Shown: in pieces, positions 1-64,000 of the stretch
How positions within the stretch are numbered: position 1 is the stretch's first letter
Layout of the letters: every line of letters begins with the position of its first letter
Assembly (NCBI GenBank): GCA_030651765.1
Contig: JAUSBY010000005.1
Location: 186,001-250,000, forward strand
Length of the DNA stretch: 64,000 nt
DNA from: Coriobacteriia bacterium
GTDB lineage: Bacteria; Actinomycetota; Coriobacteriia; Anaerosomatales; Anaerosomataceae
Direction: 5' to 3'
Made by a program: the position numbers and the translations under genes
The notes under the pieces: model-generated
What the model saw: the letters and a program-made list of their open reading frames with translations, nothing else
The model's database searches: none
Told to the model about the DNA's origin: nothing

Positions 1-9
1 CGGTCCTGC

Positions 10-1986
10 CTACAGCGCCTTGCGTTCGGCTTCCGTCCGCTCGATCTGTTCGGACAGCCCGATCCACTCCGCCTCAAGGTCCGCCAGTCGCCGCTTGATG
101 ACAGTGTACTCCCCCATCGCGGACGTGAAACGGTCCTTGTCCTCGTAGAGTTCGGCATCCCCGAGCAGCGTGACGAGTTCGTCATGGCGCGCCTGTGCTG
201 TGCCGAGTTCGCGCTCCACGGTGGCAAGTCGCCTGCGAGCATCCCGCGTCCCCCGGTAGAGACGGTTGCGCGTCTCGGCCTCAACGCGCCGCTCCTCCTT
301 GGACTTCCTCGATCGAGCCTCCTCGGGATCTGCGGGCTTCGCGTCGTCTGCCGATCCCCGGGCAACCTGGCCGGTGACAGCCTCGAGCGCGTCTGTCTTG
401 TCCCGGAAGTAATCGTAGCCGCCGGGATAGACCGTCACTCCGCCACCACGGACATCGGCGACCTTGTCGGCCACCGCCCGTATGAGGTGCCGGTCGTGCG
501 TGATGAGCGCGATTGTGCCCGTGTACTGCGTGAGCGCCGCCTCCAACACGTCGCGGCCCTGGATGTCGAGGTGGTTGGTGGGCTCGTCGAGGCAGAGCAG
601 CGACGCCGGCTTCACGAGCATCTTGGCAAGCGCAAGGCGCGCCCGCTCCCCGCCGGAAAGGACGCGGACGAGCTTGTGCACGTCGTCGCCTTTGAACAGG
701 AACGTGCCGAGCAACGTCCGTGCCTGCTCCTGCGTCCAGCCGGGAGCCGCCGCCATCAACTCTTCCAACACGGTGTTCTTGAGTCCGAGTGCCTCGAGCT
801 GGTGCTGCGCGAAGTATGCGACGGAGACCTTATGTCCGAGGCGACGCTCCCCCGCATCGGGCGCCAGATCGCCGGCGAGGATCCGAAGCAACGTGGACTT
901 GCCTGCACCATTCGGGCCGACGAGCGCAACCTTGTCTCCGCGATACAGCGCGAGCGACAGGTCCTCGTAGACCACGTTGTCACCGTAGGCCTTGCGTATC
1001 CCGTCAAGGGCGATGACCTCGTCGCCCGTACGCTCCGGCTGCGGGAACTGGAACCGCACCTTCGTACGCTCGGGCGGGATCTCGATACGTTCGACGCGCT
1101 CGAGCGCCTTGATCCTGCTCTGGACCGCTTTGGCCTTCGTGTTCTTGTACCGGAAGCGCTCGATGAACCGTTCCTGCTGCGCGACGTAGCGCTCCTGCTG
1201 CTTGTGCGCGGCGACCAGACGCTCCCGGTCCTCGGCCTTGTGCTGCTCGTACGCGGTGTAGGTTCCGTGAGAGACAGTCAAGCGCCGACGCTCGAGCTCG
1301 GCCACACGTGAGACCAGCGCGTCCATGAAGGTGCGGTCGTGGCTGACGAGCACGACGGCGCCCTCGTACGATCGAAGGAAGCTCTCGAGCCAGGTCACGC
1401 TCTCAAGATCGAGGTGGTTGGTCGGCTCGTCCAGGAGCAGCACATCCGGTTCGGTGAGCAGCAGCTTGGCAAGCGCCACGCGCATGAGCCAGCCACCGGA
1501 CAGTTCGCCCACGTCGCGTATCAGGTCGCGCTCCTTGAAGCCCAGGCCAGTGAGGACCGCCCGCGCCTCGGCCTCCACGGTGTATCCGCCGAGATGCTCG
1601 AACCGGTCTCTGAGGCGACCGTACTCGACCAGCAACGTCTCGAGGTCCTCGGCTGCGGCAGTCTCCAGCTCGGTCTCGAGCAGGTGCATCCGGTGCTCGA
1701 TACCCTGAACGCCGGACGCCTCCGAGAGCACCTCGGCGAGTACCGTCCGGCCGCACATCTCGATCGCCTCTTGCCGGAGGTAGCCGACGGTGGCATCGCG
1801 TGTGCGTATGACGCTGCCCGAGTCGGCCTCCTGCTCGTCTGCCATGATCTCCAGCAGCGTGGTCTTGCCGGTACCGTTGGCGCCGACGAGTGCGATACGG
1901 TCCCGCGCGCCAACACGAAGGAACGCATCCGAGAACAGGACGCGCTCGCCGATGGTCTTGGTAACATGGTCGACGGTGATGATCAC
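10..1986 (-). CDS. ABC-F family ATP-binding protein (ribosome-associated type)
   Basis: A 658-residue soluble protein with two ABC ATPase domains and no membrane segments, the layout of ABC-F proteins that act on the ribosome in translation or antibiotic protection. Domain 1 has Walker A GANGTGKTT (about residues 36-43), signature LSGGW and Walker B/D-loop LLLDEPTNHLD. After the interdomain linker, domain 2 has GPNGAGKST, LSGGERARLALAK and LCLDEPTNHLD. The last about 110 residues are charged and helical, like the C-terminal coiled-coil arm of Uup/YheS-type members. Start is ATG at 1986. The family is certain; the subfamily (Uup, EttA, YheS or resistance type) cannot be settled by eye. Confidence 0.93.
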   Translation of the reverse strand: MIITVDHVTKTIGERVLFSDAFLRVGARDRIALVGANGTGKTTLLEIMADEQEADSGSVIRTRDATVGYLRQEAIEMCGRTVLAEVLSEASGVQGIEHRMHLLETELETAAAEDLETLLVEYGRLRDRFEHLGGYTVEAEARAVLTGLGFKERDLIRDVGELSGGWLMRVALAKLLLTEPDVLLLDEPTNHLDLESVTWLESFLRSYEGAVVLVSHDRTFMDALVSRVAELERRRLTVSHGTYTAYEQHKAEDRERLVAAHKQQERYVAQQERFIERFRYKNTKAKAVQSRIKALERVERIEIPPERTKVRFQFPQPERTGDEVIALDGIRKAYGDNVVYEDLSLALYRGDKVALVGPNGAGKSTLLRILAGDLAPDAGERRLGHKVSVAYFAQHQLEALGLKNTVLEELMAAAPGWTQEQARTLLGTFLFKGDDVHKLVRVLSGGERARLALAKMLVKPASLLCLDEPTNHLDIQGRDVLEAALTQYTGTIALITHDRHLIRAVADKVADVRGGGVTVYPGGYDYFRDKTDALEAVTGQVARGSADDAKPADPEEARSRKSKEERRVEAETRNRLYRGTRDARRRLATVERELGTAQARHDELVTLLGDAELYEDKDRFTSAMGEYTVIKRRLADLEAEWIGLSEQIERTEAERKAL

Positions 1987-2025
1987 GCCGAACAGTCTAC
2001 CAGTGCTGCGCCAGCGCGTGCCGCG

Positions 2026-2391
2026 CTATGCGCTGCGGGTCAGCAGGAGCCCGATCTCGCGCAGCATCGCGCAGTGATGATCGAACACCACATCGTCGTC
2101 CACTCCCCACTCCAGCGAACGCTCGGCGAGTAGGTTCACCACGCCGATGATGCTGCCAACGGTCGGCGTGTCGTAGTTGCCGCCCACGTGGAGGAAGGCC
2201 AGGCGGACGATTCCTTCGACACTCTTCCTGACCGCGGACGTGCGGGTATCCAGACCGAGTTCCTCACGGCTCGCGCCGAATCGCGCGTAGTGCGTGGAGG
2301 TGAAGCAGTCAACAACGGCGTCCCGCACCGCTCGTACCGGCAGTGGCACGGCGCCAGCATGGTCGTGCATCGACTCGCTGTTCGTCTGCAT
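2026..2391 (-). CDS. hypothetical protein, about 121 aa
   Basis: I do not recognise this protein. I chose the ATG at 2391 (MQTNSESMHDH) because a GAAGGAC Shine-Dalgarno-like stretch sits about 9 bases upstream; an ATG at 2445 would add 18 arginine-rich residues that look non-genuine. The product is acidic and soluble, with helical stretches and no signal peptide or membrane segment. It contains several His and Asp/Glu residues (VDDDVVFDHHCAMLREIG near the C-terminus), but no named metal-binding motif. It lies directly upstream of the ABC-F gene on the same strand and downstream of the hemerythrin gene. It is probably a real gene because of its start signal and codon use. Confidence 0.55.
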   Translation of the reverse strand: MQTNSESMHDHAGAVPLPVRAVRDAVVDCFTSTHYARFGASREELGLDTRTSAVRKSVEGIVRLAFLHVGGNYDTPTVGSIIGVVNLLAERSLEWGVDDDVVFDHHCAMLREIGLLLTRSA

Positions 2392-2561
2392 ACGGGCATC
2401 CGTCCTTCGTCGGCAGCCTCTGTATCGGCGCGAGTGTCCGGACACTGAGTGCGCAGCGTCACAGTAGACGAAGTTCCCTGCTTACCGAACAAAGCCTTGA
2501 CCAAAAAAGGGAGAAGTGCGAAAGGCCTGGCAGCCGGGCAGAACCCGACACCCGGAAGACC

Positions 2562-3005
2562 CTAGCCCGGTGGGTTCGATGCCCAGGGCTCCGGCGTCTC
2601 GGCGCTCATCGCACGCGATCGCACGAACTCGATGAACACACGGTCATGCTCGTACACGTGCCCCGCGAACCACTCCCGCACGAACGCCACGACCGGCTTC
2701 ATGCTGTTGAGCTCCCCGGTCCTGAACCGCAAGACGGCACGGCGGGCCGCCTCAGTGAGCTCCCTGTGCTCGGCGATGTGATCGCTGGCGGCAGAACCGC
2801 CATAGCCGGCCCGCTCCATCAGCCGCTCTTCGGTCAGGAAGTGGCAGTCGACGTGTTCCATCAGGCGATCGAGGACGACCATGATCTGCTCCGGACTGTC
2901 ATCGGCAGTCTCCACATAGTCCACGAGAGCGTGGATGTCGCGATGCTGCTGGTCGACGAGTGGATCTCCCGTCTTCATCGACTCGTCCCACAGGAACTCG
3001 GTCAT
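2562..3005 (-). CDS. bacteriohemerythrin
   Basis: A 147-residue single-domain hemerythrin, a non-heme di-iron O2-binding protein used for oxygen sensing, storage or delivery. The full ligand set is visible: H21 (in DQQHRDIH), H55 and E59 (HFLTE), H76 and H80 (HIAEH), H116 and D121 (HVYEHD). The N-terminal LWDESMKTGDPLVDQQH is typical of the family. Start ATG at 3005 is preceded by GGAAGGGCG; a longer reading from 3074 adds residues with no family similarity. There is no fused sensor or methyl-accepting domain. In a probable anaerobe it may buffer oxygen or serve an O2-sensing role; that is inference. Confidence 0.93.
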   Translation of the reverse strand: MTEFLWDESMKTGDPLVDQQHRDIHALVDYVETADDSPEQIMVVLDRLMEHVDCHFLTEERLMERAGYGGSAASDHIAEHRELTEAARRAVLRFRTGELNSMKPVVAFVREWFAGHVYEHDRVFIEFVRSRAMSAETPEPWASNPPG

Positions 3006-3077
3006 GCGCCCACGCCCTTCCGCCCGGTCGCTGCCGTCAATCAATAGTAGCGCAGCATGCGCCGAGGCTGACACGAA

Positions 3078-3101
3078 GGCCCCGGCACGTCTGCCGGGGC
3101 C
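3078..3101. terminator. hairpin, candidate terminator
   Basis: GGCCCCGGCA-CGTC-TGCCGGGGCC is a perfect 10-bp stem with a 4-base loop. Read on the minus strand it directly follows the tRNA-Val-like 3' fragment, the same arrangement as the hairpin that follows the intact tRNA-Val gene. There is no clear T-run, so efficient termination is uncertain. Confidence 0.5.
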
Positions 3102-3109
3102 TCGTCAGG

Positions 3110-3124
3110 TGCTGGTGGGCGATA
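3110..3124 (-). repeat. tRNA-Val 3'-end fragment (direct repeat of 6435-6449)
   Basis: Fifteen bases, TGCTGGTGGGCGATA, are identical to 6435-6449. There they form the acceptor-stem 3' strand, CCA tail and first three downstream bases of the intact tRNA-Val gene. No T-arm, anticodon arm or 5' acceptor strand can be built from the adjoining sequence, so this is a fragment rather than a tRNA. The two copies bracket the sensor kinase gene. It may be an attachment-site scar or the remnant of a deleted tRNA gene. Confidence 0.55.
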
Positions 3125-3378
3125 GTTGCTGCGAAGGGGTGCTCGAGCATCCCTGGTTGAGCTGCTCTTTGGCGAGCACAAGATCAGGTTCCTCACGGTC
3201 GACTCCGCGAGTAGATGCCCACGGGCGTCTAGGGATGGCTGAACGCGCGTGATACGAGGGTCGCCCGGCGTGACTCCTCTATATTCCCGACCGGTCGATG
3301 GACGCTGCGCACCTGCACTCATGTATGCACCCGGGTGATGCCGATACACTAACCAACGTCGCCTAGAAAGGGAGACTG

Positions 3379-6300
3379 ATGTTGCGCTCGTTACGCACGG
3401 TACGCAAACTCGCAGCGCCCTCACTCTGGACCGTGGTTCTCGTATTCGTCTTGTCTGGCTTGATCGCCTCCGCCGCCGGGACGCTCTTCTATCGCGATCA
3501 GGAACGCGTACTTCGCGAGAAGGAGCTCCGACGATTCACAGGCATCGGCGATCTCAAGGCCGCTGCTGTGTCGGAGTGGCACAAGGAGCGACTCGCCGAT
3601 GCGGCAGTGTTCCAGACGAACCCGGTCTTCATCGAACTCACTCGGCGCGCGCTCCACGATCCCAGTGATTCTGCGGCGCGGCGCGAGATCTTGTCGTGGC
3701 TAGAGAGTGTTCTGTCTGACCCGAACTACGATAGCGTGTTCATCCTCGACGCCGAAGGTCGCGACACGGGGTTTCTCAACGGGGAGGACCGGTGTGTCGA
3801 CCAGGTCACTGCCGAAACCATCGCCTCAGGAGAAATCACTCTCACTGGTCCGTTCTGTGACCCAACAGACGGTCATCTCCATCTCACTGTCACGGCACCC
3901 CTCGTGGATCCCGGCAACGAGGGGGGGACCCCCTTAGGGGCGCTCGTCATGACCATCGACCCTGAGATCTTCCTCTTTCCGTCCCTGAGATACTGGGAGT
4001 CTGCGGGCGATACGGCGGAGACCCTCATCGGCCGCGTCGAGGGGGACCACGTGGCACTCCTCAGCCCCTCGAGCAAGCGGTGGAGCGGCAAGCAGGACCT
4101 ATCGAATGCGAGCCGAGCCATAGTGCAGGCCATCCTTACCGACACCCACACCGTGACCGCCCGCGACCATCGCGGTACCGAGGTGGTCGTTGCCATCGAC
4201 GCTATCGAGGGTACCGACTGGCACCTCGTCTCCGCGATTGACGACGCCGAGATCGCCGCCCCGGCCAGGGACCGCCTCGGGCTCATCGTCGTCCTCGCGG
4301 TCTCGTTCTTCGCCACCGCGACCGGCGGCAGCGCACTCGCATGGCGCCAGCAGCGCGCGCAGACCTACCGGGAGTTGTACGAGACAGAGCGGGATCGGGC
4401 CTGGCTCCACGACCTTGTGGAACGCAGCGTCGACGAGGTCTACGCGATTGACCCGCAGAGCCTACGGTTCACCTTCGCCAACCCGGCGGCGCAACGCACT
4501 CTCGGTTACTCGGCGGACGAACTGTCGACGATGACGCCGCTGGATACCCTCGTCGGCGTCGATGAAGCATGGATACGCACGCTCATCGCACCTGTGCTCG
4601 ACGGTGAGCGCGCGAAGGTCACCTTCGAGAGCGTGCAGCGCAGCAAGGACGGTATGACGTATCCGGTCGAGATCGACCTCGAGAGGATAGACACCACAGA
4701 CAGAGTGGTCCTGCTCGCGACGGTCGCAGATATCACGCAGCGCACGCAAGCCATCGCTGCGCTCCGCGAGAGCGAAGAACGATTCCGGGCCGTCATCGAG
4801 CAGACCGATCAGGGCATCTCTGTCGGGAAGCCCGACGGGACGATCGTGGTCTACAACGACGCGCTGGAGCGGCTGTCCGGGTATTCACGCGAGGAGGTCC
4901 AGACCCACGGATGGTTCGAGCTTGTGTATCCGACACCAGAGCGACGCGCCGAGGCCGTCCGCATCTCCGAGGAGGCTCTAGCCGGAAAGCGTCCGAACGT
5001 CGAAGTCCCCATCGTCCGCAAAGGCGGAGCCGAACGGTGGGTGTCGTTCGTGACCACACCCGTCGAAATCGCCGGGGACCGGTTCAACCTGACCCTCATG
5101 TCCGATGTATCCGAGCAACGCGAGTCCGACCGGCGGCTCCGCGAACTCGACGCCATCGTCTCGCGCGGCCCTGCGGTCGCCTTCACCTGGGCGGCAGAGG
5201 AGGGCTGGCCGATCGAGTTCGTGTCGAGCAGCATCTCGCAGTTCGGCTACGATGCGGAGGAGCTCATAGACCAACGCGCACTCCACAGCGAACTCATGAA
5301 CCCCGACGACGTCCACCGGCTAGCGCGGGTCGTCGATGAGTCCAGAAGCCGTGGTATCGATCAGGTAGATGTCGAATACCGCATCCGCGCGGCCGACACT
5401 GCGGAAGAACGGTGGGTCGCCGAACGGACCTGGGCGGTCCGCTCGTCTACAGGAGAGATCCTCCGGACCCAGGGCGTGCTCATCGACATCACGGAGCGCA
5501 AGGTTGCCGAGGAGGAACTCGAACGGCACCGCGACCAGCTCGAGATGCTCGTGGCCGAGCGAACCGAGAATCTCGCTCGTGCGAACGCGAGTCTCGACAC
5601 CTCGAACGAGCGGCTCCGGTCGCTCAACCTGCAGTTGCAGATGGCAGTCGAGGATCTTGAGAGGGTCAACATCCAGCTGGAGCATGCCACGCGCGTCAAG
5701 AGCACCTTCCTCGCGAACATGAGTCACGAACTGCGAACCCCTCTCAACTCCATCATCGGGTTCTCGGACATCCTCGTTCAGGGTCTTGCCGGTCCGCTCT
5801 CTGAGGAGCAGCACACCCAGATCGGAATGATCAATGGCGCCGGCAAGCACCTCCTCGCGCTCATCAACGAGATACTCGACCTGTCAAAGGTGGAGGCTGG
5901 TGAGATGACTGTTCGCTTCCAGGAGTTCGACCTCGCGGAGATGCTCACGCAGGTCACCGAGATGCTTCGACCTCTCGCGGCCGAAAAGGGAGTGGACCTG
6001 CGACTTCACCTGCCGCCAGCCACGCCGCCCATAAGGTCAGACTGCGACAAGGTGAAGCAGATCGTCCTCAATCTGGCTGGAAACGCGATCAAATTCACGG
6101 AGGAAGGACACGTGATCATCTCGCTGCACCCCGCCGGTGAACGGCATGTGGCGGTGAGCGTCATAGACACCGGACCGGGTATTCCCGACAACCGCATTGC
6201 GGACATCTTCACTCCGTTCGTACAGCTAGACGCAGATTCCAGGTCGAAGCCGAAGGGCACCGGGCTGGGGCTGGCGATCTCGCAGGAGTACGCAGGGATG

Positions 6301-6402
6301 CTCGGCGGAGAGATAGGCGTGACAAGTCGCCTGGGTGAGGGGTCCGAATTCCGGCTCACCCTCCCGATCGATCCTCCTGAAGCCGCTCAGCCCACAACAT
6401 GA
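3379..6402 (+). CDS. membrane sensor histidine kinase with three PAS domains
   Basis: A 1007-residue sensor kinase. A membrane helix near residues 15-36 is followed by an extracytoplasmic region (about 37-300) that could be a Cache-like sensor, then a second helix (about 302-325). Three PAS/PAC modules follow (about 340-460, 467-585, 590-710), then a coiled coil (about 712-770). The dimerisation/phosphoacceptor domain has NMSHELRTPLNSIIGFSDIL with His783. The ATPase domain shows the N-box (IVLNLAGNAIKF), G1 (DTGPGIP) and G2 (KGTGLGLAIS). There is no receiver domain and no neighbouring response regulator, so it is an orphan kinase. ATG 3379 follows AAAGGGAGA. It is the only plus-strand gene in this part of the window. 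Confidence 0.95.
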   Translation: MLRSLRTVRKLAAPSLWTVVLVFVLSGLIASAAGTLFYRDQERVLREKELRRFTGIGDLKAAAVSEWHKERLADAAVFQTNPVFIELTRRALHDPSDSAARREILSWLESVLSDPNYDSVFILDAEGRDTGFLNGEDRCVDQVTAETIASGEITLTGPFCDPTDGHLHLTVTAPLVDPGNEGGTPLGALVMTIDPEIFLFPSLRYWESAGDTAETLIGRVEGDHVALLSPSSKRWSGKQDLSNASRAIVQAILTDTHTVTARDHRGTEVVVAIDAIEGTDWHLVSAIDDAEIAAPARDRLGLIVVLAVSFFATATGGSALAWRQQRAQTYRELYETERDRAWLHDLVERSVDEVYAIDPQSLRFTFANPAAQRTLGYSADELSTMTPLDTLVGVDEAWIRTLIAPVLDGERAKVTFESVQRSKDGMTYPVEIDLERIDTTDRVVLLATVADITQRTQAIAALRESEERFRAVIEQTDQGISVGKPDGTIVVYNDALERLSGYSREEVQTHGWFELVYPTPERRAEAVRISEEALAGKRPNVEVPIVRKGGAERWVSFVTTPVEIAGDRFNLTLMSDVSEQRESDRRLRELDAIVSRGPAVAFTWAAEEGWPIEFVSSSISQFGYDAEELIDQRALHSELMNPDDVHRLARVVDESRSRGIDQVDVEYRIRAADTAEERWVAERTWAVRSSTGEILRTQGVLIDITERKVAEEELERHRDQLEMLVAERTENLARANASLDTSNERLRSLNLQLQMAVEDLERVNIQLEHATRVKSTFLANMSHELRTPLNSIIGFSDILVQGLAGPLSEEQHTQIGMINGAGKHLLALINEILDLSKVEAGEMTVRFQEFDLAEMLTQVTEMLRPLAAEKGVDLRLHLPPATPPIRSDCDKVKQIVLNLAGNAIKFTEEGHVIISLHPAGERHVAVSVIDTGPGIPDNRIADIFTPFVQLDADSRSKPKGTGLGLAISQEYAGMLGGEIGVTSRLGEGSEFRLTLPIDPPEAAQPTT

Positions 6403-6430
6403 AGAACCGGCCTCGTGTGAGACCGGTTCT
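6403..6430. terminator. bidirectional terminator between kinase gene and tRNA-Val
   Basis: AGAACCGG and CCGGTTCT form an 8-bp stem that extends after one mismatch through CTC/GAG around a GTGT loop. It begins one base after the kinase stop codon and lies just past the 3' end of the convergent tRNA-Val gene, so it can serve both transcripts. Confidence 0.75.
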
Positions 6431-6437
6431 GAGTTGC

Positions 6438-6512
6438 TGGTGGGCGATACTGGATTTGAACCAGTGACTTCTTCCGTGTGAAGGAAGCGCTCTCCCACTG
6501 AGCTAATCGCCC
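6438..6512 (-). tRNA. tRNA-Val (CAC)
   Basis: A 75-nt cloverleaf with encoded CCA. The acceptor stem is GGGCGAT/ATCGCCC, the D-arm GCTC/GAGC, and the anticodon arm CTTCC-TTCACAC-GGAAG gives anticodon CAC (Val, GUG codons). The T-arm is CTGG-TTCAAAT-CCAG. All stems pair. Its 3' end is the sequence copied at 3110-3124. Confidence 0.96.
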
Positions 6513-6538
6513 TTAAGACCGCTCGCGCGGCGTCGCCT

Positions 6539-6567
6539 ATTGTAGCAGTCTCGCGTCGATGCGCCAG
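6539..6567 (-). promoter_or_regulatory. predicted promoter of tRNA-Val
   Basis: On the minus strand, CTGGCG (6562-6567), a 17-base spacer and TACAAT (6539-6544) resemble a housekeeping-sigma promoter. The -10 lies 27 bases before the tRNA 5' end. The -35 match is weak. Confidence 0.5.
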
Positions 6568-6571
6568 ACCC

Positions 6572-7552
6572 TCACCGCGCGTACCCGGCGGGGTGGGTGC
6601 TATGCCAGCGCCAGGCGTCGCTGACCATCTGCCCGAGGTCACGCGTCGGCGCCCAGCCGAGGACTTCGCGTGCGCGGTCAATGCTCGCGACGAGCTTCGC
6701 CGGATCCCCGGCGCGCCGGGGTCCTAACGCGACCTCGATCTCGACACCGGTCGCCGAGCTGCACTCCGCGACCACCTCAAGGTTCGAGTATCCACGGCCA
6801 CTGCCGAGATTGCAGATCGTCCCCGCGCCACCGTCGCCGAGGTACTCGACGGCCGCGCGATGGGCCTCGGCGAGATCGACGACGTGAACGTAGTCGCGTA
6901 CGCACGTCCCGTCGGGCGTCGGGTAATCAGCGCCGAAGACGGTGAAGGTCGGGTGATCCCCGGCCGCGACGCGCAGGATCCTCGGCACGATATGCGTCTC
7001 GGGGTCGTGCGCTTCGCCAAGCGAGCCGTCCGGCCATGCCCCCGCCACATTGAAGTACCGCAGCCGCACGGCCTCCAGCTCACCCGCATCCTCGGTAACC
7101 GCGATCATGCGCTCGAAGGCCAGCTTGGACGCGCCGTACGTGTTGATCGGCCTGGTGGACGCCTCCTCCGGAATCGGGATGACCTCCGGTTGCCCGTACA
7201 CAGCCGCCGTTGAAGAGAACACGAGCCGCCGCACACCATGCCGGAGCATCCGGTCAAGCATCATGGACGGCTCGGCGAGGTTCTTCCGATAGTACAGGTC
7301 GGGGAGTTCCTGAGACTCCGCCACCTCGATGTACCCGGCACAGTGAATGACCACGTCGATCTCCGGCAGCACCGAGTCGAGGATCTCGGTATCCCCTATC
7401 GCAGCCTTCACGAGGACCGCGCGACGGTCGACCGCCGGTACGTGCCCACGCTCGAGCGAGTCGATGACGACGACCTCGTGTCCTGCATCGAGTAGCAGCC
7501 TGGTCGTGATGCTGCCGATGTACCCGGCGCCGCCCGTGACCAGTAACCGCAC
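6572..7552 (-). CDS. galE: UDP-glucose 4-epimerase
   Basis: A 326-residue extended short-chain dehydrogenase/reductase that interconverts UDP-glucose and UDP-galactose (or the N-acetyl forms) for surface polysaccharide. The N-terminal NAD site is GGAGYIG, the active-site serine region SSTAAVYG is followed by the catalytic pair in TYGASK, and the C-terminal half carries the substrate-binding GTCVRDYVHV segment typical of GalE. GTG start with AGGAGG about 8 bases upstream. It lies 12 bases after wecB in the same direction, so both sugar-nucleotide enzymes are probably co-transcribed. Confidence 0.95.
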   Translation of the reverse strand: MRLLVTGGAGYIGSITTRLLLDAGHEVVVIDSLERGHVPAVDRRAVLVKAAIGDTEILDSVLPEIDVVIHCAGYIEVAESQELPDLYYRKNLAEPSMMLDRMLRHGVRRLVFSSTAAVYGQPEVIPIPEEASTRPINTYGASKLAFERMIAVTEDAGELEAVRLRYFNVAGAWPDGSLGEAHDPETHIVPRILRVAAGDHPTFTVFGADYPTPDGTCVRDYVHVVDLAEAHRAAVEYLGDGGAGTICNLGSGRGYSNLEVVAECSSATGVEIEVALGPRRAGDPAKLVASIDRAREVLGWAPTRDLGQMVSDAWRWHSTHPAGYAR

Positions 7553-7564
7553 CCTGGTGGCCTC

Positions 7565-8653
7565 CTAGTAGCCGTGGGGAGGAACGATGCCCGACTCAAG
7601 CGCGGCCACGACGCGCGCCGCCACCTCCGTGTCCCACCGCTCCGGGACGGTCCAGCCGCCTTCGCCAGCCAGGGCCTCCCCCAGCGCGGCAGAGATCGAG
7701 GCTGCATGCGCTCCGACGAGTCGGTTCGCGCCGATGTGGACCGTGATCTCCCGCTCCGTGTTGCGGCGTACCGTCACGCACGGGGTGCCCACCATGCACG
7801 CCTCTTCCTGGATGCCGCCCGAGTCGGTCACGATAGCGGCGGCGTCACGCTGCAGCGCGAGCATGTCGAGGTAGCCGACCGGGTCGACAAGGTGCACGGC
7901 ACCTGCGGCCCCAGTGAGGCCGGCCTCGGCCAGCTTGGGTCGTGTGCGCGGATGCGTGGGGAACAGCACAGGCAGCGGTGAGCCCGACAGTGCGGTGGCG
8001 ACAGCGGCAAGCCGCTCGGGATGCTCGGTGTTCTCGGGCCGGTGGATCGTTGCAAGCACGTATCCGCCAGACTCGAGCTTGCCGAGTGCGGCCGGCACAC
8101 GGTCTTCGATTCGCGCAAGGTTGCGCAGTACCGACTCGGCCATGATGTTGCCGACGAAGTGGATGCGCGAGGCATCCACGCCCTCGGCGATCAGATTCTC
8201 GTCGGCCTCTCGCACGGGTGTCAGAAGCATGGCAGAGAGCTGGTCGGTCACGAGGCGGTTGACCTCCTCGGGCATGGACATGTCGCGCGACCGCAGACCG
8301 GCCTCGAGGTGCACCACGGGTATCTGCAGCTTGGCCGCGGCAAGGGCGCCTGCCAGCGTGGAGTTCACGTCTCCGACCACGAGGACGGCGTCGGGCCGTT
8401 CGTCGGCGAAGAGCTCCTCGAGCTTCATCATCGCTGTGCCGGTCTGAACCGCGTGAGTCCCACTCCCGACCCCGAGCAGCCACGTAGGCGCCGGTATGTC
8501 CAGGTCCGAGAAGAAGATGTCCGACATCGACGCGTCGTAGTGTTGTCCGGTATGGGCGATCCGCGCGTCGATGCCCGCCCCCATGAGAGCCGGCATGAGC
8601 GGCCCGACCTTGATGAAGTTGGGGCGAGCGCCCACAACTACGATCATGCGCAT
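7565..8653 (-). CDS. wecB: UDP-N-acetylglucosamine 2-epimerase (non-hydrolysing)
   Basis: A 362-residue GT-B-fold epimerase that makes UDP-ManNAc from UDP-GlcNAc. Family hallmarks are GARPNFIKVGPL at the N-terminus, HTGQHYD, HLEAGLRS, THRPENTE, DSGGIQEEA and GTPCVTVRRNTERE. The length is usual for bacterial WecB/MnaA. UDP-ManNAc is the donor for TagA-type transferases, and one is encoded at 23295-24098, so the two genes may act in one pathway though 15 kb apart. ATG at 8653 with GAGGA upstream. Confidence 0.95.
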   Translation of the reverse strand: MRMIVVVGARPNFIKVGPLMPALMGAGIDARIAHTGQHYDASMSDIFFSDLDIPAPTWLLGVGSGTHAVQTGTAMMKLEELFADERPDAVLVVGDVNSTLAGALAAAKLQIPVVHLEAGLRSRDMSMPEEVNRLVTDQLSAMLLTPVREADENLIAEGVDASRIHFVGNIMAESVLRNLARIEDRVPAALGKLESGGYVLATIHRPENTEHPERLAAVATALSGSPLPVLFPTHPRTRPKLAEAGLTGAAGAVHLVDPVGYLDMLALQRDAAAIVTDSGGIQEEACMVGTPCVTVRRNTEREITVHIGANRLVGAHAASISAALGEALAGEGGWTVPERWDTEVAARVVAALESGIVPPHGY

Positions 8654-8683
8654 GCGGACGTGTCCTCTCAGTCGAGAACCGCG

Positions 8684-10870
8684 CTAGCGAAGAGCCGCGT
8701 CGAGCTGTGTCTTCACGATATCAGAGAGCGCCTGGGTTCCGCCGAAGACCTGCACGTCCTTCACCTCGGACTTGTACGCCGAGAGGTACGCCGAGGTGGG
8801 CGCCGCCAGTATCGTAGGCGTGCTCAGAAGCACGACGCCACCCCGCTTGCCGATCGCCGCTCCGCCGCCGAGAGCGTCCGGGAAGTCCTCACCGGTGGCG
8901 ACGCCGATGTTCTCGTTGCTCGCCCACCACATGCGCACGCCGTAGCGTGCGACGTTGGCGGCCGTCTCGTAGCGGTTGCCGCCCTGCTCCCGGTGCACGG
9001 TCCTCACACCTGTCACGGATCCAAGAGCCGTCTCGACCGCGGCGGAGACCGCGTTAGGTCCACCAGCGATCACGATCTCGTTCACGCCAATCTCGGTGAT
9101 GACCGCTCTGGTCGCGGGGGTGAGTGCCGTGCTTTGCGTCAGAAGCACCGGGAACGCGCCCTTGTACGCTATCGGGGCGGCGGCCAGCGCGTCGGGGAAC
9201 AGGTCACCGCGGACCACGAACGCCGGAGAGTCAGCCCGCGCGCCGGTGATCGCCCTGATCTTGCGGGCGACGTCGGCCGCGGTCTCGTAACGCGTCAGAC
9301 CCTGCGCCCGGGAGGTGGCGAACCCGGCGGCCTTCAGCTGGTTCTCCGCATTCGCGCTCACCGCGACAGGTCCACCCACGATGACGACCTTGGTTGCGCC
9401 GAGCCTCTTGAGTTCGCCCACGAGCCCGCCTGGAAGGGCTGCGGTCGGAGTGAGCAGCACCGGGGATCCGTACGCACCCGCGAGACCGGAGGCCGCAAGC
9501 GCGTCGGGGAAGTCCGCTCCCGTCGCGATCACCACCGTGGGGCAGCTTGAAGCACTGAAGGTGGCCTTGGATGTCTCGATCGCCGTGAGGTACCGGTCGA
9601 CCCCCCAGACACGCTCGGCCGCGCCGAGTGTGGGTGTGAGTCCGAGTGCCCAGTGCAGCGCAAACGTACCGTCACCCGTGAATCTGCGTACCTCCACGTA
9701 GTACGTCCCGGCCGACGGCGCATCGAACACGACCCTGTCCTCACCAACGAGGTTGTCCGCCCATACGATCGGCGGCGTCGCGAAGAGGTTTGCCGTCCCG
9801 GAGGGATAGACGTACACGTCGAAGTCGGCACCGGCCGGGCTCACGAGCCGCGCGTCCAGCCGCTGCCCGGCGGTCATGGTGACCCGGTAGACGACGTTGG
9901 CGGCAGTGGCGGCCTGTAGTGCAGCAGACGCGGGGCTCGCGGGCAGGACTATCGCGTCCCCGATGTTCTTCCACGTGCCGGCGCTCAGGGGCCCGACGGT
10001 CCACGAAAGCGTATAGTCGCCGCTGCCGGAGACGGCCCTCACGTCGATGTAGTACGTTCCGGCGTTACCCGAACCGGCCGGCACGTCGTAGGAGAACGAC
10101 CGCACGGGACCAGACACTGACGCCGCCAGTGGGTTTGCGGTGAGGATACTGCCTGCCCCGGGACCAAAGAGATGCAGCTGAGGTGCGAGGGCTGAGTCCC
10201 AGCTGTCGAGGCTCACGGTGAGGCGCTGACCCTCGGCCACCGCCACCGGGAACACGTCATCGGGATCCGATTCCACGCTGAGGGAGCCCACGAACGGCGA
10301 GGTGCGCGCGACACCGGGGATCTCACTGTCCGCGTCTGCGTTCCAGGGCGAGCGGTACCACGACAGGATGTACGATCCGGCGCCCGACGCGGCAGCCACC
10401 GCTACGTAGTAGCGACCTGCCGTCCCGGCACGGTGCGTGACGCTCTTGACGAAGGCGTCTCCGGTGGTGCCGGCGAGCGCCCCGGTGGCGACGATGTCGG
10501 TCGTGCCGGGGGCGTACAGGTAGACGTCGGCGTTCAGGGCAGCATCACCGGTGATCGTCAGCCCGACACGGTCGGTAGCCGCCAGATCGATCCAGTAGAC
10601 GTCCACATCGTCGGTCCCCGCGGCAAGCGTACCGGCTACCGGGGAGCCGGGGATCTCACTCGAGCTGCCGGGGGTTGCCCCCACATCGGGGGTCTCGGCG
10701 ACGGCAACGTCAGCAGCAACGGCTAGCGAACGAAGCACTTTGGTGGCACGCGGATCGTAGCCGGTTGAAAGCGCCGACTCACCGTCAGCGAGTGCGGGTG
10801 GCGGGGAAAACCCGACCGCCACCGCAACCACGCACGAGAGTGCTACGCAACGAACCCAAGACCTACCCAT
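8684..10870 (-). CDS. secreted protein with PPC-like domains and three cell-wall-binding type 2 repeats
   Basis: A 728-residue exported protein. Start ATG 10870 (MGRSWVRCVALS) follows AGGGGGG and gives a classical signal peptide ending near ALA-DGES. Residues about 60-415 hold three beta-rich units with the YYVAV, YYIDVRAVSGSGDYTLSW and YYVEVRRFTGDG patterns of pre-peptidase C-terminal (PPC) domains. From about residue 420 to the end there are three cell-wall-binding type 2 repeats, each starting RxxGxxRYxTA and carrying A(T)GxxFPDAL and VVIVGGP or an equivalent. There is no enzymatic domain. The repeats are known to tether proteins to wall glycopolymers in Clostridium difficile. Here it lies inside a polysaccharide locus, so it may bind that polymer. 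Confidence 0.9.
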   Translation of the reverse strand: MGRSWVRCVALSCVVAVAVGFSPPPALADGESALSTGYDPRATKVLRSLAVAADVAVAETPDVGATPGSSSEIPGSPVAGTLAAGTDDVDVYWIDLAATDRVGLTITGDAALNADVYLYAPGTTDIVATGALAGTTGDAFVKSVTHRAGTAGRYYVAVAAASGAGSYILSWYRSPWNADADSEIPGVARTSPFVGSLSVESDPDDVFPVAVAEGQRLTVSLDSWDSALAPQLHLFGPGAGSILTANPLAASVSGPVRSFSYDVPAGSGNAGTYYIDVRAVSGSGDYTLSWTVGPLSAGTWKNIGDAIVLPASPASAALQAATAANVVYRVTMTAGQRLDARLVSPAGADFDVYVYPSGTANLFATPPIVWADNLVGEDRVVFDAPSAGTYYVEVRRFTGDGTFALHWALGLTPTLGAAERVWGVDRYLTAIETSKATFSASSCPTVVIATGADFPDALAASGLAGAYGSPVLLTPTAALPGGLVGELKRLGATKVVIVGGPVAVSANAENQLKAAGFATSRAQGLTRYETAADVARKIRAITGARADSPAFVVRGDLFPDALAAAPIAYKGAFPVLLTQSTALTPATRAVITEIGVNEIVIAGGPNAVSAAVETALGSVTGVRTVHREQGGNRYETAANVARYGVRMWWASNENIGVATGEDFPDALGGGAAIGKRGGVVLLSTPTILAAPTSAYLSAYKSEVKDVQVFGGTQALSDIVKTQLDAALR

Positions 10871-10968
10871 GATCGAATCCCCCCTGCTCGGGCACGCAAT
10901 CTGACGGGCGTGCCACGATGGGGTCGAGTCTACCATATGCATACGACGCCAAACGGCCACTCACTGCG

Positions 10969-12432
10969 TCAGTACGACCCCCGGGCGAACAGAACAGCAG
11001 GGACCGTCCGCGCCAGCAGCGCGAGATCGAATCCGACGCTCCAGTTCTCGAGATAGAACAGGTCGAGGCGCACCATCTCCTCGAAGGTGAGGGTCGAACG
11101 CCCCGATACCTGCCACAACCCCGTCATGCCCGGCGGGACCTCCATACGGCGCCAGTGGTGCTCCGTGTACTGGATGGTCTCGGGCTCGAGCGGCGGCCGC
11201 GGTCCCACGAGCGACATCTCCCCTCGCAGTACGTTGATGAGCTGCGGGAACTCATCTACGGAGAACTTTCGCATCCACCTGCCCACCCGCGTGACCCGCG
11301 GATCGTTCTTCATCTTGAACAGCGGGCCGGTCGCCTCGTTCTTCTGCGCAAGCTCGGCGCGCTTCTCGTCGGCGTCGGCGCACATGGACCGGAACTTGAA
11401 CATCCCGAAGATCACGCCATCCTGGCCGACACGCGGCTGGCGGTAGAAGACCGGTCCCCGGGAGTCGAGCTTGATGGCAGCGCATACCGCGAGCCACACA
11501 GGCATCCCGACGATCACGACGGCGGTGCCGACCACGAGATCGAACACCCGCTTGGTCCTCAGCGCCGCACGACTGAGCGACACGCCCCGGATGGTGATCA
11601 GCGGCACCCCGCCGACCTCGCGGACGAGCACCCGCGACGTCAGCACCTCGAAAAGTCCAGCCGAGACGTGGACCGAGATGTCCATACCACGCATCTCGGC
11701 GATCATCCGCGAGATGACGCCGTGATCGAACGCCGAGCCGGCGATGATGACGGTGTCGATGCCGTGCTCGCGAACGACCGACGCGACGTCACGGGCACTT
11801 CCGAGCGACGGCACGTCCTCGGCACAGTAGTCGAGTGCCAGCTCCTCGGCTCGCGACGAAGCGATGCAGCCGATCGGCGTGAGTCCCTGATCGGGCCGAT
11901 GGAGCAGCATGCGCACGATACTTGCGGCCTCGGCATTGCTCCCCACGACGAGCGTCCGTCGGTGCATCCGGCCTGCGCGCCGCCGAGCGGTGAGCCAGGC
12001 ACGCGACAACACGCGCCCGCCGCTCACGCACAACACGGCAAGCGCGAAGGCCAGCAGCGTCCATGCCCGTGACAGCCCGGGTGTCTTGAGCGCGTACGTG
12101 GCGAGAATGAACGCGACCACGCCGAGCGCGATGCCGCGAAGCACGCGGGAGAACTCCCCGGCACCCCAGGTGAGCCGCTCCAGATCGTAGAGACCTTCAG
12201 CGGCCAGCGCGACCAGCCATATGACGGTCACGATCAGGGAGATCTCGTAGTAGGTCACCGCGTCGCTGACGTTCTCGAACCCGACACGCGCTCCGAGCCC
12301 CTGGAATCTGATCCAGGTAGCGCCCAGCGTGGCAACCAGGAGCGCGGCCGTGTCCATCACCACGAGCACAGTGATAACGCGGCGTCTGCGACCGGCGCGG
12401 TCGAGGAATTCCGGTGTCTGCCCGGGTGTCAC
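10969..12432 (-). CDS. polyprenyl-phosphate sugar-1-phosphate transferase (exopolysaccharide initiating enzyme)
   Basis: A 487-residue membrane enzyme that loads the first sugar phosphate onto undecaprenyl phosphate. The N-terminal half has four to five membrane helices and a CoA-binding-like Rossmann region (VVGSNAEAASIVRMLL). The catalytic half starts at KRVFDLVVGTAVVIVG and has the family motifs DSRGPVFYRQPRVGQDG, FKFRSMCADAD, DEFPQLINVLRGEMSLVGPRP and PGMTGLWQVSGRS. I chose GTG at 12432, six bases after GGAGGG; a TTG one codon earlier is too close to the Shine-Dalgarno site. The promoter is at 12501-12529. It is WcaJ/WbaP-like; the sugar specificity is unknown. Confidence 0.94.
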   Translation of the reverse strand: MTPGQTPEFLDRAGRRRRVITVLVVMDTAALLVATLGATWIRFQGLGARVGFENVSDAVTYYEISLIVTVIWLVALAAEGLYDLERLTWGAGEFSRVLRGIALGVVAFILATYALKTPGLSRAWTLLAFALAVLCVSGGRVLSRAWLTARRRAGRMHRRTLVVGSNAEAASIVRMLLHRPDQGLTPIGCIASSRAEELALDYCAEDVPSLGSARDVASVVREHGIDTVIIAGSAFDHGVISRMIAEMRGMDISVHVSAGLFEVLTSRVLVREVGGVPLITIRGVSLSRAALRTKRVFDLVVGTAVVIVGMPVWLAVCAAIKLDSRGPVFYRQPRVGQDGVIFGMFKFRSMCADADEKRAELAQKNEATGPLFKMKNDPRVTRVGRWMRKFSVDEFPQLINVLRGEMSLVGPRPPLEPETIQYTEHHWRRMEVPPGMTGLWQVSGRSTLTFEEMVRLDLFYLENWSVGFDLALLARTVPAVLFARGSY

Positions 12433-12500
12433 CAACCACCCTCCCCCTTGATCGACGATGCGCTATCGAAGCGCCACCGAAGTGTCGCGGCATCGGGGCA

Positions 12501-12529
12501 ATAGTACTGGAAGGGTGTGACAACGACAA
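12501..12529 (-). promoter_or_regulatory. predicted promoter of the sugar transferase gene
   Basis: Minus-strand TTGTCG (12524-12529), exactly 17 bases, then TACTAT (12501-12506). This gives an approximately 60-base leader before the GTG start at 12432. Confidence 0.6.
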
Positions 12530-12544
12530 GAATCGCGGGAACCG

Positions 12545-13672
12545 TCAGACGACCGAACCGCCGTCCACGAGGCCGAGGAAGACGTCTACGACAGCGGGAT
12601 CGAAGTGAGTACCGGCCCCGGAGCGGATGTGCGCGAGTGCGTCGGCGCGGCTCCAGGCCTTCCGGTACGGGCGGTCGGATGTCAGCGCATCGTAGACGTC
12701 GATGACAGCGAAGACACGCGCCGGCAGCGGGATCGCCTCGCCCGCCAGTCCCTGCGGATAGCCGCTGCCGTCCCACCGCTCATGATGGCAGTAGGGGATG
12801 TCGAGCGCAGGACGCAGGTAGTCGATGCGGGACAGGAAGTCGCGCGCGTTCTCGGGATGACGCCGCATCACGACCCACTCCTCGTCGTCAAGCGGACCCG
12901 GCTTGTTGAGCACCGAGTCGGGCACGACCATCTTCCCGATGTCGTGAAGCAACGCGCCGCGATGGACGTGTCGCAGCTCGGCATCTGGTACGCCGAGTGC
13001 CGAGGCCATCTCGACGGCGAGGCCGGCCGAGCGGACGGTGTGGCCGAGCGTCTCGGCATCGCGCATCTCGAGCGCCAGCGCCCAGCCCTCCAGGGTGGCA
13101 TCGTAGGCGCACGCGAGCTCTGCGGCTGCTGCCTGGGTCTGTTCGTAGAGCCGCGCGTTGGCAACGGCCAGCGCGATCTGGGCCGAGAGGGTACGGCACA
13201 GCACGATGTCGACGTCATCGAACTCGTGGACACGCGTGGTGGTTCCCACGATGCACGTGCCGGCAGCTGACCCTTCGATCATCAGCGGCACATAGAGGAT
13301 CGAACGGAGGCCACGCGCCTCACACACACGGCGCTCTGCGGCGGTGAGATCGGCCTCACTCGTGTCCGAGATGAAGACCGGCCCGCCCGTCGCGTTGGCT
13401 TGCGCCACGTGCGGATGATCTACCAGGCTCATGACGAGGAACTCGTTCGGGAACCCGGGCGGCAGTACCGGGGTCGTCGCGCCGAGTCGCACGCTCTCTT
13501 CGCCTGCGACGAGGTAGATGGCACCCGTCTCCATGCCGAGCACCTCTACGACACTCTCGATCGCGGCCTGGAGCACGCTTCCTAAGTCGAGCGACTCGGA
13601 AAGCGCCATGCTCGCCTTCAGCAGCGCTGATAGATCTGCCGGCGCTATCCGCCGATTCACGTCGTCCGTCAC
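12545..13672 (-). CDS. GAF and HD-GYP domain protein, probable cyclic-di-GMP phosphodiesterase
   Basis: A cytoplasmic protein of about 375 residues. An N-terminal helix leads into a GAF domain (about residues 20-165, ligand unknown), and the C-terminal half is an HD-GYP hydrolase domain. It shows LLHDIGKMVVPDSVLNKPG, the metal-binding MRRHPENARDFL, CHHERWDGSGYPQGL and DVYDALTSDRPYR. HD-GYP enzymes degrade c-di-GMP, and all key residues are present. I prefer GTG 13672 preceded by GGGAGG; another GTG at 13711 lies only three bases after GGAGG. It is on the same strand as, and upstream of, the polysaccharide-initiating transferase, which suggests but does not prove a link to exopolysaccharide control. 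Confidence 0.9.
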   Translation of the reverse strand: MTDDVNRRIAPADLSALLKASMALSESLDLGSVLQAAIESVVEVLGMETGAIYLVAGEESVRLGATTPVLPPGFPNEFLVMSLVDHPHVAQANATGGPVFISDTSEADLTAAERRVCEARGLRSILYVPLMIEGSAAGTCIVGTTTRVHEFDDVDIVLCRTLSAQIALAVANARLYEQTQAAAAELACAYDATLEGWALALEMRDAETLGHTVRSAGLAVEMASALGVPDAELRHVHRGALLHDIGKMVVPDSVLNKPGPLDDEEWVVMRRHPENARDFLSRIDYLRPALDIPYCHHERWDGSGYPQGLAGEAIPLPARVFAVIDVYDALTSDRPYRKAWSRADALAHIRSGAGTHFDPAVVDVFLGLVDGGSVV

Positions 13673-13731
13673 AAGCCCTCCCGTACAGCACTCTCGGTGA
13701 GCGATCCCCACCTACCTCCATCGGCAGAAAG

Positions 13732-13760
13732 GGGCCGCCCCATAACAGGGCGACCCCCTC
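13732..13760 (-). terminator. candidate terminator after the acetamidase gene
   Basis: Minus-strand GGGGTCGCCC and GGGGCGGCCCC form a near-perfect stem around a TGTTAT loop and are followed by a short TTTCT. It lies about 30 bases past the acetamidase stop codon. Confidence 0.6.
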
Positions 13761-13788
13761 GGCAAGCACCATACGTGCCACCGCCGTC

Positions 13789-14694
13789 CTAGGCGGGCAT
13801 CACGAACCCGTAGTCGGCAAGGACCGACTTGGGAAACTCGAAGCGGACGGTCATCAGGGGGTCGACGACCTGGCAGAACTTGAGGTCGCCGACGAGGCTC
13901 ATGAGCAGCGCTGCGTCGTTGACCGGGAAGCCGGCGACGTTCGTCAGGAAGCCGTGCATCATGCCGAGCGCCATCTTGTAGGCCTCGTCCACGGTCTGGG
14001 CCGAGGCGATCACGGCCACCAGCTCGTCATTCTCGATAAGCGGCGTCGGCAGGTCGGGGATGTCGACCACCTGCGGGGTCATCCGTACCTCGCCAGGCGT
14101 CTCGGCGCCGCAGATGACGACTTCGCCGTCGCCCATGACGGCGTGCATGTCGCCGCACCCGAACAGCGCGCCCTCCACGCCGACCGTCAGATAGAGCTTC
14201 GAACCGCTCGTCACGAGCGTGCAGTCCATGTTGCCGCCGTGGCTGCCCGGAGTGCTGTTGGGAATCGTCCCCTCGGCGGGGGCGACGCCGATGACGCCGA
14301 GCATCGGGTTCTGCTTGACGACGACCTTGTCCTTGAACACGACAGTGTCGCCGCGGTGCTCGAGGATGACCGTCTCCTCCTCGGTGATGAAGTCACCGAG
14401 CGCGCCCACCTGCGGCACCGCCACCATGACAGACGGACCGCTGGCCTTGACCTCGCGCAGATCGATGCGGAGGATGTCGCCGGGCTTGGTGCCCTCGATG
14501 TAGACCGGACCGGTGGCCGGATTGGTGATCGACCAGTCGAGCGTCTCGAGCGTGTCGGCCGTCGTCTCGAGCTGACCGCTGAAGCAGTCGTGGGTCGTCA
14601 GGTGCAGCTCCTGGCCCTGCGGCACACGCAGCACCGGCTCCACGTCGGGAGAGAACGCAAAGAACGCCTTGTCGCGGGTGATCTCAGACGCCAT
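13789..14694 (-). CDS. acetamidase/formamidase family protein
   Basis: A 301-residue member of the FmdA/AmdA family, metal-dependent hydrolases that release ammonia from short-chain amides such as formamide or acetamide. Typical features are LTTHDCFSGQ near the N-terminus, ATGPVYIEGTKPGDILRI, a GSHGGNMDC segment, GALFGCGDMHAVMGDGE and the C-terminal MSLVGDLKFCQVVDP. I chose ATG 14694 (MASEITRDK), which has a near-ideal AAGGAGGT seven bases upstream; a longer start at 14718 lacks one. It is the last gene of the ABC transporter operon, 36 bases after the permease, which strongly suggests the transporter imports its substrate. Confidence 0.92.
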   Translation of the reverse strand: MASEITRDKAFFAFSPDVEPVLRVPQGQELHLTTHDCFSGQLETTADTLETLDWSITNPATGPVYIEGTKPGDILRIDLREVKASGPSVMVAVPQVGALGDFITEEETVILEHRGDTVVFKDKVVVKQNPMLGVIGVAPAEGTIPNSTPGSHGGNMDCTLVTSGSKLYLTVGVEGALFGCGDMHAVMGDGEVVICGAETPGEVRMTPQVVDIPDLPTPLIENDELVAVIASAQTVDEAYKMALGMMHGFLTNVAGFPVNDAALLMSLVGDLKFCQVVDPLMTVRFEFPKSVLADYGFVMPA

Positions 14695-14730
14695 GATCGG
14701 ACCTCCTTGCTCGGACACTCACTTCCACGA

Positions 14731-15810
14731 TCAGGCCGGCTCCACCACGTCCGTGCCGGGCCCGTCGTCCGGCCTGTTCTTGCGTTTGAGCAGCGGCCAC
14801 GTGATCTCTTGCCCGCCGATGATGCCGCTCGGCCGCCATATGAGCACGATGACCATGAGCACGGCCATCACGAGCTCGGTCAGGCCGTAGACCTCGAAGC
14901 TGAACATGCCCGAGTTGTTCATGCCCGACTCGACCTGGCGCAGAACCTCACGGGCGACCGTCACGAGGGCGGTGCCTGTGAACGCACCGGAGATAGAGCC
15001 CTGCCCGCCGATGACGAGCATCGTCAGGAGCAGGAACGTCTCGGTGATGTAGAACGCCTTGGGCGAGAACGACGTGATGAAGTGCGCCCACACGCCACCG
15101 CCGATGCCGGCTATGAGGGCCGACAGCACGAACGCCACGTAGCGCACCTGCACGACGCTCACGCCGATGGCCATCGCGGCGAACCGGTCGTCACGCGCCG
15201 CGCGCAGTCGCAGTCCGAGAGACGACTCCCGGTACCAGTGCGCGAGCAGCAGCACGAGGATGGCGCCCACGAGCGCCTGAGGCAGCCGCGTGAACTCCTG
15301 GAGTCCGAAGAACGTTCTCGGGCCGTTGGTCACGTTGTCCCACTGGGTCATGACCACGTGAACCACGATGAGCGTCGCAAACAGCGTGATGACGCCCACG
15401 GCATTGGACAGGCGCATCAACGGCCAGCCGATGATCGCCGCGACGATCGCGGCCACCACGCCGCCGAGCAGGATGGCCGGCACCACCGGCAGCTGCAACT
15501 CCACCAGGTGCGGATACATGTTTGGCACGCCAAGACTCTTGACCATCGGCGCCATCGAAAGGATGCCCGAGGCGTACGCCCCGATGCCCACCCACGCCAC
15601 GTGCGTCCACGCGAGGATGCCCGAGTTGCCCATGAACATCTGCAGGGCGAGCACGATCATGAGGTTCACGCAGAAGTACGTGTAGATGTTGAGGATCAGC
15701 GGCGTACCGACGGCCTGCAGGACGAAGCCGACCGCGATGAGCGGCACGAGTAACAGGAAGAGCGTCGAGCGTCGCTTCAGGAGCGCGGAGATCTTCTCGG
15801 GCAGCCTCAT
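14731..15810 (-). CDS. LivM-type ABC transporter permease
   Basis: A 359-residue polytopic inner-membrane protein of the hydrophobic amino acid/urea/amide uptake (HAAT) family, second permease of the complex. It starts MRLPEKISALLKRRS and has eight or more membrane helices. Family motifs are MFMGNSGILAWTHVAWVGIG, the cytoplasmic LRLRAARDDRFAAMAIGV loop that contacts the ATPase, and GIGGGVWAHFITSFSP. The frame stays open to 16734, but the ATG at 15810 forms an ATGA overlap with the LivH stop codon, typical of translational coupling, and is the correct start. The substrate is not encoded in the sequence; context favours amides. Confidence 0.93.
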   Translation of the reverse strand: MRLPEKISALLKRRSTLFLLLVPLIAVGFVLQAVGTPLILNIYTYFCVNLMIVLALQMFMGNSGILAWTHVAWVGIGAYASGILSMAPMVKSLGVPNMYPHLVELQLPVVPAILLGGVVAAIVAAIIGWPLMRLSNAVGVITLFATLIVVHVVMTQWDNVTNGPRTFFGLQEFTRLPQALVGAILVLLLAHWYRESSLGLRLRAARDDRFAAMAIGVSVVQVRYVAFVLSALIAGIGGGVWAHFITSFSPKAFYITETFLLLTMLVIGGQGSISGAFTGTALVTVAREVLRQVESGMNNSGMFSFEVYGLTELVMAVLMVIVLIWRPSGIIGGQEITWPLLKRKNRPDDGPGTDVVEPA

Positions 15811-16700
15811 CCGACACGCTCCTCGGTGTAGCCCCCACGCCAGATACCCTCGGGCCTGAACAGCAGGAACAAGATGACGATCATAAACATGAACGCGTCG
15901 CGGTAGCTGATCATCGTGGCGGGCAGCATGATGCTCAGGATGTTGAACAACAGCCCGTAGACGAATCCGCCGATCACCGCACCGACGAGGCTGTGCATGC
16001 CGCCCATGACCGTAGCGATGAATGCGATGAGAAGCGGCGCCGCGCCGATGAGCGGATCGACGGAAGCCGAGCGGCCCACCCAGAAGATCGCCACCACGCC
16101 GGCCAGCAGGCCGCTGATGATGAACGTGGCGGAGATGACGAGGTTGGCCGGCACACCCATCAGTCGGGTCGTGGTGAACTTGTCGGCCGCCGCTCGCATG
16201 GCGATGCCGAGCACCGTCTTCTTCATGACGAACGTCAGACCGATCAGCAGCACGATCGTCGTGCCGATGATCACCAGGTTGCGCACCGGGATGGTTGCCG
16301 TCCCGAGTGTGAGCGTCTGCGAGAAGAATGCCGGGAGCGGCACGGCACGCGAACGCGGCGAGATCGTGATGAGCACCACGTTTTGCAAGAACACGCTCAC
16401 CGCGAATGAGGTCACGATCAGCGCCGTGAGCGACTTCGTCCGGACCGGCCGGAAGGCCACCAGCTCGGTGGCGTAGCTCACGGCTGCAGCGAGGAGCACC
16501 GCGATGGCCATCGTGACGTACCACGGGATCCCGCGATTCTGCCCGATCACGTGCATCGCGTACCCGGCCACCATGATGTACTCGCCGTACGCGAAGTTCA
16601 CGAGCTTCAGGATGCCGTACACGAACACGAGGCCGAGGGAGAGAAGCGCGTACAGGCTCCCGAGGCTCACGGTGTTGATGATGAACTCGAGATCGATCAC
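15807..16700 (-). CDS. LivH-type ABC transporter permease
   Basis: A 297-residue polytopic membrane protein, first permease of the HAAT-type transporter. It begins MIDLEFIINTVSLGSLYALLSLG, with GILKLVNFAYGEYIMVAGY, the RPVRTKSLTALIVTSFAVS region and MRAAADKFTTTRLMGVP (the ATPase-contacting loop), ending in LFRPEGIWRGGYTEERVG. It overlaps the ATPase gene by four bases upstream and the second permease by four bases downstream, so all three are translationally coupled. Family assignment is firm; substrate is inferred from the acetamidase at the end of the operon. Confidence 0.94.
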   Translation of the reverse strand: MIDLEFIINTVSLGSLYALLSLGLVFVYGILKLVNFAYGEYIMVAGYAMHVIGQNRGIPWYVTMAIAVLLAAAVSYATELVAFRPVRTKSLTALIVTSFAVSVFLQNVVLITISPRSRAVPLPAFFSQTLTLGTATIPVRNLVIIGTTIVLLIGLTFVMKKTVLGIAMRAAADKFTTTRLMGVPANLVISATFIISGLLAGVVAIFWVGRSASVDPLIGAAPLLIAFIATVMGGMHSLVGAVIGGFVYGLLFNILSIMLPATMISYRDAFMFMIVILFLLFRPEGIWRGGYTEERVG

Positions 16701-17431
16701 AACTGCACCTCGCAGTGGTCGTCGTCTTCCCCACCGAAGTAGACCGACGCGATGTCGACCTTGCGCCTCAGCTCATCGGGCGTACCCGAGAACTCGAGCG
16801 ACCCGGTGGTGAGCAGGTACGCCCGGTCGACGATCTCGAGGGCGCGCTCGGCATTCTGCTCGACCAGCAGGATCGTGGTGCCGCGCTCGTGAAGCCCGCT
16901 GATCAGTTCGAAGATCTGGTCGGTCATCGTCGGCGAGAGGCCGAGGGACGGCTCATCGAGCATGAGGAGCTTCGGCCGGCTCATGAGTGCGCGGGCGATG
17001 GCGAGCATCTGCTGCTCCCCACCTGACAGGAGGCCGCCAGCCTGGTGGAAGCGCTCCTTCAGGATCGGGAAGAGCTGGAACATCTCGTCGAGGTCCGTCT
17101 TGTAGCGTGCCCGATCGCGGTTGGCGAATGCGCCGAGCCGCAGGTTCTCCTCGACGGTGAGGCTGCCGAAGATGTCCCGCCCCTCGGGAACGAGCGAGAT
17201 CCCCTTCTTCACCGTGGACTCCGGCGACTTGTTGGCGATCTCCTCGCCGAGAAACGTGATCGAGCCCCTCACCGGACGCAGCACGCCGGTGATGGACTTC
17301 AGGGTCGTGGACTTGCCGGCACCGTTGATGCCGAGCAGCGCCACGATCTCGCCCTCGGCAACCTCGAGCGACACGCCGTGCAGCGCGGTGATGGCGCCGT
17401 AGGAGGCGTAGAGGTTCTGGACTGTGAGCAT
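16697..17431 (-). CDS. LivF-type ABC transporter ATP-binding protein
   Basis: A 244-residue ATPase of the HAAT family with Walker A GINGAGKST, Q-loop region, signature LLSGGEQQMLAIARAL, Walker B LLMLDEPSLGLSP and the switch histidine replaced by the usual LivF-type LLVEQNAERAL. I prefer ATG 17431 (MLTVQNLYASYGAI), which has AAGGA eight bases upstream; the in-frame ATG at 17440 abuts AAGG and has no room for a Shine-Dalgarno spacer. It overlaps the LivH-type gene by four bases. Confidence 0.94.
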   Translation of the reverse strand: MLTVQNLYASYGAITALHGVSLEVAEGEIVALLGINGAGKSTTLKSITGVLRPVRGSITFLGEEIANKSPESTVKKGISLVPEGRDIFGSLTVEENLRLGAFANRDRARYKTDLDEMFQLFPILKERFHQAGGLLSGGEQQMLAIARALMSRPKLLMLDEPSLGLSPTMTDQIFELISGLHERGTTILLVEQNAERALEIVDRAYLLTTGSLEFSGTPDELRRKVDIASVYFGGEDDDHCEVQL

Positions 17432-17443
17432 GCCTGCCATCCT

Positions 17444-18187
17444 TTACGCCGAGCTTCCGAGGTACGCGGTCACGACCTCGTGGTTGGTGCGCACCTCGGC
17501 GGGTGTGCCCTCGGCGATCGTCTTCCCGTAGTTGAGTACGTGCAGCCGCGCGCACAGGTTCATCATGAGGCGCATGTCGTGCTCCACAACGAGGAGTCCG
17601 ACGTGCTTGCGCACGGGGATGTCACGCAGAAGCTCGAGCAAGGCATCGCTCTCGTTCTCATTGAGGCCGGCCGCCGGCTCGTCGAGAAGCAAGAACTTCG
17701 GCTTCATCGCCAGCGCGCGCGCGATCTCGAGTTTGCGCTGATGGCCGAAGGGTAGCTCGCTTGCAAGGCTCGACGCCCACGCGGCGATGCCCATCTCCTC
17801 GAGCAGATCGCTCGCGATGGATACGGCCGCTTTGCGAGAAGAGCCCTGGCTCACCGCGGCGACCTCGACGTTCTCGAGGACCGAGAGCTCCTTGAACAGC
17901 CGGATGGTCTGGAACGTGCGGGCGAGCCCCGCACGTGCCACCCGGTGTGGGGGCTTCTTGGTGGTCTCCACCCCGTCGACGATCACCGAGCCGCTCGTGG
18001 CGCGCAGCAGACCGGTCACCACGTTGATGAGGGTCGTCTTGCCGGAGCCGTTGGGGCCGATGAGGCCGAGTATCTCGCCGGTGGAGAGCGTGAAGCTCAC
18101 ATCGTCGACGGCCTTCAGCCCGGCGAACGACTTGCAGAGCTTGCGGATCTCAAGAACGCTCGTGCGGTTCTCGTCGCGCGGTTCCAT
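17444..18187 (-). CDS. LivG-type ABC transporter ATP-binding protein
   Basis: A 247-residue ATPase partner of the LivF-type protein. It has LCKSFAGLKAVDDVSF, Walker A GPNGSGKTT, the LARTFQTIRLFKELSVLENV stretch characteristic of LivG/BraF proteins, signature ELPFGHQRKLEIARALA, Walker B FLLLDEPAAGLNENES and LLVVEHDMRLMM with the switch histidine. It is separated from the binding-protein gene by about 118 bases that contain a strong hairpin. It is the first of five closely packed genes ending in the acetamidase. Confidence 0.95.
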   Translation of the reverse strand: MEPRDENRTSVLEIRKLCKSFAGLKAVDDVSFTLSTGEILGLIGPNGSGKTTLINVVTGLLRATSGSVIVDGVETTKKPPHRVARAGLARTFQTIRLFKELSVLENVEVAAVSQGSSRKAAVSIASDLLEEMGIAAWASSLASELPFGHQRKLEIARALAMKPKFLLLDEPAAGLNENESDALLELLRDIPVRKHVGLLVVEHDMRLMMNLCARLHVLNYGKTIAEGTPAEVRTNHEVVTAYLGSSA

Positions 18188-18236
18188 GCAGGTCTCCCGT
18201 GCCAGTCTGTCACGCGGTCAGTGCCTTGGGCAGCGC

Positions 18237-18268
18237 CGGGGGAGAGCCCAGGACCGGGCCCTCCCCCG
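18237..18268 (-). terminator. intercistronic hairpin between binding-protein and LivG genes
   Basis: CGGGGGAG-GCCC on one side and GGGC-CTCCCCCG on the other can form a 12-13 bp GC-rich stem. It lies 38 bases past the stop codon of the binding-protein gene and about 50 bases before the LivG-type gene. Such hairpins often attenuate transcription or stabilise the upstream message so that binding protein is made in excess. Confidence 0.6.
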
Positions 18269-18305
18269 CTCATCACAGGTGAAGCGACGTGCGTAGAACC
18301 TGACC

Positions 18306-19517
18306 TTACGGGGCCGGGATGCTGTCGGGGATGACCCAGCCGAGGAAGTTCGGCTCGCCCTTGATAAGCTCCACCATCGCGGCGGCCTTGTTGGGCTCGT
18401 GGCCGGAAGCGGCGTCAGACCACTCCAGCGTACCGGTGAAGAGATCGAACGTGTTCTCCTCCATGGCCTTTGCGACCTCGGCGCCATCGGTGGTGCCGGC
18501 GATCTCCATGGCCTCGGCCAGAAGCATCACGACGTCGTAGCCCGGCATGATCCAGACCGCGTCGGGTGCGTCGCCGAACTTGGCCTCGTAGCGCTCCGCC
18601 CAGCCCGAGTAATCGGGGTTGGCTTCGTCAGACAGGAAGCCGTGGGTGTCGAAGTAGACGTCAGAGCCGTACTGCTCGCCGAGAGCCTCAAACAGGCCCG
18701 GATCGTCGTAGGCGTCGCCACCGACGACCGGCTGGGTGACACCAGACTCGCGCAGGGTGCGGATCATGAGCGCAAGGTCGGGCATGTACGACGAGATGTA
18801 GATGAAGTCAGGCTGCTCGGGGAGCGCCTTGATGCGGGCGAGCTGCGCGGAAACGTCAGCCTGGCCCTGCGTGTAGGTGTCCTCGAAGAACACCTCGCCG
18901 CCGAGGCTCTCGAAGTGAATGATGAAGTAGCGCGAGAGGCTCTTGGTGTAGTCGATGAAGTCATCGGTGATGACGTAGACGGTACGCCACCCCTTCTCGT
19001 TGTACGCGTACTCGGCAGTCACGGCGCCCATCGTGGTGTTCCACATGGACATGGTGAACTGCTTGTCGCCGAGAGCGGCCGACCCATACAGGGGCGAGGA
19101 CGCACACGGCGAGATACCGACGATACCGGCGTTCTGGGCCTCGCGGGAGGCCGGGCCGCCGAAGTCGAAGTCGGACGGGGCGATGATTGCCGCCGCGCCC
19201 TGCTCCACGAGCTGCTTGGCGACGTTACCCACGGTCACCGGGTCGCTCTTGCCGTCCATGGCAACAAGCTTGACCTGCTTGCCGAGGATGCCGCCCGCGG
19301 CGTTGAGGTCGTCGACCGCGAGCTGTGCGCCACGAAGGGCCGGCTCGTCGAGCGGAGCCTGGATGCCGGTCTGGCACAGGGCCGCACCGATGATGATCTC
19401 GTCGCCTTCAACGGCGCCGTCGTCGGTGCCACCGTTGGTGCCCTCGTCACTGGCGCACCCGGGCACTACCAGGGCCAGCATCAACACAAGAACGAGCGAA
19501 CTTGCCAATCGCTTCAT
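18306..19517 (-). CDS. ABC transporter substrate-binding lipoprotein (branched-chain amino acid/amide type)
   Basis: A 403-residue periplasmic-binding-fold type I protein. The N-terminal MKRLASSLVLVLMLALVVPGC is a lipoprotein signal with Cys21 as the lipidated residue. It is followed by a low-complexity Gly/Asp/Thr linker. The mature domain has IIIGAALCQTGIQAPLDEPA, GAQLAVDDLNAAGGILGKQV, AAAIIAPSDFDFGGPAS and GIVGISPCASSP, all typical of LivJ/UrtA/FmdD-class receptors. ATG at 19517 follows CGGAGGGTGATGGT. First gene of the transporter-acetamidase operon; amide rather than leucine binding is inferred from that context. Confidence 0.93.
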   Translation of the reverse strand: MKRLASSLVLVLMLALVVPGCASDEGTNGGTDDGAVEGDEIIIGAALCQTGIQAPLDEPALRGAQLAVDDLNAAGGILGKQVKLVAMDGKSDPVTVGNVAKQLVEQGAAAIIAPSDFDFGGPASREAQNAGIVGISPCASSPLYGSAALGDKQFTMSMWNTTMGAVTAEYAYNEKGWRTVYVITDDFIDYTKSLSRYFIIHFESLGGEVFFEDTYTQGQADVSAQLARIKALPEQPDFIYISSYMPDLALMIRTLRESGVTQPVVGGDAYDDPGLFEALGEQYGSDVYFDTHGFLSDEANPDYSGWAERYEAKFGDAPDAVWIMPGYDVVMLLAEAMEIAGTTDGAEVAKAMEENTFDLFTGTLEWSDAASGHEPNKAAAMVELIKGEPNFLGWVIPDSIPAP

Positions 19518-19713
19518 ACCATCACCCTCCGTTGTGGTTGCGGGCGCTCGTCCTGCGGCTTACCTCCAGCCGGACCGCCGAACACGCCCTTCTGTGCGTC
19601 TGGTGCAATGATGCGCCGTTCTCGGTGCCACTTCGTCTCGCAAAGGATAGCGAATCAGAGGCCGCTGTGCCAGGAAGGGTGATGCAGGAGAGTCAAGGGG
19701 GCGCGAGACGCGA

Positions 19714-20532
19714 TCACCTATCCTGCGCCCATCCACGCTGGCGCAAGACGGAGCCGACGGTCTCCCGTTCCACCATCCAGGCCTGATCCGGCTCCAGAAG
19801 GAACCGCTCAACGTCTGCAAGTACACCATCCCACGGGGCAGCGTACAACCGCTCACTCAGCGCACGCCGCCACAATCCACCCTGAAGATCACTTCGGCCA
19901 CCTTGTTCCAATGCGGCGGACAGCAAGCGCTCGTTGGGCTCAGGCCACTGAGGATCGCTGAGATACCACACGAGGTCGTAGACGTCTCGACCTTTCACCC
20001 ACTCGCGCATCAGCAGCGCCGCGATCTTGCCTGCAAGAAGCGAAGCACGGTCATGGTGCGCGATCCGGAGCGTCACGTACCGCCTCACGAGGCTCGACTC
20101 GAGGCCGGCCCCGGCAGGTGGATTGGTGTCCACCTCGATCTTGACGCTGAACACGGCATTGATGTGGGGGCTCAGTCCAAGCTCGTGCGGCAACCCCGGG
20201 AACCGAACGAACGCCTTGTTCACGGTCGTCCGCGTGGCCGTCTTGGTCTCGCACTGATACTCCTCCTTGAGAAAACGTGCGCGGACCGCTTCCAGGAGAC
20301 CCTCGAAGTCATAGCCTGCCTCGGCGTTCTCGAGCGAGAAATCCAGGTCCTCTGAGAATCGCGGAATCTGATAGAGGAACCGCAGCGCCGTCCCGCCCAT
20401 GAAGGCCACTGATGTCCACGCGTCCTGAGCCTGCATGACCTCGAGAACGCGCGCCTGCAGATACTCGCGCATGATGTTCGTCCGCATTGGAGCTGGCGCG
20501 GCTTGCACGATATCTTTCAGGTAGTCTTTCAT
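19714..20532 (-). CDS. AbiEii-type nucleotidyltransferase toxin
   Basis: A 272-residue protein of the AbiEii/AbiGii toxin family, the toxin half of type IV toxin-antitoxin and abortive-infection systems. The nucleotidyltransferase-like core is visible: FMGGTALRFLYQIPRFSEDLDFS at about residues 44-66, with the D-x-D pair at 62 and 64, and a downstream VKGRDVYDLVWYL motif holding the lysine-aspartate pair of the family. Known relatives transfer nucleotides to tRNA or other targets. It overlaps the antitoxin gene by four bases, so the pair is coupled. No truncation or frameshift is visible. Confidence 0.9.
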   Translation of the reverse strand: MKDYLKDIVQAAPAPMRTNIMREYLQARVLEVMQAQDAWTSVAFMGGTALRFLYQIPRFSEDLDFSLENAEAGYDFEGLLEAVRARFLKEEYQCETKTATRTTVNKAFVRFPGLPHELGLSPHINAVFSVKIEVDTNPPAGAGLESSLVRRYVTLRIAHHDRASLLAGKIAALLMREWVKGRDVYDLVWYLSDPQWPEPNERLLSAALEQGGRSDLQGGLWRRALSERLYAAPWDGVLADVERFLLEPDQAWMVERETVGSVLRQRGWAQDR

Positions 20533-21170
20533 TCCCCTTCGAACTCCCCCCCCTCAAGTGACGCAAGGCGCACCACCCTGGCAGCGAACCGAGCGACCTT
20601 GGGGCTCTCGAAGCGCTGCGCAAAGGTGTGCAGGCGCTCCAGATCCAGCACCCCCAGGTGTTGCAGTCGTAGCGAATCAACGAACGCCCGCTGGTCGGAG
20701 TAGGCCCGCAGGTACGCCATGTCAAGAAGCGCCTTCTCGGGTAGTGCCACGAACGCGGTCCGACCGGGCGCGATCTCCCGGGCTTCGTAGCCCCAGAAGA
20801 GCGCTCCCTTGACATGCTGATACAGGAACTGTCCAAACCGGGTCCGAACAACACCTTGCTTACCTGTGGTGACCGCTGTGGTCACAACAACAGCCTCGGG
20901 GATAAGGCCCATCTCGCCCAGGACAGTCTCGAGACTCACATACGAGCCCGGCGCCAGCCGATTGGAAATCTCGTACGGATGCGGCTCGATACGCCGATGT
21001 TCGTCGCCGAGGACGTACAGGCCTCTCCGGAGCTGAACCACAAGTCCTTGCGCCACCCAGCGTGACAGTTGCTTGCGGATGTTCGCGGAATCGATACCGG
21101 GTCCGAGGAGCATGCCGGTCGTGAACATCGGCTCCTGGGCAACAATCTCTGCAAGTTCCTGCCGTTTCAT
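20529..21170 (-). CDS. AbiEi-type antitoxin / transcriptional regulator
   Basis: A 213-residue protein upstream of, and overlapping, the AbiEii-type toxin gene. The N-terminal about 60 residues form a winged-helix unit (LLGPGIDSANIRKQLSRWV, LVVQLRRGLYVL), followed by an AbiEi C-terminal domain with PGSYVSLETVLGEMGLIPE and PEKALLDMAYLR. In the known systems the protein both neutralises the toxin and represses its own promoter. ATG at 21170 has no strong Shine-Dalgarno site; instead the repeat element at 21176-21201 lies immediately upstream. Confidence 0.88.
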   Translation of the reverse strand: MKRQELAEIVAQEPMFTTGMLLGPGIDSANIRKQLSRWVAQGLVVQLRRGLYVLGDEHRRIEPHPYEISNRLAPGSYVSLETVLGEMGLIPEAVVVTTAVTTGKQGVVRTRFGQFLYQHVKGALFWGYEAREIAPGRTAFVALPEKALLDMAYLRAYSDQRAFVDSLRLQHLGVLDLERLHTFAQRFESPKVARFAARVVRLASLEGGEFEGE

Positions 21171-21175
21171 GGCGC

Positions 21176-21201
21176 TAACTTACCATTCTTGGTAACTTAC
21201 C
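21176..21201 (-). promoter_or_regulatory. repeat element, candidate AbiEi operator
   Basis: The 9-mer GGTAAGTTA (minus strand) occurs twice, at 21193-21201 and 21176-21184, offset by 17 bases. Between and overlapping them, TTACC-N6-GGTAA (21180-21195) is an inverted repeat. It begins six bases before the antitoxin start codon, the position expected for an autorepressor site that would cover the promoter or ribosome entry. Confidence 0.6.
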
Positions 21202-21280
21202 GCCACCAAGTGCGGTGCGAACCGCTCCGTCTACTCCAGTAGTAAATGCAATCAGTCCCGGCCACCGTCCAGCGGGCCCC

Positions 21281-22213
21281 TCAGCTCTCCGCGTACTCCA
21301 CATACCACCGGTACGTGCTCTCGATCCCCTCACGCAGCGCTATCGACGACCGCCAGCCGAGCGCGGTCAGCCGCGAGACGTCCAGCAGCTTGCGCGGCGT
21401 GCCGTCGGGCTTGGAGGTGTCGTAGACGATCTCGCCGGTGTAGCCCACAACCTCGGCGATGAGCGTGGCAAGCTCGCCGATGCTCACGTCGGTACCCGTC
21501 CCCACGTTCACGATCTCGTCGCTCTCGTAGCGCTCCATCAGGAAGACGGCAGCGTCGGCCAGGTCGTCAACGTGCAGGAACTCGCGGCGCGGCGTGCCTG
21601 TCCCCCACACCGTCACGGTGGTCTCGCCTGCCGCGTGCGCCTCATGGATCTTGCGGATGAGCGCGGGCAGCACGTGCGAACTCGTCAGATCGAAGTTGTC
21701 GCCCGGGCCATACAGATTGGTGGGCATGAGGCTGATCGCGTCAAAGCCGTACTGCCGTCGGTAGCTCTGCGCCATCACGATCCCGGCGATCTTGGCCACC
21801 GCGTACGGCTCGTTGGTGGGCTCGAGCGGCCCGGTGAGCAGGTACTCCTCCTTGAGCGGCTGCGGCGCGAGCTTGGGGTAGATGCAGCTGCTGCCGAGGA
21901 ACAGGAGCTTGCGCACGCCTGTGCGATGGGCCGAATCGATGACGTTGGTCTGCACCTGGAGGTTCTCGCGGATGAAGTCGGCCGGGTACGTGCTGTTGGC
22001 CATGATGCCGCCCACCTTGGCGGCGGCAAGGAACACGTACTCCGGACGCTCACTCTCGAGAAACGCGCGCACTGCGGCCTGGTCCGTGAGGTCGAGCTCG
22101 GCACGTGTGCGCGTGACGATCCCGCCAAGCCCGTCGCGCTCGAGCCTGCGCACGATAGCCGAGCCCACGAGCCCGCGGTGCCCGGCAACGTAGATGCGGC
22201 TCGTTCTATCCAT
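21281..22213 (-). CDS. fcl: GDP-L-fucose synthase
   Basis: A 310-residue short-chain dehydrogenase/reductase that epimerises and reduces GDP-4-keto-6-deoxymannose to GDP-L-fucose with NADPH. It begins [20 protein letters not shown] and has the family segments [32 protein letters not shown], the catalytic YAVAKIAG, and [13 protein letters not shown]. The frame is open beyond 22213, but ATG 22213 gives the canonical N-terminus and overlaps the gmd stop by eight bases, so translation is coupled to gmd. Confidence 0.95.
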
Positions 22214-23252
22214 GCCTGACGCTCCTAAGGCCGACCGTGTGCCCGGCGTCGGTGAGTGTCTTCTCCTGCGCGGCAAGCTCGAGGTCGTGCGCCACCATCC
22301 GCCGCACCAGCTCGGCGAAGTCCACCTTGGGCGTCCAGCCGAGCTTCTCGCGCACCTTCGTGGCATCGCCGAGCAGGTGGTCCACCTCCGTGGGGCGGAA
22401 GTAGCGCGGGTCGATCTCCACGTGCTCCTGCCAGTCCAGGCCGACCTCGGCAAAGGCGGCCTCAACGAACTCGCGCACCGAGTACGCCGAGCCGGTGGCC
22501 ACCACATAGTCGTCCGGCGCATCGGCCTGCAGCATGAGCCACATAGCCTCCACGTAGTCCGGCGCGTAGCCCCAGTCGCGCTTGGCGTCCAGGTTGCCGA
22601 GGTAGAGCTTGTCCTGCAGGCCGTGCTTGATGCGGCCGACCGCGCGCGTGACCTTGCGTGTGACGAACGTCTCGCCGCGGCGCTCCGACTCGTGGTTGAA
22701 CAGGATGCCGTTGGCGATGAACATTCCGTACGCCTCGCGGTAGTTCACGCAGTACCAGTAGCCGGCCAGCTTGGCCACGGAATACGGACTCCTCGGGTAG
22801 AACGGCGTGGTTTCGCTTTGCGGCGGCGCCTGCGCGCCGAACATCTCCGACGAGCCCGCCTGATAGACGCGCACCGGGCTACCGGTGGTGTCGCAGTAGT
22901 CGCGCACCGCATCGAGCAGACGCAGCGTGCCGGTTGCCACCACGTCGGCGGTGTACTCGGGCTGATCGAACGAGACCATCACGTGCGACTGCGCGCCGAG
23001 ATTGTAGACCTCCTGCGGTTGCACCTTCTCCAGCACGCGGCGCAAGCCGGTGCCGTCGGTGAGGTCGCCGTAGTGCAAGAACAGGCGCGCGCCGCTCTCG
23101 TGCGGATCGCGGTAGATGTGGTCGATCCGGTCGGTGTTGAAGGTGGATGCCCGACGGATGATGCCGTGGACCTCATACCCCTTCTCGAGCAGCAGCTCGG
23201 CTAAGTACGAGCCGTCCTGGCCCGTGATGCCGGTGATCAGTGCCTTCTTCAT
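22206..23252 (-). CDS. gmd: GDP-mannose 4,6-dehydratase
   Basis: A 348-residue dehydratase that converts GDP-mannose to GDP-4-keto-6-deoxymannose, the step before fcl. Motifs are [19 protein letters not shown] (NADP site), [11 protein letters not shown], the active-site [10 protein letters not shown] and [20 protein letters not shown], and [17 protein letters not shown] 23252 (MKKALITG) follows GGAGGAG by about six bases; a start seven codons earlier is less likely. No mannose-1-phosphate guanylyltransferase gene is seen in this window, so GDP-mannose must come from elsewhere. Confidence 0.96.
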
Positions 23253-23294
23253 GAGGACTCCTCCGGAGCGCATATCGTCACCGCAAGCATGGTA

Positions 23295-24098
23295 TCAGGT
23301 GTCCGAGCGAGGGAGCGGAGCCAGCTTGCGCCCGTACCGGAGCACGTCCCACATGAAGAGCGTATTGCCCACCAGGTAGCGCTTCCACATCCGCCCCGGC
23401 TCTGAGAGCAGACGGTGCACCCACTCGACGCCGGCCCGCCGCATCCACTCTGGCGCCCGGGACTTGCGTCCGGTGCCGAAGTCGAACGCGGCACCTACGC
23501 AGACGATCGGCATGCCGAGCTCGTCTGCGTGCTCGTACGCCCAGATCTCCTGCTTCGGTGCGGAGACCCCCATGAACAGGATGCGCGCGCCGGAGGTCTT
23601 CACGGCCTCCACGAGAGCGCGGTTGTCCTCAGCCGACCACTCGCCGAAGGGCGGCGTGGCAGTACCGGCCACGATGAGGCCCTCGTGGCGCGAGCGCAGC
23701 GCGTCGGCGAGGGAGTCCGCCACTCCTTCTGCGCCGCCGAGAAGGAAGATCGGGATGTCATCATTGGCAGCCCTCGCACAGACCGCTTCCATCAGGTCTG
23801 GGCCCGGACAGCGGCCGATATCGCCGTAGCCGAGGAGTCGGGCGGCGTAGGTGACCGACGCGCCATCGGGCAGGTTCACGCAGCGATCGGTGTCGGCGAG
23901 TAGCGCGGCGTACGGAGGGCTCTCTCGACGGAGCTTGGCCGAGTGGGCGTTGACGAGGACGTAGACGACGGGCGTCGCGTCTCGAGCGCGAGCAGCCACC
24001 TCCGTGGCCGCGTCGTGCGCTCCCGCGCCCCGCATACCTACCCCCGCTACCGTGCTCAACCCCACGTCGTCCTCAGCTCCGCTCCCTCGCTGCTGCAT
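23295..24098 (-). CDS. WecG/TagA/CpsF family glycosyltransferase
   Basis: A 267-residue GT26 enzyme. These transfer ManNAc (TagA, wall teichoic acid) or ManNAcA (WecG, common antigen) to lipid-linked GlcNAc. Family motifs seen are NAHS, INLPDG-type VNLPDGASVTYAARLLG, PGPDLMEAVC, FLLGGAEGVA, the strongly conserved ILFMGVSAPKQEIWAYEH and GVGAAFDF-like VCVGAAFDFGTG, then RAPEWMRRAGVEWVHRLLSEP. I prefer ATG 24098 with GGGGA eight bases upstream; a GTG at 24122 is possible. With wecB in the window a UDP-ManNAc donor is available, favouring TagA-like activity. The protein may also need a C-terminal membrane-contact tail, which is present (RMWKRYLVGN). Confidence 0.9.
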   Translation of the reverse strand: MQQRGSGAEDDVGLSTVAGVGMRGAGAHDAATEVAARARDATPVVYVLVNAHSAKLRRESPPYAALLADTDRCVNLPDGASVTYAARLLGYGDIGRCPGPDLMEAVCARAANDDIPIFLLGGAEGVADSLADALRSRHEGLIVAGTATPPFGEWSAEDNRALVEAVKTSGARILFMGVSAPKQEIWAYEHADELGMPIVCVGAAFDFGTGRKSRAPEWMRRAGVEWVHRLLSEPGRMWKRYLVGNTLFMWDVLRYGRKLAPLPRSDT

Positions 24099-24258
24099 CG
24101 TCACGTCCCCAGGGTAGCGCACCGGCTGGCCAACTGCGGTGGCGTGAGGCCATCAAGTGACATAGCATTCGTGCCGACCTAACTTTAGTAATGGTCGCTC
24201 GCCGATACACTGCGCCCACAGCCCTTCAGACACGCGCGGCAACACGAAGGAGTCACCC

Positions 24259-27108
24259 ATGAGGAACGGCCGCCGGTTCATCCTAGCCCTCGTGCTCGCA
24301 GTCGTTCTGGGGCTCGTGGCCCCGACCATGGCACACGCGCTGATGCTTCCAATGAGCGTTGAGCAGCTGGCCGAGGAGGCCGACGCGATCGTTGTGGTCA
24401 AGGTGCTGTCGTCTCAATCGCGCAAGCCCGCTAAGGCCGCCGAGCCCTTGGCGGTCTACACGGACTACCGTCTGCAGGTGACGCGGGTACTCAAGGGTGA
24501 TCGCCCACGCGCGCTCACGATGACTCAGCCGCATGGCCGAATCGGCAATCTGGTACAAGTGACCACTGACCTGCCCGAGTTCACACCCGGAGAGCAGGCG
24601 GTCCTGTTCCTCAACGCCTCAAACGAGGTCTACGGCGGCTGGCAAGGCAAGCTCTCGATCGAGAAGGGTCGCATTCCCTCCCTCGACATCAGCGTCGAGG
24701 AGTTCGCCCGACAGATCAGCACCGACACGCTTGCGCCAGCCGTTGAGCTCGCACAAGCGCCCGCACCCAACCCTGGCACGCGAGCGCCGCGAGTAGCGCG
24801 CAAGAGCCTCGACACGATGGTCGGTTCCGCGATCTCGAGCGCCATCGGCGCGCTGGCTACCACTACCCCGCTCAACTCCGACTTCGAATCCGGCACGAGC
24901 GGCTGGTCGATCGGCACCTACACCGCCGGCGCACCCACATGGGGACGCACGAACTACCGCGCGGCGGCAGGGACGTGGTCGCTGTTTGGCGCGGGATCCG
25001 GTACGGGCGCGGTGGTTCCACCGGCCTACATCCCCGAACAGGTCCACGCCGGCGCCTGGACAACCAACCCCGTCGACCTTTCGGGCGCCACACTCGCCGA
25101 TCTCGAGTACGACGTCTGGACCCATCTCACGATGTCCGGCACCAACTGGGTGGCCGTCGAGGTGGCCACATCCACGAGCGGCCCGTGGTACTTCGCCGAC
25201 AACGGCTACCAGATGGGCACCACATCGGGCTGGAAGCACTTCACGGTGGACCTGCGTTCGGTCACCGACGCATCCACCGGTGACAACAAGTCCTTCGTGG
25301 GCGAATCGACGGTCTACGTGCGCTTCCGCTTCTCCCACACCACTGGCACCACCGACTACGGCGCCTTTATCGACAACGTTAAGATCACGGCCGAGACGGG
25401 CCCGGCTCCGACGGTCACCGACGTCACGCCCGCGGGGGCGAACGCCGGCATCGGAGAGACGGTCACCATCACTGGATCGGGCTTTGGCGCCACCGCCGGC
25501 AGCGTGCACTTCCAGAAGGGCGACTCACAAAGCAGCAGCGACTACGTCACCGCATCGATCGTCTCGTGGTCGGACACGAGCATCACGGCGACCGTGCCAC
25601 AGCTGGCCGCAACATGGGTGCGCGTGAACGCAGCCGACGGCAAGAACTCCGGCACAGTTGCCTACACGACGGGATTCAGCACCAACGGGCGTCGTTGGAC
25701 TGGCCTTCCTGTCTCCTACCGAATCAACGAGAACACCGCCGATATGACCGGCGAGGGTGCGGCCATCCAGGCGGCATTCCCCACCTGGAACGATGCCGGC
25801 TCCCAGTTCGCACTGTCGTACGCCGGGACCACCACCAAGACCGGGGCGGCCTTCGACAGCGAGAACACGATCTCCTTCGTCAACGACACGGCCAACACGT
25901 ACCTCGGCCGCAACACCTACTGGTACTACGCGACTACCCCGCCCACCCTCATCGAGTCGGACATCGTGTTCAACGACCGCTACCTGTGGGCCAATAGCAC
26001 TGCGGGCGGAGCTATCGACGTGGAGAGCGTGGCACTCCACGAGCTCGGGCATACCGTTGGGCTCGACGATCAGTACCTCGAGTACGCCGAGGTCATGAGT
26101 GCGTATACGGGCGAAGCGCAAAGAGCGCTCAGCCCCGCCGAAGCGGCGGGCGCCATCCACCTGTACGGCGCCGACCTCACACCCCCGGGCGTGCCCGCGA
26201 TCACATCGGACAGCCATCCCGATTCGGACACGTGGGTTGCGGACAACTCGGCATCGTTCTCGTTTGAGACGCCCGACGCCGCAGCGTACTCGTACGTGCT
26301 CGACCAGTCCGCCGGCACGGTCCCCGACACCACGGCCGAGGGTGCCCAGGCATCGGCGACCATCGATTCTGTGCCCGACGGCGAGAGCTACTTCCACGTG
26401 CGGGCGCAGGGCGCCAACGGCGTTTGGGGTGATGCGGCGCACTACAAGATCCGCGTGGACACTGAAGCACCGACGACCACATCCGACGCGCTCACGCAGT
26501 ACCTCCGCACCGCGACGATCACCCTCACCCCCACCGATGCACACGCCCAGGTGGCTGCAACGTACTGGCGACTCGATGGTATCGGCGAGTGGCAGAGCGG
26601 CACGACGGTCACATCCGATGCGCCAGGCGAGCACACGCTGGAGTACTACTCCGTGGACTACGCTGGCAACACGGAGACGCCTGTCGAGGCGGCGTTCTCC
26701 GTCGAGACCCCTGATCGCTTCGAGCAGACCGATCCCGGCATCGCGTACACCGGCACCTGGAACACCTGGAACTACGCACCGCTCTCGGGCGGCTCGTACG
26801 CCTACACCTACACCAAGGATCGCGCGATCACCGTCGTCTTCGAAGGAACCGGGATCGACTGGATCGGCACGATCGCACCGACATGCGGCATCGCGTCGGT
26901 GAGCCTCGATGGGGGTGAGCCGGTCATCGTCGATCTCTACAACCCCACCGCGATTCACAAGCACCGCGTCTGGGGCTCGAGTGGCCTGGACGACACGGTC
27001 CACACCCTCACGATCACCGCGAACGGTACACGCAACGAATCGTCGACCTCCAGCGGCGTCAACGTCGACGCGTTCGACATCCTCGGCGAGCTGATGACAC
27101 CCCCGTAG
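24259..27108 (+). CDS. large secreted matrixin-like zinc metalloprotease with TIG and beta-sandwich domains
   Basis: A 949-residue exported protein. The signal peptide (residues 1 to about 27) precedes a domain with EEADAIVVVKVLS and VLKGDRP found at the N-terminus of some matrixin-type proteases. Then comes a MAM/immune-inhibitor-A-like sandwich (about 205-375, NSDFESGTSGWSIGTYTAG), an IPT/TIG domain (about 378-470, VTDVTPAGANAGIGETVTIT), and the catalytic domain with H594-ELGH-TVGLDD, the HExxHxxGxxD zinc site. Two Ig-like units and a C-terminal beta-sandwich of possible carbohydrate-binding type follow. ATG 24259 follows GAAGGAG. It is the only plus-strand gene inside the polysaccharide locus. 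Substrate unknown; no sortase motif or membrane anchor. Confidence 0.88.
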   Translation: MRNGRRFILALVLAVVLGLVAPTMAHALMLPMSVEQLAEEADAIVVVKVLSSQSRKPAKAAEPLAVYTDYRLQVTRVLKGDRPRALTMTQPHGRIGNLVQVTTDLPEFTPGEQAVLFLNASNEVYGGWQGKLSIEKGRIPSLDISVEEFARQISTDTLAPAVELAQAPAPNPGTRAPRVARKSLDTMVGSAISSAIGALATTTPLNSDFESGTSGWSIGTYTAGAPTWGRTNYRAAAGTWSLFGAGSGTGAVVPPAYIPEQVHAGAWTTNPVDLSGATLADLEYDVWTHLTMSGTNWVAVEVATSTSGPWYFADNGYQMGTTSGWKHFTVDLRSVTDASTGDNKSFVGESTVYVRFRFSHTTGTTDYGAFIDNVKITAETGPAPTVTDVTPAGANAGIGETVTITGSGFGATAGSVHFQKGDSQSSSDYVTASIVSWSDTSITATVPQLAATWVRVNAADGKNSGTVAYTTGFSTNGRRWTGLPVSYRINENTADMTGEGAAIQAAFPTWNDAGSQFALSYAGTTTKTGAAFDSENTISFVNDTANTYLGRNTYWYYATTPPTLIESDIVFNDRYLWANSTAGGAIDVESVALHELGHTVGLDDQYLEYAEVMSAYTGEAQRALSPAEAAGAIHLYGADLTPPGVPAITSDSHPDSDTWVADNSASFSFETPDAAAYSYVLDQSAGTVPDTTAEGAQASATIDSVPDGESYFHVRAQGANGVWGDAAHYKIRVDTEAPTTTSDALTQYLRTATITLTPTDAHAQVAATYWRLDGIGEWQSGTTVTSDAPGEHTLEYYSVDYAGNTETPVEAAFSVETPDRFEQTDPGIAYTGTWNTWNYAPLSGGSYAYTYTKDRAITVVFEGTGIDWIGTIAPTCGIASVSLDGGEPVIVDLYNPTAIHKHRVWGSSGLDDTVHTLTITANGTRNESSTSSGVNVDAFDILGELMTPP

Positions 27109-27117
27109 CAGGGAATG

Positions 27118-27152
27118 TCACGGGCGGCAGGCCGACTGCCTGCCGCCCGTGA
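27118..27152. terminator. bidirectional terminator between metalloprotease and glycosyltransferase genes
   Basis: A perfect 15-bp stem, TCACGGGCGGCAGGC with its complement, around the loop CGACT. It lies 10 bases after the protease stop codon and 10 bases past the stop codon of the convergent glycosyltransferase gene. Confidence 0.85.
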
Positions 27153-27161
27153 TCCATCTGG

Positions 27162-28403
27162 CTACTCGACGACCGTCTCGCATGCAGTCCGATACACCCG
27201 TTCTATCCGGTCCCCAAGAGCGACAAGACTGAAGCGCGATTTCGCGTAGGACCGGCACTCGCTGGACAGAGCCTCCCGGTGAACCGGCTCTTCCACAATC
27301 CTAATCATCGCGGAAGCCAGGTCATCAACGGTTGATCGCCAAGAGCTTGGCCTGACCATCACCGCCACGCGCTCATCCGCTAGGACTGCTGAACCGCCCG
27401 TCTTCAGGGTGATCACAGGAAGTCCGCATGCCATCGCCTCGACTACCACGTTGCCGCTTGAGTCGTGCAGAGCGGGATGCACCATCGCCGTGGCCTGTCG
27501 CATCGCCCTCACCGCAGCATCTCGCGGCACTTGCCCGGCGAACACCACCGAACCCTCCATGCCCAGCTGTGACACGCGCCGCTCCAGGTGACTCCTATCC
27601 GGACCATCGCCGTACAAGACCATCACGGCTTCGGGGAGTCTGGCGCGAACAGACGCGAAAGCCTCAATAGCAAGCCTCTGCCCCTTGAACTCCTGCAAGC
27701 GTCCCACGCACATGAACACCGCGTCCTGCGTACTCGGATGGGTTCCCAGAGACGGCATGCAATCGTCATCTAGCCACGCAGGGATAGACAGCTCCGTGTC
27801 CTGCACGACCGCGCGAGCTCCATGATCTAGGAGCCATCTCTCCGACTCGGCGGTCTTAGCAAGGCACAGACTCGCATGCTGCAATCCCCGACGCACGGGC
27901 CGCCAGAGCGCGAACATCTCCTGAGTGAGCACGCGAACCAGCTCACGCACGACTCCTTGCAGTCCGAGCGCGCGACGGAGACCATGCGGGACGCGCTCCG
28001 CGCCGCCGAGAGGTCCAAGCAGCACGGGAACTTCAAGGCGCCATAGATACGTGGGTAACCACACGGCACCATAGGTCACATGGTGAACAAGGTCGAACGC
28101 TTGCTCGCGATGCGCAAGTTCGATTGCCCCGGCGGCAGCTCTCTGCCATGCCGCGTACACGTAGTAGTGGCCAACGACCTTGGCTCTTCCGAGGACACCG
28201 GACCGCTGGCGTGCGACATCCACGTAGACGACATCTTCCAGCCCTGCACCCTCCCGCAGAGGTTCGATGAACTCGCGATTCCACTCGCCGGTGAAGATGA
28301 CCACCTGATGTCGCTTGGCAGCAGCGACCGCCCATGCCCAACCTACACCGCGTTCGGAGCCCCGCGTAGGATCACACGCGAATGCTGAGATCGCGACCCG
28401 CAT
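27162..28403 (-). CDS. glycosyltransferase family 4 protein
   Basis: A 413-residue GT-B glycosyltransferase. The N-terminal acceptor domain starts MRVAISAFACDPTRGSERGVGWAW, the glycine-rich loop of GT4 enzymes that first bind donor phosphates. The C-terminal donor domain has FMCVGRLQEFKGQRLAIEAF, VMVLYGDGPDRSHLERRVSQL and the catalytic HPALHDSSGNVVVEAMACGLPVI with the E-x7-E pattern. It ends the gene run of the polysaccharide locus before the bidirectional terminator and shares one base (TGATG) with the upstream acetyltransferase gene. Donor and acceptor sugars unknown. Confidence 0.9.
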   Translation of the reverse strand: MRVAISAFACDPTRGSERGVGWAWAVAAAKRHQVVIFTGEWNREFIEPLREGAGLEDVVYVDVARQRSGVLGRAKVVGHYYVYAAWQRAAAGAIELAHREQAFDLVHHVTYGAVWLPTYLWRLEVPVLLGPLGGAERVPHGLRRALGLQGVVRELVRVLTQEMFALWRPVRRGLQHASLCLAKTAESERWLLDHGARAVVQDTELSIPAWLDDDCMPSLGTHPSTQDAVFMCVGRLQEFKGQRLAIEAFASVRARLPEAVMVLYGDGPDRSHLERRVSQLGMEGSVVFAGQVPRDAAVRAMRQATAMVHPALHDSSGNVVVEAMACGLPVITLKTGGSAVLADERVAVMVRPSSWRSTVDDLASAMIRIVEEPVHREALSSECRSYAKSRFSLVALGDRIERVYRTACETVVE

Positions 28404-28954
28404 CAGCTGCGTCGACCGTGTGAGACTCGCGCGGTGGACGCGAGCGCCGCCTCATGGCTGGCAATCTCATCATCAGTGAATCGACGTCCGAGCACCGTCG
28501 CCGGGGAGCCTCCCACCATGTCGTAGGGGCGAACATCGGAAGTGACAACGGCACCTGCAGCTATGATGGCGCCCCGCCCCACCTCAATGCCGGATAGGAC
28601 CACCGCTCCAAATCCTATCCACACGTCCTCGCCGATGAATACGCGGTCGCGCGGACCTGTCGCGCGCTGGCCTATCCACGGCGAGAGAGAAATGGGAGTC
28701 CCGACGTGGTGGAGATCATGATCGTCTCGGCCAACAACGCCGACGTTGTTTGCTATCAGAGTCCCAGCGCCAATCGAACCGCTGCACTCGATCGTGCAGT
28801 AGCGGCCGATATACACGTCGTCGCCCACGACCAGTGAGATGGGGGCCCACAGTCTCGAACCGAACCCGATGTGAACCCTGCGTCCAAGTTCGACACCCCC
28901 GCCAACAGCGACCGTGCGCCACAACCGCCTGCCGACGCTTGATACAATTCCCAT
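28403..28954 (-). CDS. left-handed beta-helix acyltransferase (polysaccharide O-acetyltransferase type)
   Basis: A 183-residue member of the hexapeptide-repeat transferase family, probably using acetyl-CoA to modify a sugar hydroxyl. Repeats of the [LIV]-G-x4 form are seen in VVGDDVYIGRYCTIE, IGAGTLIANNVGVVG and VFIGEDVWIGFGAVVLSGI, followed by IGRGAIIAAGAVV-like and the terminal MVGGSPATVLGRRF. The catalytic histidine is likely in GRDDHDLHH. It lies five bases after the upstream GT4 gene and overlaps the downstream one by one base, so it belongs to the cluster. Confidence 0.88.
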   Translation of the reverse strand: MGIVSSVGRRLWRTVAVGGGVELGRRVHIGFGSRLWAPISLVVGDDVYIGRYCTIECSGSIGAGTLIANNVGVVGRDDHDLHHVGTPISLSPWIGQRATGPRDRVFIGEDVWIGFGAVVLSGIEVGRGAIIAAGAVVTSDVRPYDMVGGSPATVLGRRFTDDEIASHEAALASTARVSHGRRS

Positions 28955-28959
28955 AGGGA

Positions 28960-30096
28960 TTAGCCCCCTCCAGTGCCAGCAACGGCTCGCCGCAGTGCGC
29001 TATCGATGCCCTCGACCATGTGGTCAAGCGTTGCGGTCGTACGATAGCGATTCAGCGCTCGGGCCCCGACTTCCGAAATTGCGCTTCGTTCAGCGAGCAG
29101 TCGTGTGAGGACGGCTGCGAGTTCAGCAACACTCGCTTCCGCCAGCCGCCAGCCTGTCACGCCATCCTCAACCAGGTCTTCTTCCGTGCCGTCCGCACGA
29201 CCACACACCACGGGTACGCCACATGACATAGCCGTATTCAAGAAGAGACCCCCTTGATTCGGCAGAATCCCAATGTCGGCCCAGCGCAGATGTCGCGCGA
29301 CCTCGGCTGGGTCGTGGGTCCCCTCAGCCATCTCGAACGCATGCCCGAGGCGCAACGCATCTGCCCTCGAACGGAGACGTACAGTCTCAGGACCCGAACC
29401 GACGACTCGCAGGCAGCACCGGCCAAGAAGCGACGGCGATGCAATCGCTTCGAGAACGATCTCGAGATGCTTGCGGGCCTCCACGCGTCCGACATACAGG
29501 AGATGAAGCTTGTCGTCGCGCATCGGCATCGGCTGCGAGGCGAACGCCTCCTCGAGCGCCGAGGTGGCGGTGGCATTCTGTGCGAGCACGGCCTTGTCGG
29601 CCGGGATACCTAGTCTTAGAGCTGACCGCATCGCAGCACTGCTGTAGCATGCAGCACCGTCTGCTCGCCGAATCACCTGGCGCTGAAGAGCCTCTGCAAC
29701 TGCACTAATATGCCCGGCGCGTTCGCGGTTGTTCCACCCAGCGAACCACCACACGGACGGAATCCGCGTGCCGTGGATTCGCGGTGGCCAGACTGCCAGA
29801 GACCAGACCGATGGAAGCCCCATGCGGGGATCGAGTAGTAGCACATCTGCACCCGAGTCCCTCACAGCCTCACGCAGGCCTCGGAAGAAGACGATGGAGG
29901 CGCCAGCGACGCTCGTCACACTTGTCCCCAGCACAGTCACGTCATCGCGGAGCTCGATGTCGCGCGCGTTCTGACCGGACGCCCATGTGCCGCCTTCACT
30001 GACAATCACTCGTGTCTCGGGATAGCGCTGCTTCAGCGCCTCGAGCGCCGGAAAGCGGTACTCCTGCAGCACGTGCATGACAATGAGCGGTCGCAT
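28960..30096 (-). CDS. glycosyltransferase family 4 protein
   Basis: A 378-residue GT-B glycosyltransferase. ATG 30096 (MRPLIVMHVLQEYR) was chosen as the natural N-terminus; an upstream ATG adds 28 unsupported residues and overlaps the preceding GT2 gene. The donor domain has HLLYVGRVEARKHLEIVLEA, LRVVGSGPETVRL, and WADIGILPNQGGLFLNTAMSCGVPVVC, in which the usual catalytic E-x7-E is less canonical, so donor binding may differ. Unknown linkage; part of the surface polysaccharide assembly line. Confidence 0.82.
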   Translation of the reverse strand: MRPLIVMHVLQEYRFPALEALKQRYPETRVIVSEGGTWASGQNARDIELRDDVTVLGTSVTSVAGASIVFFRGLREAVRDSGADVLLLDPRMGLPSVWSLAVWPPRIHGTRIPSVWWFAGWNNRERAGHISAVAEALQRQVIRRADGAACYSSAAMRSALRLGIPADKAVLAQNATATSALEEAFASQPMPMRDDKLHLLYVGRVEARKHLEIVLEAIASPSLLGRCCLRVVGSGPETVRLRSRADALRLGHAFEMAEGTHDPAEVARHLRWADIGILPNQGGLFLNTAMSCGVPVVCGRADGTEEDLVEDGVTGWRLAEASVAELAAVLTRLLAERSAISEVGARALNRYRTTATLDHMVEGIDSALRRAVAGTGGG

Positions 30097-30104
30097 GAGG
30101 CTAC

Positions 30105-30971
30105 CTAAGAACTTCCACCGACTGAATTGCGCAGCCAGTAGCCGATGATTCTCCTCGCCGACCCCGAGACAGCGAACCACGTGCGGTAGCCTCTAGGTGC
30201 GACCATATATGCGTATCGGATGAAGAAGCGGAGGTTCCCTGCGCCCGTCATCGACGTAAGATGACGCTTGAAGTCTCTGAGGTTGCGCTGCCGTCGGACG
30301 TGACTAGAAATGCTCTCGGCGTGCAGTAGTACCCGCGCACCGTGATTCAATGCAAGTTGGAACCCGGCGACGCGGGCACGTTGAGTGAACTCGTAGTCAG
30401 CAAGCGCCTGGGGAAGCTTGTCGGCACGGAACAACCCCACCTCGGCGAACACGCGACGCGGAACCCACAGACCTCTCCCGCACAGCACGTCGGTGTCCTG
30501 CAAGGTTGACTCCTCAGCATCTGGCGAATCCAGCTCGCGGAAATTCCCGCGGCACCAGTCGGCCTTCATCGCCCCATACGCGCTCTGGCCGGTTCGCTGA
30601 TCGACCGCCGCTGCTCCCTGCACGAGGCCGGGTGCCTGCGCGGCCGCTCTCTCCATGACTGCGAGCATGTCGGGTGCGAAAGACGTGTCATCGTTGAGCG
30701 TGACGATGACGTCAGCACCGGCCTCCAGAGCATGCTCAATGGCCCGATTGACAGACTCCGTCCACCACAGACTCCCGTCACCGTGTAACACATCCACCCC
30801 AGGGAAACGCTCCGCAATCATCTCCGACGTCCCATCCGTGGAACCGTCATCCACTACGACGATCTGGTCGGGCGCGCGGGTCTGCGCGAAGAGCGACTCC
30901 AGACAAGCGGCCGTCATGTCCCGACGATTGTGAACAGGTATCACCGCCGCAATGCTGTACGTGTTGCTCAT
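30105..30971 (-). CDS. glycosyltransferase family 2 protein
   Basis: A 288-residue GT-A enzyme, probably adding a rhamnosyl or other sugar to a lipid-linked oligosaccharide. It begins MSNTYSIAAVIPVHNRRDM, with LESLFAQTRAPDQIVVVDDGSTDGTSEMI, the metal-binding region LNDDTSFAPDMLAVME and the late WVPRRVFAEVGLFRADKLPQ. These resemble WcaA/RfbN-type transferases. ATG 30971 gives the canonical start; longer readings (12 or 60 bases upstream) are possible but unsupported. It lies eight bases before the GT4 gene. Confidence 0.88.
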   Translation of the reverse strand: MSNTYSIAAVIPVHNRRDMTAACLESLFAQTRAPDQIVVVDDGSTDGTSEMIAERFPGVDVLHGDGSLWWTESVNRAIEHALEAGADVIVTLNDDTSFAPDMLAVMERAAAQAPGLVQGAAAVDQRTGQSAYGAMKADWCRGNFRELDSPDAEESTLQDTDVLCGRGLWVPRRVFAEVGLFRADKLPQALADYEFTQRARVAGFQLALNHGARVLLHAESISSHVRRQRNLRDFKRHLTSMTGAGNLRFFIRYAYMVAPRGYRTWFAVSGSARRIIGYWLRNSVGGSS

Positions 30972-31037
30972 TCGCTTGCCCATCTGCAGCCGAGACGACT
31001 CGCCGATACTAGTACCACGAAGACCATGCACCAGGCC

Positions 31038-32405
31038 TCACTTCCAGAAACCGCCCCCCTGCGGACTTCGCCAGGTACGCGCAAGTCCCACTCCCATCCA
31101 CGCCAGACTCCAGAATTCGAGATGGTACACGCTCCCGTAAGCGAGTGACCCGACGACCCCAAGCACACCCATCATCACCGGCACGCTGATACTCATCTCG
31201 CCCTGTTGATCACCACCTCGAAATGCCAGTGCGCGCCAGGCCGCGTAGAACCAGCCCAGCAGTGCCGCCAATCCCGAGACTCCGAGCTTCACAAGCGTGA
31301 CCACATACAGGCTGTGAGGAAAGACCGTGGTGCGTGCGGCAAATTCCGGTATGTACACATCCCAATACGCCCCGAAACCCTGCCCGAACACCGGGTTCAC
31401 CAGCCAAGGACCCAGATAGGCCTTCCAGACAACCAGGCGCCAGTAGGAAGTTCCATCGGCAGTGGGATTGAGGAAAGCAGATGCACGCGTGCCCACATAC
31501 TCCAGCACGTTCACGCCCGATAAGGCAACGACACCTCCGACCACACCGATGCCCAGTGCAGCACCAAGACCCCATGCCCAGATGCGATGTAGGCGTATGA
31601 AGCCGTACCGCATCAGAACCAGGACACTCAGTGCCGCCACTAGCCACACCGAGCGATGGCTATCTGCGACGATGAAGACACCGGCCAGCAGCAGGATTGC
31701 CGTGCTTACACCACGACCACTCCGCGCTCTTTCTCCCGTTGCTGATATCCCGAACCAAATCGCAGAGTAGAGCAGCGCAAGCGAAACCGCAGACGGATAG
31801 AATCGCGAATCAGCACCCACACCCCACCCCTTGACCGTCACAACAACAGGCAGCGTCATCATCACACCAATAACTGGAAGCGCAGCTATGAGCCGTTGCA
31901 CCGACGCCAGTTCGTGTTCGTCACGAATCACCAGCGCCAGGTAAAGCGGCAGTGACAGAATCAGGTACCTGAAACGAAACTCACCGGGGGCGCTAACTCC
32001 ATACGCCCCAAGACTGCGCACGATTGCGAAGAGCAGCAGGGCTCCCAAGACCACAGAAGCGCCAATGAAGACTCGTTCAGCAGAGGTCCGCCTCTTAACG
32101 ATCAGCACTTTCACCACGCTCGCACCAGCCATACCTACAAGAAGTGCGTCAGAGATTCGGATCCCAGCCGCAATCACATCCCAATCGGCGGGAAGCACAT
32201 CGATCATCAGGAACAACTGCGGAACCGCAATAGCCAGGGACAGTGCCGCGACAGTGGCTACACGGAATCGGTATGCCACCCACGTCAAGACAAACCCTGC
32301 AGCTAGTGCCGCGAGCAGCTCGATGCCAAAGCGATAGAGCACTAAGGAGACAAGCAACGTCGCTAGGAACGGCCAGCCCTTGGCCAGCGAGAGTGGCGCA
32401 CTCAT
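31038..32405 (-). CDS. O-antigen ligase/polymerase-like membrane protein (Wzy-type)
   Basis: A 455-residue protein with about eleven predicted membrane helices and one long external loop, the layout of Wzy polymerases and WaaL ligases. The loop region contains GTSYWRLVVWKAYLGPWLVN, GQGFGAYWDVYIPEFAARTT and FPHSLYVVTLVKLGVSGLAA, matching the O-antigen ligase-like domain with its conserved H-S/N pair. It probably polymerises lipid-linked repeat units outside the membrane. GC content is lower than in flanking housekeeping genes. Polymerase is favoured because a flippase and a chain-length/BY-kinase gene are in the same cluster. Confidence 0.82.
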   Translation of the reverse strand: MSAPLSLAKGWPFLATLLVSLVLYRFGIELLAALAAGFVLTWVAYRFRVATVAALSLAIAVPQLFLMIDVLPADWDVIAAGIRISDALLVGMAGASVVKVLIVKRRTSAERVFIGASVVLGALLLFAIVRSLGAYGVSAPGEFRFRYLILSLPLYLALVIRDEHELASVQRLIAALPVIGVMMTLPVVVTVKGWGVGADSRFYPSAVSLALLYSAIWFGISATGERARSGRGVSTAILLLAGVFIVADSHRSVWLVAALSVLVLMRYGFIRLHRIWAWGLGAALGIGVVGGVVALSGVNVLEYVGTRASAFLNPTADGTSYWRLVVWKAYLGPWLVNPVFGQGFGAYWDVYIPEFAARTTVFPHSLYVVTLVKLGVSGLAALLGWFYAAWRALAFRGGDQQGEMSISVPVMMGVLGVVGSLAYGSVYHLEFWSLAWMGVGLARTWRSPQGGGFWK

Positions 32406-32511
32406 GATGCCGCCAAACGTGGCAGCAGGTCAGGACTCGTGCAACGAATGCCCCGGCTGCAAGGCGAACCGCAGTCCGCAGGCATTAGCATCTCGGGTCG
32501 AGGTGATGCGA

Positions 32512-33753
32512 TCATGGTGTTCCCGGCCCCCGCTGCTCCTCACAAACGATGTCCATCAAGTACTCCGCATATATCCTCACTATTCGATCTCGTCCGTACC
32601 TCTTAGTCGCCCGCTCAGCGGCGGTGTCGCTGACAGATTTCCACAGCATGGAGTCTCCCGCGAGTCTGCGAATCTCCGCTCCGATAGCCTCTGGGGAGCG
32701 CACGTTGCACAGAATGCCTGCATCACCATCAAGAAGGGCGGGGATGTTTCCGGCGCTTGACCCACCGATCACCGGCGTTCCCAACGCCATTGCCTCCAAC
32801 ACAGTCATTCCGAACGACTCTTCAAGGGCTGGGTGCAACATGAAGGATGCGCGAGCGATGCGGTTGAGTGTATCGCTGTACGTGGTAGTGCCAACAAACT
32901 CTACTCTGGCATCAAGGCCATGATGGCTAGCCCAGTCTTCGGCAGGCCCACTGGGCTCCAGCTGCGCGCCCACGAGCTCATACCGCCACCCAAGTTCAGA
33001 CAGGCCGCTCTCTGCAAAAGCTCGTATGGCTGCAGGCACGTTCTTGCGCCCTCTGAAACCATTTGACACCGTGACAATGGTCTTCTCACGATCGACTTGA
33101 GGCACCGCAAACGGCAAGTTGTCAGGATTAAGGAAGTTCGGGATTACTCGCACCTGTCGCGTATTGCTCACTTGGATGCGATTGGCGATGTAGCCAGATG
33201 GCGCACTGAAGTAGCGGCCGCGATAGCGGATGCGGCTGTCCAGGAGCGCCCTCAGCGTAAGGTAAGAGACGCGATCTAGTAGATCAGGATCCTGCCACGT
33301 CCTCGTTGCGCAATACCGCAATACCTTCGTGGCGTCATCATGAACGGTGATTAGTGCCGGTACTCCAGAATCAAGCGCGGCAGCTGCAAATTCATACGTC
33401 CAGTGTGCATGAACGACGTCGGGCTGTACTCCACGCAACGCGTAGACAATCGCGGAACGTTCTGTGGCAAACATGCGAAGGGCCGATCGTGGCCCGGTCC
33501 TAGGTACAACGATGACGGTGAGACTCCCGTTCGCAAAGACCAGGGTCTCATCGATACCTGCGGAGGTTGTGATAGCCGTGACGCGCATGCCTTCGTCGAG
33601 ATAGCCGCTGACAATCGAAGAGATGATCGGAGCAGGATAGCCGACAGGTAATGATGCATGCCGCTGAGGCCCAAGCTCGAGCAGGTCCAGAGACATGGGG
33701 CCGAGCACGGCCACATGCAGGTCTGTGGCGTTGTGCGGGGCTGCCTTCATCAT
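32512..33753 (-). CDS. glycosyltransferase family 4 protein
   Basis: A 413-residue GT-B glycosyltransferase. The acceptor domain includes VVHAHWTYEFAAAALDSGVP and the donor domain IVTVSNGFRGRKNVPAAIRAF, RYELVGAQLEPSG and MLHPALEESFGMTVLEAMALGTPVIGG with the E-x7-E catalytic pattern. Two ATG codons in tandem start the frame; the first overlaps the stop codon of the upstream gene by one base. A 106-base gap separates it from the polymerase gene. Sugar specificity unknown. Confidence 0.9.
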   Translation of the reverse strand: MMKAAPHNATDLHVAVLGPMSLDLLELGPQRHASLPVGYPAPIISSIVSGYLDEGMRVTAITTSAGIDETLVFANGSLTVIVVPRTGPRSALRMFATERSAIVYALRGVQPDVVHAHWTYEFAAAALDSGVPALITVHDDATKVLRYCATRTWQDPDLLDRVSYLTLRALLDSRIRYRGRYFSAPSGYIANRIQVSNTRQVRVIPNFLNPDNLPFAVPQVDREKTIVTVSNGFRGRKNVPAAIRAFAESGLSELGWRYELVGAQLEPSGPAEDWASHHGLDARVEFVGTTTYSDTLNRIARASFMLHPALEESFGMTVLEAMALGTPVIGGSSAGNIPALLDGDAGILCNVRSPEAIGAEIRRLAGDSMLWKSVSDTAAERATKRYGRDRIVRIYAEYLMDIVCEEQRGPGTP

Positions 33754-34829
33754 CAGCTGGCCCCGTCGAGCAAGCTAGCAGAACCCAACCACGGATTGGA
33801 AACCGCTCTCCCGGCTGATCCGGCTAGGAGCGAACCAGCCACATCGAGCAAGTACCCGATGATCGCGTCGCAACCAAGAGATGAGACTGCTAGCTCGCGC
33901 TCACGGTCACTAAGCTCTCTCAGCTCGTGTTCAGATCGCTCAAGCAACCAGTCGATCGCCCTATCCGCTGAGCCGACCTTGTCGAAGAACTGACTGCAAC
34001 TCATTCCTGGCAGGATCTCCTTGCGACCGATGAAGGACTTCTGCGCGAGAGGGACTCCCGACGCCAGCGCGATAGGGAGCCGATTGGAGAAGTAGAACGC
34101 TCCCGACACATGATCGATTCCAACTGCGACTCGGGACCTGGCGTAGATCTCAGGCACATCACTGAAGGAGCAGCGGCCACGAGCGCCGATGCCCTTCCAG
34201 CCCGCGCCGTAGATAGCTAGACGGCTGCCATACCTACGCTGCAAATGCGAGACGAGATCGGCTCGTTCACGCGCGCCGGGTATCCGCCGCACACGGGAGC
34301 GAACGTTGTTGCCTATGAACACGACGTCAGACTCGAAGTCGTTTGTCTCCTGCCAGGACCTGCTGAACCTCTCATAGTTCACCCACGACGGCGCATACAC
34401 CACACGCTTCACGCCGACCTGCGTCAGGAGCCGGGGCATATACCCGTCGGAACAAAGCGCTGCCGCATCACACCGGCTTACCGTTGGCAGCGCCCACCGA
34501 GGGTAAGGTATGCGCCAACCCGCGAACGCATCGCCCTCCGAATAGAACCATACGGCGGACGCCGATGCCGCGCGCATTCGATCCACCCCCGAGGGCGTGA
34601 ACCTGCAGCTGCCTGAATTGCAGAATATGACAGTGTCCGGCTGGGACTCACGAATCAGATCAGCGACCTCCAGCGCGGCACCATTCGGTCCAAGTTCGCG
34701 GACCCGCGCTGGGGTTGAATAGACTTCGTACTCAGCAACCGATCCCTTGTCGCGTAGTCTGCTGAGACCCCATCGGATATCGGGATCGCTGTTCGGAGTA
34801 GCCTCGTTCGACAGTGCAAGAATCCTCAT
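33753..34829 (-). CDS. CgeB-like glycosyltransferase
   Basis: A 358-residue GT-B-like protein with similarity to the spore-coat CgeB/family 1 type. Recognisable stretches are AVWFYSEGDAFAGWRIPYPR, CSDGYMPRLLTQVGVKRVVYAPSW, DVVFIGNNVRSRVRRIPGAR, LAIYGAGWKGIGARGRCSF and VAVGIDHVSGAFYFSNRLPIALASG. It overlaps the flippase gene by four bases (ATGA) and the next GT4 gene by one, so translation of three genes is coupled. I cannot name donor or acceptor. Confidence 0.8.
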   Translation of the reverse strand: MRILALSNEATPNSDPDIRWGLSRLRDKGSVAEYEVYSTPARVRELGPNGAALEVADLIRESQPDTVIFCNSGSCRFTPSGVDRMRAASASAVWFYSEGDAFAGWRIPYPRWALPTVSRCDAAALCSDGYMPRLLTQVGVKRVVYAPSWVNYERFSRSWQETNDFESDVVFIGNNVRSRVRRIPGARERADLVSHLQRRYGSRLAIYGAGWKGIGARGRCSFSDVPEIYARSRVAVGIDHVSGAFYFSNRLPIALASGVPLAQKSFIGRKEILPGMSCSQFFDKVGSADRAIDWLLERSEHELRELSDRERELAVSSLGCDAIIGYLLDVAGSLLAGSAGRAVSNPWLGSASLLDGAS

Positions 34830-36343
34830 CCGATCACCTCGCGGAAACCCGCAACTCGATCAGACCAGCGAACGAGTCTCAACGCCCACCCGTGAGTCGG
34901 CATCGTGGTGCGTTCCCGCACCACCCGATAGAGCTGACCATTGCGAACAGACAGAGCGACTGTGGCCAGTATGACGGCCCCACTGACAATCTGGATTACC
35001 AGGGTGACTCCGGATGGTGAGGCCAGCCACTCTCCGAGAACAGACTCACCGTAAAGAACCACCGCCGCCGCGCCACCACCTACAAGTCCTGGCACATACG
35101 CTCTGATCAGCCCCAGTGGGCGTATCGACATCACCCGGCAGAGCACGAAGCTCTGCGCCAGAAGCTGCCCACTCTCGGAAATTGCGAAAGCGAGTGCATA
35201 GCCGATCAGCCCATACCGGCTCAATGCGAGCAGCAACGCCACGAACACTGCCAGTTGGATCACGCGGAGTGTGAACTTCTCGCGCAAGCGAGCCGTCGCC
35301 TCCAGTAAGATGCCGCCGAAGTGCGACAGCATCGCCGCCACCGATGCCACCGCTACTATCCGCATGACCGGAACTGACGCCGTCCACTGGCTTCCCAGAA
35401 GCACCGCAACAATCTCGGTCGATGCACCAGACATCCCGAACGCAACCGGAAGACCGATTCCGGCAAAGACCGTGATCAGCGAGATGTAGGCACGTCCGAC
35501 ACGAGCCCTATCCTCCTGGATGCGGCTGAACGATGGCAGCAGCACCCTGGAGAGGCTCGTACTCATGTACTGCATCGGAAGTCCGGTGAGGCTGAGAGCC
35601 CTCGTGTAGTAGCCGAGTTGCGCGGGGCCAGCCACGCGACCCACCACCATCGTGTCGAGGTTGGAGTTCAGAAACTCCAGGAACGAGATGAAGGAGACCG
35701 TCGTTCCAAACCCCAGGAGCTCCCGGTATGGCTGCCACCGCGCAACGGGCACCAGGATCGGACGCGCAAGCACGTTGTACAGAAGGCTCGAGACCGTCGC
35801 CTGACCCAGTCCGGCAAAGACAAGCGCCCACACTCCGGCGCCAGAGAGCGCAAGGCCCAGCGCGGCACCGTAGCCGAGCACGTACGCGGCGACATCGGTG
35901 AGCGCGATCGCCTTGAACCGCATCCCCCGGCGTAGAAGCGCGAACGAAGTGGTGGACGTGCCAGAGATGACGAACGTCAGGCTCATCCATCGGAGTACCG
36001 GGACCAACTCGGCCGAGCCGAACGCTTTGGCCGCCAGTGGTGCGAGCGCCCATGCGACAGCGGTGAAGATCCCGCCAATGACAACGGAGGACCAGAACCC
36101 CGCAGACGCATGATCATCGCTAAGCTCGGCCCGTTGAACGATCGCCTGCCCGACACCCATCTGCGCGAAGTACTGACCGAACCGCAGCACCAGAGTGGAC
36201 ATGGCGATCAGTCCGAAGGCTTCCGGAGCAACCAGCCTGGCGAGGACAGCCGTAACCACAACCTGAAGCCCTGCGGTGATAAACGTGGAGAGGTACGTCC
36301 ACTTGGCCGCGCTCACTGTTCGACCGGTCAGGCTATCGCCCAT
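34826..36343 (-). CDS. MOP-superfamily polysaccharide flippase (Wzx-like)
   Basis: A 505-residue polytopic protein with about twelve to fourteen helices and no large soluble domain. It starts GRTVSAAKWTYLSTFITAG and has LARLVAPEAFGLIAMSTLVLR, FAQMGVGQAIVQR and ALSLTGLPMQYMSTSLSRVLLPSFSRIQEDR, typical of the polysaccharide transporter/MATE-like family that moves lipid-linked oligosaccharides across the membrane. It lies 24 bases after the BY-kinase gene. Together with the polymerase and kinase it makes a Wzx/Wzy-type export system. Confidence 0.92.
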   Translation of the reverse strand: MGDSLTGRTVSAAKWTYLSTFITAGLQVVVTAVLARLVAPEAFGLIAMSTLVLRFGQYFAQMGVGQAIVQRAELSDDHASAGFWSSVVIGGIFTAVAWALAPLAAKAFGSAELVPVLRWMSLTFVISGTSTTSFALLRRGMRFKAIALTDVAAYVLGYGAALGLALSGAGVWALVFAGLGQATVSSLLYNVLARPILVPVARWQPYRELLGFGTTVSFISFLEFLNSNLDTMVVGRVAGPAQLGYYTRALSLTGLPMQYMSTSLSRVLLPSFSRIQEDRARVGRAYISLITVFAGIGLPVAFGMSGASTEIVAVLLGSQWTASVPVMRIVAVASVAAMLSHFGGILLEATARLREKFTLRVIQLAVFVALLLALSRYGLIGYALAFAISESGQLLAQSFVLCRVMSIRPLGLIRAYVPGLVGGGAAAVVLYGESVLGEWLASPSGVTLVIQIVSGAVILATVALSVRNGQLYRVVRERTTMPTHGWALRLVRWSDRVAGFREVIG

Positions 36344-36367
36344 TGCCCGGCCCCCCGGACACGGCCA

Positions 36368-38182
36368 TCAGCCGATGAGCCCGACGATGATCCCCCACCC
36401 CATCGCCTGGTCGAGGAAGTACACCACCAGGATCGCGATCAGCACGATCGCGAGCACGGCGAGCACGACGGCGAGAATCCGCCCGAGCCCCTCGGCGATC
36501 TTGCGTCCAGTGCTCTTCTTCGGCACGTACGCCTCGCGTGGGGCGTCGACGACCTTCGCGGCTCCGGCCTTGCTCCTGCGCGCAGGCTGCTCGTCACTCG
36601 GCGCGTTGTAGTAGTCGGCGTACGAGTAGTACCCGCCGTAGCCGGCCACACCATAGCCGTAGCCATAGCCGCCGCCACCGGCGCGTGACTCGAGACCCCA
36701 CACGACCGCACCGAGCGTGCGGGCGCCCACGTTGTCGAGCATCTCGCGGGCCTTCTTGACGGCCTCGCGGGTGCTCCCGCCGCCCTTTGTGACGAGTATG
36801 ACCCCGTCGCACCAGCGGGCCACGGCGGCGCCATCGGCCACCGCAAGGAGCGGCGGCGTATCGACGATCACCCAGTCGGCCCAGCCCTTGAGTTCCTCGA
36901 GGAGCTGCTTCATCTTCTCGCTCCCGAGAAGCTCGCTCGGATTGGGAGGCATCTTGCCGCTCGTCAGCACGAGCAGGTCCATGTCCTCCCGCGGGCGCTG
37001 GAGCGCCGCCTTGAGCGTATGCGAGCCGGTCAGCACGTCCGAGAGGCCCACGAGGTTGCGCACCCCGAAGAACTGCTCGGTGGTGGGCTTGCGGAAGTCA
37101 CTCGCCAGGAGCACGACCTTCTTGCCCGCCTGCGCAAGGCCTGCCGCCAGGTTGGCGGCCACGGTGCTCTTGCCTTCGGCGGGCGCTGCGCTCGTCACGA
37201 GCAGCGTGGTGATGTTGTGCTCGAAGTTGATGAAATCCAGATTGTTGCGCAGCACGCGGTACGCCTCGGCAGCCGAGCTCCCGGGGTGAGTGAGGATCGT
37301 CGCGCGCCTGCGCTCGTCCTTCTCGTACTTCTCCGCCGGGATGAGGCCGAGAACCGGCGCCCCCACGAGCTCCTCGATCTCTTCGCTGCTCTTGATGGTG
37401 TTGTCGAGGTACTCGTAGAGGAACGCCATGCCGAGCCCGAAGACGAGTCCTACCGCAAGCCCGAGCGCGGTGTTGCGCGCGGGACTGGGCTCCACCGGGC
37501 TGGCCGCCTCGACCGCAGGGCTCACCATGCGTCCGCTTCCGGTCTCGAGCTGCGCGCTGATTCGGAGTTCCTCAAGCTTTCCGGCAAGCGTGGTGTAGCT
37601 GCCGGTAGCGATGGCCAGTTCGGCCGCAAGCTCGTCGCTCTTGCCCTCGTCCTGGATACGCCGACCGAGCTCGAGGATCTCGGTCCGGGATGCGTCCAGG
37701 CGCACGGAGACCTCGTCAACCGCGGCGTTGATACTCTCGCGCTTGTAGTCGCGGCTCCAGCCGACGAACTCCTCGGCAAGCGTGTTGGCGATCGCCGCGG
37801 CCCGCGCCGGATCGCCGTCTGTGGCGGTGATCGTCACGATGTTGGTCTGACCCACCGCCGAGACTGTCACGCGCCTGGCGAGCGCCTCGGGGGTGATGCC
37901 CAGCCCGAGGGTGCGGATGGTGTTCTCCAGAAGCGGTCGCACCTGCATGAGCTGCACCTGCGTCTGAAGACCGCGCTCGGGCTGACTTGAGATGTCCAGC
38001 CCGATGCTCCCAAAGATGTCGACGCCGCTGCCCTTCTCGGAGATGAGGACTTTGGCCTGACCTTCATAGACGGGCGCCTGGAGCAGGCTTGCCACCAGCG
38101 CCGCGAGCGCTACGATCACGACCGCCTGGACGATGACCCACTTCCGCGCACGGATGACGTTGAGATAGTCGCGGAGTTCCAC
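36368..38182 (-). CDS. Wzz/BY-kinase fusion: polysaccharide chain-length and tyrosine autokinase protein
   Basis: A 604-residue inner-membrane protein. GTG 38182 (VELRDYLNVIRARKW) is used because it opens the Wzz domain and lies five bases after the upstream stop codon. Membrane helices are near 16-37 and 248-270, flanking an external coiled-coil loop. The cytoplasmic kinase has Walker A PAEGKST (K338), A' VVLLASDFRKP and Walker B WVIVDTPPLLAV. A tyrosine cluster (GYGYGYG, GYGGYYSYADYY) spans about 505-530. Unlike usual BY-kinases, about 75 further residues follow, with a third membrane helix (about 565-595). It should control polymer length by cycles of tyrosine phosphorylation. Confidence 0.92.
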   Translation of the reverse strand: MELRDYLNVIRARKWVIVQAVVIVALAALVASLLQAPVYEGQAKVLISEKGSGVDIFGSIGLDISSQPERGLQTQVQLMQVRPLLENTIRTLGLGITPEALARRVTVSAVGQTNIVTITATDGDPARAAAIANTLAEEFVGWSRDYKRESINAAVDEVSVRLDASRTEILELGRRIQDEGKSDELAAELAIATGSYTTLAGKLEELRISAQLETGSGRMVSPAVEAASPVEPSPARNTALGLAVGLVFGLGMAFLYEYLDNTIKSSEEIEELVGAPVLGLIPAEKYEKDERRRATILTHPGSSAAEAYRVLRNNLDFINFEHNITTLLVTSAAPAEGKSTVAANLAAGLAQAGKKVVLLASDFRKPTTEQFFGVRNLVGLSDVLTGSHTLKAALQRPREDMDLLVLTSGKMPPNPSELLGSEKMKQLLEELKGWADWVIVDTPPLLAVADGAAVARWCDGVILVTKGGGSTREAVKKAREMLDNVGARTLGAVVWGLESRAGGGGYGYGYGVAGYGGYYSYADYYNAPSDEQPARRSKAGAAKVVDAPREAYVPKKSTGRKIAEGLGRILAVVLAVLAIVLIAILVVYFLDQAMGWGIIVGLIG

Positions 38183-38187
38183 GGAGC

Positions 38188-39066
38188 CTAGTTCTTCGTA
38201 AACGACGTGATAAACCAGTACTTCACGCCGCCGATGTCCTTGCTCACGCACGTGATCGTGCCGGCAGTACGGGGTGACGTGCCGCCGGAAAGCGAGATCC
38301 GCACACTCGCGGTACCCGATCCGCTCGACGCGCCGTTGACCGTGAGCGTCTTGTAGCCGCCGCTGACGATCCCTGCGGGAATCTCCTGATTGGCCGCCTG
38401 GGCCGAGATGATGGCCGAGATCACTCCGCTGTCACCGGGCGCGCTCGGCGTAGAACCGCTGTTGCCGTCACGGGTGATCGAGCTGAAGTACCAGACGCCG
38501 TTGTAGTCGCGCAGAACCATCGTGCCGGACATCGAGCCACCGGCAGCATAGTTGGCGGTGACGCGCACGCTGGCGGTCGATCCGCTGCGTGTGACGGCCC
38601 CGAGGTTGAACGACGTGATCTCACCGCGCACGAGCTTGCCGATCTGCTCCTGGCTGGCGGCCTGCTCGGCGTACATGCGCGCCTGCTGGTCGCCGGTGGG
38701 AGGCTTGGCAACCGGTGTGGTCGCCGACGTCCCGGGCGTGCCGGACGTACCGCTCGTCCCACCTGTGGTGCTGCCCCCGGCTGTCTCACCCGGCTCCGCT
38801 GTCTCCGTCGGCTCGGCCGACCCATCGGGCTCGGTGCTCTCGCCGGGCTCTCCGGCGGCGCTCTCTCCCGGCTCGGCGGGCGGGACCGGCGCTATGATGT
38901 CACCGCTGTCAGTCTCGCCTGCGATGAGATCGGCCACCATGTCGATGCCGCCAACAGCAACGAACACCCCGGCGAGCGCGCCCATGAGCACGAGCACGGC
39001 CAGTGCTGTGTAGAGGCTCTTCCGGCTCCGCGTTACCTCGTCGGTGCCCGGAGTGCTGTCCGTCAT
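38188..39066 (-). CDS. unrecognised membrane-anchored protein with duplicated C-terminal domain
   Basis: I do not recognise this 292-residue protein as a named family. It has one N-terminal membrane helix (about 20-42, inside-to-outside), a long external linker rich in Glu, Pro, Gly, Ser and Thr (about 55-125), and two consecutive units of about 70 residues. Both units start with A-QAA-(S/N)QE, contain G-TASVR, and end in GVWYFSSI or GVKYWFITSF, so the domain was duplicated. The G-x-W/Y-Y/F-F ending resembles small NTF2-like extracellular domains. ATG 39066 follows AGGGGGA. It precedes the BY-kinase gene by five bases, so both are surely co-expressed and may interact. Confidence 0.8.
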   Translation of the reverse strand: MTDSTPGTDEVTRSRKSLYTALAVLVLMGALAGVFVAVGGIDMVADLIAGETDSGDIIAPVPPAEPGESAAGEPGESTEPDGSAEPTETAEPGETAGGSTTGGTSGTSGTPGTSATTPVAKPPTGDQQARMYAEQAASQEQIGKLVRGEITSFNLGAVTRSGSTASVRVTANYAAGGSMSGTMVLRDYNGVWYFSSITRDGNSGSTPSAPGDSGVISAIISAQAANQEIPAGIVSGGYKTLTVNGASSGSGTASVRISLSGGTSPRTAGTITCVSKDIGGVKYWFITSFTKN

Positions 39067-39141
39067 GTGTAATCCCCCTGATTGCGTATGCCTGACGCCC
39101 CCGAGCGTGTTCGGGCGCGCTTAGCGAAATGCTACCACTAC

Positions 39142-39894
39142 CTATCGTACCTGCGCCAATGACTCAAGCACACGCTCCGATGCAGCGCGCGACATACTGG
39201 TCGAGATATCGGCACGTTCGAGCGCGGCCATGAGCCCGCCCTCCGGCCACTCGGCCAGCAGTCCGATGAGCGCGTGCCCCAGTTCGGCGTCGAGTTGCGC
39301 CCGCTCGGCGTCGGTGAGGTAGGGCGCACCCTTGAAGACGGCCCCCAGCTCGGCCGCGGAGAACCTGCCGGGGCCCTCGGTCAGTGCGAAGAGCGTCTCG
39401 CCGTCGAACACGGCCATGTCCGCGGGTAGCGTGAGCCGCACGCCGCCTGCGGCGTCCACGGCCCGCGCGAGCGCCTCGGGCCCGACGGTGAGGTGCGCCG
39501 GCGTCTCTCCCCCGGCTGCGCGCGCGTATGCGTCGGCTACGCCAGCTCCGCCGCCAAACGGGTACGCGTCGGCGAGCGCGTCGTAGGCGGTCCCGGGGAT
39601 CGACACGCCCGTCGCGGGGCTGACGAACGTCACCTGCGCCTGCGGCTCGCTCACATCCACCAGCACGACGATCTGCGCCACGACGGCACCGTTCTCGTCG
39701 GGAGCGGCGGCAACGAGCACCACGCGCTGGAGGTCCTCGGCCTGCACGCCGGTGTCGGGACCTATCACGCCCGCATGCCACAGCGCGTAGGCCGCAGCGA
39801 GGGCGAGCAGCACGACAAGCGCTGCGGCGATCGGCCGCCATCGTGCAGGCTTCCCGGGCGGACGGTCCCATGCGGCGGCTGCGGCTGACGACAC
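39142..39894 (-). CDS. divergent LytR-CpsA-Psr (LCP)-like membrane protein
   Basis: A 250-residue protein with one N-terminal membrane helix (about 20-38) and an external domain. The segment from SIPGTAYDALADAYPFGGG (about 98-116) to ALARAVDAAGGVRLTLPAD (about 141-158) follows the LCP order: SIPRD, INxAYxxGG, then LVDxLGGVxVxVP. The catalytic Arg-Asp after SIP is missing, and the domain is short. LCP enzymes attach glycopolymers to peptidoglycan; this one may be inactive or regulatory. GTG 39894 follows the amidase stop by four bases and GGGGA precedes it; longer readings into the amidase gene are unlikely. Family membership is my reading by eye. Confidence 0.65.
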   Translation of the reverse strand: MSSAAAAAWDRPPGKPARWRPIAAALVVLLALAAAYALWHAGVIGPDTGVQAEDLQRVVLVAAAPDENGAVVAQIVVLVDVSEPQAQVTFVSPATGVSIPGTAYDALADAYPFGGGAGVADAYARAAGGETPAHLTVGPEALARAVDAAGGVRLTLPADMAVFDGETLFALTEGPGRFSAAELGAVFKGAPYLTDAERAQLDAELGHALIGLLAEWPEGGLMAALERADISTSMSRAASERVLESLAQVR

Positions 39895-39898
39895 CAGA

Positions 39899-41008
39899 TC
39901 ACATCCCCAGGTAAGCGAAGATCCCCGCGGCGATGCCGTCGGCGATCGTGTTCTGATACGACGGATCGGCAAGCTTACGGTCATCGACCGGATTGGAGAG
40001 GAACCCGGTCTCAACGAGCACTGAAGGCACGGTGGACCAGTTGAAGCCCGAGAGGTCCGCGCGCTTGGCCAGCCCGCGGTCGTCCGCGCCGGTACTCACG
40101 AGCACGGCGCTATGGATCGCCTTGGCCGCCTCGAGGCTCCGCGTCTCGATGGGCGCCACCCAGTCGTTGCCGCTCGGATACAGCGTCGATATGCCCCGGA
40201 TGTCGGCATTGGTGCTGCTGTCGGTGTGCACGCGGACGAACAGGTCGGCGCCGGCGTCGGTCGCCACCTTCGCGCGCTGGCTGTTGGAGATGTCCACCGC
40301 GTCTATGCTGCGGGTCATCACCACGGTCACGCCGCGCGCCTCGAGCCGTTCCTTCAGCTTGAGCGAGATGGCAAGCACGAGCCGATACTCGGCCTGTTTG
40401 GTGACTACACCCGTGCCGCCGCCGGTCACCTTGGCCTTGGTCTCACTCGCGCCGGGGCCGATCGGCTCCGGCGAGGTGTTGGCGCGCTCCTGGTGACCGG
40501 GGTCGATGCACACCACCGGCGCCCGACCGTACGAACGCTGGCCGGTGGGCGTGGTACCGGAGGCCGTGGCGGTGGGGTCGGCCCACACGAGCTCGATCGC
40601 ACTCCCCGTGAGGACGCGCTCGCCCGCCGGTGGCACCTGCGCAAGCACGGTACCCGAGGCCACGTCGCCGGGCGGTGTGGAGACGCGCAGGACCTCGAAG
40701 CCAGCGGCACCGAGGAGTAGCTCGGCCTCCTCGATGGGCGAACCGGTCACGTTGGGGATCTCGATGAGCCCCTGGGCGGTCTCGGACGCGTCGATCGAGA
40801 TCGTGGCCTCATCGGCGGCTAGCATCCCGATCGTGTCGGCCTCGAGCTCCGAGGTCGCGGGCTCGGCGCCCGCATCCACACCGGCAAGCACGAGAGCGAG
40901 CACGATCGCGCCGAGCGCAACGGCGGACACGGCGGATGCCACGACGTAGAGCCGCCTGCGCTTGCCGCGCACCCGGTCCAGTCGCTCGGTCCTGCTCCGT
41001 CGTGCCAT
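39899..41008 (-). CDS. N-acetylmuramoyl-L-alanine amidase with PASTA domain
   Basis: A 369-residue membrane-anchored peptidoglycan hydrolase. It starts at ATG 41008 (MARRSRTERL) with AAAGGA seven bases upstream. One membrane helix (about 23-45) is followed by a single PASTA domain (IPNVTGSPIEEAELLLGAAG) and an Amidase_3 zinc domain. The zinc and catalytic residues are visible: VVCIDPGH, DLFVRVHTDSS and the catalytic Glu in VLVETGFLSN. An upstream region near NTSPEPIGPG holds the second Glu ligand. The gene starts only 15 bases past the tRNA 3' end and is followed by the LCP-like gene, so wall remodelling is linked to polymer attachment. Confidence 0.94.
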   Translation of the reverse strand: MARRSRTERLDRVRGKRRRLYVVASAVSAVALGAIVLALVLAGVDAGAEPATSELEADTIGMLAADEATISIDASETAQGLIEIPNVTGSPIEEAELLLGAAGFEVLRVSTPPGDVASGTVLAQVPPAGERVLTGSAIELVWADPTATASGTTPTGQRSYGRAPVVCIDPGHQERANTSPEPIGPGASETKAKVTGGGTGVVTKQAEYRLVLAISLKLKERLEARGVTVVMTRSIDAVDISNSQRAKVATDAGADLFVRVHTDSSTNADIRGISTLYPSGNDWVAPIETRSLEAAKAIHSAVLVSTGADDRGLAKRADLSGFNWSTVPSVLVETGFLSNPVDDRKLADPSYQNTIADGIAAGIFAYLGM

Positions 41009-41023
41009 CCGATAGTCCTTTGC

Positions 41024-41098
41024 TGGTGGGCCCAGCAGGATTCGAACCTGCAACCAAGGGATTATGAGTCCCCTGCTCCACCGTTGAGCTATGGGCCC
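41024..41098 (-). tRNA. tRNA with CAU anticodon (Met elongator or Ile2)
   Basis: A 75-nt cloverleaf with encoded CCA. The acceptor stem is GGGCCCA/TGGGCCC, the D-arm GCTC/GAGC, the anticodon arm GGGGA-CTCATAA-TCCCT (anticodon CAU) and the T-arm GCAGG-TTCGAAT-CCTGC. It lacks initiator features, so it is elongator Met or a lysidine-modified Ile2; I cannot decide which. Its first ten bases overlap the end of the integrase gene, and its CCA is 15 bases before the amidase start codon. Confidence 0.95.
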
Positions 41099-42240
41099 GG
41101 TCGGGTCACGTCAGAACCGCCATCTAAGGCGGGTACAACACCGCTTCGTGCCACCAACTCGCCCATGATACCAGCATCGCGCAGCCGGGCACGGTGCATC
41201 GGCTTGGCGTAGTGATCCAGGAAGAAGGCCGCCGAGTGGTGCCCGAGCCGCGCGCTCACCGCCTCCGGGTCCGCTCCTGCGGCGAGCGCCAGAGACCCGG
41301 ACGTGGCGCGCAGGTCGTGGAAGCGGCACTCCAGGCCCTGGGCCCGCGCCCAGACGCGCCAGGCGCTCGAGAACGAGTCCGGCCACCATGGCCTCCCCCA
41401 CCGGTCGCAGACGAGCAGTTCGCCCCAGGACAGCACGGTCCCGTCGGCGCGCACCGCAGAGGTCTGCCACGCGGCCTGCACCCCTGCACGACGCACCTCC
41501 CGGCTGGCGAGATCGGCCCGGAGTAGCGAAACCACCTCGGGCGGGATATCGACGTAGCGCTCCTTGCCCGACTTGGGCCATCCACGCATACGGTACCGCT
41601 CGACCGGGTCGCGGCCGCGTGTCGGGTCGTCACTCTTGTCCCATGCGCGGCAGACGGTGATGAGTCCCAGACCACGCGTATCGTCGGCGGGGGGAAGCGC
41701 GATATCGGCAACGTCGAGAGCGAGGATCTCGCCGCGACGCATCCCCGTGACGAGCGCGAGCACCGCCGGCACGAACAGCCGCGCCGCTCGCCCCTCAGCG
41801 GCACCGAGTGAGGCGAGCACCGCCTGTGCCTCCTCGGGCTCGAGCGCACGCACACGCCTGCGGCGCGTCCGCGGCCTGTCCACCCCTTGCCCTTTGGCGA
41901 GCACGTTCCGCTCGATGCGCCGCAGGGCGACGGCTCGGTCGAGCGCCATGCGGAGCGTGACGTGCGTCAGCTCCCGGGTGCGGACGGAGAGTCCCTGCCC
42001 GCCCGCTGCGACGGGAGCGGCCATGGCGTGATACATCGCGGTGATGTCCTCGGCAGAAAGCCCGCCGAGTTCGATCGGGCCCAGATGCGGCTTCAGGTAG
42101 CGGCGCACGTGGCCGCGGTAGGCCGTGACCGTGGAGGCCGCAAGCTCGCCGCTTGCCCCCCGCGGCTCGATATGGACGGCGAGCCACTCGTCGAGCCACT
42201 CACCGACCGTCTGCGGATCGCGCTTGACCGTCCTGTGCAT
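41089..42240 (-). CDS. tyrosine-type site-specific integrase
   Basis: A 383-residue phage/ICE-type integrase (from ATG 42240; a GTG at 42273 would give 394). It has an N-terminal arm-binding region, a SAM-like core-binding domain (VTAYRGHVRRYLKPHLG) and a complete catalytic domain: Arg in VTGMRRGEILAL, Lys in KSGKERYVDIP, His-x-x-Arg in FHDLRATSG, His in RLGHHS and the nucleophile Tyr in FFLDHYAKPMH. Its last codons and stop (GGC CCA TAG) are tRNA bases. No excisionase, replication or cargo genes are beside it, so it is an orphan, either a remnant of an integrated element or a domesticated recombinase. Confidence 0.92.
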   Translation of the reverse strand: MHRTVKRDPQTVGEWLDEWLAVHIEPRGASGELAASTVTAYRGHVRRYLKPHLGPIELGGLSAEDITAMYHAMAAPVAAGGQGLSVRTRELTHVTLRMALDRAVALRRIERNVLAKGQGVDRPRTRRRRVRALEPEEAQAVLASLGAAEGRAARLFVPAVLALVTGMRRGEILALDVADIALPPADDTRGLGLITVCRAWDKSDDPTRGRDPVERYRMRGWPKSGKERYVDIPPEVVSLLRADLASREVRRAGVQAAWQTSAVRADGTVLSWGELLVCDRWGRPWWPDSFSSAWRVWARAQGLECRFHDLRATSGSLALAAGADPEAVSARLGHHSAAFFLDHYAKPMHRARLRDAGIMGELVARSGVVPALDGGSDVTRPGP

Positions 42241-42392
42241 CCATCCCCACTCATCACCGTGCCTGTAGGACACGCATCCGGGCGCACGATCGTACGCTCG
42301 GGCACTTAACCGTCACGCAAAGGGATGTGAACTGCCCGGCCGACGGTCGTTCGCGGCAGGACTGCTGGAGAGAACCGGCGCTGCCCCGACGG

Positions 42393-42420
42393 TTGCAGCC
42401 GCTGGAGCGCCTGCTATAAT
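42393..42420 (+). promoter_or_regulatory. predicted promoter of tRNA-Asn
   Basis: TTGCAG (42393-42398), 16 bases, then a consensus TATAAT (42415-42420). It ends 29 bases before the tRNA 5' end. Confidence 0.7.
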
Positions 42421-42449
42421 CGCGAGGCGTCGAACAGGCGCGACCACAC

Positions 42450-42525
<76 letters not shown>

Positions 42526-42534
42526 TACACCACC

Positions 42535-42558
42535 GAAGACCCCGCGTGCGGGGCCTTC
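42535..42558 (+). terminator. candidate terminator of tRNA-Asn
   Basis: GAAG-A-CCCCGC and GCGGGG-C-CTTC form a long stem with a single mismatch, 10 bases after the tRNA CCA. No long T-run follows (TTCGT), so strength is unclear. It also lies in the leader of the receiver/HD-GYP gene. Confidence 0.6.
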
Positions 42559-42620
42559 GTACGTTCGCAGGTCGCCGATGGGTACACACAGCATGTCGCG
42601 CAAACAGAATGGAGTGCCCA

Positions 42621-43748
42621 ATGACCGCCACACGTGTGCTCGTCGTCGACGATGACCCCCCGAGCAACTACCTCCTGCAGTCGGTCCTCAAGACCGGCGG
42701 GTACGAGGTCCTCACGGCCGAGGACGGCATCGAGGCGCTCGAGATCGCCCGGTACGAGCACCCCGACCTCGTCGTCACCGACATCCTCATGCCCAGGATG
42801 GACGGCTACCAGTTGTGCCGCGAGTGGCGTGCAGACACCGATCTGGCCAAGATCCCGTTCGTCTTCTACACGGCCAACTACGCCGAGGCCGATGACGAAC
42901 GGTTTGCGCTCTCACTCGGCGCAGACCTCTTCTTGCGCAAGCCGAGCGAACCCGACGCCGTCCTCGCCGAGATCGGCGATCTGCTTGACCGCCAGGTGGC
43001 GGGATCGCTGCCGACACGACGCCCCGCTAGCAAGGACGAGAACCGCGTGCTCAAGGAGTACAACGCTCGCCTCGTCAACAAGCTCGAACAGCAGCTGATC
43101 CAGCTCCATGAGGCCAACGACCTGCTCACGCAGATGCTCACCGGTACCGTCCACGCCATCGGCAAGCTCACCGAGGCGCGAGACCCGTACACGTCCGGAC
43201 ACCAGGAACGCGTGGCGGCCATCGCTGGCGCCATCTCCGAGAAGCTCGGTCACGATCGCCACTTCTGCGAGGGGATCCGCATCGCGGCGCTGCTGCACGA
43301 CATCGGCAAGATCTACGTGCCCGCCGAGATCCTCGCACGTCCGCGCCGTCTGACTGAAGTCGAGCTCGGCATCGTGCGCATGCACCCACAGGTCGCCTAC
43401 GAGGTGCTCACCGGCATCATGTTCCCCTGGCCGGTGGCCGAGTACGTGGTCCAGCACCACGAACGACTCGACGGCAGCGGCTACCCGGCGGGTCTGTCCG
43501 GCGACGCCATACTCCCGGGCTCGCGCATCATCGCCGTTGCCGACGTGGTGGAGGCGATAGCCTCGCACCGGCCGTACAAGACCGCCGCCGGAATCGCGGT
43601 GGCACTCGACGAGATAGACGGCAACGCGGGCACGCTCTACGACACGGATGTCGCCGCTGCCTGCATCGCGCTGTTCGATACGGACGGGTTTGAGATACCC
43701 GAGCCGAGTGCGGGAGCCGGCGGCCCGGTGAAGGCCTACTCCAAGTAG
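42621..43748 (+). CDS. response regulator with HD-GYP output domain
   Basis: A 375-residue cytoplasmic protein. The CheY-like receiver (residues 1 to about 125) has VLVVDDDPP, the phosphoacceptor Asp in [13 protein letters not shown] and the Lys in FLRKPSEP. After a helical linker the HD-GYP domain has [43 protein letters not shown] and [13 protein letters not shown]. Phosphorylation should control c-di-GMP hydrolysis. ATG 42621 ([12 protein letters not shown]) follows GGAG by seven bases. There is no cognate kinase beside it; the orphan PAS kinase at 3379-6402 is a possible partner, which is speculation. It overlaps the convergent rpoD gene by 13 bases. Confidence 0.93.
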
Positions 43749-45238
43749 TCTTTCAGTCGGCTCGAGCGTGACGGGTGTCGGAGCTTGCACAGCGTCTTGC
43801 TCTCGATCTGCCGTATGCGCTCGCGCGTGACGCCAAACTCGCGGCCGACCTCCTCGAGCGTGCGCGGATGCCCGTCATCGAGACCGAACCTCAGCTCAAT
43901 GACCTTGCGCTCGCGCTCGGACAGACTGTCGAGGACCTTCGTGAGCTGCTCCTGCAGCATGCTGAAGCTTGCGGCATCCGGCGGCACGACGGCCTCGCCG
44001 TCTTCGATGAAGTCGCCGAGCTGGCTGTCTTCCTCTTCGCCGATCGGCGTCTCGAGGCTCACCGGCTCCTGCGAGATCTTGAGGATCTCGCGCACGCGCT
44101 CGGCGGTCATCTCCATCTTGTCGCCGATCTCCTCCGGAGTGGGCTCTCGGCCCAGCTCCTGAAGCAGCTGCCGCTGGATGCGGATGAGCTTGTTGATGGT
44201 CTCCACCATGTGGACCGGGATGCGGATCGTGCGGGCCTGGTCGGCGATAGCACGCGTGATGGCCTGACGGATCCACCACGTGGCGTAGGTGGAGAACTTG
44301 AAGCCCTTGCCGTAGTCGAACTTCTCCACGGCGCGGATGAGGCCGAGGTTGCCCTCCTGGATGAGATCGAGGAACAGCATCCCGCGACCGACGTAGCGCT
44401 TGGCGATCGACACCACGAGGCGCAGGTTGGCCTCGACGAGCTGCTTCTTGGCTTCCACGCCGATGCGCTCGATACGCTCGAGACGACGGACCTCGGCGCG
44501 CTCGAGCTTGACGCCCTTCTCGACGGCCTCCTCGAGCTCGGCTACGGCCTCGAGACCGGACTCGATCTTCATGGCGAGGTCGACTTCCTGGCGCGCCGTG
44601 AGCAGCGAGACCTTGCCGATCTCCTTCAGGTACATGCGCACCGGGTCGCTCGTGAGCGGAGCCGACGCGGTCGTCTCCACCTTGCGGCGCGGCTTGCGCT
44701 TGGCCGGAGCCTTGGCCGGTTTCGCGACCACGGCAGCCACCTCCGGCACCTCGGCATCGGCGTCGCGCGGCGGATCGGCATCCTCGTCGACGGGTACGTC
44801 CTCCTCGAGATTCGCGGGGATGTGCTCGTCGGCGATGTCGATGCCGCTCTTCACGAAGAAGGCGTAGACGTTCTCGAACTGGTCTTCCGACAGGTCGATG
44901 TCGGAGAGCGCTCCCTGGATCTCTTCGTCGGTGAGGTTGCCCTTGGCCTTGCCGATCTTGGCGAGCGTCTTGACCGCCGAGAGCTCGAGCTCCGGGGCGG
45001 TCTTCGCCGTCGCGGCCGCCTTCTTGGACGCTGGGGCCTTCTTGGCTGCAGCGCTCGTGGCGGGCGCAGCCTCAGGCTCCACCGTCTTCTTGGCAGGCGC
45101 CTTCTTGGGTGCGGGCTTGGCTGCCGTCTCTTTCTTGGCTGCGGGATCGCTCTTGGCTGCCGGCTTCTTAGCTGCAGACGCTGTCTTGGGTGCAGCCGAC
45201 TCGGCGGCCGCTGGTTGCTTCCTGGGTGCTGCCGTCAC
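43736..45238 (-). CDS. rpoD: RNA polymerase primary sigma factor
   Basis: A 500-residue sigma-70 family housekeeping factor. The first about 85 residues are a low-complexity Lys/Ala/Pro tail, followed by region 1.1-like sequence ([20 protein letters not shown]). Then come region 1.2 ([22 protein letters not shown]), region 2 ([42 protein letters not shown] in two adjoining motifs), region 3 ([13 protein letters not shown]) and region 4 ([31 protein letters not shown]), ending in the usual [14 protein letters not shown] 45238 overlaps the dnaG stop by four bases, the typical macromolecular-synthesis operon order. Confidence 0.97.
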
Positions 45239-47079
45239 GCGCTGGGCTCCGTCTCCTGGTCGGTCGTTCCGGCTCCGTGCACGCGCAGCTCCTGCTGCCT
45301 GCGCTGTGCGTCGGCGATCTCACCGAACAGCCGGTCGTACGCTTGTCTGTCGCGCTTGGGGTCGAGCGCGCGTAACTCCGCATTCTTACTCAAGATTAGA
45401 CGCCCGAGGGCGAACTCCTTGATACGGGCGGCGACTTCCCGAAACGCATATTCTACTTGTTCCACTTCGTGGGCGTCCACCAACCACCCTGAGAGCATTT
45501 CACCCGCATCCCGATCGCGCGCGGAAACGAAGGCGAACAGGTCCTTGTCTACGACACTTCCGGCGTCGAGGACGAGCTCGAGCACCCGGCGGGCCGTCTC
45601 GTCGGCCACAGCCCCTTCAGCAAGCAAATCCCGTGCCCTGGCCCGAACCGATGGATGGAGCGCAGCGATGCGTACGACCTCTCGCTCGGCCTTGATCTCG
45701 GCACTCAGGCGCACGAGCACGTCCGCAGGTGCGGTCGTGCTCTCCTCACCCGCGCGAGGCGGCTGGCGCCGCGCATGTGGGACGGCGCGCTGTACCGTAG
45801 CGAAGTCGGTCTGGAGCCGTCCTGCCAGGTAGTTGATGTAGTCCTTGCCGAGAAGCGAGTCTCTCACCGGCGTGAGCACCGACGCGGCGTCGACGAGCGC
45901 AGCGCTCCGGCCCTCGGGACGCGTCAGGTCGTGTCCCTCGAGTCGCGTGTCGATGGCGAACTGGAGGAGCGGGACGGCCGACGCGATCACCTCACGCGTC
46001 GCCTCGACACCCTGGGCGGCCACGTGGTCGGCGGGGTCCATCCCGCCCGGGATGAGCGCGACGTCGAGGTCCACCCGCGAGCGTCCGGCCTCGGGTGTGG
46101 CCAACCAGTCAACGAACTCGACTGCCCGAAGCGCCGCCCGTCTGCCGGCCTCGTCCCCGTCGAAGAGGTACACGACGCGCTTGCCGAACCTGCCGAGCAG
46201 CTTGACGTGCTGCTGGGTGAGCGCCGTGCCGAGAGTTGCCACCGCTATCGGGATCCCGGCCTCATGAAGCGCGATCACGTCCGTATAGCCCTCGACGACC
46301 ACGGCGGTGGCCTGCGCGACGATGTCTGCACGCGAGCGATCGAGCGCGAACAGCGTGGCCGACTTGCGGAAGACCGGGGTCTCCTGAGAGTTGAGGTACT
46401 TCGGCTCGCCCTTTCCCACCACGCGACCGCCGAAAGCGATGGCGCGACCGGATAGGTCCGTGATCGGGAACATGATGCGATTGAAGAAGCGGTCCTTCAG
46501 GCTCGCGCCATCGGCGAGTGCCAGGTTGGCGTCCACGAGCTCGTCGCGCGTGAAGCCGGCCGACAGGAGCGCGCGCACGAGCGTGTCACGGCCGGACGGC
46601 GCGTAGCCGAGCCGCCAGCGCCTGGCCACGTCCGAGCCGAATCCGCGTGCAGCCAGGTACTCGCGCGCTTCTGTTGCGCCCGCTGTGCGCGAGGTGGTGA
46701 GCTCTGTGTGGAAGAAGTCGGCGGCGGCCTCGCACGCGGCGATGAGCCGCTCCTTGCGACCGGCCGGAACGCCGGGGCCGCCGTCCTCGACGATGTCGAT
46801 CCGGGCTCGCTCGGCGAGCCTGCGCACCGCATCCGGAAACTCGAGGTGCTCGGCTTCCATGATGAACCCGAACGAGTCTCCCCCACGGCTGCAGCCGAAG
46901 CAGTGCCACAACTGCGTGGTGGGGTCGATCTTGAAGCTCGGCGTCTTCTCGCCGTGGAACGGGCAGTTTCCCCAGAACAGGCGGCCCTTCTGCTTCAAGA
47001 CGACGGTCTCCGAGACGAGCGAGACCAGGTCTGTCGCGTCGCGGACGCGCGCGACGTCCTCGTCGGATATGCGGCCCAC
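45235..47079 (-). CDS. dnaG: DNA primase
   Basis: A 614-residue primase. The N-terminal CHC2-type zinc finger is [11 protein letters not shown] with the distal CFGC. A TOPRIM catalytic domain has [16 protein letters not shown] and [15 protein letters not shown], and a helical DnaB-interaction region forms the C-terminal third. GTG start at 47079 with AAGGAGGT just upstream. It directly precedes rpoD with a GTGA overlap; there is no rpsU gene here. The unusual feature is the pyrophosphatase gene between dnaG and dgt. Confidence 0.97.
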
Positions 47080-47103
47080 GACACCTCCTTAAGGGGAGAC
47101 GAC

Positions 47104-47141
47104 AATGCTCCCGGGCACCGCACGCGGCACCCGGGAGCATT
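47104..47141 (-). terminator. terminator after hppA
   Basis: AATGCTCCCGGG and CCCGGGAGCATT form a perfect 12-bp stem, with a nested CCGC/GCGG hairpin at its tip. It lies 23 bases past the hppA stop codon and 25 bases before the dnaG start, so it separates the two transcripts or lies in the dnaG leader. Confidence 0.75.
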
Positions 47142-47163
47142 CTACTCTACAGCAGTGACGCGC

Positions 47164-49287
<2,124 letters not shown>

Positions 49288-49363
49288 GGACGTGTGTCTC
49301 CCTTCACGGTGAACGTACGACGAAACGCGTAGGACGCCCACGGGCCCCCTCGGCGCTCACGCG

Positions 49364-49392
49364 ATGATAGCCGACTCTGTATGGAGCGGCAA
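49364..49392 (-). promoter_or_regulatory. predicted promoter of hppA
   Basis: Minus-strand TTGCCG (49387-49392), exactly 17 bases, then TATCAT (49364-49369). This gives a leader of about 70 bases before the ATG at 49287. It lies in the gap after the dgt stop codon. Confidence 0.7.
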
Positions 49393-49421
49393 CAACTCGG
49401 CAACGGCCGGAAGAGTTCGCG

Positions 49422-50474
49422 TTAGCCGCGCCAACGGCTCGGAATCATGAGCCGTTCGTAGGTGCGTATCGCGAAACGGTCCGTCATACCGCTCACGTAG
49501 TCAGTGACCGCCTGGACGAGGTGGTCGTCGTCTTCGGGACGCTCGTCTTCGGGCAGATCATCGGTGTTGGTTAGGTAGTGCGTGAACAGCGTCTGCACGA
49601 CACCGTAGGCCTTCGGTTCCTCGGCCTTCGCATCCGGCGAGAGGTAGACGTGGTCGAACAGGAACGAGCGCAGGTCCATCATCGCCCTGTAGACGTCGGA
49701 TGCCATGGTCACCGTCTCGGATACCGCCGTCGTCTCCACGAGGCTGCGCACCATCGTGGTGATGCGCTGGGCATGCGTGTGGCCGAGCACGCCGCACGGC
49801 GCTTGAGGCAGGTCGTCTTCGGTGAGCACGCCGGCACGGATGGCGTCGTCGATGTCGTGATTGACGTACGCCACGCGGTCCGCGATGGCCACGATCTGCC
49901 CCTCGAGCGTGCCGGCGCGCGTGGAGCCCGTGTGACACCTGATGCCGTCGCGTACCTCCCAGGTGAGGTTGAGCCCGCGGCCCTCGTATTCGAGCGTCTC
50001 GACGATGCGGGAGGACTGCAGGTTGTGCCGGAACGGATACGGCACGTTGGGGTACTCGTCGCGGATCGCCGCCAGCGCGTCGTTCAGTGCGTCCTCGCCG
50101 ATGTGCCCGAAGGGCGTGTGGCCGAGGTCGTGTCCGAGCGCGATCGCCTCGGTCAGGTCCTCGTTCAGGGCCAGTGCCCGAGCCACCGAGCGCGCGATCT
50201 GCGAGACCTCGAGGGTATGCGTGAGTCGCGTGCGGTAGTGGTCACCCTCCGGCGCCAGGAAGACCTGCGTCTTGTGCGACAGACGACGGAACGCCTTGCA
50301 GTGGATGATGCGGTCGCGGTCGCGCTGGTAGTCGGTGCGGTACGGGTCCGGCGCCACCTCGCGCTCCCGCCCACGCGTGGCCGAAGACAGCGCCGCCCGC
50401 GACGACAGACGTGCCGCCTCGGCTGACTCGTAGGCCTCTCGGCTGAGCGTCTCCGGGTGTATGCCGGGCTCCAC
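49422..50474 (-). CDS. dgt: deoxyguanosine triphosphate triphosphohydrolase-like protein
   Basis: A 350-residue HD-domain enzyme that splits dNTPs into deoxynucleoside and tripolyphosphate. The core has RDRDRIIHCKAFRRLSHKTQVF, RTRLTHTLEVSQIARS and the HD pair in ALGHDLGHTPFGHIGEDAL, then HNLQSSRIVETLE and IVAIADRVAYVNHDIDDA. The length fits the short Dgt class. It is the first gene of the dgt-hppA-dnaG-rpoD stretch; a terminator hairpin lies just upstream, after ppdK. Confidence 0.94.
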   Translation of the reverse strand: MEPGIHPETLSREAYESAEAARLSSRAALSSATRGREREVAPDPYRTDYQRDRDRIIHCKAFRRLSHKTQVFLAPEGDHYRTRLTHTLEVSQIARSVARALALNEDLTEAIALGHDLGHTPFGHIGEDALNDALAAIRDEYPNVPYPFRHNLQSSRIVETLEYEGRGLNLTWEVRDGIRCHTGSTRAGTLEGQIVAIADRVAYVNHDIDDAIRAGVLTEDDLPQAPCGVLGHTHAQRITTMVRSLVETTAVSETVTMASDVYRAMMDLRSFLFDHVYLSPDAKAEEPKAYGVVQTLFTHYLTNTDDLPEDERPEDDDHLVQAVTDYVSGMTDRFAIRTYERLMIPSRWRG

Positions 50475-50496
50475 GCGCCTGCCTCTCGATAAGAGA

Positions 50497-50523
50497 AGGG
50501 CGCCGGGGCGATCCCGACGCCCT
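50497..50523 (-). terminator. terminator after ppdK
   Basis: AGGGCG-T-CGGG pairs with CCCG-G-CGCCCT around a short loop, 13 bases past the ppdK stop codon, and is followed on the minus strand by TCTCTTAT. Confidence 0.75.
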
Positions 50524-50535
50524 CGCTCGGGTCGT

Positions 50536-53253
<2,718 letters not shown>

Positions 53254-53298
53254 CTGGCTCCCTCTCTCTCGTACAGACCCCCCGGGGGATGTGACCAA

Positions 53299-53327
53299 AT
53301 GATAGCGTACCCTGCCGGCCCGGATAA
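53299..53327 (-). promoter_or_regulatory. predicted promoter of ppdK
   Basis: Minus-strand TTATCC (53322-53327), 17 bases, then TATCAT (53299-53304). This places transcription start about 40 bases before the TTG start codon. Confidence 0.65.
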
Positions 53328-53361
53328 GCGGACCACCCGCTCTCGCGCACGCAACGGGCCG

Positions 53362-54180
53362 TCAGTCGAGCGTCTCGTACCCCACGCCGATGTGCCGCAA
53401 GATCTCCTGTGCCGACTCCTCCACCGCGCGATTGTCGGTGTGCACCACGAGGCAACCGATACGGCGCATCACCTTACGCGCCTCGGCCAGCTCGGCCTCG
53501 ATAGCGACACGGTCCGCATAGCCCGGCACGTAGCCGCCGAGCTCCTTCATCCGCTCGGTGCGGATCGTGTGGAGGACGTCTACGGTGGTGATCAGCCCGA
53601 ACACACGGCGCGGATCGAGCTCGTAGATCTCCGGCGGCGGCTCGGTACCCGGCGCGAGTGCGACGTTTGCCACCTTCCATCCCTTGAACGCGAGGTACAT
53701 CGCGATCGGGGTCTTGGACGTGCGCGACACGCCGAGCAGCACGATATCGGCCTGCCCGAGCTCCTGGGGGTTGCGTCCGTCGTCGTGGCGCACGGCGAAC
53801 TCCATAGCCTCGATGCGGTCGAAGTACCCCTCGTCGGTGCGGCGGATGCGGCCCGCCTCCCCGGTGGGCTCGCTGCCGCTGATCGCCGTCAGCCGCGCGA
53901 TAGCGGGACCGAGCAGGTCAACACCGACGACGCCACTCTCCATCAGGCGTGACATCTCGGCGCGCAGCGGTTGGTTGACGAGCGTGTAGAAGAAGAGGCA
54001 CTCGTCGCCGCAGTGCTTCCGGACGAGTGTGCGGAGTTCCTCGGGAGTGGTCACCTTCGGCAGCCGCTCGATCTTGAAGGCGTTCGGCTTGAACTGCGAG
54101 ATCGCCGCAAGCGCCACGGTCTCCCCCGTCTCGCCCAGCGAGTCGGACAGCACGTGGATGGTGACAGCTCGTGGCCGCAC
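53362..54180 (-). CDS. PPDK regulatory protein (bifunctional kinase/pyrophosphorylase, DUF299 family)
   Basis: A 272-residue protein that inactivates pyruvate phosphate dikinase by ADP-dependent threonine phosphorylation and reactivates it by Pi-dependent dephosphorylation. Family features are TIHVLSDSLGETGETVA at the N-terminus, the P-loop LLGVSRTSKTPIAMYLA, and KVANVALAPGTEPPPEI. GTG at 54180. It lies just upstream of ppdK, which has its own promoter, and four bases after glyS. PpsR, acting on PEP synthase, is the paralogous alternative; the PPDK neighbour favours the PPDK role. Confidence 0.94.
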   Translation of the reverse strand: MRPRAVTIHVLSDSLGETGETVALAAISQFKPNAFKIERLPKVTTPEELRTLVRKHCGDECLFFYTLVNQPLRAEMSRLMESGVVGVDLLGPAIARLTAISGSEPTGEAGRIRRTDEGYFDRIEAMEFAVRHDDGRNPQELGQADIVLLGVSRTSKTPIAMYLAFKGWKVANVALAPGTEPPPEIYELDPRRVFGLITTVDVLHTIRTERMKELGGYVPGYADRVAIEAELAEARKVMRRIGCLVVHTDNRAVEESAQEILRHIGVGYETLD

Positions 54181-54184
54181 GGTC

Positions 54185-56257
54185 CTACCCCGTCAATCTG
54201 CCGAAATCGGCGAAGTCGGCAAAGAGCCCGGTCAGGCGGTTCAGCAGCGCGAGGCGGTTGTTCCTGAGTCGCTCGTCCGGGTCCATGACAAGCACGGCCT
54301 CGAAGAAGGCGTCCACCGGCGCGCGCAGGTCCGCGAGCGCGGCGAGCGCCGCATCGTAGTCGCCATCGACGGTCATGAGCGCCCGAATGCGCCCGTAAGC
54401 GCTCTCGAGCGCGCTGGCGAGCGCCGACTCCTCGGCACCCATGATCGACGCGTCCGGACTGGTCCCCGCCGAGGCGTCGGCGAGGTTACCGGCACGCTTG
54501 AACGCCACCGAGAGGTCGGCGCCGGCGTCGGTGGCGCGGAATGCCGCAAGCGCGCGGGTGCGCTCGAGCGTGTCGGCGGGGTCCGCCGAGGCCACGGCCA
54601 TGACCGCGTCCACCTCGTCATGGGCGAAGCCGCGGTCGCGCAGCATGACGGCGAGCCGGCCGTCGAAGAACGTCTTGACCACCGGACCCACCTCGTTGGG
54701 ATCGAGTCCGGCGATGACACCCTCGTAGCCGGCCAGCGCGTCGGCGATAGCACGATCGAGGTCGAGACGGACGCCGCCGTCGACGATCATCGTCAGGATG
54801 CCGATCGCCGAGCGGCGGAGCGCATACGGATCGGCCGAGCCGGTGGGGCCCTGCCCGATCGCGAAGATGCCGACGATCGTGTCGAGCTTGTCGGCGATCG
54901 ACACGAGCTTGCCCGCACGGCTTCGCGGCAGCGCATCGCCCGCGAAGCGGGGACGGTAGTGGTCAACGATGGCCTCGGCCACCTCCGGCGCTTCTCCGGC
55001 GGCAAGGGCGTAGCGCATGCCCATGACGCCCTGCAGCGACGTGAACTCGATGACGGCGTGCGTGACGAGGTCCGCCTTGGCGAGGTGCGCGGCACGAACG
55101 GCGTACGCGGCTTCGTCGGGCGGCGCGTCGGCAGCTGCGGCCAGCGATCGCGCGAGCGCCTCGATGCGGGCTACCTTGGCGCCGAGTGAGCCGAGCTTGT
55201 CGTGGAAGACGATGGACTCAAGATCGTGCACGTAGCTCTCGAGCGGTCTGGCCAGGTCCTCACGGTAGAAGAACGCCGCGTCGGCCAGCCGGGCCCGAAT
55301 GACGCGCTCATGACCCGCGATGATCGCATCCGTGCGTTCGGGGTCGCCGTTGTGGACCACGAGGAAGCGTGCGAGCAGGTCGCCTGCCGCATTCTCCACC
55401 GGGAAGTACCGCTGGTGGCTCTCCATCGCCTCCTCGACGATCTCGCGCGGGACGCTGAGGAACTCATCGTCGAACCGGCCGATACCCACGCTCGGCCACT
55501 CAACGAGGTTGACGACCTCGGCAAACGTCTTCTCCGGCACGACCGCGCGTGCGTCGAGCGAAGCCGCGGCGGCGTCGATAGCGTCCCGAATGGACTCGGC
55601 ACGCTCCTCGGCGTCGGCGACGACCATCACCGAGCGGAGCGTCTCGTGGTAGGCACCGGCATGGTCGATGTCGACCGGACCCGCGAGGAAGCGATGACCG
55701 ACGGTGGTGCGGCCGGCCTCGACCCCGCCGAAAGCGACCGGAACGACGACCGAGCCGTACAACGCGACGATCCAGCGCACCGGCCGGATGAAGCGCGTGG
55801 TGCCACTGCCCCAGCGCATGGACTTGGCCCAGTCCAGATCGCCGATGAGCGTGGCGAGCAGGTCGGGAAGGACGTCTTCGGCGCCACGTCCGGCCTCCTC
55901 GACGAGCGCGAAGAGGTACTCTCCGCCCCCGGCTTCCTCGGTGACGAGGTCCTCGACGGCCATGCCACGACTGCGGGCAAAGCCCTCCGCTGCCTTGGTG
56001 GGGTTTCCGTCGGCGTCGAAGGCCGACTTGACCGCGGGGCCTTTGACCTTGAGCGACAGGTCGCTCTGGCGCTCGGCCAGGTCGGTCACCACGAGCGCGA
56101 GACGCCGTGGCGCTCCGTACGAGGCGATGGTGCCGTACGACAGACGCGCGGCGTCGAGCGCTGTCGCGGCGCGGGCCTTGAGCTGGGTCACGGCGTCATA
56201 CAGCGGCACCGACGGAATCTCTTCCACGCCGATCTCGAGCAGCAGGTCGCAACTCAT
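54185..56257 (-). CDS. glyS: glycine-tRNA ligase, beta subunit
   Basis: A 690-residue beta subunit of the two-chain (alpha2beta2) glycyl-tRNA synthetase, giving tRNA recognition. It begins [19 protein letters not shown], has [57 protein letters not shown] and the HD-like [31 protein letters not shown], with a C-terminal anticodon-binding region. ATG 56257 forms an ATGA overlap with the glyQ stop. A two-chain enzyme is unusual among true actinomycetes, which carry the single-chain type. Confidence 0.97.
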
Positions 56258-57141
56258 TCGGCCTCACCGCCTTCGGCCACCGGCGCCGCGTCGGACGTCA
56301 CGCTGGTTGCGTACGCCTCGGCGGCGCCCTTGGCGAGCGCACGGATGCGGCCGATGAAGCTCACGCGCTCGGTCACAGCGATGGCGCCTCGCGCATCGAG
56401 CAGGTTGAAGTAGTGCGAGCACTTGAGGGCCTGCTCGTAGGCGGGAAGGACCGCGCCCGCCTCGAGGACCCGCCGGCTCTCCCCTTCGTGCAGGTCGAAC
56501 AGCTGGCGCAGCATGGCCGTGTCGGCGAGCTCGAAGTTGAACTTGGACTGCTCGCGCTCGTTGCGGAGGAACACATCACCGTAAGTGAACCCGGGCGCCC
56601 ACCGAAGGTCGTAGACGGAGTCGACACCCTGGATGTACATCGCGAGCCGCTCGAGACCGTACGTGATCTCGGCGGGAACGGGGTCGCACTCGATGCCGCC
56701 CACCTGCTGGAAGTAGGTGAACTGCGTGACCTCCATGCCGTTGAGCCACACCTCCCAGCCCAGACCCCAGGCGCCGAGGGTCGGCGACTCCCAGTCGTCT
56801 TCGACCAGGCGCATGTCGTGATCGCGCGGCTCGATGCCGATGGCGCGCAGCGAGTCCCAGTACAGGTCGAGCACGTCGTCCGGGCTCGGCTTCAAGATCA
56901 CCTGGTACTGGTAGTAGTGCTGGAGGCGATTGGGGTTCTCGCCGTAGCGGCCGTCGGTGGGACGACGGCTCGGCTGTACGTAGGCAGTACGCCACTCATC
57001 CGGACCGAGCGCCCGCAGCGTGGTGGCAGGATGGAACGTACCCGCCCCGACCTCCATGTCCTGCGGCTGCAGCACGACGCAACCCCTGTCGGCCCAGTAC
57101 CGCTCGAGGGCCATGATCATGTCCTGGAAGTTGAGTGCCAC
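56254..57141 (-). CDS. glyQ: glycine-tRNA ligase, alpha subunit
   Basis: A 295-residue class II synthetase catalytic subunit. GTG 57141 ([20 protein letters not shown]) gives the canonical start and has GGGGA at a suitable distance; the extended frame from 57261 adds Arg-rich shadow sequence. Motifs are [78 protein letters not shown]. It is co-translated with glyS. The short upstream region shows no T-box (no AGGGTGGNACCGCG-like element). Confidence 0.97.
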
Positions 57142-57296
57142 TGAAGTCCCCGAATCCTCGTGCCCGACTGAGTGCCGGGTCAGCGTGCCGAGCGTGGCAG
57201 ACAGTGTACACCAGCCGCGCCCGACGGTCGCGCGCGAGCTCGCCCGCCGCCGGCGGCGCACGCGTGGTACCGTGAGGCTCTCACGTAGGAGGATTC

Positions 57297-58829
57297 GTGC
57301 CCGCTCGCCCGTTTCGCGTGGCCGTCATCGACATCGGCTCCAACTCCATTCGCGGCGTCGTCGCCGAAGTCGCACTCGACGGCAGCCACCGCGTCATCGA
57401 CGACGAGCGCTTCCAGACGCGCCTCGGCGCCGGCCTCACCGACACCGGCGCGATCGCGGAGGACCGCATCGCAGCGTCGATCGAGGCGCTCGGGACCCTG
57501 CTTGCCGTGGCCGACTCGCGGGGCGCCACCACCGTCCGCGCGGTCGCGACCGCCGCCGTGCGCACAGCGTCCAACAGCGACGAGTTCCTCTCTCTCGTGC
57601 GCGAGACGCTGGGGCTCGACATCGAGATCGTCGATGGCGAGACGGAAGGTCACCTGGCCTTCGCGAGCGCGGCGGCCAACTTCGACCTCCCCGACCCCGC
57701 GTGCGTTCTCGACATCGGCGGTGGCTCGCTCGAGGTCGTCTTCGCCCTCGGCGGACAGATCACCGCGGTGCACTCGCTCCCGCTCGGTGCGGTGCGGTTG
57801 CTTGCCGGGCTTCCGGCCGATGAGGACCCGCCGTCGGCCGGTGCGCTCAAGCGGCTGTGCGCCAAGGTGCGCCTGGCCCTTGCATCCGAGTTCGGTGACA
57901 CCGTCCCGCAGGTCCAGACAGTCATCGCAAGCGGAGGCACGATCACGTCACTGGTTGGCGTAGCGGCCGCCGACCGCGGCCAGACGCCCGTCACGCTCCA
58001 GGGTGCCGAGGTCTCCGCAGCCGAGGTGGCCGGGATCTCCGCGCGTCTCGCGGCGATGCGAAGCGCCGCGCGCGCCCGTGTCCCCGGTCTCGCGTCGTAC
58101 CGCGCTGACACGGCGGTGCCCGGGAGCGTGGTCGTGACAGAGCTGATGCACCTGCTGGGAGCCGAGCGGCTCGTCGCCAACCAGAAGGGACTTCGCGAAG
58201 GCATCCTGCTCGACACGATCGCGCGGCTCGGCCGCGACAGCGCGCCGGTGCCGCTGCGGGACGTGGCGCTCCGCTTCGGCGAGCGCTGCCGCTTCGACGC
58301 TCCCCATTCGGCGCACGTCACCGGACACGCGCTCCAGATCTTCGATGCACTCGCACCGGAGCGTCCGCTCCTCGACGCGCGCGCGCGCGAGCTGCTTGAG
58401 GTGGCGGCCATCCTCCACGACGTCGGCTACTTCATCGGCCACGACAAGCACCATCGCCACTCGTGGCACCTCATCATCCACGCGCCGCTTGCGGGTCTCA
58501 CCGCCCGCGAGGTCGCGATCGTCGCAGCCATCGCCCGGTACCATCGCGGCTCGCTCCCCAAGGCGTCACATGAAGCGTGGGCACGCATCGCCGAGGAGGA
58601 CCGCGAGCTCGTGCGCTTCCTGGCGGGCATCGTGCGCATCGCCGACGGACTCGACCGCTCGCAGACCGGCCGCGTGACGTCGGTCAGCCTCGAAGTCGGA
58701 GCGGACGTGCTGAGGGTGGTCGCACACGGAGCCGGCGACCTGGCGGTAGAGCTCTACGGGGCCGGCGCCAAGTCAGAGCTCCTCGCCCGCACCCTCGGCA
58801 CGCGGATCGAGATCGTGGCGCGCCGCTGA
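57297..58829 (+). CDS. ppx: exopolyphosphatase / Ppx-GppA phosphatase family
   Basis: A 510-residue member of the actin-like ASKHA fold. The N-terminal domain has [64 protein letters not shown] and [11 protein letters not shown]. The C-terminal about 190 residues are an HD domain with [21 protein letters not shown]. It releases phosphate from polyphosphate or from pppGpp; the two are not separable by eye. GTG 57297 follows AGGAGG. It is a lone plus-strand gene, divergent from glyQ and convergent with recO. Confidence 0.94.
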
Positions 58830-58838
58830 CGGTACGTG

Positions 58839-59594
58839 TCAGCGCCCGACCGCCGCGGCGTACAGGTCGAGCGCCCGGCACCGCGCGGGCAGGTGGTAGC
58901 CCACGAACGCGCGCATGAGACCGAAGGCGTCGAGCAGCACGGGGCGCGGTACGCCAAGGCCGGGAACCTCGGCCATCGTCGCGCCCAGAAGCGCGACGAG
59001 CGCGTTGCGGGCGCCCGGGCTCATGCGCGCCGTCTCGGCCGCTCCCGCCTCACAGCCCTCACACAGCGGCCCGCCCGCCTCGAGCGAGAAGCGCTCCTCG
59101 TCGGCGTGGACGGGTCCGCCACACACCGGACACGCGTCGAACTGGGGCCGGTACCCGTGCATCGCCATCGCCTTGACGAGAAACGCCACGGTGAGCGCGA
59201 GCAGGTCATCGCCGTCGGCAGCCTGAAGCGCCCCGAGCGTCGCTACAGCAAGGCCGAACAGCCGCTCCTCGGTCTGACACTCCACCGAGATCTTGTCGAG
59301 CACGTCGGCCACGACAGAAGCCGCCTGAGCGCGGTCGTAGTCTTCCCGGATGTGCTGGTGGCTCTCAGCGGTCTGCGCGTCGGTGATCACTTCGAGCGTC
59401 CGACCGGTCGAGAGCATGAAGTCACCCACGGTGTACGGTTCGACGCGCGCGCCGAACCGCGAGCCGGGCTTGCGCGCGCCCTTGGCGACAGCCCGCACCT
59501 GGCAGCCGTCCTCGGCAAGAAGCGTCACGATAAGGTCGGACTCGCCGAGCTTGGTCTTCTTGAGCGCAAGCGCCCGGACGCGGTAGCTCGGCAT
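58839..59594 (-). CDS. recO: DNA repair protein RecO
   Basis: A 251-residue recombination mediator that loads RecA on SSB-coated DNA. The N-terminal OB-fold has YRVRALALKKTKLGESDLIVTLLAEDG and VAKGARKPGSRFGARVEPY. The C-terminal helical region carries a four-cysteine zinc site, CPVCGG and CEGC. It is five bases from deoC and belongs to the recO-deoC-era-cdd-corC-dgkA-ybeY gene run. Confidence 0.95.
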   Translation of the reverse strand: MPSYRVRALALKKTKLGESDLIVTLLAEDGCQVRAVAKGARKPGSRFGARVEPYTVGDFMLSTGRTLEVITDAQTAESHQHIREDYDRAQAASVVADVLDKISVECQTEERLFGLAVATLGALQAADGDDLLALTVAFLVKAMAMHGYRPQFDACPVCGGPVHADEERFSLEAGGPLCEGCEAGAAETARMSPGARNALVALLGATMAEVPGLGVPRPVLLDAFGLMRAFVGYHLPARCRALDLYAAAVGR

Positions 59595-59599
59595 GCGGA

Positions 59600-60280
59600 C
59601 TACCCGCGCGCGTCGAACGCCTCGAGGATCTCGATCCCCGAGGAGGTGCCGATGCGCGAGGCTCCGGCCTCGATCATCGCCAGCGCGGTGTCGAGGTCAC
59701 GGATGCCACCGGCAGCCTTCACACCGATGTCCGGGCCGACGGTAGCCCGCATCAACACGACGTCCTCGACCGACGCTCCACGCGGACCGAAGCCGGTGGA
59801 CGTCTTGACGAAGTGCGCGCCAGCCTCCACGGCAAGCCCGCACGCCCGCTCTATCTGCGCCTGGTCGAGGTTGCCTGTCTCGAGTATCACCTTCACGATC
59901 GCGGCGCCGTGCGAAGCGGCGGCCACCGTGCGCACCACCGCCGCGATGTCATCGAGCACGAATGCGTCGTCGCCCTCGATCAGCGCGGCGTAGTTGAGCA
60001 CCATGTCGACCTCGTGGCAGCCGAGCTGCACCAGGTGCGCCGACTCCTCGGCCTTCGACTCCGTGTTCGCATAGCCGAGCGGGAACCCGGATACCGAGCA
60101 GACGCGTGTGGCCCCGCCACTAAGCCGCTGGGCCGCGAGCGGAACGAGGAACGGAGACACGCACAGGGTCGCAAAGCCGTGTCCCGCGCTCTGCTCCATC
60201 CACGCGGCGGCCGCCTGGTAGCCGACGGTCGGCTTGAGCAGTGTCTGGTCGATAGCCGAAGCGAGCGTCGCTCTGTCCAT
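59600..60280 (-). CDS. deoC: deoxyribose-phosphate aldolase
   Basis: A 226-residue TIM-barrel class I aldolase that splits deoxyribose-5-phosphate into acetaldehyde and glyceraldehyde-3-phosphate. Motifs are IDQTLLKPTVGY, CVSPFLVPLAAQRL, VCSVSGFPLGYANTESK, EVDMVLNYAALIEGD, IVKVILETGNL, the Schiff-base lysine in HFVKTSTGFGPRGASVEDV and VKAAGGIRD. It lies two bases after era. Its role fits salvage of deoxynucleosides alongside cdd. Confidence 0.96.
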   Translation of the reverse strand: MDRATLASAIDQTLLKPTVGYQAAAAWMEQSAGHGFATLCVSPFLVPLAAQRLSGGATRVCSVSGFPLGYANTESKAEESAHLVQLGCHEVDMVLNYAALIEGDDAFVLDDIAAVVRTVAAASHGAAIVKVILETGNLDQAQIERACGLAVEAGAHFVKTSTGFGPRGASVEDVVLMRATVGPDIGVKAAGGIRDLDTALAMIEAGASRIGTSSGIEILEAFDARG

Positions 60281-60282
60281 GC

Positions 60283-61197
60283 CTAGAGCCCCTCTCCGTA
60301 GCCGAAACGCTTGATCTGCGCGGCGTCCCGGCGCCAGTCCTTCTTCACCTTGACCCTGAGGTCCAGGTGTACGCCGGTACCGAGCAGCCGCTCGATGTCC
60401 ACGCGTGCCTGCGTGCCGACCGCGCGGACCATCTCGCCGCCCTTACCGATGATGATGCCCTTCTGCGAGTCCCGCTCCACGTAGATCGTGGCGCGAACAG
60501 TGTGGAAGTCGCGGCTTTCGTCGTAGACGAGGTCGTCGAGCGCCACGCCCACCGCGTGGGGAACCTCGTCGCGCGTCATGCGCAGGACCTTCTCACGCAC
60601 GAGTTCGGCGAGCATCACCGCAAGCGGCTGGTCGGTGGTCATGTCGCGCGGGAAGAAGCGGGGTCCGTCGGGCATATGCACGAGCACCGCATCCACGAAC
60701 GCCTCGAGATTCTCACCGGTCTCAGCCGAGAGGACCACCTCGGCTGTCGGGGTGACAAGCTCGCGGGCGCGTTCGAGCTGCCGGGCGATCGTGGTCTCAT
60801 CGACCAGATCGGCTTTGGTGATGACGAGGATCACGGGGCGCTTGCCGGTGGCCACACGCTCGGCCACCCACCGGTCGCCCGAACCGACCGGCGCCGCTGC
60901 GTCGATACACAGTGCGATGACGTCCACATCGGCCGCGGCGAGCACACTCGAACGGTTCACCTGGTCGCCGAGCGCGTCGACCGGCTTGTGCAGCCCCGGG
61001 GTGTCCACGAGCACGATCTGCGCGTCGTCGCGGTCGAGGACCGCGCGCAACCGATGGCGGGTTGTCTGCGGTGTGTCCGAGGTGATGGCGACCTTCACGC
61101 CGACGAGCGCGTTGACGAGCGTGCTCTTGCCGGCGTTCGGTCGACCGACGATGGCGACGAAGCCGCTGCGTACGATCTCGTACGGGGCTTCCGTCAT
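60283..61197 (-). CDS. era: GTPase Era
   Basis: A 304-residue ribosome-assembly GTPase that binds 16S rRNA. G1 is GRPNAGKST, G2 lies around SDTPQTTRHRL, G3 is VDTPGLHKP and G4 is ITKAD. A C-terminal KH domain includes VERDSQKGIIIGKGGEMVRAVG. ATG 61197 overlaps the cdd stop codon by four bases (ATGA). Confidence 0.97.
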   Translation of the reverse strand: MTEAPYEIVRSGFVAIVGRPNAGKSTLVNALVGVKVAITSDTPQTTRHRLRAVLDRDDAQIVLVDTPGLHKPVDALGDQVNRSSVLAAADVDVIALCIDAAAPVGSGDRWVAERVATGKRPVILVITKADLVDETTIARQLERARELVTPTAEVVLSAETGENLEAFVDAVLVHMPDGPRFFPRDMTTDQPLAVMLAELVREKVLRMTRDEVPHAVGVALDDLVYDESRDFHTVRATIYVERDSQKGIIIGKGGEMVRAVGTQARVDIERLLGTGVHLDLRVKVKKDWRRDAAQIKRFGYGEGL

Positions 61198-61625
61198 GCG
61201 TCGTCGTTCCCGTCGTCCTGATCGAGATAGCCACGAACGAACGCATCGGGGAGCAGCTCATCGAGCCGGCGGACGTCCACGGCGTCGGTGCGGCCGCCCA
61301 TGATCACGCGCATCGACGGGTTGAACTCGGCCAGGAACTGTCGGCACGCTCCGCACGGCACGGTGGGCGCCTCGGAGTCACCGACGACGGCGACCGCGTC
61401 GAAATCCGTGTGCCCGGCCGTGACTGCGGCAAGCGCCGCGGAGCGCTCGGCGCAGATGCACGAACCGTAGGCGGCGTTCTCGACGTTCACGCCCTGGAAT
61501 ATCTCACCCCCGGCGAACACGGCCGCGCCGACCCGAAAGCCCGAGTACGGCGAGTAGGACCGCGAGTGCACCTCACGAGCGAACGCGAGCAGCGTGAGGT
61601 CGGCTTCCGTGATGTGTCTAGGCAT
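61194..61625 (-). CDS. cdd: cytidine deaminase
   Basis: A 143-residue tetrameric-type zinc deaminase. The active site is CICAERSAALAAV (Cys and catalytic Glu) and the second zinc pair is PCGACRQFLAEF. The N-terminal SYSPYSGFRVGAAV matches the family. ATG 61625 (MPRHITEADL) gives the natural start and overlaps the upstream CorC-type gene by eight bases; the longer frame from 61697 is shadow. Coupled to era. Confidence 0.96.
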   Translation of the reverse strand: MPRHITEADLTLLAFAREVHSRSYSPYSGFRVGAAVFAGGEIFQGVNVENAAYGSCICAERSAALAAVTAGHTDFDAVAVVGDSEAPTVPCGACRQFLAEFNPSMRVIMGGRTDAVDVRRLDELLPDAFVRGYLDQDDGNDDA

Positions 61626-62904
61626 CGTCTGTCTCCATGTCGTCGTCTGTACGGGGCTCCACGAGCAGCCTGCGAACGCGGGTTCCTTCAACCTCACGGG
61701 CGGTGATGCGCACGCCTTCGACCACGATGGACTCTCCGGGTTCCGGGATGCGGCCGGCCAGCTCCACGAACAGCCCGCCGATGGAGTCAGCCTCCAGCTC
61801 GATATCGGTGCCGAGCAGGTCGTTGAAGTCGTCTATCGGGAAGCGGGCGTCGAGCACCATGCTGCCGTCCTCGAGTTCGGTGACCATCGGCTCGGCACGG
61901 TCGTACTCATCGAAGATCTCGCCGACGATCTCCTCGAGCAAGTCCTCGATCGTCACGAGCCCGGCGGTGCCGCCATACTCGTCGGCAACGAGCGCCATGT
62001 GCACCTTGCGCTGACGCATCTCGACGAGCAGCTCGTCGACGGGCTTGGTCTCGGGCACGAAATACGGCTCGCGAGCGAGGAACGCGACCTCTGTCGGACA
62101 GGCGTCGGCCGCCATGCAGACGAGCAGGTCCTTGGCGTACAGCACGCCGCGGATGTCGTCGAGCGTGTCGTGGTAGACAGGGAGGCGCGAGCAGCCTGAT
62201 GCCCGAACCACGGACACCGCCTCGGTGACGTCGGCGGAGTCTTCCAGGCAGATCATATCGGTGCGAGGAACCATGACCTCGCGCACGATCTTGGAGGCGA
62301 ACGCGACCACGGCATCGATGAACGCCGCCTCGGCGCCGTCGGCGTCAGGAGACTCCTCGGCACGGGTCTCCGGCCTGTACTCGTCTCCGGTGAGCCACGG
62401 GTCCGTCACGGTGTCCTCGGCTACAAGCGACACGATCTTGACCCAGCCCGCGCCCAACGCCCGGGCCACGGGGGCCGCCACCGATGTGAGACTCGCCGCC
62501 AGAGGAGCGGATGCCAGCCCGACCCGCTCGGGGTTGTGCACCGCAAGGGTCCGTGGCAGCGCCTCACCGAGTGAGAACACCGCGATCCCGGCCACCGCGA
62601 CGGCAGTGGGAATCGCCCACCACTCGGCCCCGTCCCCCGCGATGCGTGTGGCAGCCCATGCGGCGACAACTGCGCACATGACGTAGGCGAACGCGCGCCA
62701 CAGGGCAGATGCCGCAGCAAGGCGGCTCGGCCACTCGGCAAGCGCATCAAGTGCGGTCGCACCGGGACGCACTGCCTCGACGAGCCGTCGTGTGCGCGAA
62801 CGGGGCAGGAGTCGAACGGCCCCTTCGGCGGCCGACAGCACGGCTACCACGACTATGGACACGATGAGTGTGGCGGCTGCCACGAGCAGAGTGACGGCGG
62901 TCAT
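61618..62904 (-). CDS. CNNM/HlyC-CorC family membrane protein with CBS pair
   Basis: A 428-residue membrane protein. The N-terminal third has three to four helices of the DUF21 domain (LLVAAATLIVSIVVVAVLSAAEGAV). It is followed by two CBS domains (VMVPRTDMICLEDSADVTEAV and FVPETKPVDELLVEMRQRKVHMALVADEYGG in separate motifs) and a C-terminal CorC_HlyC domain (GLFVELAGRIPEPGESIVVEG). Members are linked to magnesium/cobalt or sodium efflux; older names call them hemolysins. It is in the conserved ybeY-dgkA-corC-cdd-era order. Transport role is family knowledge. Confidence 0.92.
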   Translation of the reverse strand: MTAVTLLVAAATLIVSIVVVAVLSAAEGAVRLLPRSRTRRLVEAVRPGATALDALAEWPSRLAAASALWRAFAYVMCAVVAAWAATRIAGDGAEWWAIPTAVAVAGIAVFSLGEALPRTLAVHNPERVGLASAPLAASLTSVAAPVARALGAGWVKIVSLVAEDTVTDPWLTGDEYRPETRAEESPDADGAEAAFIDAVVAFASKIVREVMVPRTDMICLEDSADVTEAVSVVRASGCSRLPVYHDTLDDIRGVLYAKDLLVCMAADACPTEVAFLAREPYFVPETKPVDELLVEMRQRKVHMALVADEYGGTAGLVTIEDLLEEIVGEIFDEYDRAEPMVTELEDGSMVLDARFPIDDFNDLLGTDIELEADSIGGLFVELAGRIPEPGESIVVEGVRITAREVEGTRVRRLLVEPRTDDDMETDDA

Positions 62905-62932
62905 GACCGGGGTGCGAAGCCTCCCTTATGCG

Positions 62933-63634
62933 TCAGAACCAGGATACCTGAAACACCAGCGTGGCGATGAGGAAACCCAGCAGTCCACCGACAACGACCT
63001 GCGGCCAGGTGTGCGCACCGTTCTCTACCCGACTCTGGCCGACAAGAAACGCGATGAACGTGGCGAGGACCGCCGCGCCGGCACTCTCGGTCACGTAGGC
63101 GATCGCGGTGGCCGACGCGGCTGCTGTCGCGGTATGACCCGAGGGCCAGCCTCCGCGCACGTACGTTCCCGAGCGGGTGATCGCCTTGCCTACGAGCACG
63201 GCAAGCGAGGTCAGCAGCAGCGTGACGATCGTGATGTGTGCCGGCGTATGCCGGACGCGGTTGAGCAGCAGGTCGGCCACATCCCCGATGCGTGCGAAGA
63301 AGACGACATAGCCGACGATCACCGCATTCAAGGCCGCGACGAACACGGCCCCGGCGGCGACGTCCTTGGCTACCTTGGCAAGCGGGTCGAAACTCTGCGT
63401 GGCCACATCCACGGCGGCCTCGAGCGCGGTGTTGGCGAGTTCGGTGACGAAGACGAACGAGATCGCGAAGACGATCGCGATGAACTCCACGCGGCCGATA
63501 CGGAAGAAGAGCGAGGCCGCGAGCACCGCGATCGCGACGACGGCATGCAGCCGCATGTTGCGCTGGGTCCTGAGCGCATAGACGACGCCCTCGATCGCGT
63601 AGTTGAAGCTCCACAGAAGCGAACGGCTGCGCAC
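62933..63634 (-). CDS. diacylglycerol/undecaprenol kinase fused to PAP2 phosphatase domain
   Basis: A 233-residue membrane protein. The N-terminal 110 residues are a DgkA-type kinase: NMRLHAVVAIAVLAASLFFRI, FVTELANTALEAAVDVAT and the DPLAKVAKDVAAGAV lipid-kinase signature. The C-terminal half is a PAP2 phosphatase with GGWPSGHTATAAAS (C2 motif) and SRVENGAHTWPQVVVGGLLG (C3-like region with His and a ligand to the phosphate). Kinase and phosphatase for polyprenyl or glycerol lipids are thus combined. GTG 63634 follows AGGG. It lies seven bases from ybeY. Confidence 0.9.
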   Translation of the reverse strand: MRSRSLLWSFNYAIEGVVYALRTQRNMRLHAVVAIAVLAASLFFRIGRVEFIAIVFAISFVFVTELANTALEAAVDVATQSFDPLAKVAKDVAAGAVFVAALNAVIVGYVVFFARIGDVADLLLNRVRHTPAHITIVTLLLTSLAVLVGKAITRSGTYVRGGWPSGHTATAAASATAIAYVTESAGAAVLATFIAFLVGQSRVENGAHTWPQVVVGGLLGFLIATLVFQVSWF

Positions 63635-63641
63635 GTGCGCC

Positions 63642-64000
63642 CTACCCGCCCGCGTACGCGTCGAGGATGGCCGTCTCGCGTGCGGCCATCGCTCCCGCGT
63701 CGGTCTCGGCCTCGTGATCGTAACCGAGCAGGTGCAGGATCCCGTGGACGAGCAGAACGTCGAGTTCTTGCTCCACGCTGTGTCCGAGTTCGGCAGCCTG
63801 ACGTTCGGCCACCGCAGGCGCGATCACGACATCGCCGAGCGTGAGCGGCTCGCCGCCGGGCGTCGGGCACGGGTCGTCGCACCCGAACGACAGCACGTCG
63901 GTAGGATCCGCGATGCCGCGATACTGCTCGTTCAGGCGCGCCATCTCATCCTCGTCCACGAGCGCGATCGACAGCTCGGACTCGTCAGGCACCGCCTCCA
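63642..64000 (-). CDS. ybeY: endoribonuclease YbeY (partial, 5' end outside window)
   Basis: The C-terminal about 117 residues of the rRNA-maturation metalloprotein. It has MARLNEQYRGIADPTDVLSFG and the zinc site HGILHLLGYDHE. The frame continues to the window edge; the GTG at 63992 has GGAGG only one base away, and the family normally has about 25 residues more upstream, so the true start lies beyond the window. Confidence 0.95.
   Translation of the reverse strand, partial: EAVPDESELSIALVDEDEMARLNEQYRGIADPTDVLSFGCDDPCPTPGGEPLTLGDVVIAPAVAERQAAELGHSVEQELDVLLVHGILHLLGYDHEAETDAGAMAARETAILDAYAGG

Follow-up and report, generated by a model that had tools for sequence, protein, structure and literature searches.

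The gene pair abiEi-abiEii, carried on the minus strand of the 64,000-nucleotide stretch of DNA analysed here (the window), is very probably an AbiE operon that is autorepressed through a compact dyad doubling as its core promoter, with a leaderless abiEi mRNA and AbiEii as the toxin. We infer AbiEi binding, leaderless transcription, repression and AbiEii toxicity; the principle of autorepression is already known, and the geometry of the dyad is a variant layout. In the mechanism proposed, two AbiEi molecules would occupy a 36-bp dyad, one to each arm by way of its recognition helix, and bound AbiEi would cover the -35 element, the -10 element and the start site together, thereby repressing its own promoter. 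The antitoxin would be translated from a leaderless mRNA, and the toxin from a ribosome-binding site within the 3' end of abiEi, by way of an overlapping start. As AbiEi falls, the promoter would open, and free AbiEii would be expected to halt growth. The result is a model of an AbiE operator in this bacterial group, drawn at the sequence level and open to testing; should the ordinary part alone hold, the window adds a further AbiE system whose operator is clearly delineated.

The gene pair and its products

The window pair is an AbiE-type (type IV) toxin-antitoxin operon, as proposed in an earlier note on this DNA and borne out by the PF13338/PF08843, PADLOC and fold matches. The antitoxin gene comes first: abiEi (20529-21170, minus strand) encodes a predicted autorepressor of 213 residues (PF13338, E = 7.9e-08; PADLOC AbiEi, 2.1e-48), and its stop codon overlaps the start of abiEii (19714-20532, minus strand) by the ATGA at 20529-20532. 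The 272-residue product of the latter is a predicted nucleotidyltransferase toxin (PF08843, E = 9.7e-23, 81.8 bits; PADLOC AbiEii, 1.9e-59). The PF13338 match of AbiEi exceeds the Pfam cut-off; against the NCBIfam equivalog NF047376 (TAA_AbiEi) the protein scores 54 bits, under the curated cut-off of 150, and so is not filed there.

The AlphaFold (AF2) model of AbiEi (mean pLDDT 92) places a winged helix at approximately residues 1-55, with a predicted recognition helix at 28-41, ahead of a C-terminal antitoxin domain. It matches the solved structures of Streptococcus agalactiae AbiEi (6y8q; Z 12.0, rmsd 5.6, 189 aligned; Foldseek E = 2.0e-06) and Rv2827c (1zel; Z 9.3, rmsd 4.2, 189 aligned; Foldseek E = 2.7e-03). 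Fold comparison alone succeeded here, as a sequence-profile search for a solved AbiEi relative returned nothing convincing (best E 0.24). Residues 61-199 of the model also align to the toxin MenT1 (8an5; Z 8.6, rmsd 3.9, 134 residues), and the antitoxin domain looks as if it may be related to the toxin nucleotidyltransferase fold; PMC7319586 reports that DALI matched the S. agalactiae AbiEi with adenylyltransferases. The AbiEii model (pLDDT 96) finds its top fold match in TglT/Rv1045 (6j7q, E = 2.9e-07), one of the TglT/MenT toxins, to which it is alike in fold at an identity of about 16%, and the sequence profile leads to the Helicobacter pylori nucleotidyltransferases 4o8s and 4ok0 (E of about 1e-4). 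With motifs I-IV taken as described in PMC3985639, the ten residues checked in the window copy (G46, G47, R58, D62, D64, K169, R176, R182, D183 and D186) are all intact, in agreement with what had been read from the letters. The spacing between motifs I and II is x14 in the window AbiEii and x15 in the S. agalactiae toxin (PMC3985639).

The full-length frames of both window genes, the ten intact motif residues and a dyad that outscores every one of 2000 shuffles together make it unlikely that this AbiE copy is decayed or silent, with its operator left as a relic. The family does give that reading some footing, as the toxins at 2 of 30 aligned loci (L035, L037) and that of genome G131 are without one catalytic aspartate, and the motif I glycine is changed in L039 and L065, so decay or divergence occurs among relatives; the -35 element of the window is also weak. 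An operon with working components remains the preferred reading for the window. At each of these relatives with an altered toxin, namely L035, L037 and L133 (G131), where one of the two catalytic aspartates is missing, and L039 and L065, with the changed glycine, an antitoxin and operator are present. In G131 a stretch of N in the assembly breaks the antitoxin (L047), and an apparent internal deletion of that antitoxin was rejected, the gap being this N-run.

A compact inverted repeat at the antitoxin start

The predicted operator (21170-21205, minus strand) is a 36-bp inverted repeat, TGGCGGTAAGTTACCA-AGAA-TGGTAAGTTAGCGCCA, with arms paired at 14/16 positions across a spacer of 4, and it ends on the A of the abiEi start codon. 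The palindrome of this leader outscores 2000/2000 dinucleotide shuffles. Both sequence patterns that the earlier note had drawn from the leader are present, the TTACC-N6-GGTAA palindrome and two exact copies of GGTAAGTTA placed 17 bp apart (21193-21201 and 21176-21184, minus strand); the gap from the second copy to the ATG is 5 bases, rather than the six given. The half-sites are the inverted arms, with centres 20 bp apart, or about two helical turns, in place of the direct repeats at one-and-a-half turns that had been put forward as suited to cooperative binding. AbiEi cooperativity is reportedly treated in a 2018 paper in J Mol Biol.

The direct repeat itself, with its copies 17 bp apart, is highly improbable as the binding unit. 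It is exact (9/9) in the window only and reaches 8/9 in two of the nine other leaders nearest to it, but retains just 5-7 of 9 positions in the remaining seven, whereas the inverted repeat keeps 11-15 of its 15 pairs in all ten, and relatives of 42-49% identity have other letters at these positions with the dyad centre kept. One natural leader (L025) has the dyad intact and the direct repeat broken. Within the 64-kb window, GGTAAGTTA with at most one mismatch occurs 4 times against 1.13 expected, a count reached in 2/100 shuffles, and these matches include an overlapping plus-strand copy (21191-21199) and another at 34502; the pattern GGTAAGTTACC-N(4-8)-GGTAAGTTA has a single occurrence genome-wide. 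The exact direct repeat is a by-product of the two arms, each of which is nearly a palindrome in its own right (GTAA-S-TTAC). As judged from the leaders, the unit kept in evolution is evidently the 36-bp inverted repeat, rather than the direct repeat. The autorepression operator anticipated for this leader thus stands as a conserved cis-site of that form at the antitoxin start, and falls as regards the direct repeat as its functional unit; likewise, absence of the repeat from orthologous loci, named beforehand as grounds for refutation, is true of the exact direct repeat and false for the dyad, which persists.

Conservation of the dyad among relatives

Protein searches with AbiEi found relatives in 49/296 genomes of the class (E ≤ 0.001), 24/69 of the order (E ≤ 1e-20) and 33/396 of the phylum (E ≤ 1e-10), sets that overlap, to which a search of further genome contigs added 19 named loci. 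Two extra phylum searches gave one new match (G654, L102) and loci for two known matches (L103, L104), all outside the leader alignment. Palindromes were sought in 82 distinct leaders over 70 bp upstream of the ATG. The leader alignment holds 37 members with AbiEi identity of at least 40% and an aligned start, L034 and L047 being left out for their unplaceable starts; one leader (L068) is a run of N and was counted in the 37-leader paired fractions and not in the 36-leader counts. In the protein alignment L028 was omitted, its frame continuing into another gene. Ten leaders with AbiEi identity of at least 57% form the near group, and the 27 others lie at 42-49%.

The 36 leaders align on the ATG without gaps and share a common symmetry centre at -17.5, where the paired fraction is 0.70 over the 37 leaders, 0.85 in the near group and 0.64 in the 27 others; at other centres from -40 to -10 it is at most 0.39 overall and, among those printed, up to 0.44 in the near group. 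Watson-Crick pairs number 376/540 in the 36 leaders, compared to 320.7 ± 6.7 (maximum 340) in column shuffles, a significance that is overstated because the leaders share ancestry. G-T pairs are depleted, at 35 in the 36 leaders vs 55.9 ± 3.5 in column shuffles, which speaks for a dyad in DNA rather than a hairpin in RNA. Indeed, an RNA hairpin in a longer transcript, hiding the abiEi start codon and exerting translational control instead of or besides a DNA site, is a quite improbable account of the symmetry: the leader as RNA does fold at -21.7 kcal/mol (z = -6.2 vs shuffles), but the pairs that RNA would tolerate as G-U are those depleted, no Rfam family reaches its gathering score within 18000-25000, and the dyad contains -35/-10-like hexamers spaced by 17 bp and would therefore be mostly untranscribed.

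The DNA dyad is also recovered from individual leaders. When the centre was allowed to vary, 18/45 leaders of at least 37% identity gave a palindrome at p ≤ 0.05, all 18 centred at -17.5, and the single-sequence dyad is not significant in the other 27/45. Below 37% identity, 12/37 leaders reach p ≤ 0.05, none at -17.5, and these were not counted as support; as the distant leaders have other centres, the compact layout belongs to this subfamily. In a fixed window, 39 leaders of at least 37% identity with an aligned start gave -17.5 as the unique best centre in 28, tied in 6 and not best in 5. The leader of Ornatilinea apprima (L002, Chloroflexota, 38% identity) has the same dyad centre, at p 0.36 when taken alone and tied with -22.5. 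The clade pattern TAASTTACCA-N4-TGGTAASTTA, allowing at most 2 mismatches, occurs in 10/69 genomes of the order with one site each; all 10 sites end 5 bp before an abiEi start, and the reversed control finds none in the 69 genomes. Such sites are confined to abiE loci in these 69 genomes at that stringency, and therefore no wider regulon was seen.

No sign of a phage- or plasmid-borne clade appeared in the viral-contig and plasmid collections, the former holding 2 distant AbiEi relatives (33% and 26% identity) and the latter 22 records, all under 60% identity, one of which covers at least 80% of the AbiEi query. In genome G141, the AbiEi frame (L028:1501-2403) extends to 301 residues with the operator kept and no AbiEii match in the locus; its C-terminal extension is read as HicB-like, and the whole frame is without a Pfam match at 1e-5. 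The archaeal AbiEi relatives L016, L019 and L020 (Thermoproteota) carry a GTAACAGATCTGTTAC palindrome some 10-13 nt before the assigned start, itself uncertain, and these leaders suggest that such dyads extend beyond this clade, in another geometry.

Predicted promoter elements and a predicted leaderless mRNA

Column conservation places a predicted -35 element, TGGCGG in the window (21200-21205, minus strand; TTGCAG-like in relatives), at -35..-30 inside the left arm, and a predicted -10 element, TAAGTT (21177-21182, minus strand; CATATT-like in relatives), at -12..-7 inside the right arm. The layout accordingly reads -35-like hexamer, 17 bp, -10-like hexamer, 6 nt and ATG. The group of 42-49% identity has TTGCA at -35..-31 (T24, T20, G24, C25 and A18 of 27), with A at -11 and T at -7 in 26/27 rows, the remaining row being N. 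In the near group, these positions read TRGCR at -35..-31 and TAASTT at -12..-7, and its -35 versions (TGGCGG, TGGCAG and TAGCAG) are weak, which leaves the more distant relatives as the basis for assigning the promoter. The TTGGTG hexamer suggested earlier as a -35 element is indeed present (-39..-34), yet it is not conserved and stands 21 bp from the -10; the conserved -35-like hexamer lies 4 bp further in.

Standard sigma-70 spacing places the transcription start relative to the -10 element. With the latter only 6 nt from the ATG, transcription would start at about the A of the ATG itself. Pairing with the anti-Shine-Dalgarno sequence amounts to -2.9 kcal/mol in the window abiEi leader, which is also the median of the 36 leaders (strongest, -6.5), and to -10.0 kcal/mol for abiEii and -3.5 to -11.4 kcal/mol for four liv-type genes of the window. 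As the -10 element is six nt from the ATG and the leader shows no convincing Shine-Dalgarno sequence, the abiEi mRNA is predicted to be leaderless.

Comparison with characterized AbiE systems

For both S. agalactiae AbiEi and Rv2827c, inverted repeats that overlap the promoter have been proven (PMC3985639, PMC7319586). The S. agalactiae system (6y8q; PMC3985639) resembles that of the window in its antitoxin-first operon, in the same overall winged-helix fold of the antitoxin, in a nucleotidyltransferase toxin with motifs I-IV, and in inverted repeats that overlap the promoter, with its 17-bp spacer and TTGC in the outer left arm. Its operator is arranged as 11 bp-N27-11 bp, with 23-bp half-sites 3 bp apart and 49 bp in total, and transcription starts 26 nt before an ATG that is preceded by a ribosome-binding site (PMC3985639). 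The window operator differs in having 16-bp arms about an N4 spacer, 36 bp overall, which end on the ATG, and in being predicted to yield a leaderless mRNA. The Rv2827c-Rv2826c pair of Mycobacterium tuberculosis (1zel) likewise has an AbiEi-type autorepressor and promoter-overlapping repeats, and its operator comprises four 23-bp repeats (two inverted pairs) within -1 to -131, and its C-terminal domain is larger than that of the window AbiEi (PMC7319586). In the window, a systematic scan of the 70 bp upstream of the ATG found a single compact dyad. Among open-licence papers, no account was found of the operator of this clade, of a leaderless abiE or of AbiE pairs at polysaccharide loci, nor was AbiE biochemistry found for this bacterial group.

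Residue 33 and two operator bases

Residue 33 lies within model helix 28-41, by position the recognition helix of the winged helix, and comparison of the proteins with their leaders suggests that it tends to co-vary with two operator bases, imperfectly and as a lead. The right-arm bases that correspond to -23/-22 are AC in 10/10 K33 rows, GC in 12/18 R33, AT in 2/2 L33 and 3/6 S33, and AA in the single V33, while the left arm at -23/-22 itself reads AC in 7/10 K33, GC in 8/18 R33, GA in 6/6 S33, AT in 2/2 L33 and AA with V33. A scan of residue-by-base mutual information did not single out the recognition helix, with residues 83, 66, 88, 87 and 85 ranking above residue 29 and several more above 32 and 33; shared ancestry therefore dominates, and reliance is placed only on switches in the tree. 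L004, L071 and L073 were omitted from both the scan and the tree comparison. One such switch is L033, where K changes to R inside the K clade and the left arm reads GC, the right arm still AC. Another sets L045 (R, GC/GC) beside L023 (S, GA/GA) at a fork of support 99/96, and a third is the K33 of L059 and L062, outside the main K clade, with AC in the right arm and GA in the left.

The exceptions are several. All six rows of one R33 clade (L060, L061, L063-L066) have GA in the left arm, R33 occurs with AC in the right arm of L033 and L065, and further R33 rows show GG with AA or AG (L044, L055, L058) and CC with AG (L046). Among K33 rows, the left arm is GA in L059 and L062 and CC in L027, and the right arms of S33 rows are variously AT, CG, GG or GA. 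Even so, the 36 operators with their matching repressors make up a natural series from which a recognition code could be read.

Genomic neighbourhood

On one side, the window pair is flanked by an NAD-dependent epimerase/dehydratase gene that itself adjoins a GDP-mannose 4,6-dehydratase gene, the two being read as fcl and gmd, and on the other side by a transporter operon of a periplasmic binding protein and ABC ATPases. In the same-genus genome G075, the junction retains fcl (96%) and the binding protein (95%), and between these the genome encodes a UDP-glucose dehydrogenase and an AAA_14/DUF4143 ATPase; homology to the window ends just past fcl and resumes just ahead of the binding-protein gene. 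The ATPase gene (L087:1557-2732) is located at the junction that abiE holds in the window. Elsewhere, abiE follows fcl in G005 and gmd in G045, precedes gmd in G057 and separates gmd from fcl in G013; in G028 and G016 it lies between the transporter and, respectively, a sugar transferase and a UDP-GlcNAc 2-epimerase, and in G069, G079 and G111 it adjoins homologues of the window 2-epimerase, cell-wall-binding or Wzz-domain genes.

Polysaccharide genes are a recurrent neighbour of abiE loci, and the earlier remark that the pair lies between metabolic and polysaccharide genes proved informative. With 16 proteins of the window polysaccharide locus as queries, a match at E ≤ 1e-30 was found in 13/19 abiE regions, one of which is the window itself and several of which hold pairs of shared ancestry, vs 1/40 control regions, hand-placed at roughly regular steps in 9 of the same genomes. 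Contig ends cut the flanks of 7/19 abiE regions; those with full flanks have a match in 9/12. The match in G073 and one of two in G045 are epimerase homologues near 30% identity.

AbiE systems can confer phage resistance and stabilise plasmids (PMC3985639), and by analogy the window pair may act in phage defence or in stabilisation of the polysaccharide locus. A broader reading, tentative and on balance doubtful, is that of a clade with leaderless antitoxin mRNAs, in which operator and core promoter would coincide in a single symmetric stretch of some 36-38 bp that finishes at the start codon, with specificity switched chiefly through residue 33 (at -23/-22, AC for K, GC for R, GA/AT for S, AT for L and AA for V), and which would be a repeated tenant of the surface-polysaccharide locus, guarding phage-receptor genes or addicting the cell to them. 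If true, switching of specificity at residue 33 would allow paralogous pairs within the same cell to remain insulated from each other. The neighbourhoods also offer a reason to look for defence or addiction genes at surface-glycan loci.

A second abiE pair of the same genome (G000 C5:31700-33141; L023, L127:6701-8142) is 44% identical to that of the window and has no polysaccharide-type neighbours. Its palindrome is 17/17 paired about a spacer of 6 and includes the start codon (CATTGCAG...CTGCAATG), and this symmetry therefore yields a mirror-image promoter and a CAT on the other side. In genome G069, a 9.5-kb contig (C20; L123) carries two different abiE pairs that flank a UDP-GlcNAc 2-epimerase homologue matching in two pieces. 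Elsewhere in the window, at 41024-42525, a tRNA-Met, a phage-integrase-family gene (PF00589) overlapping the end of that tRNA-Met, and a tRNA-Asn lie together as the possible remnant of an integrated element.
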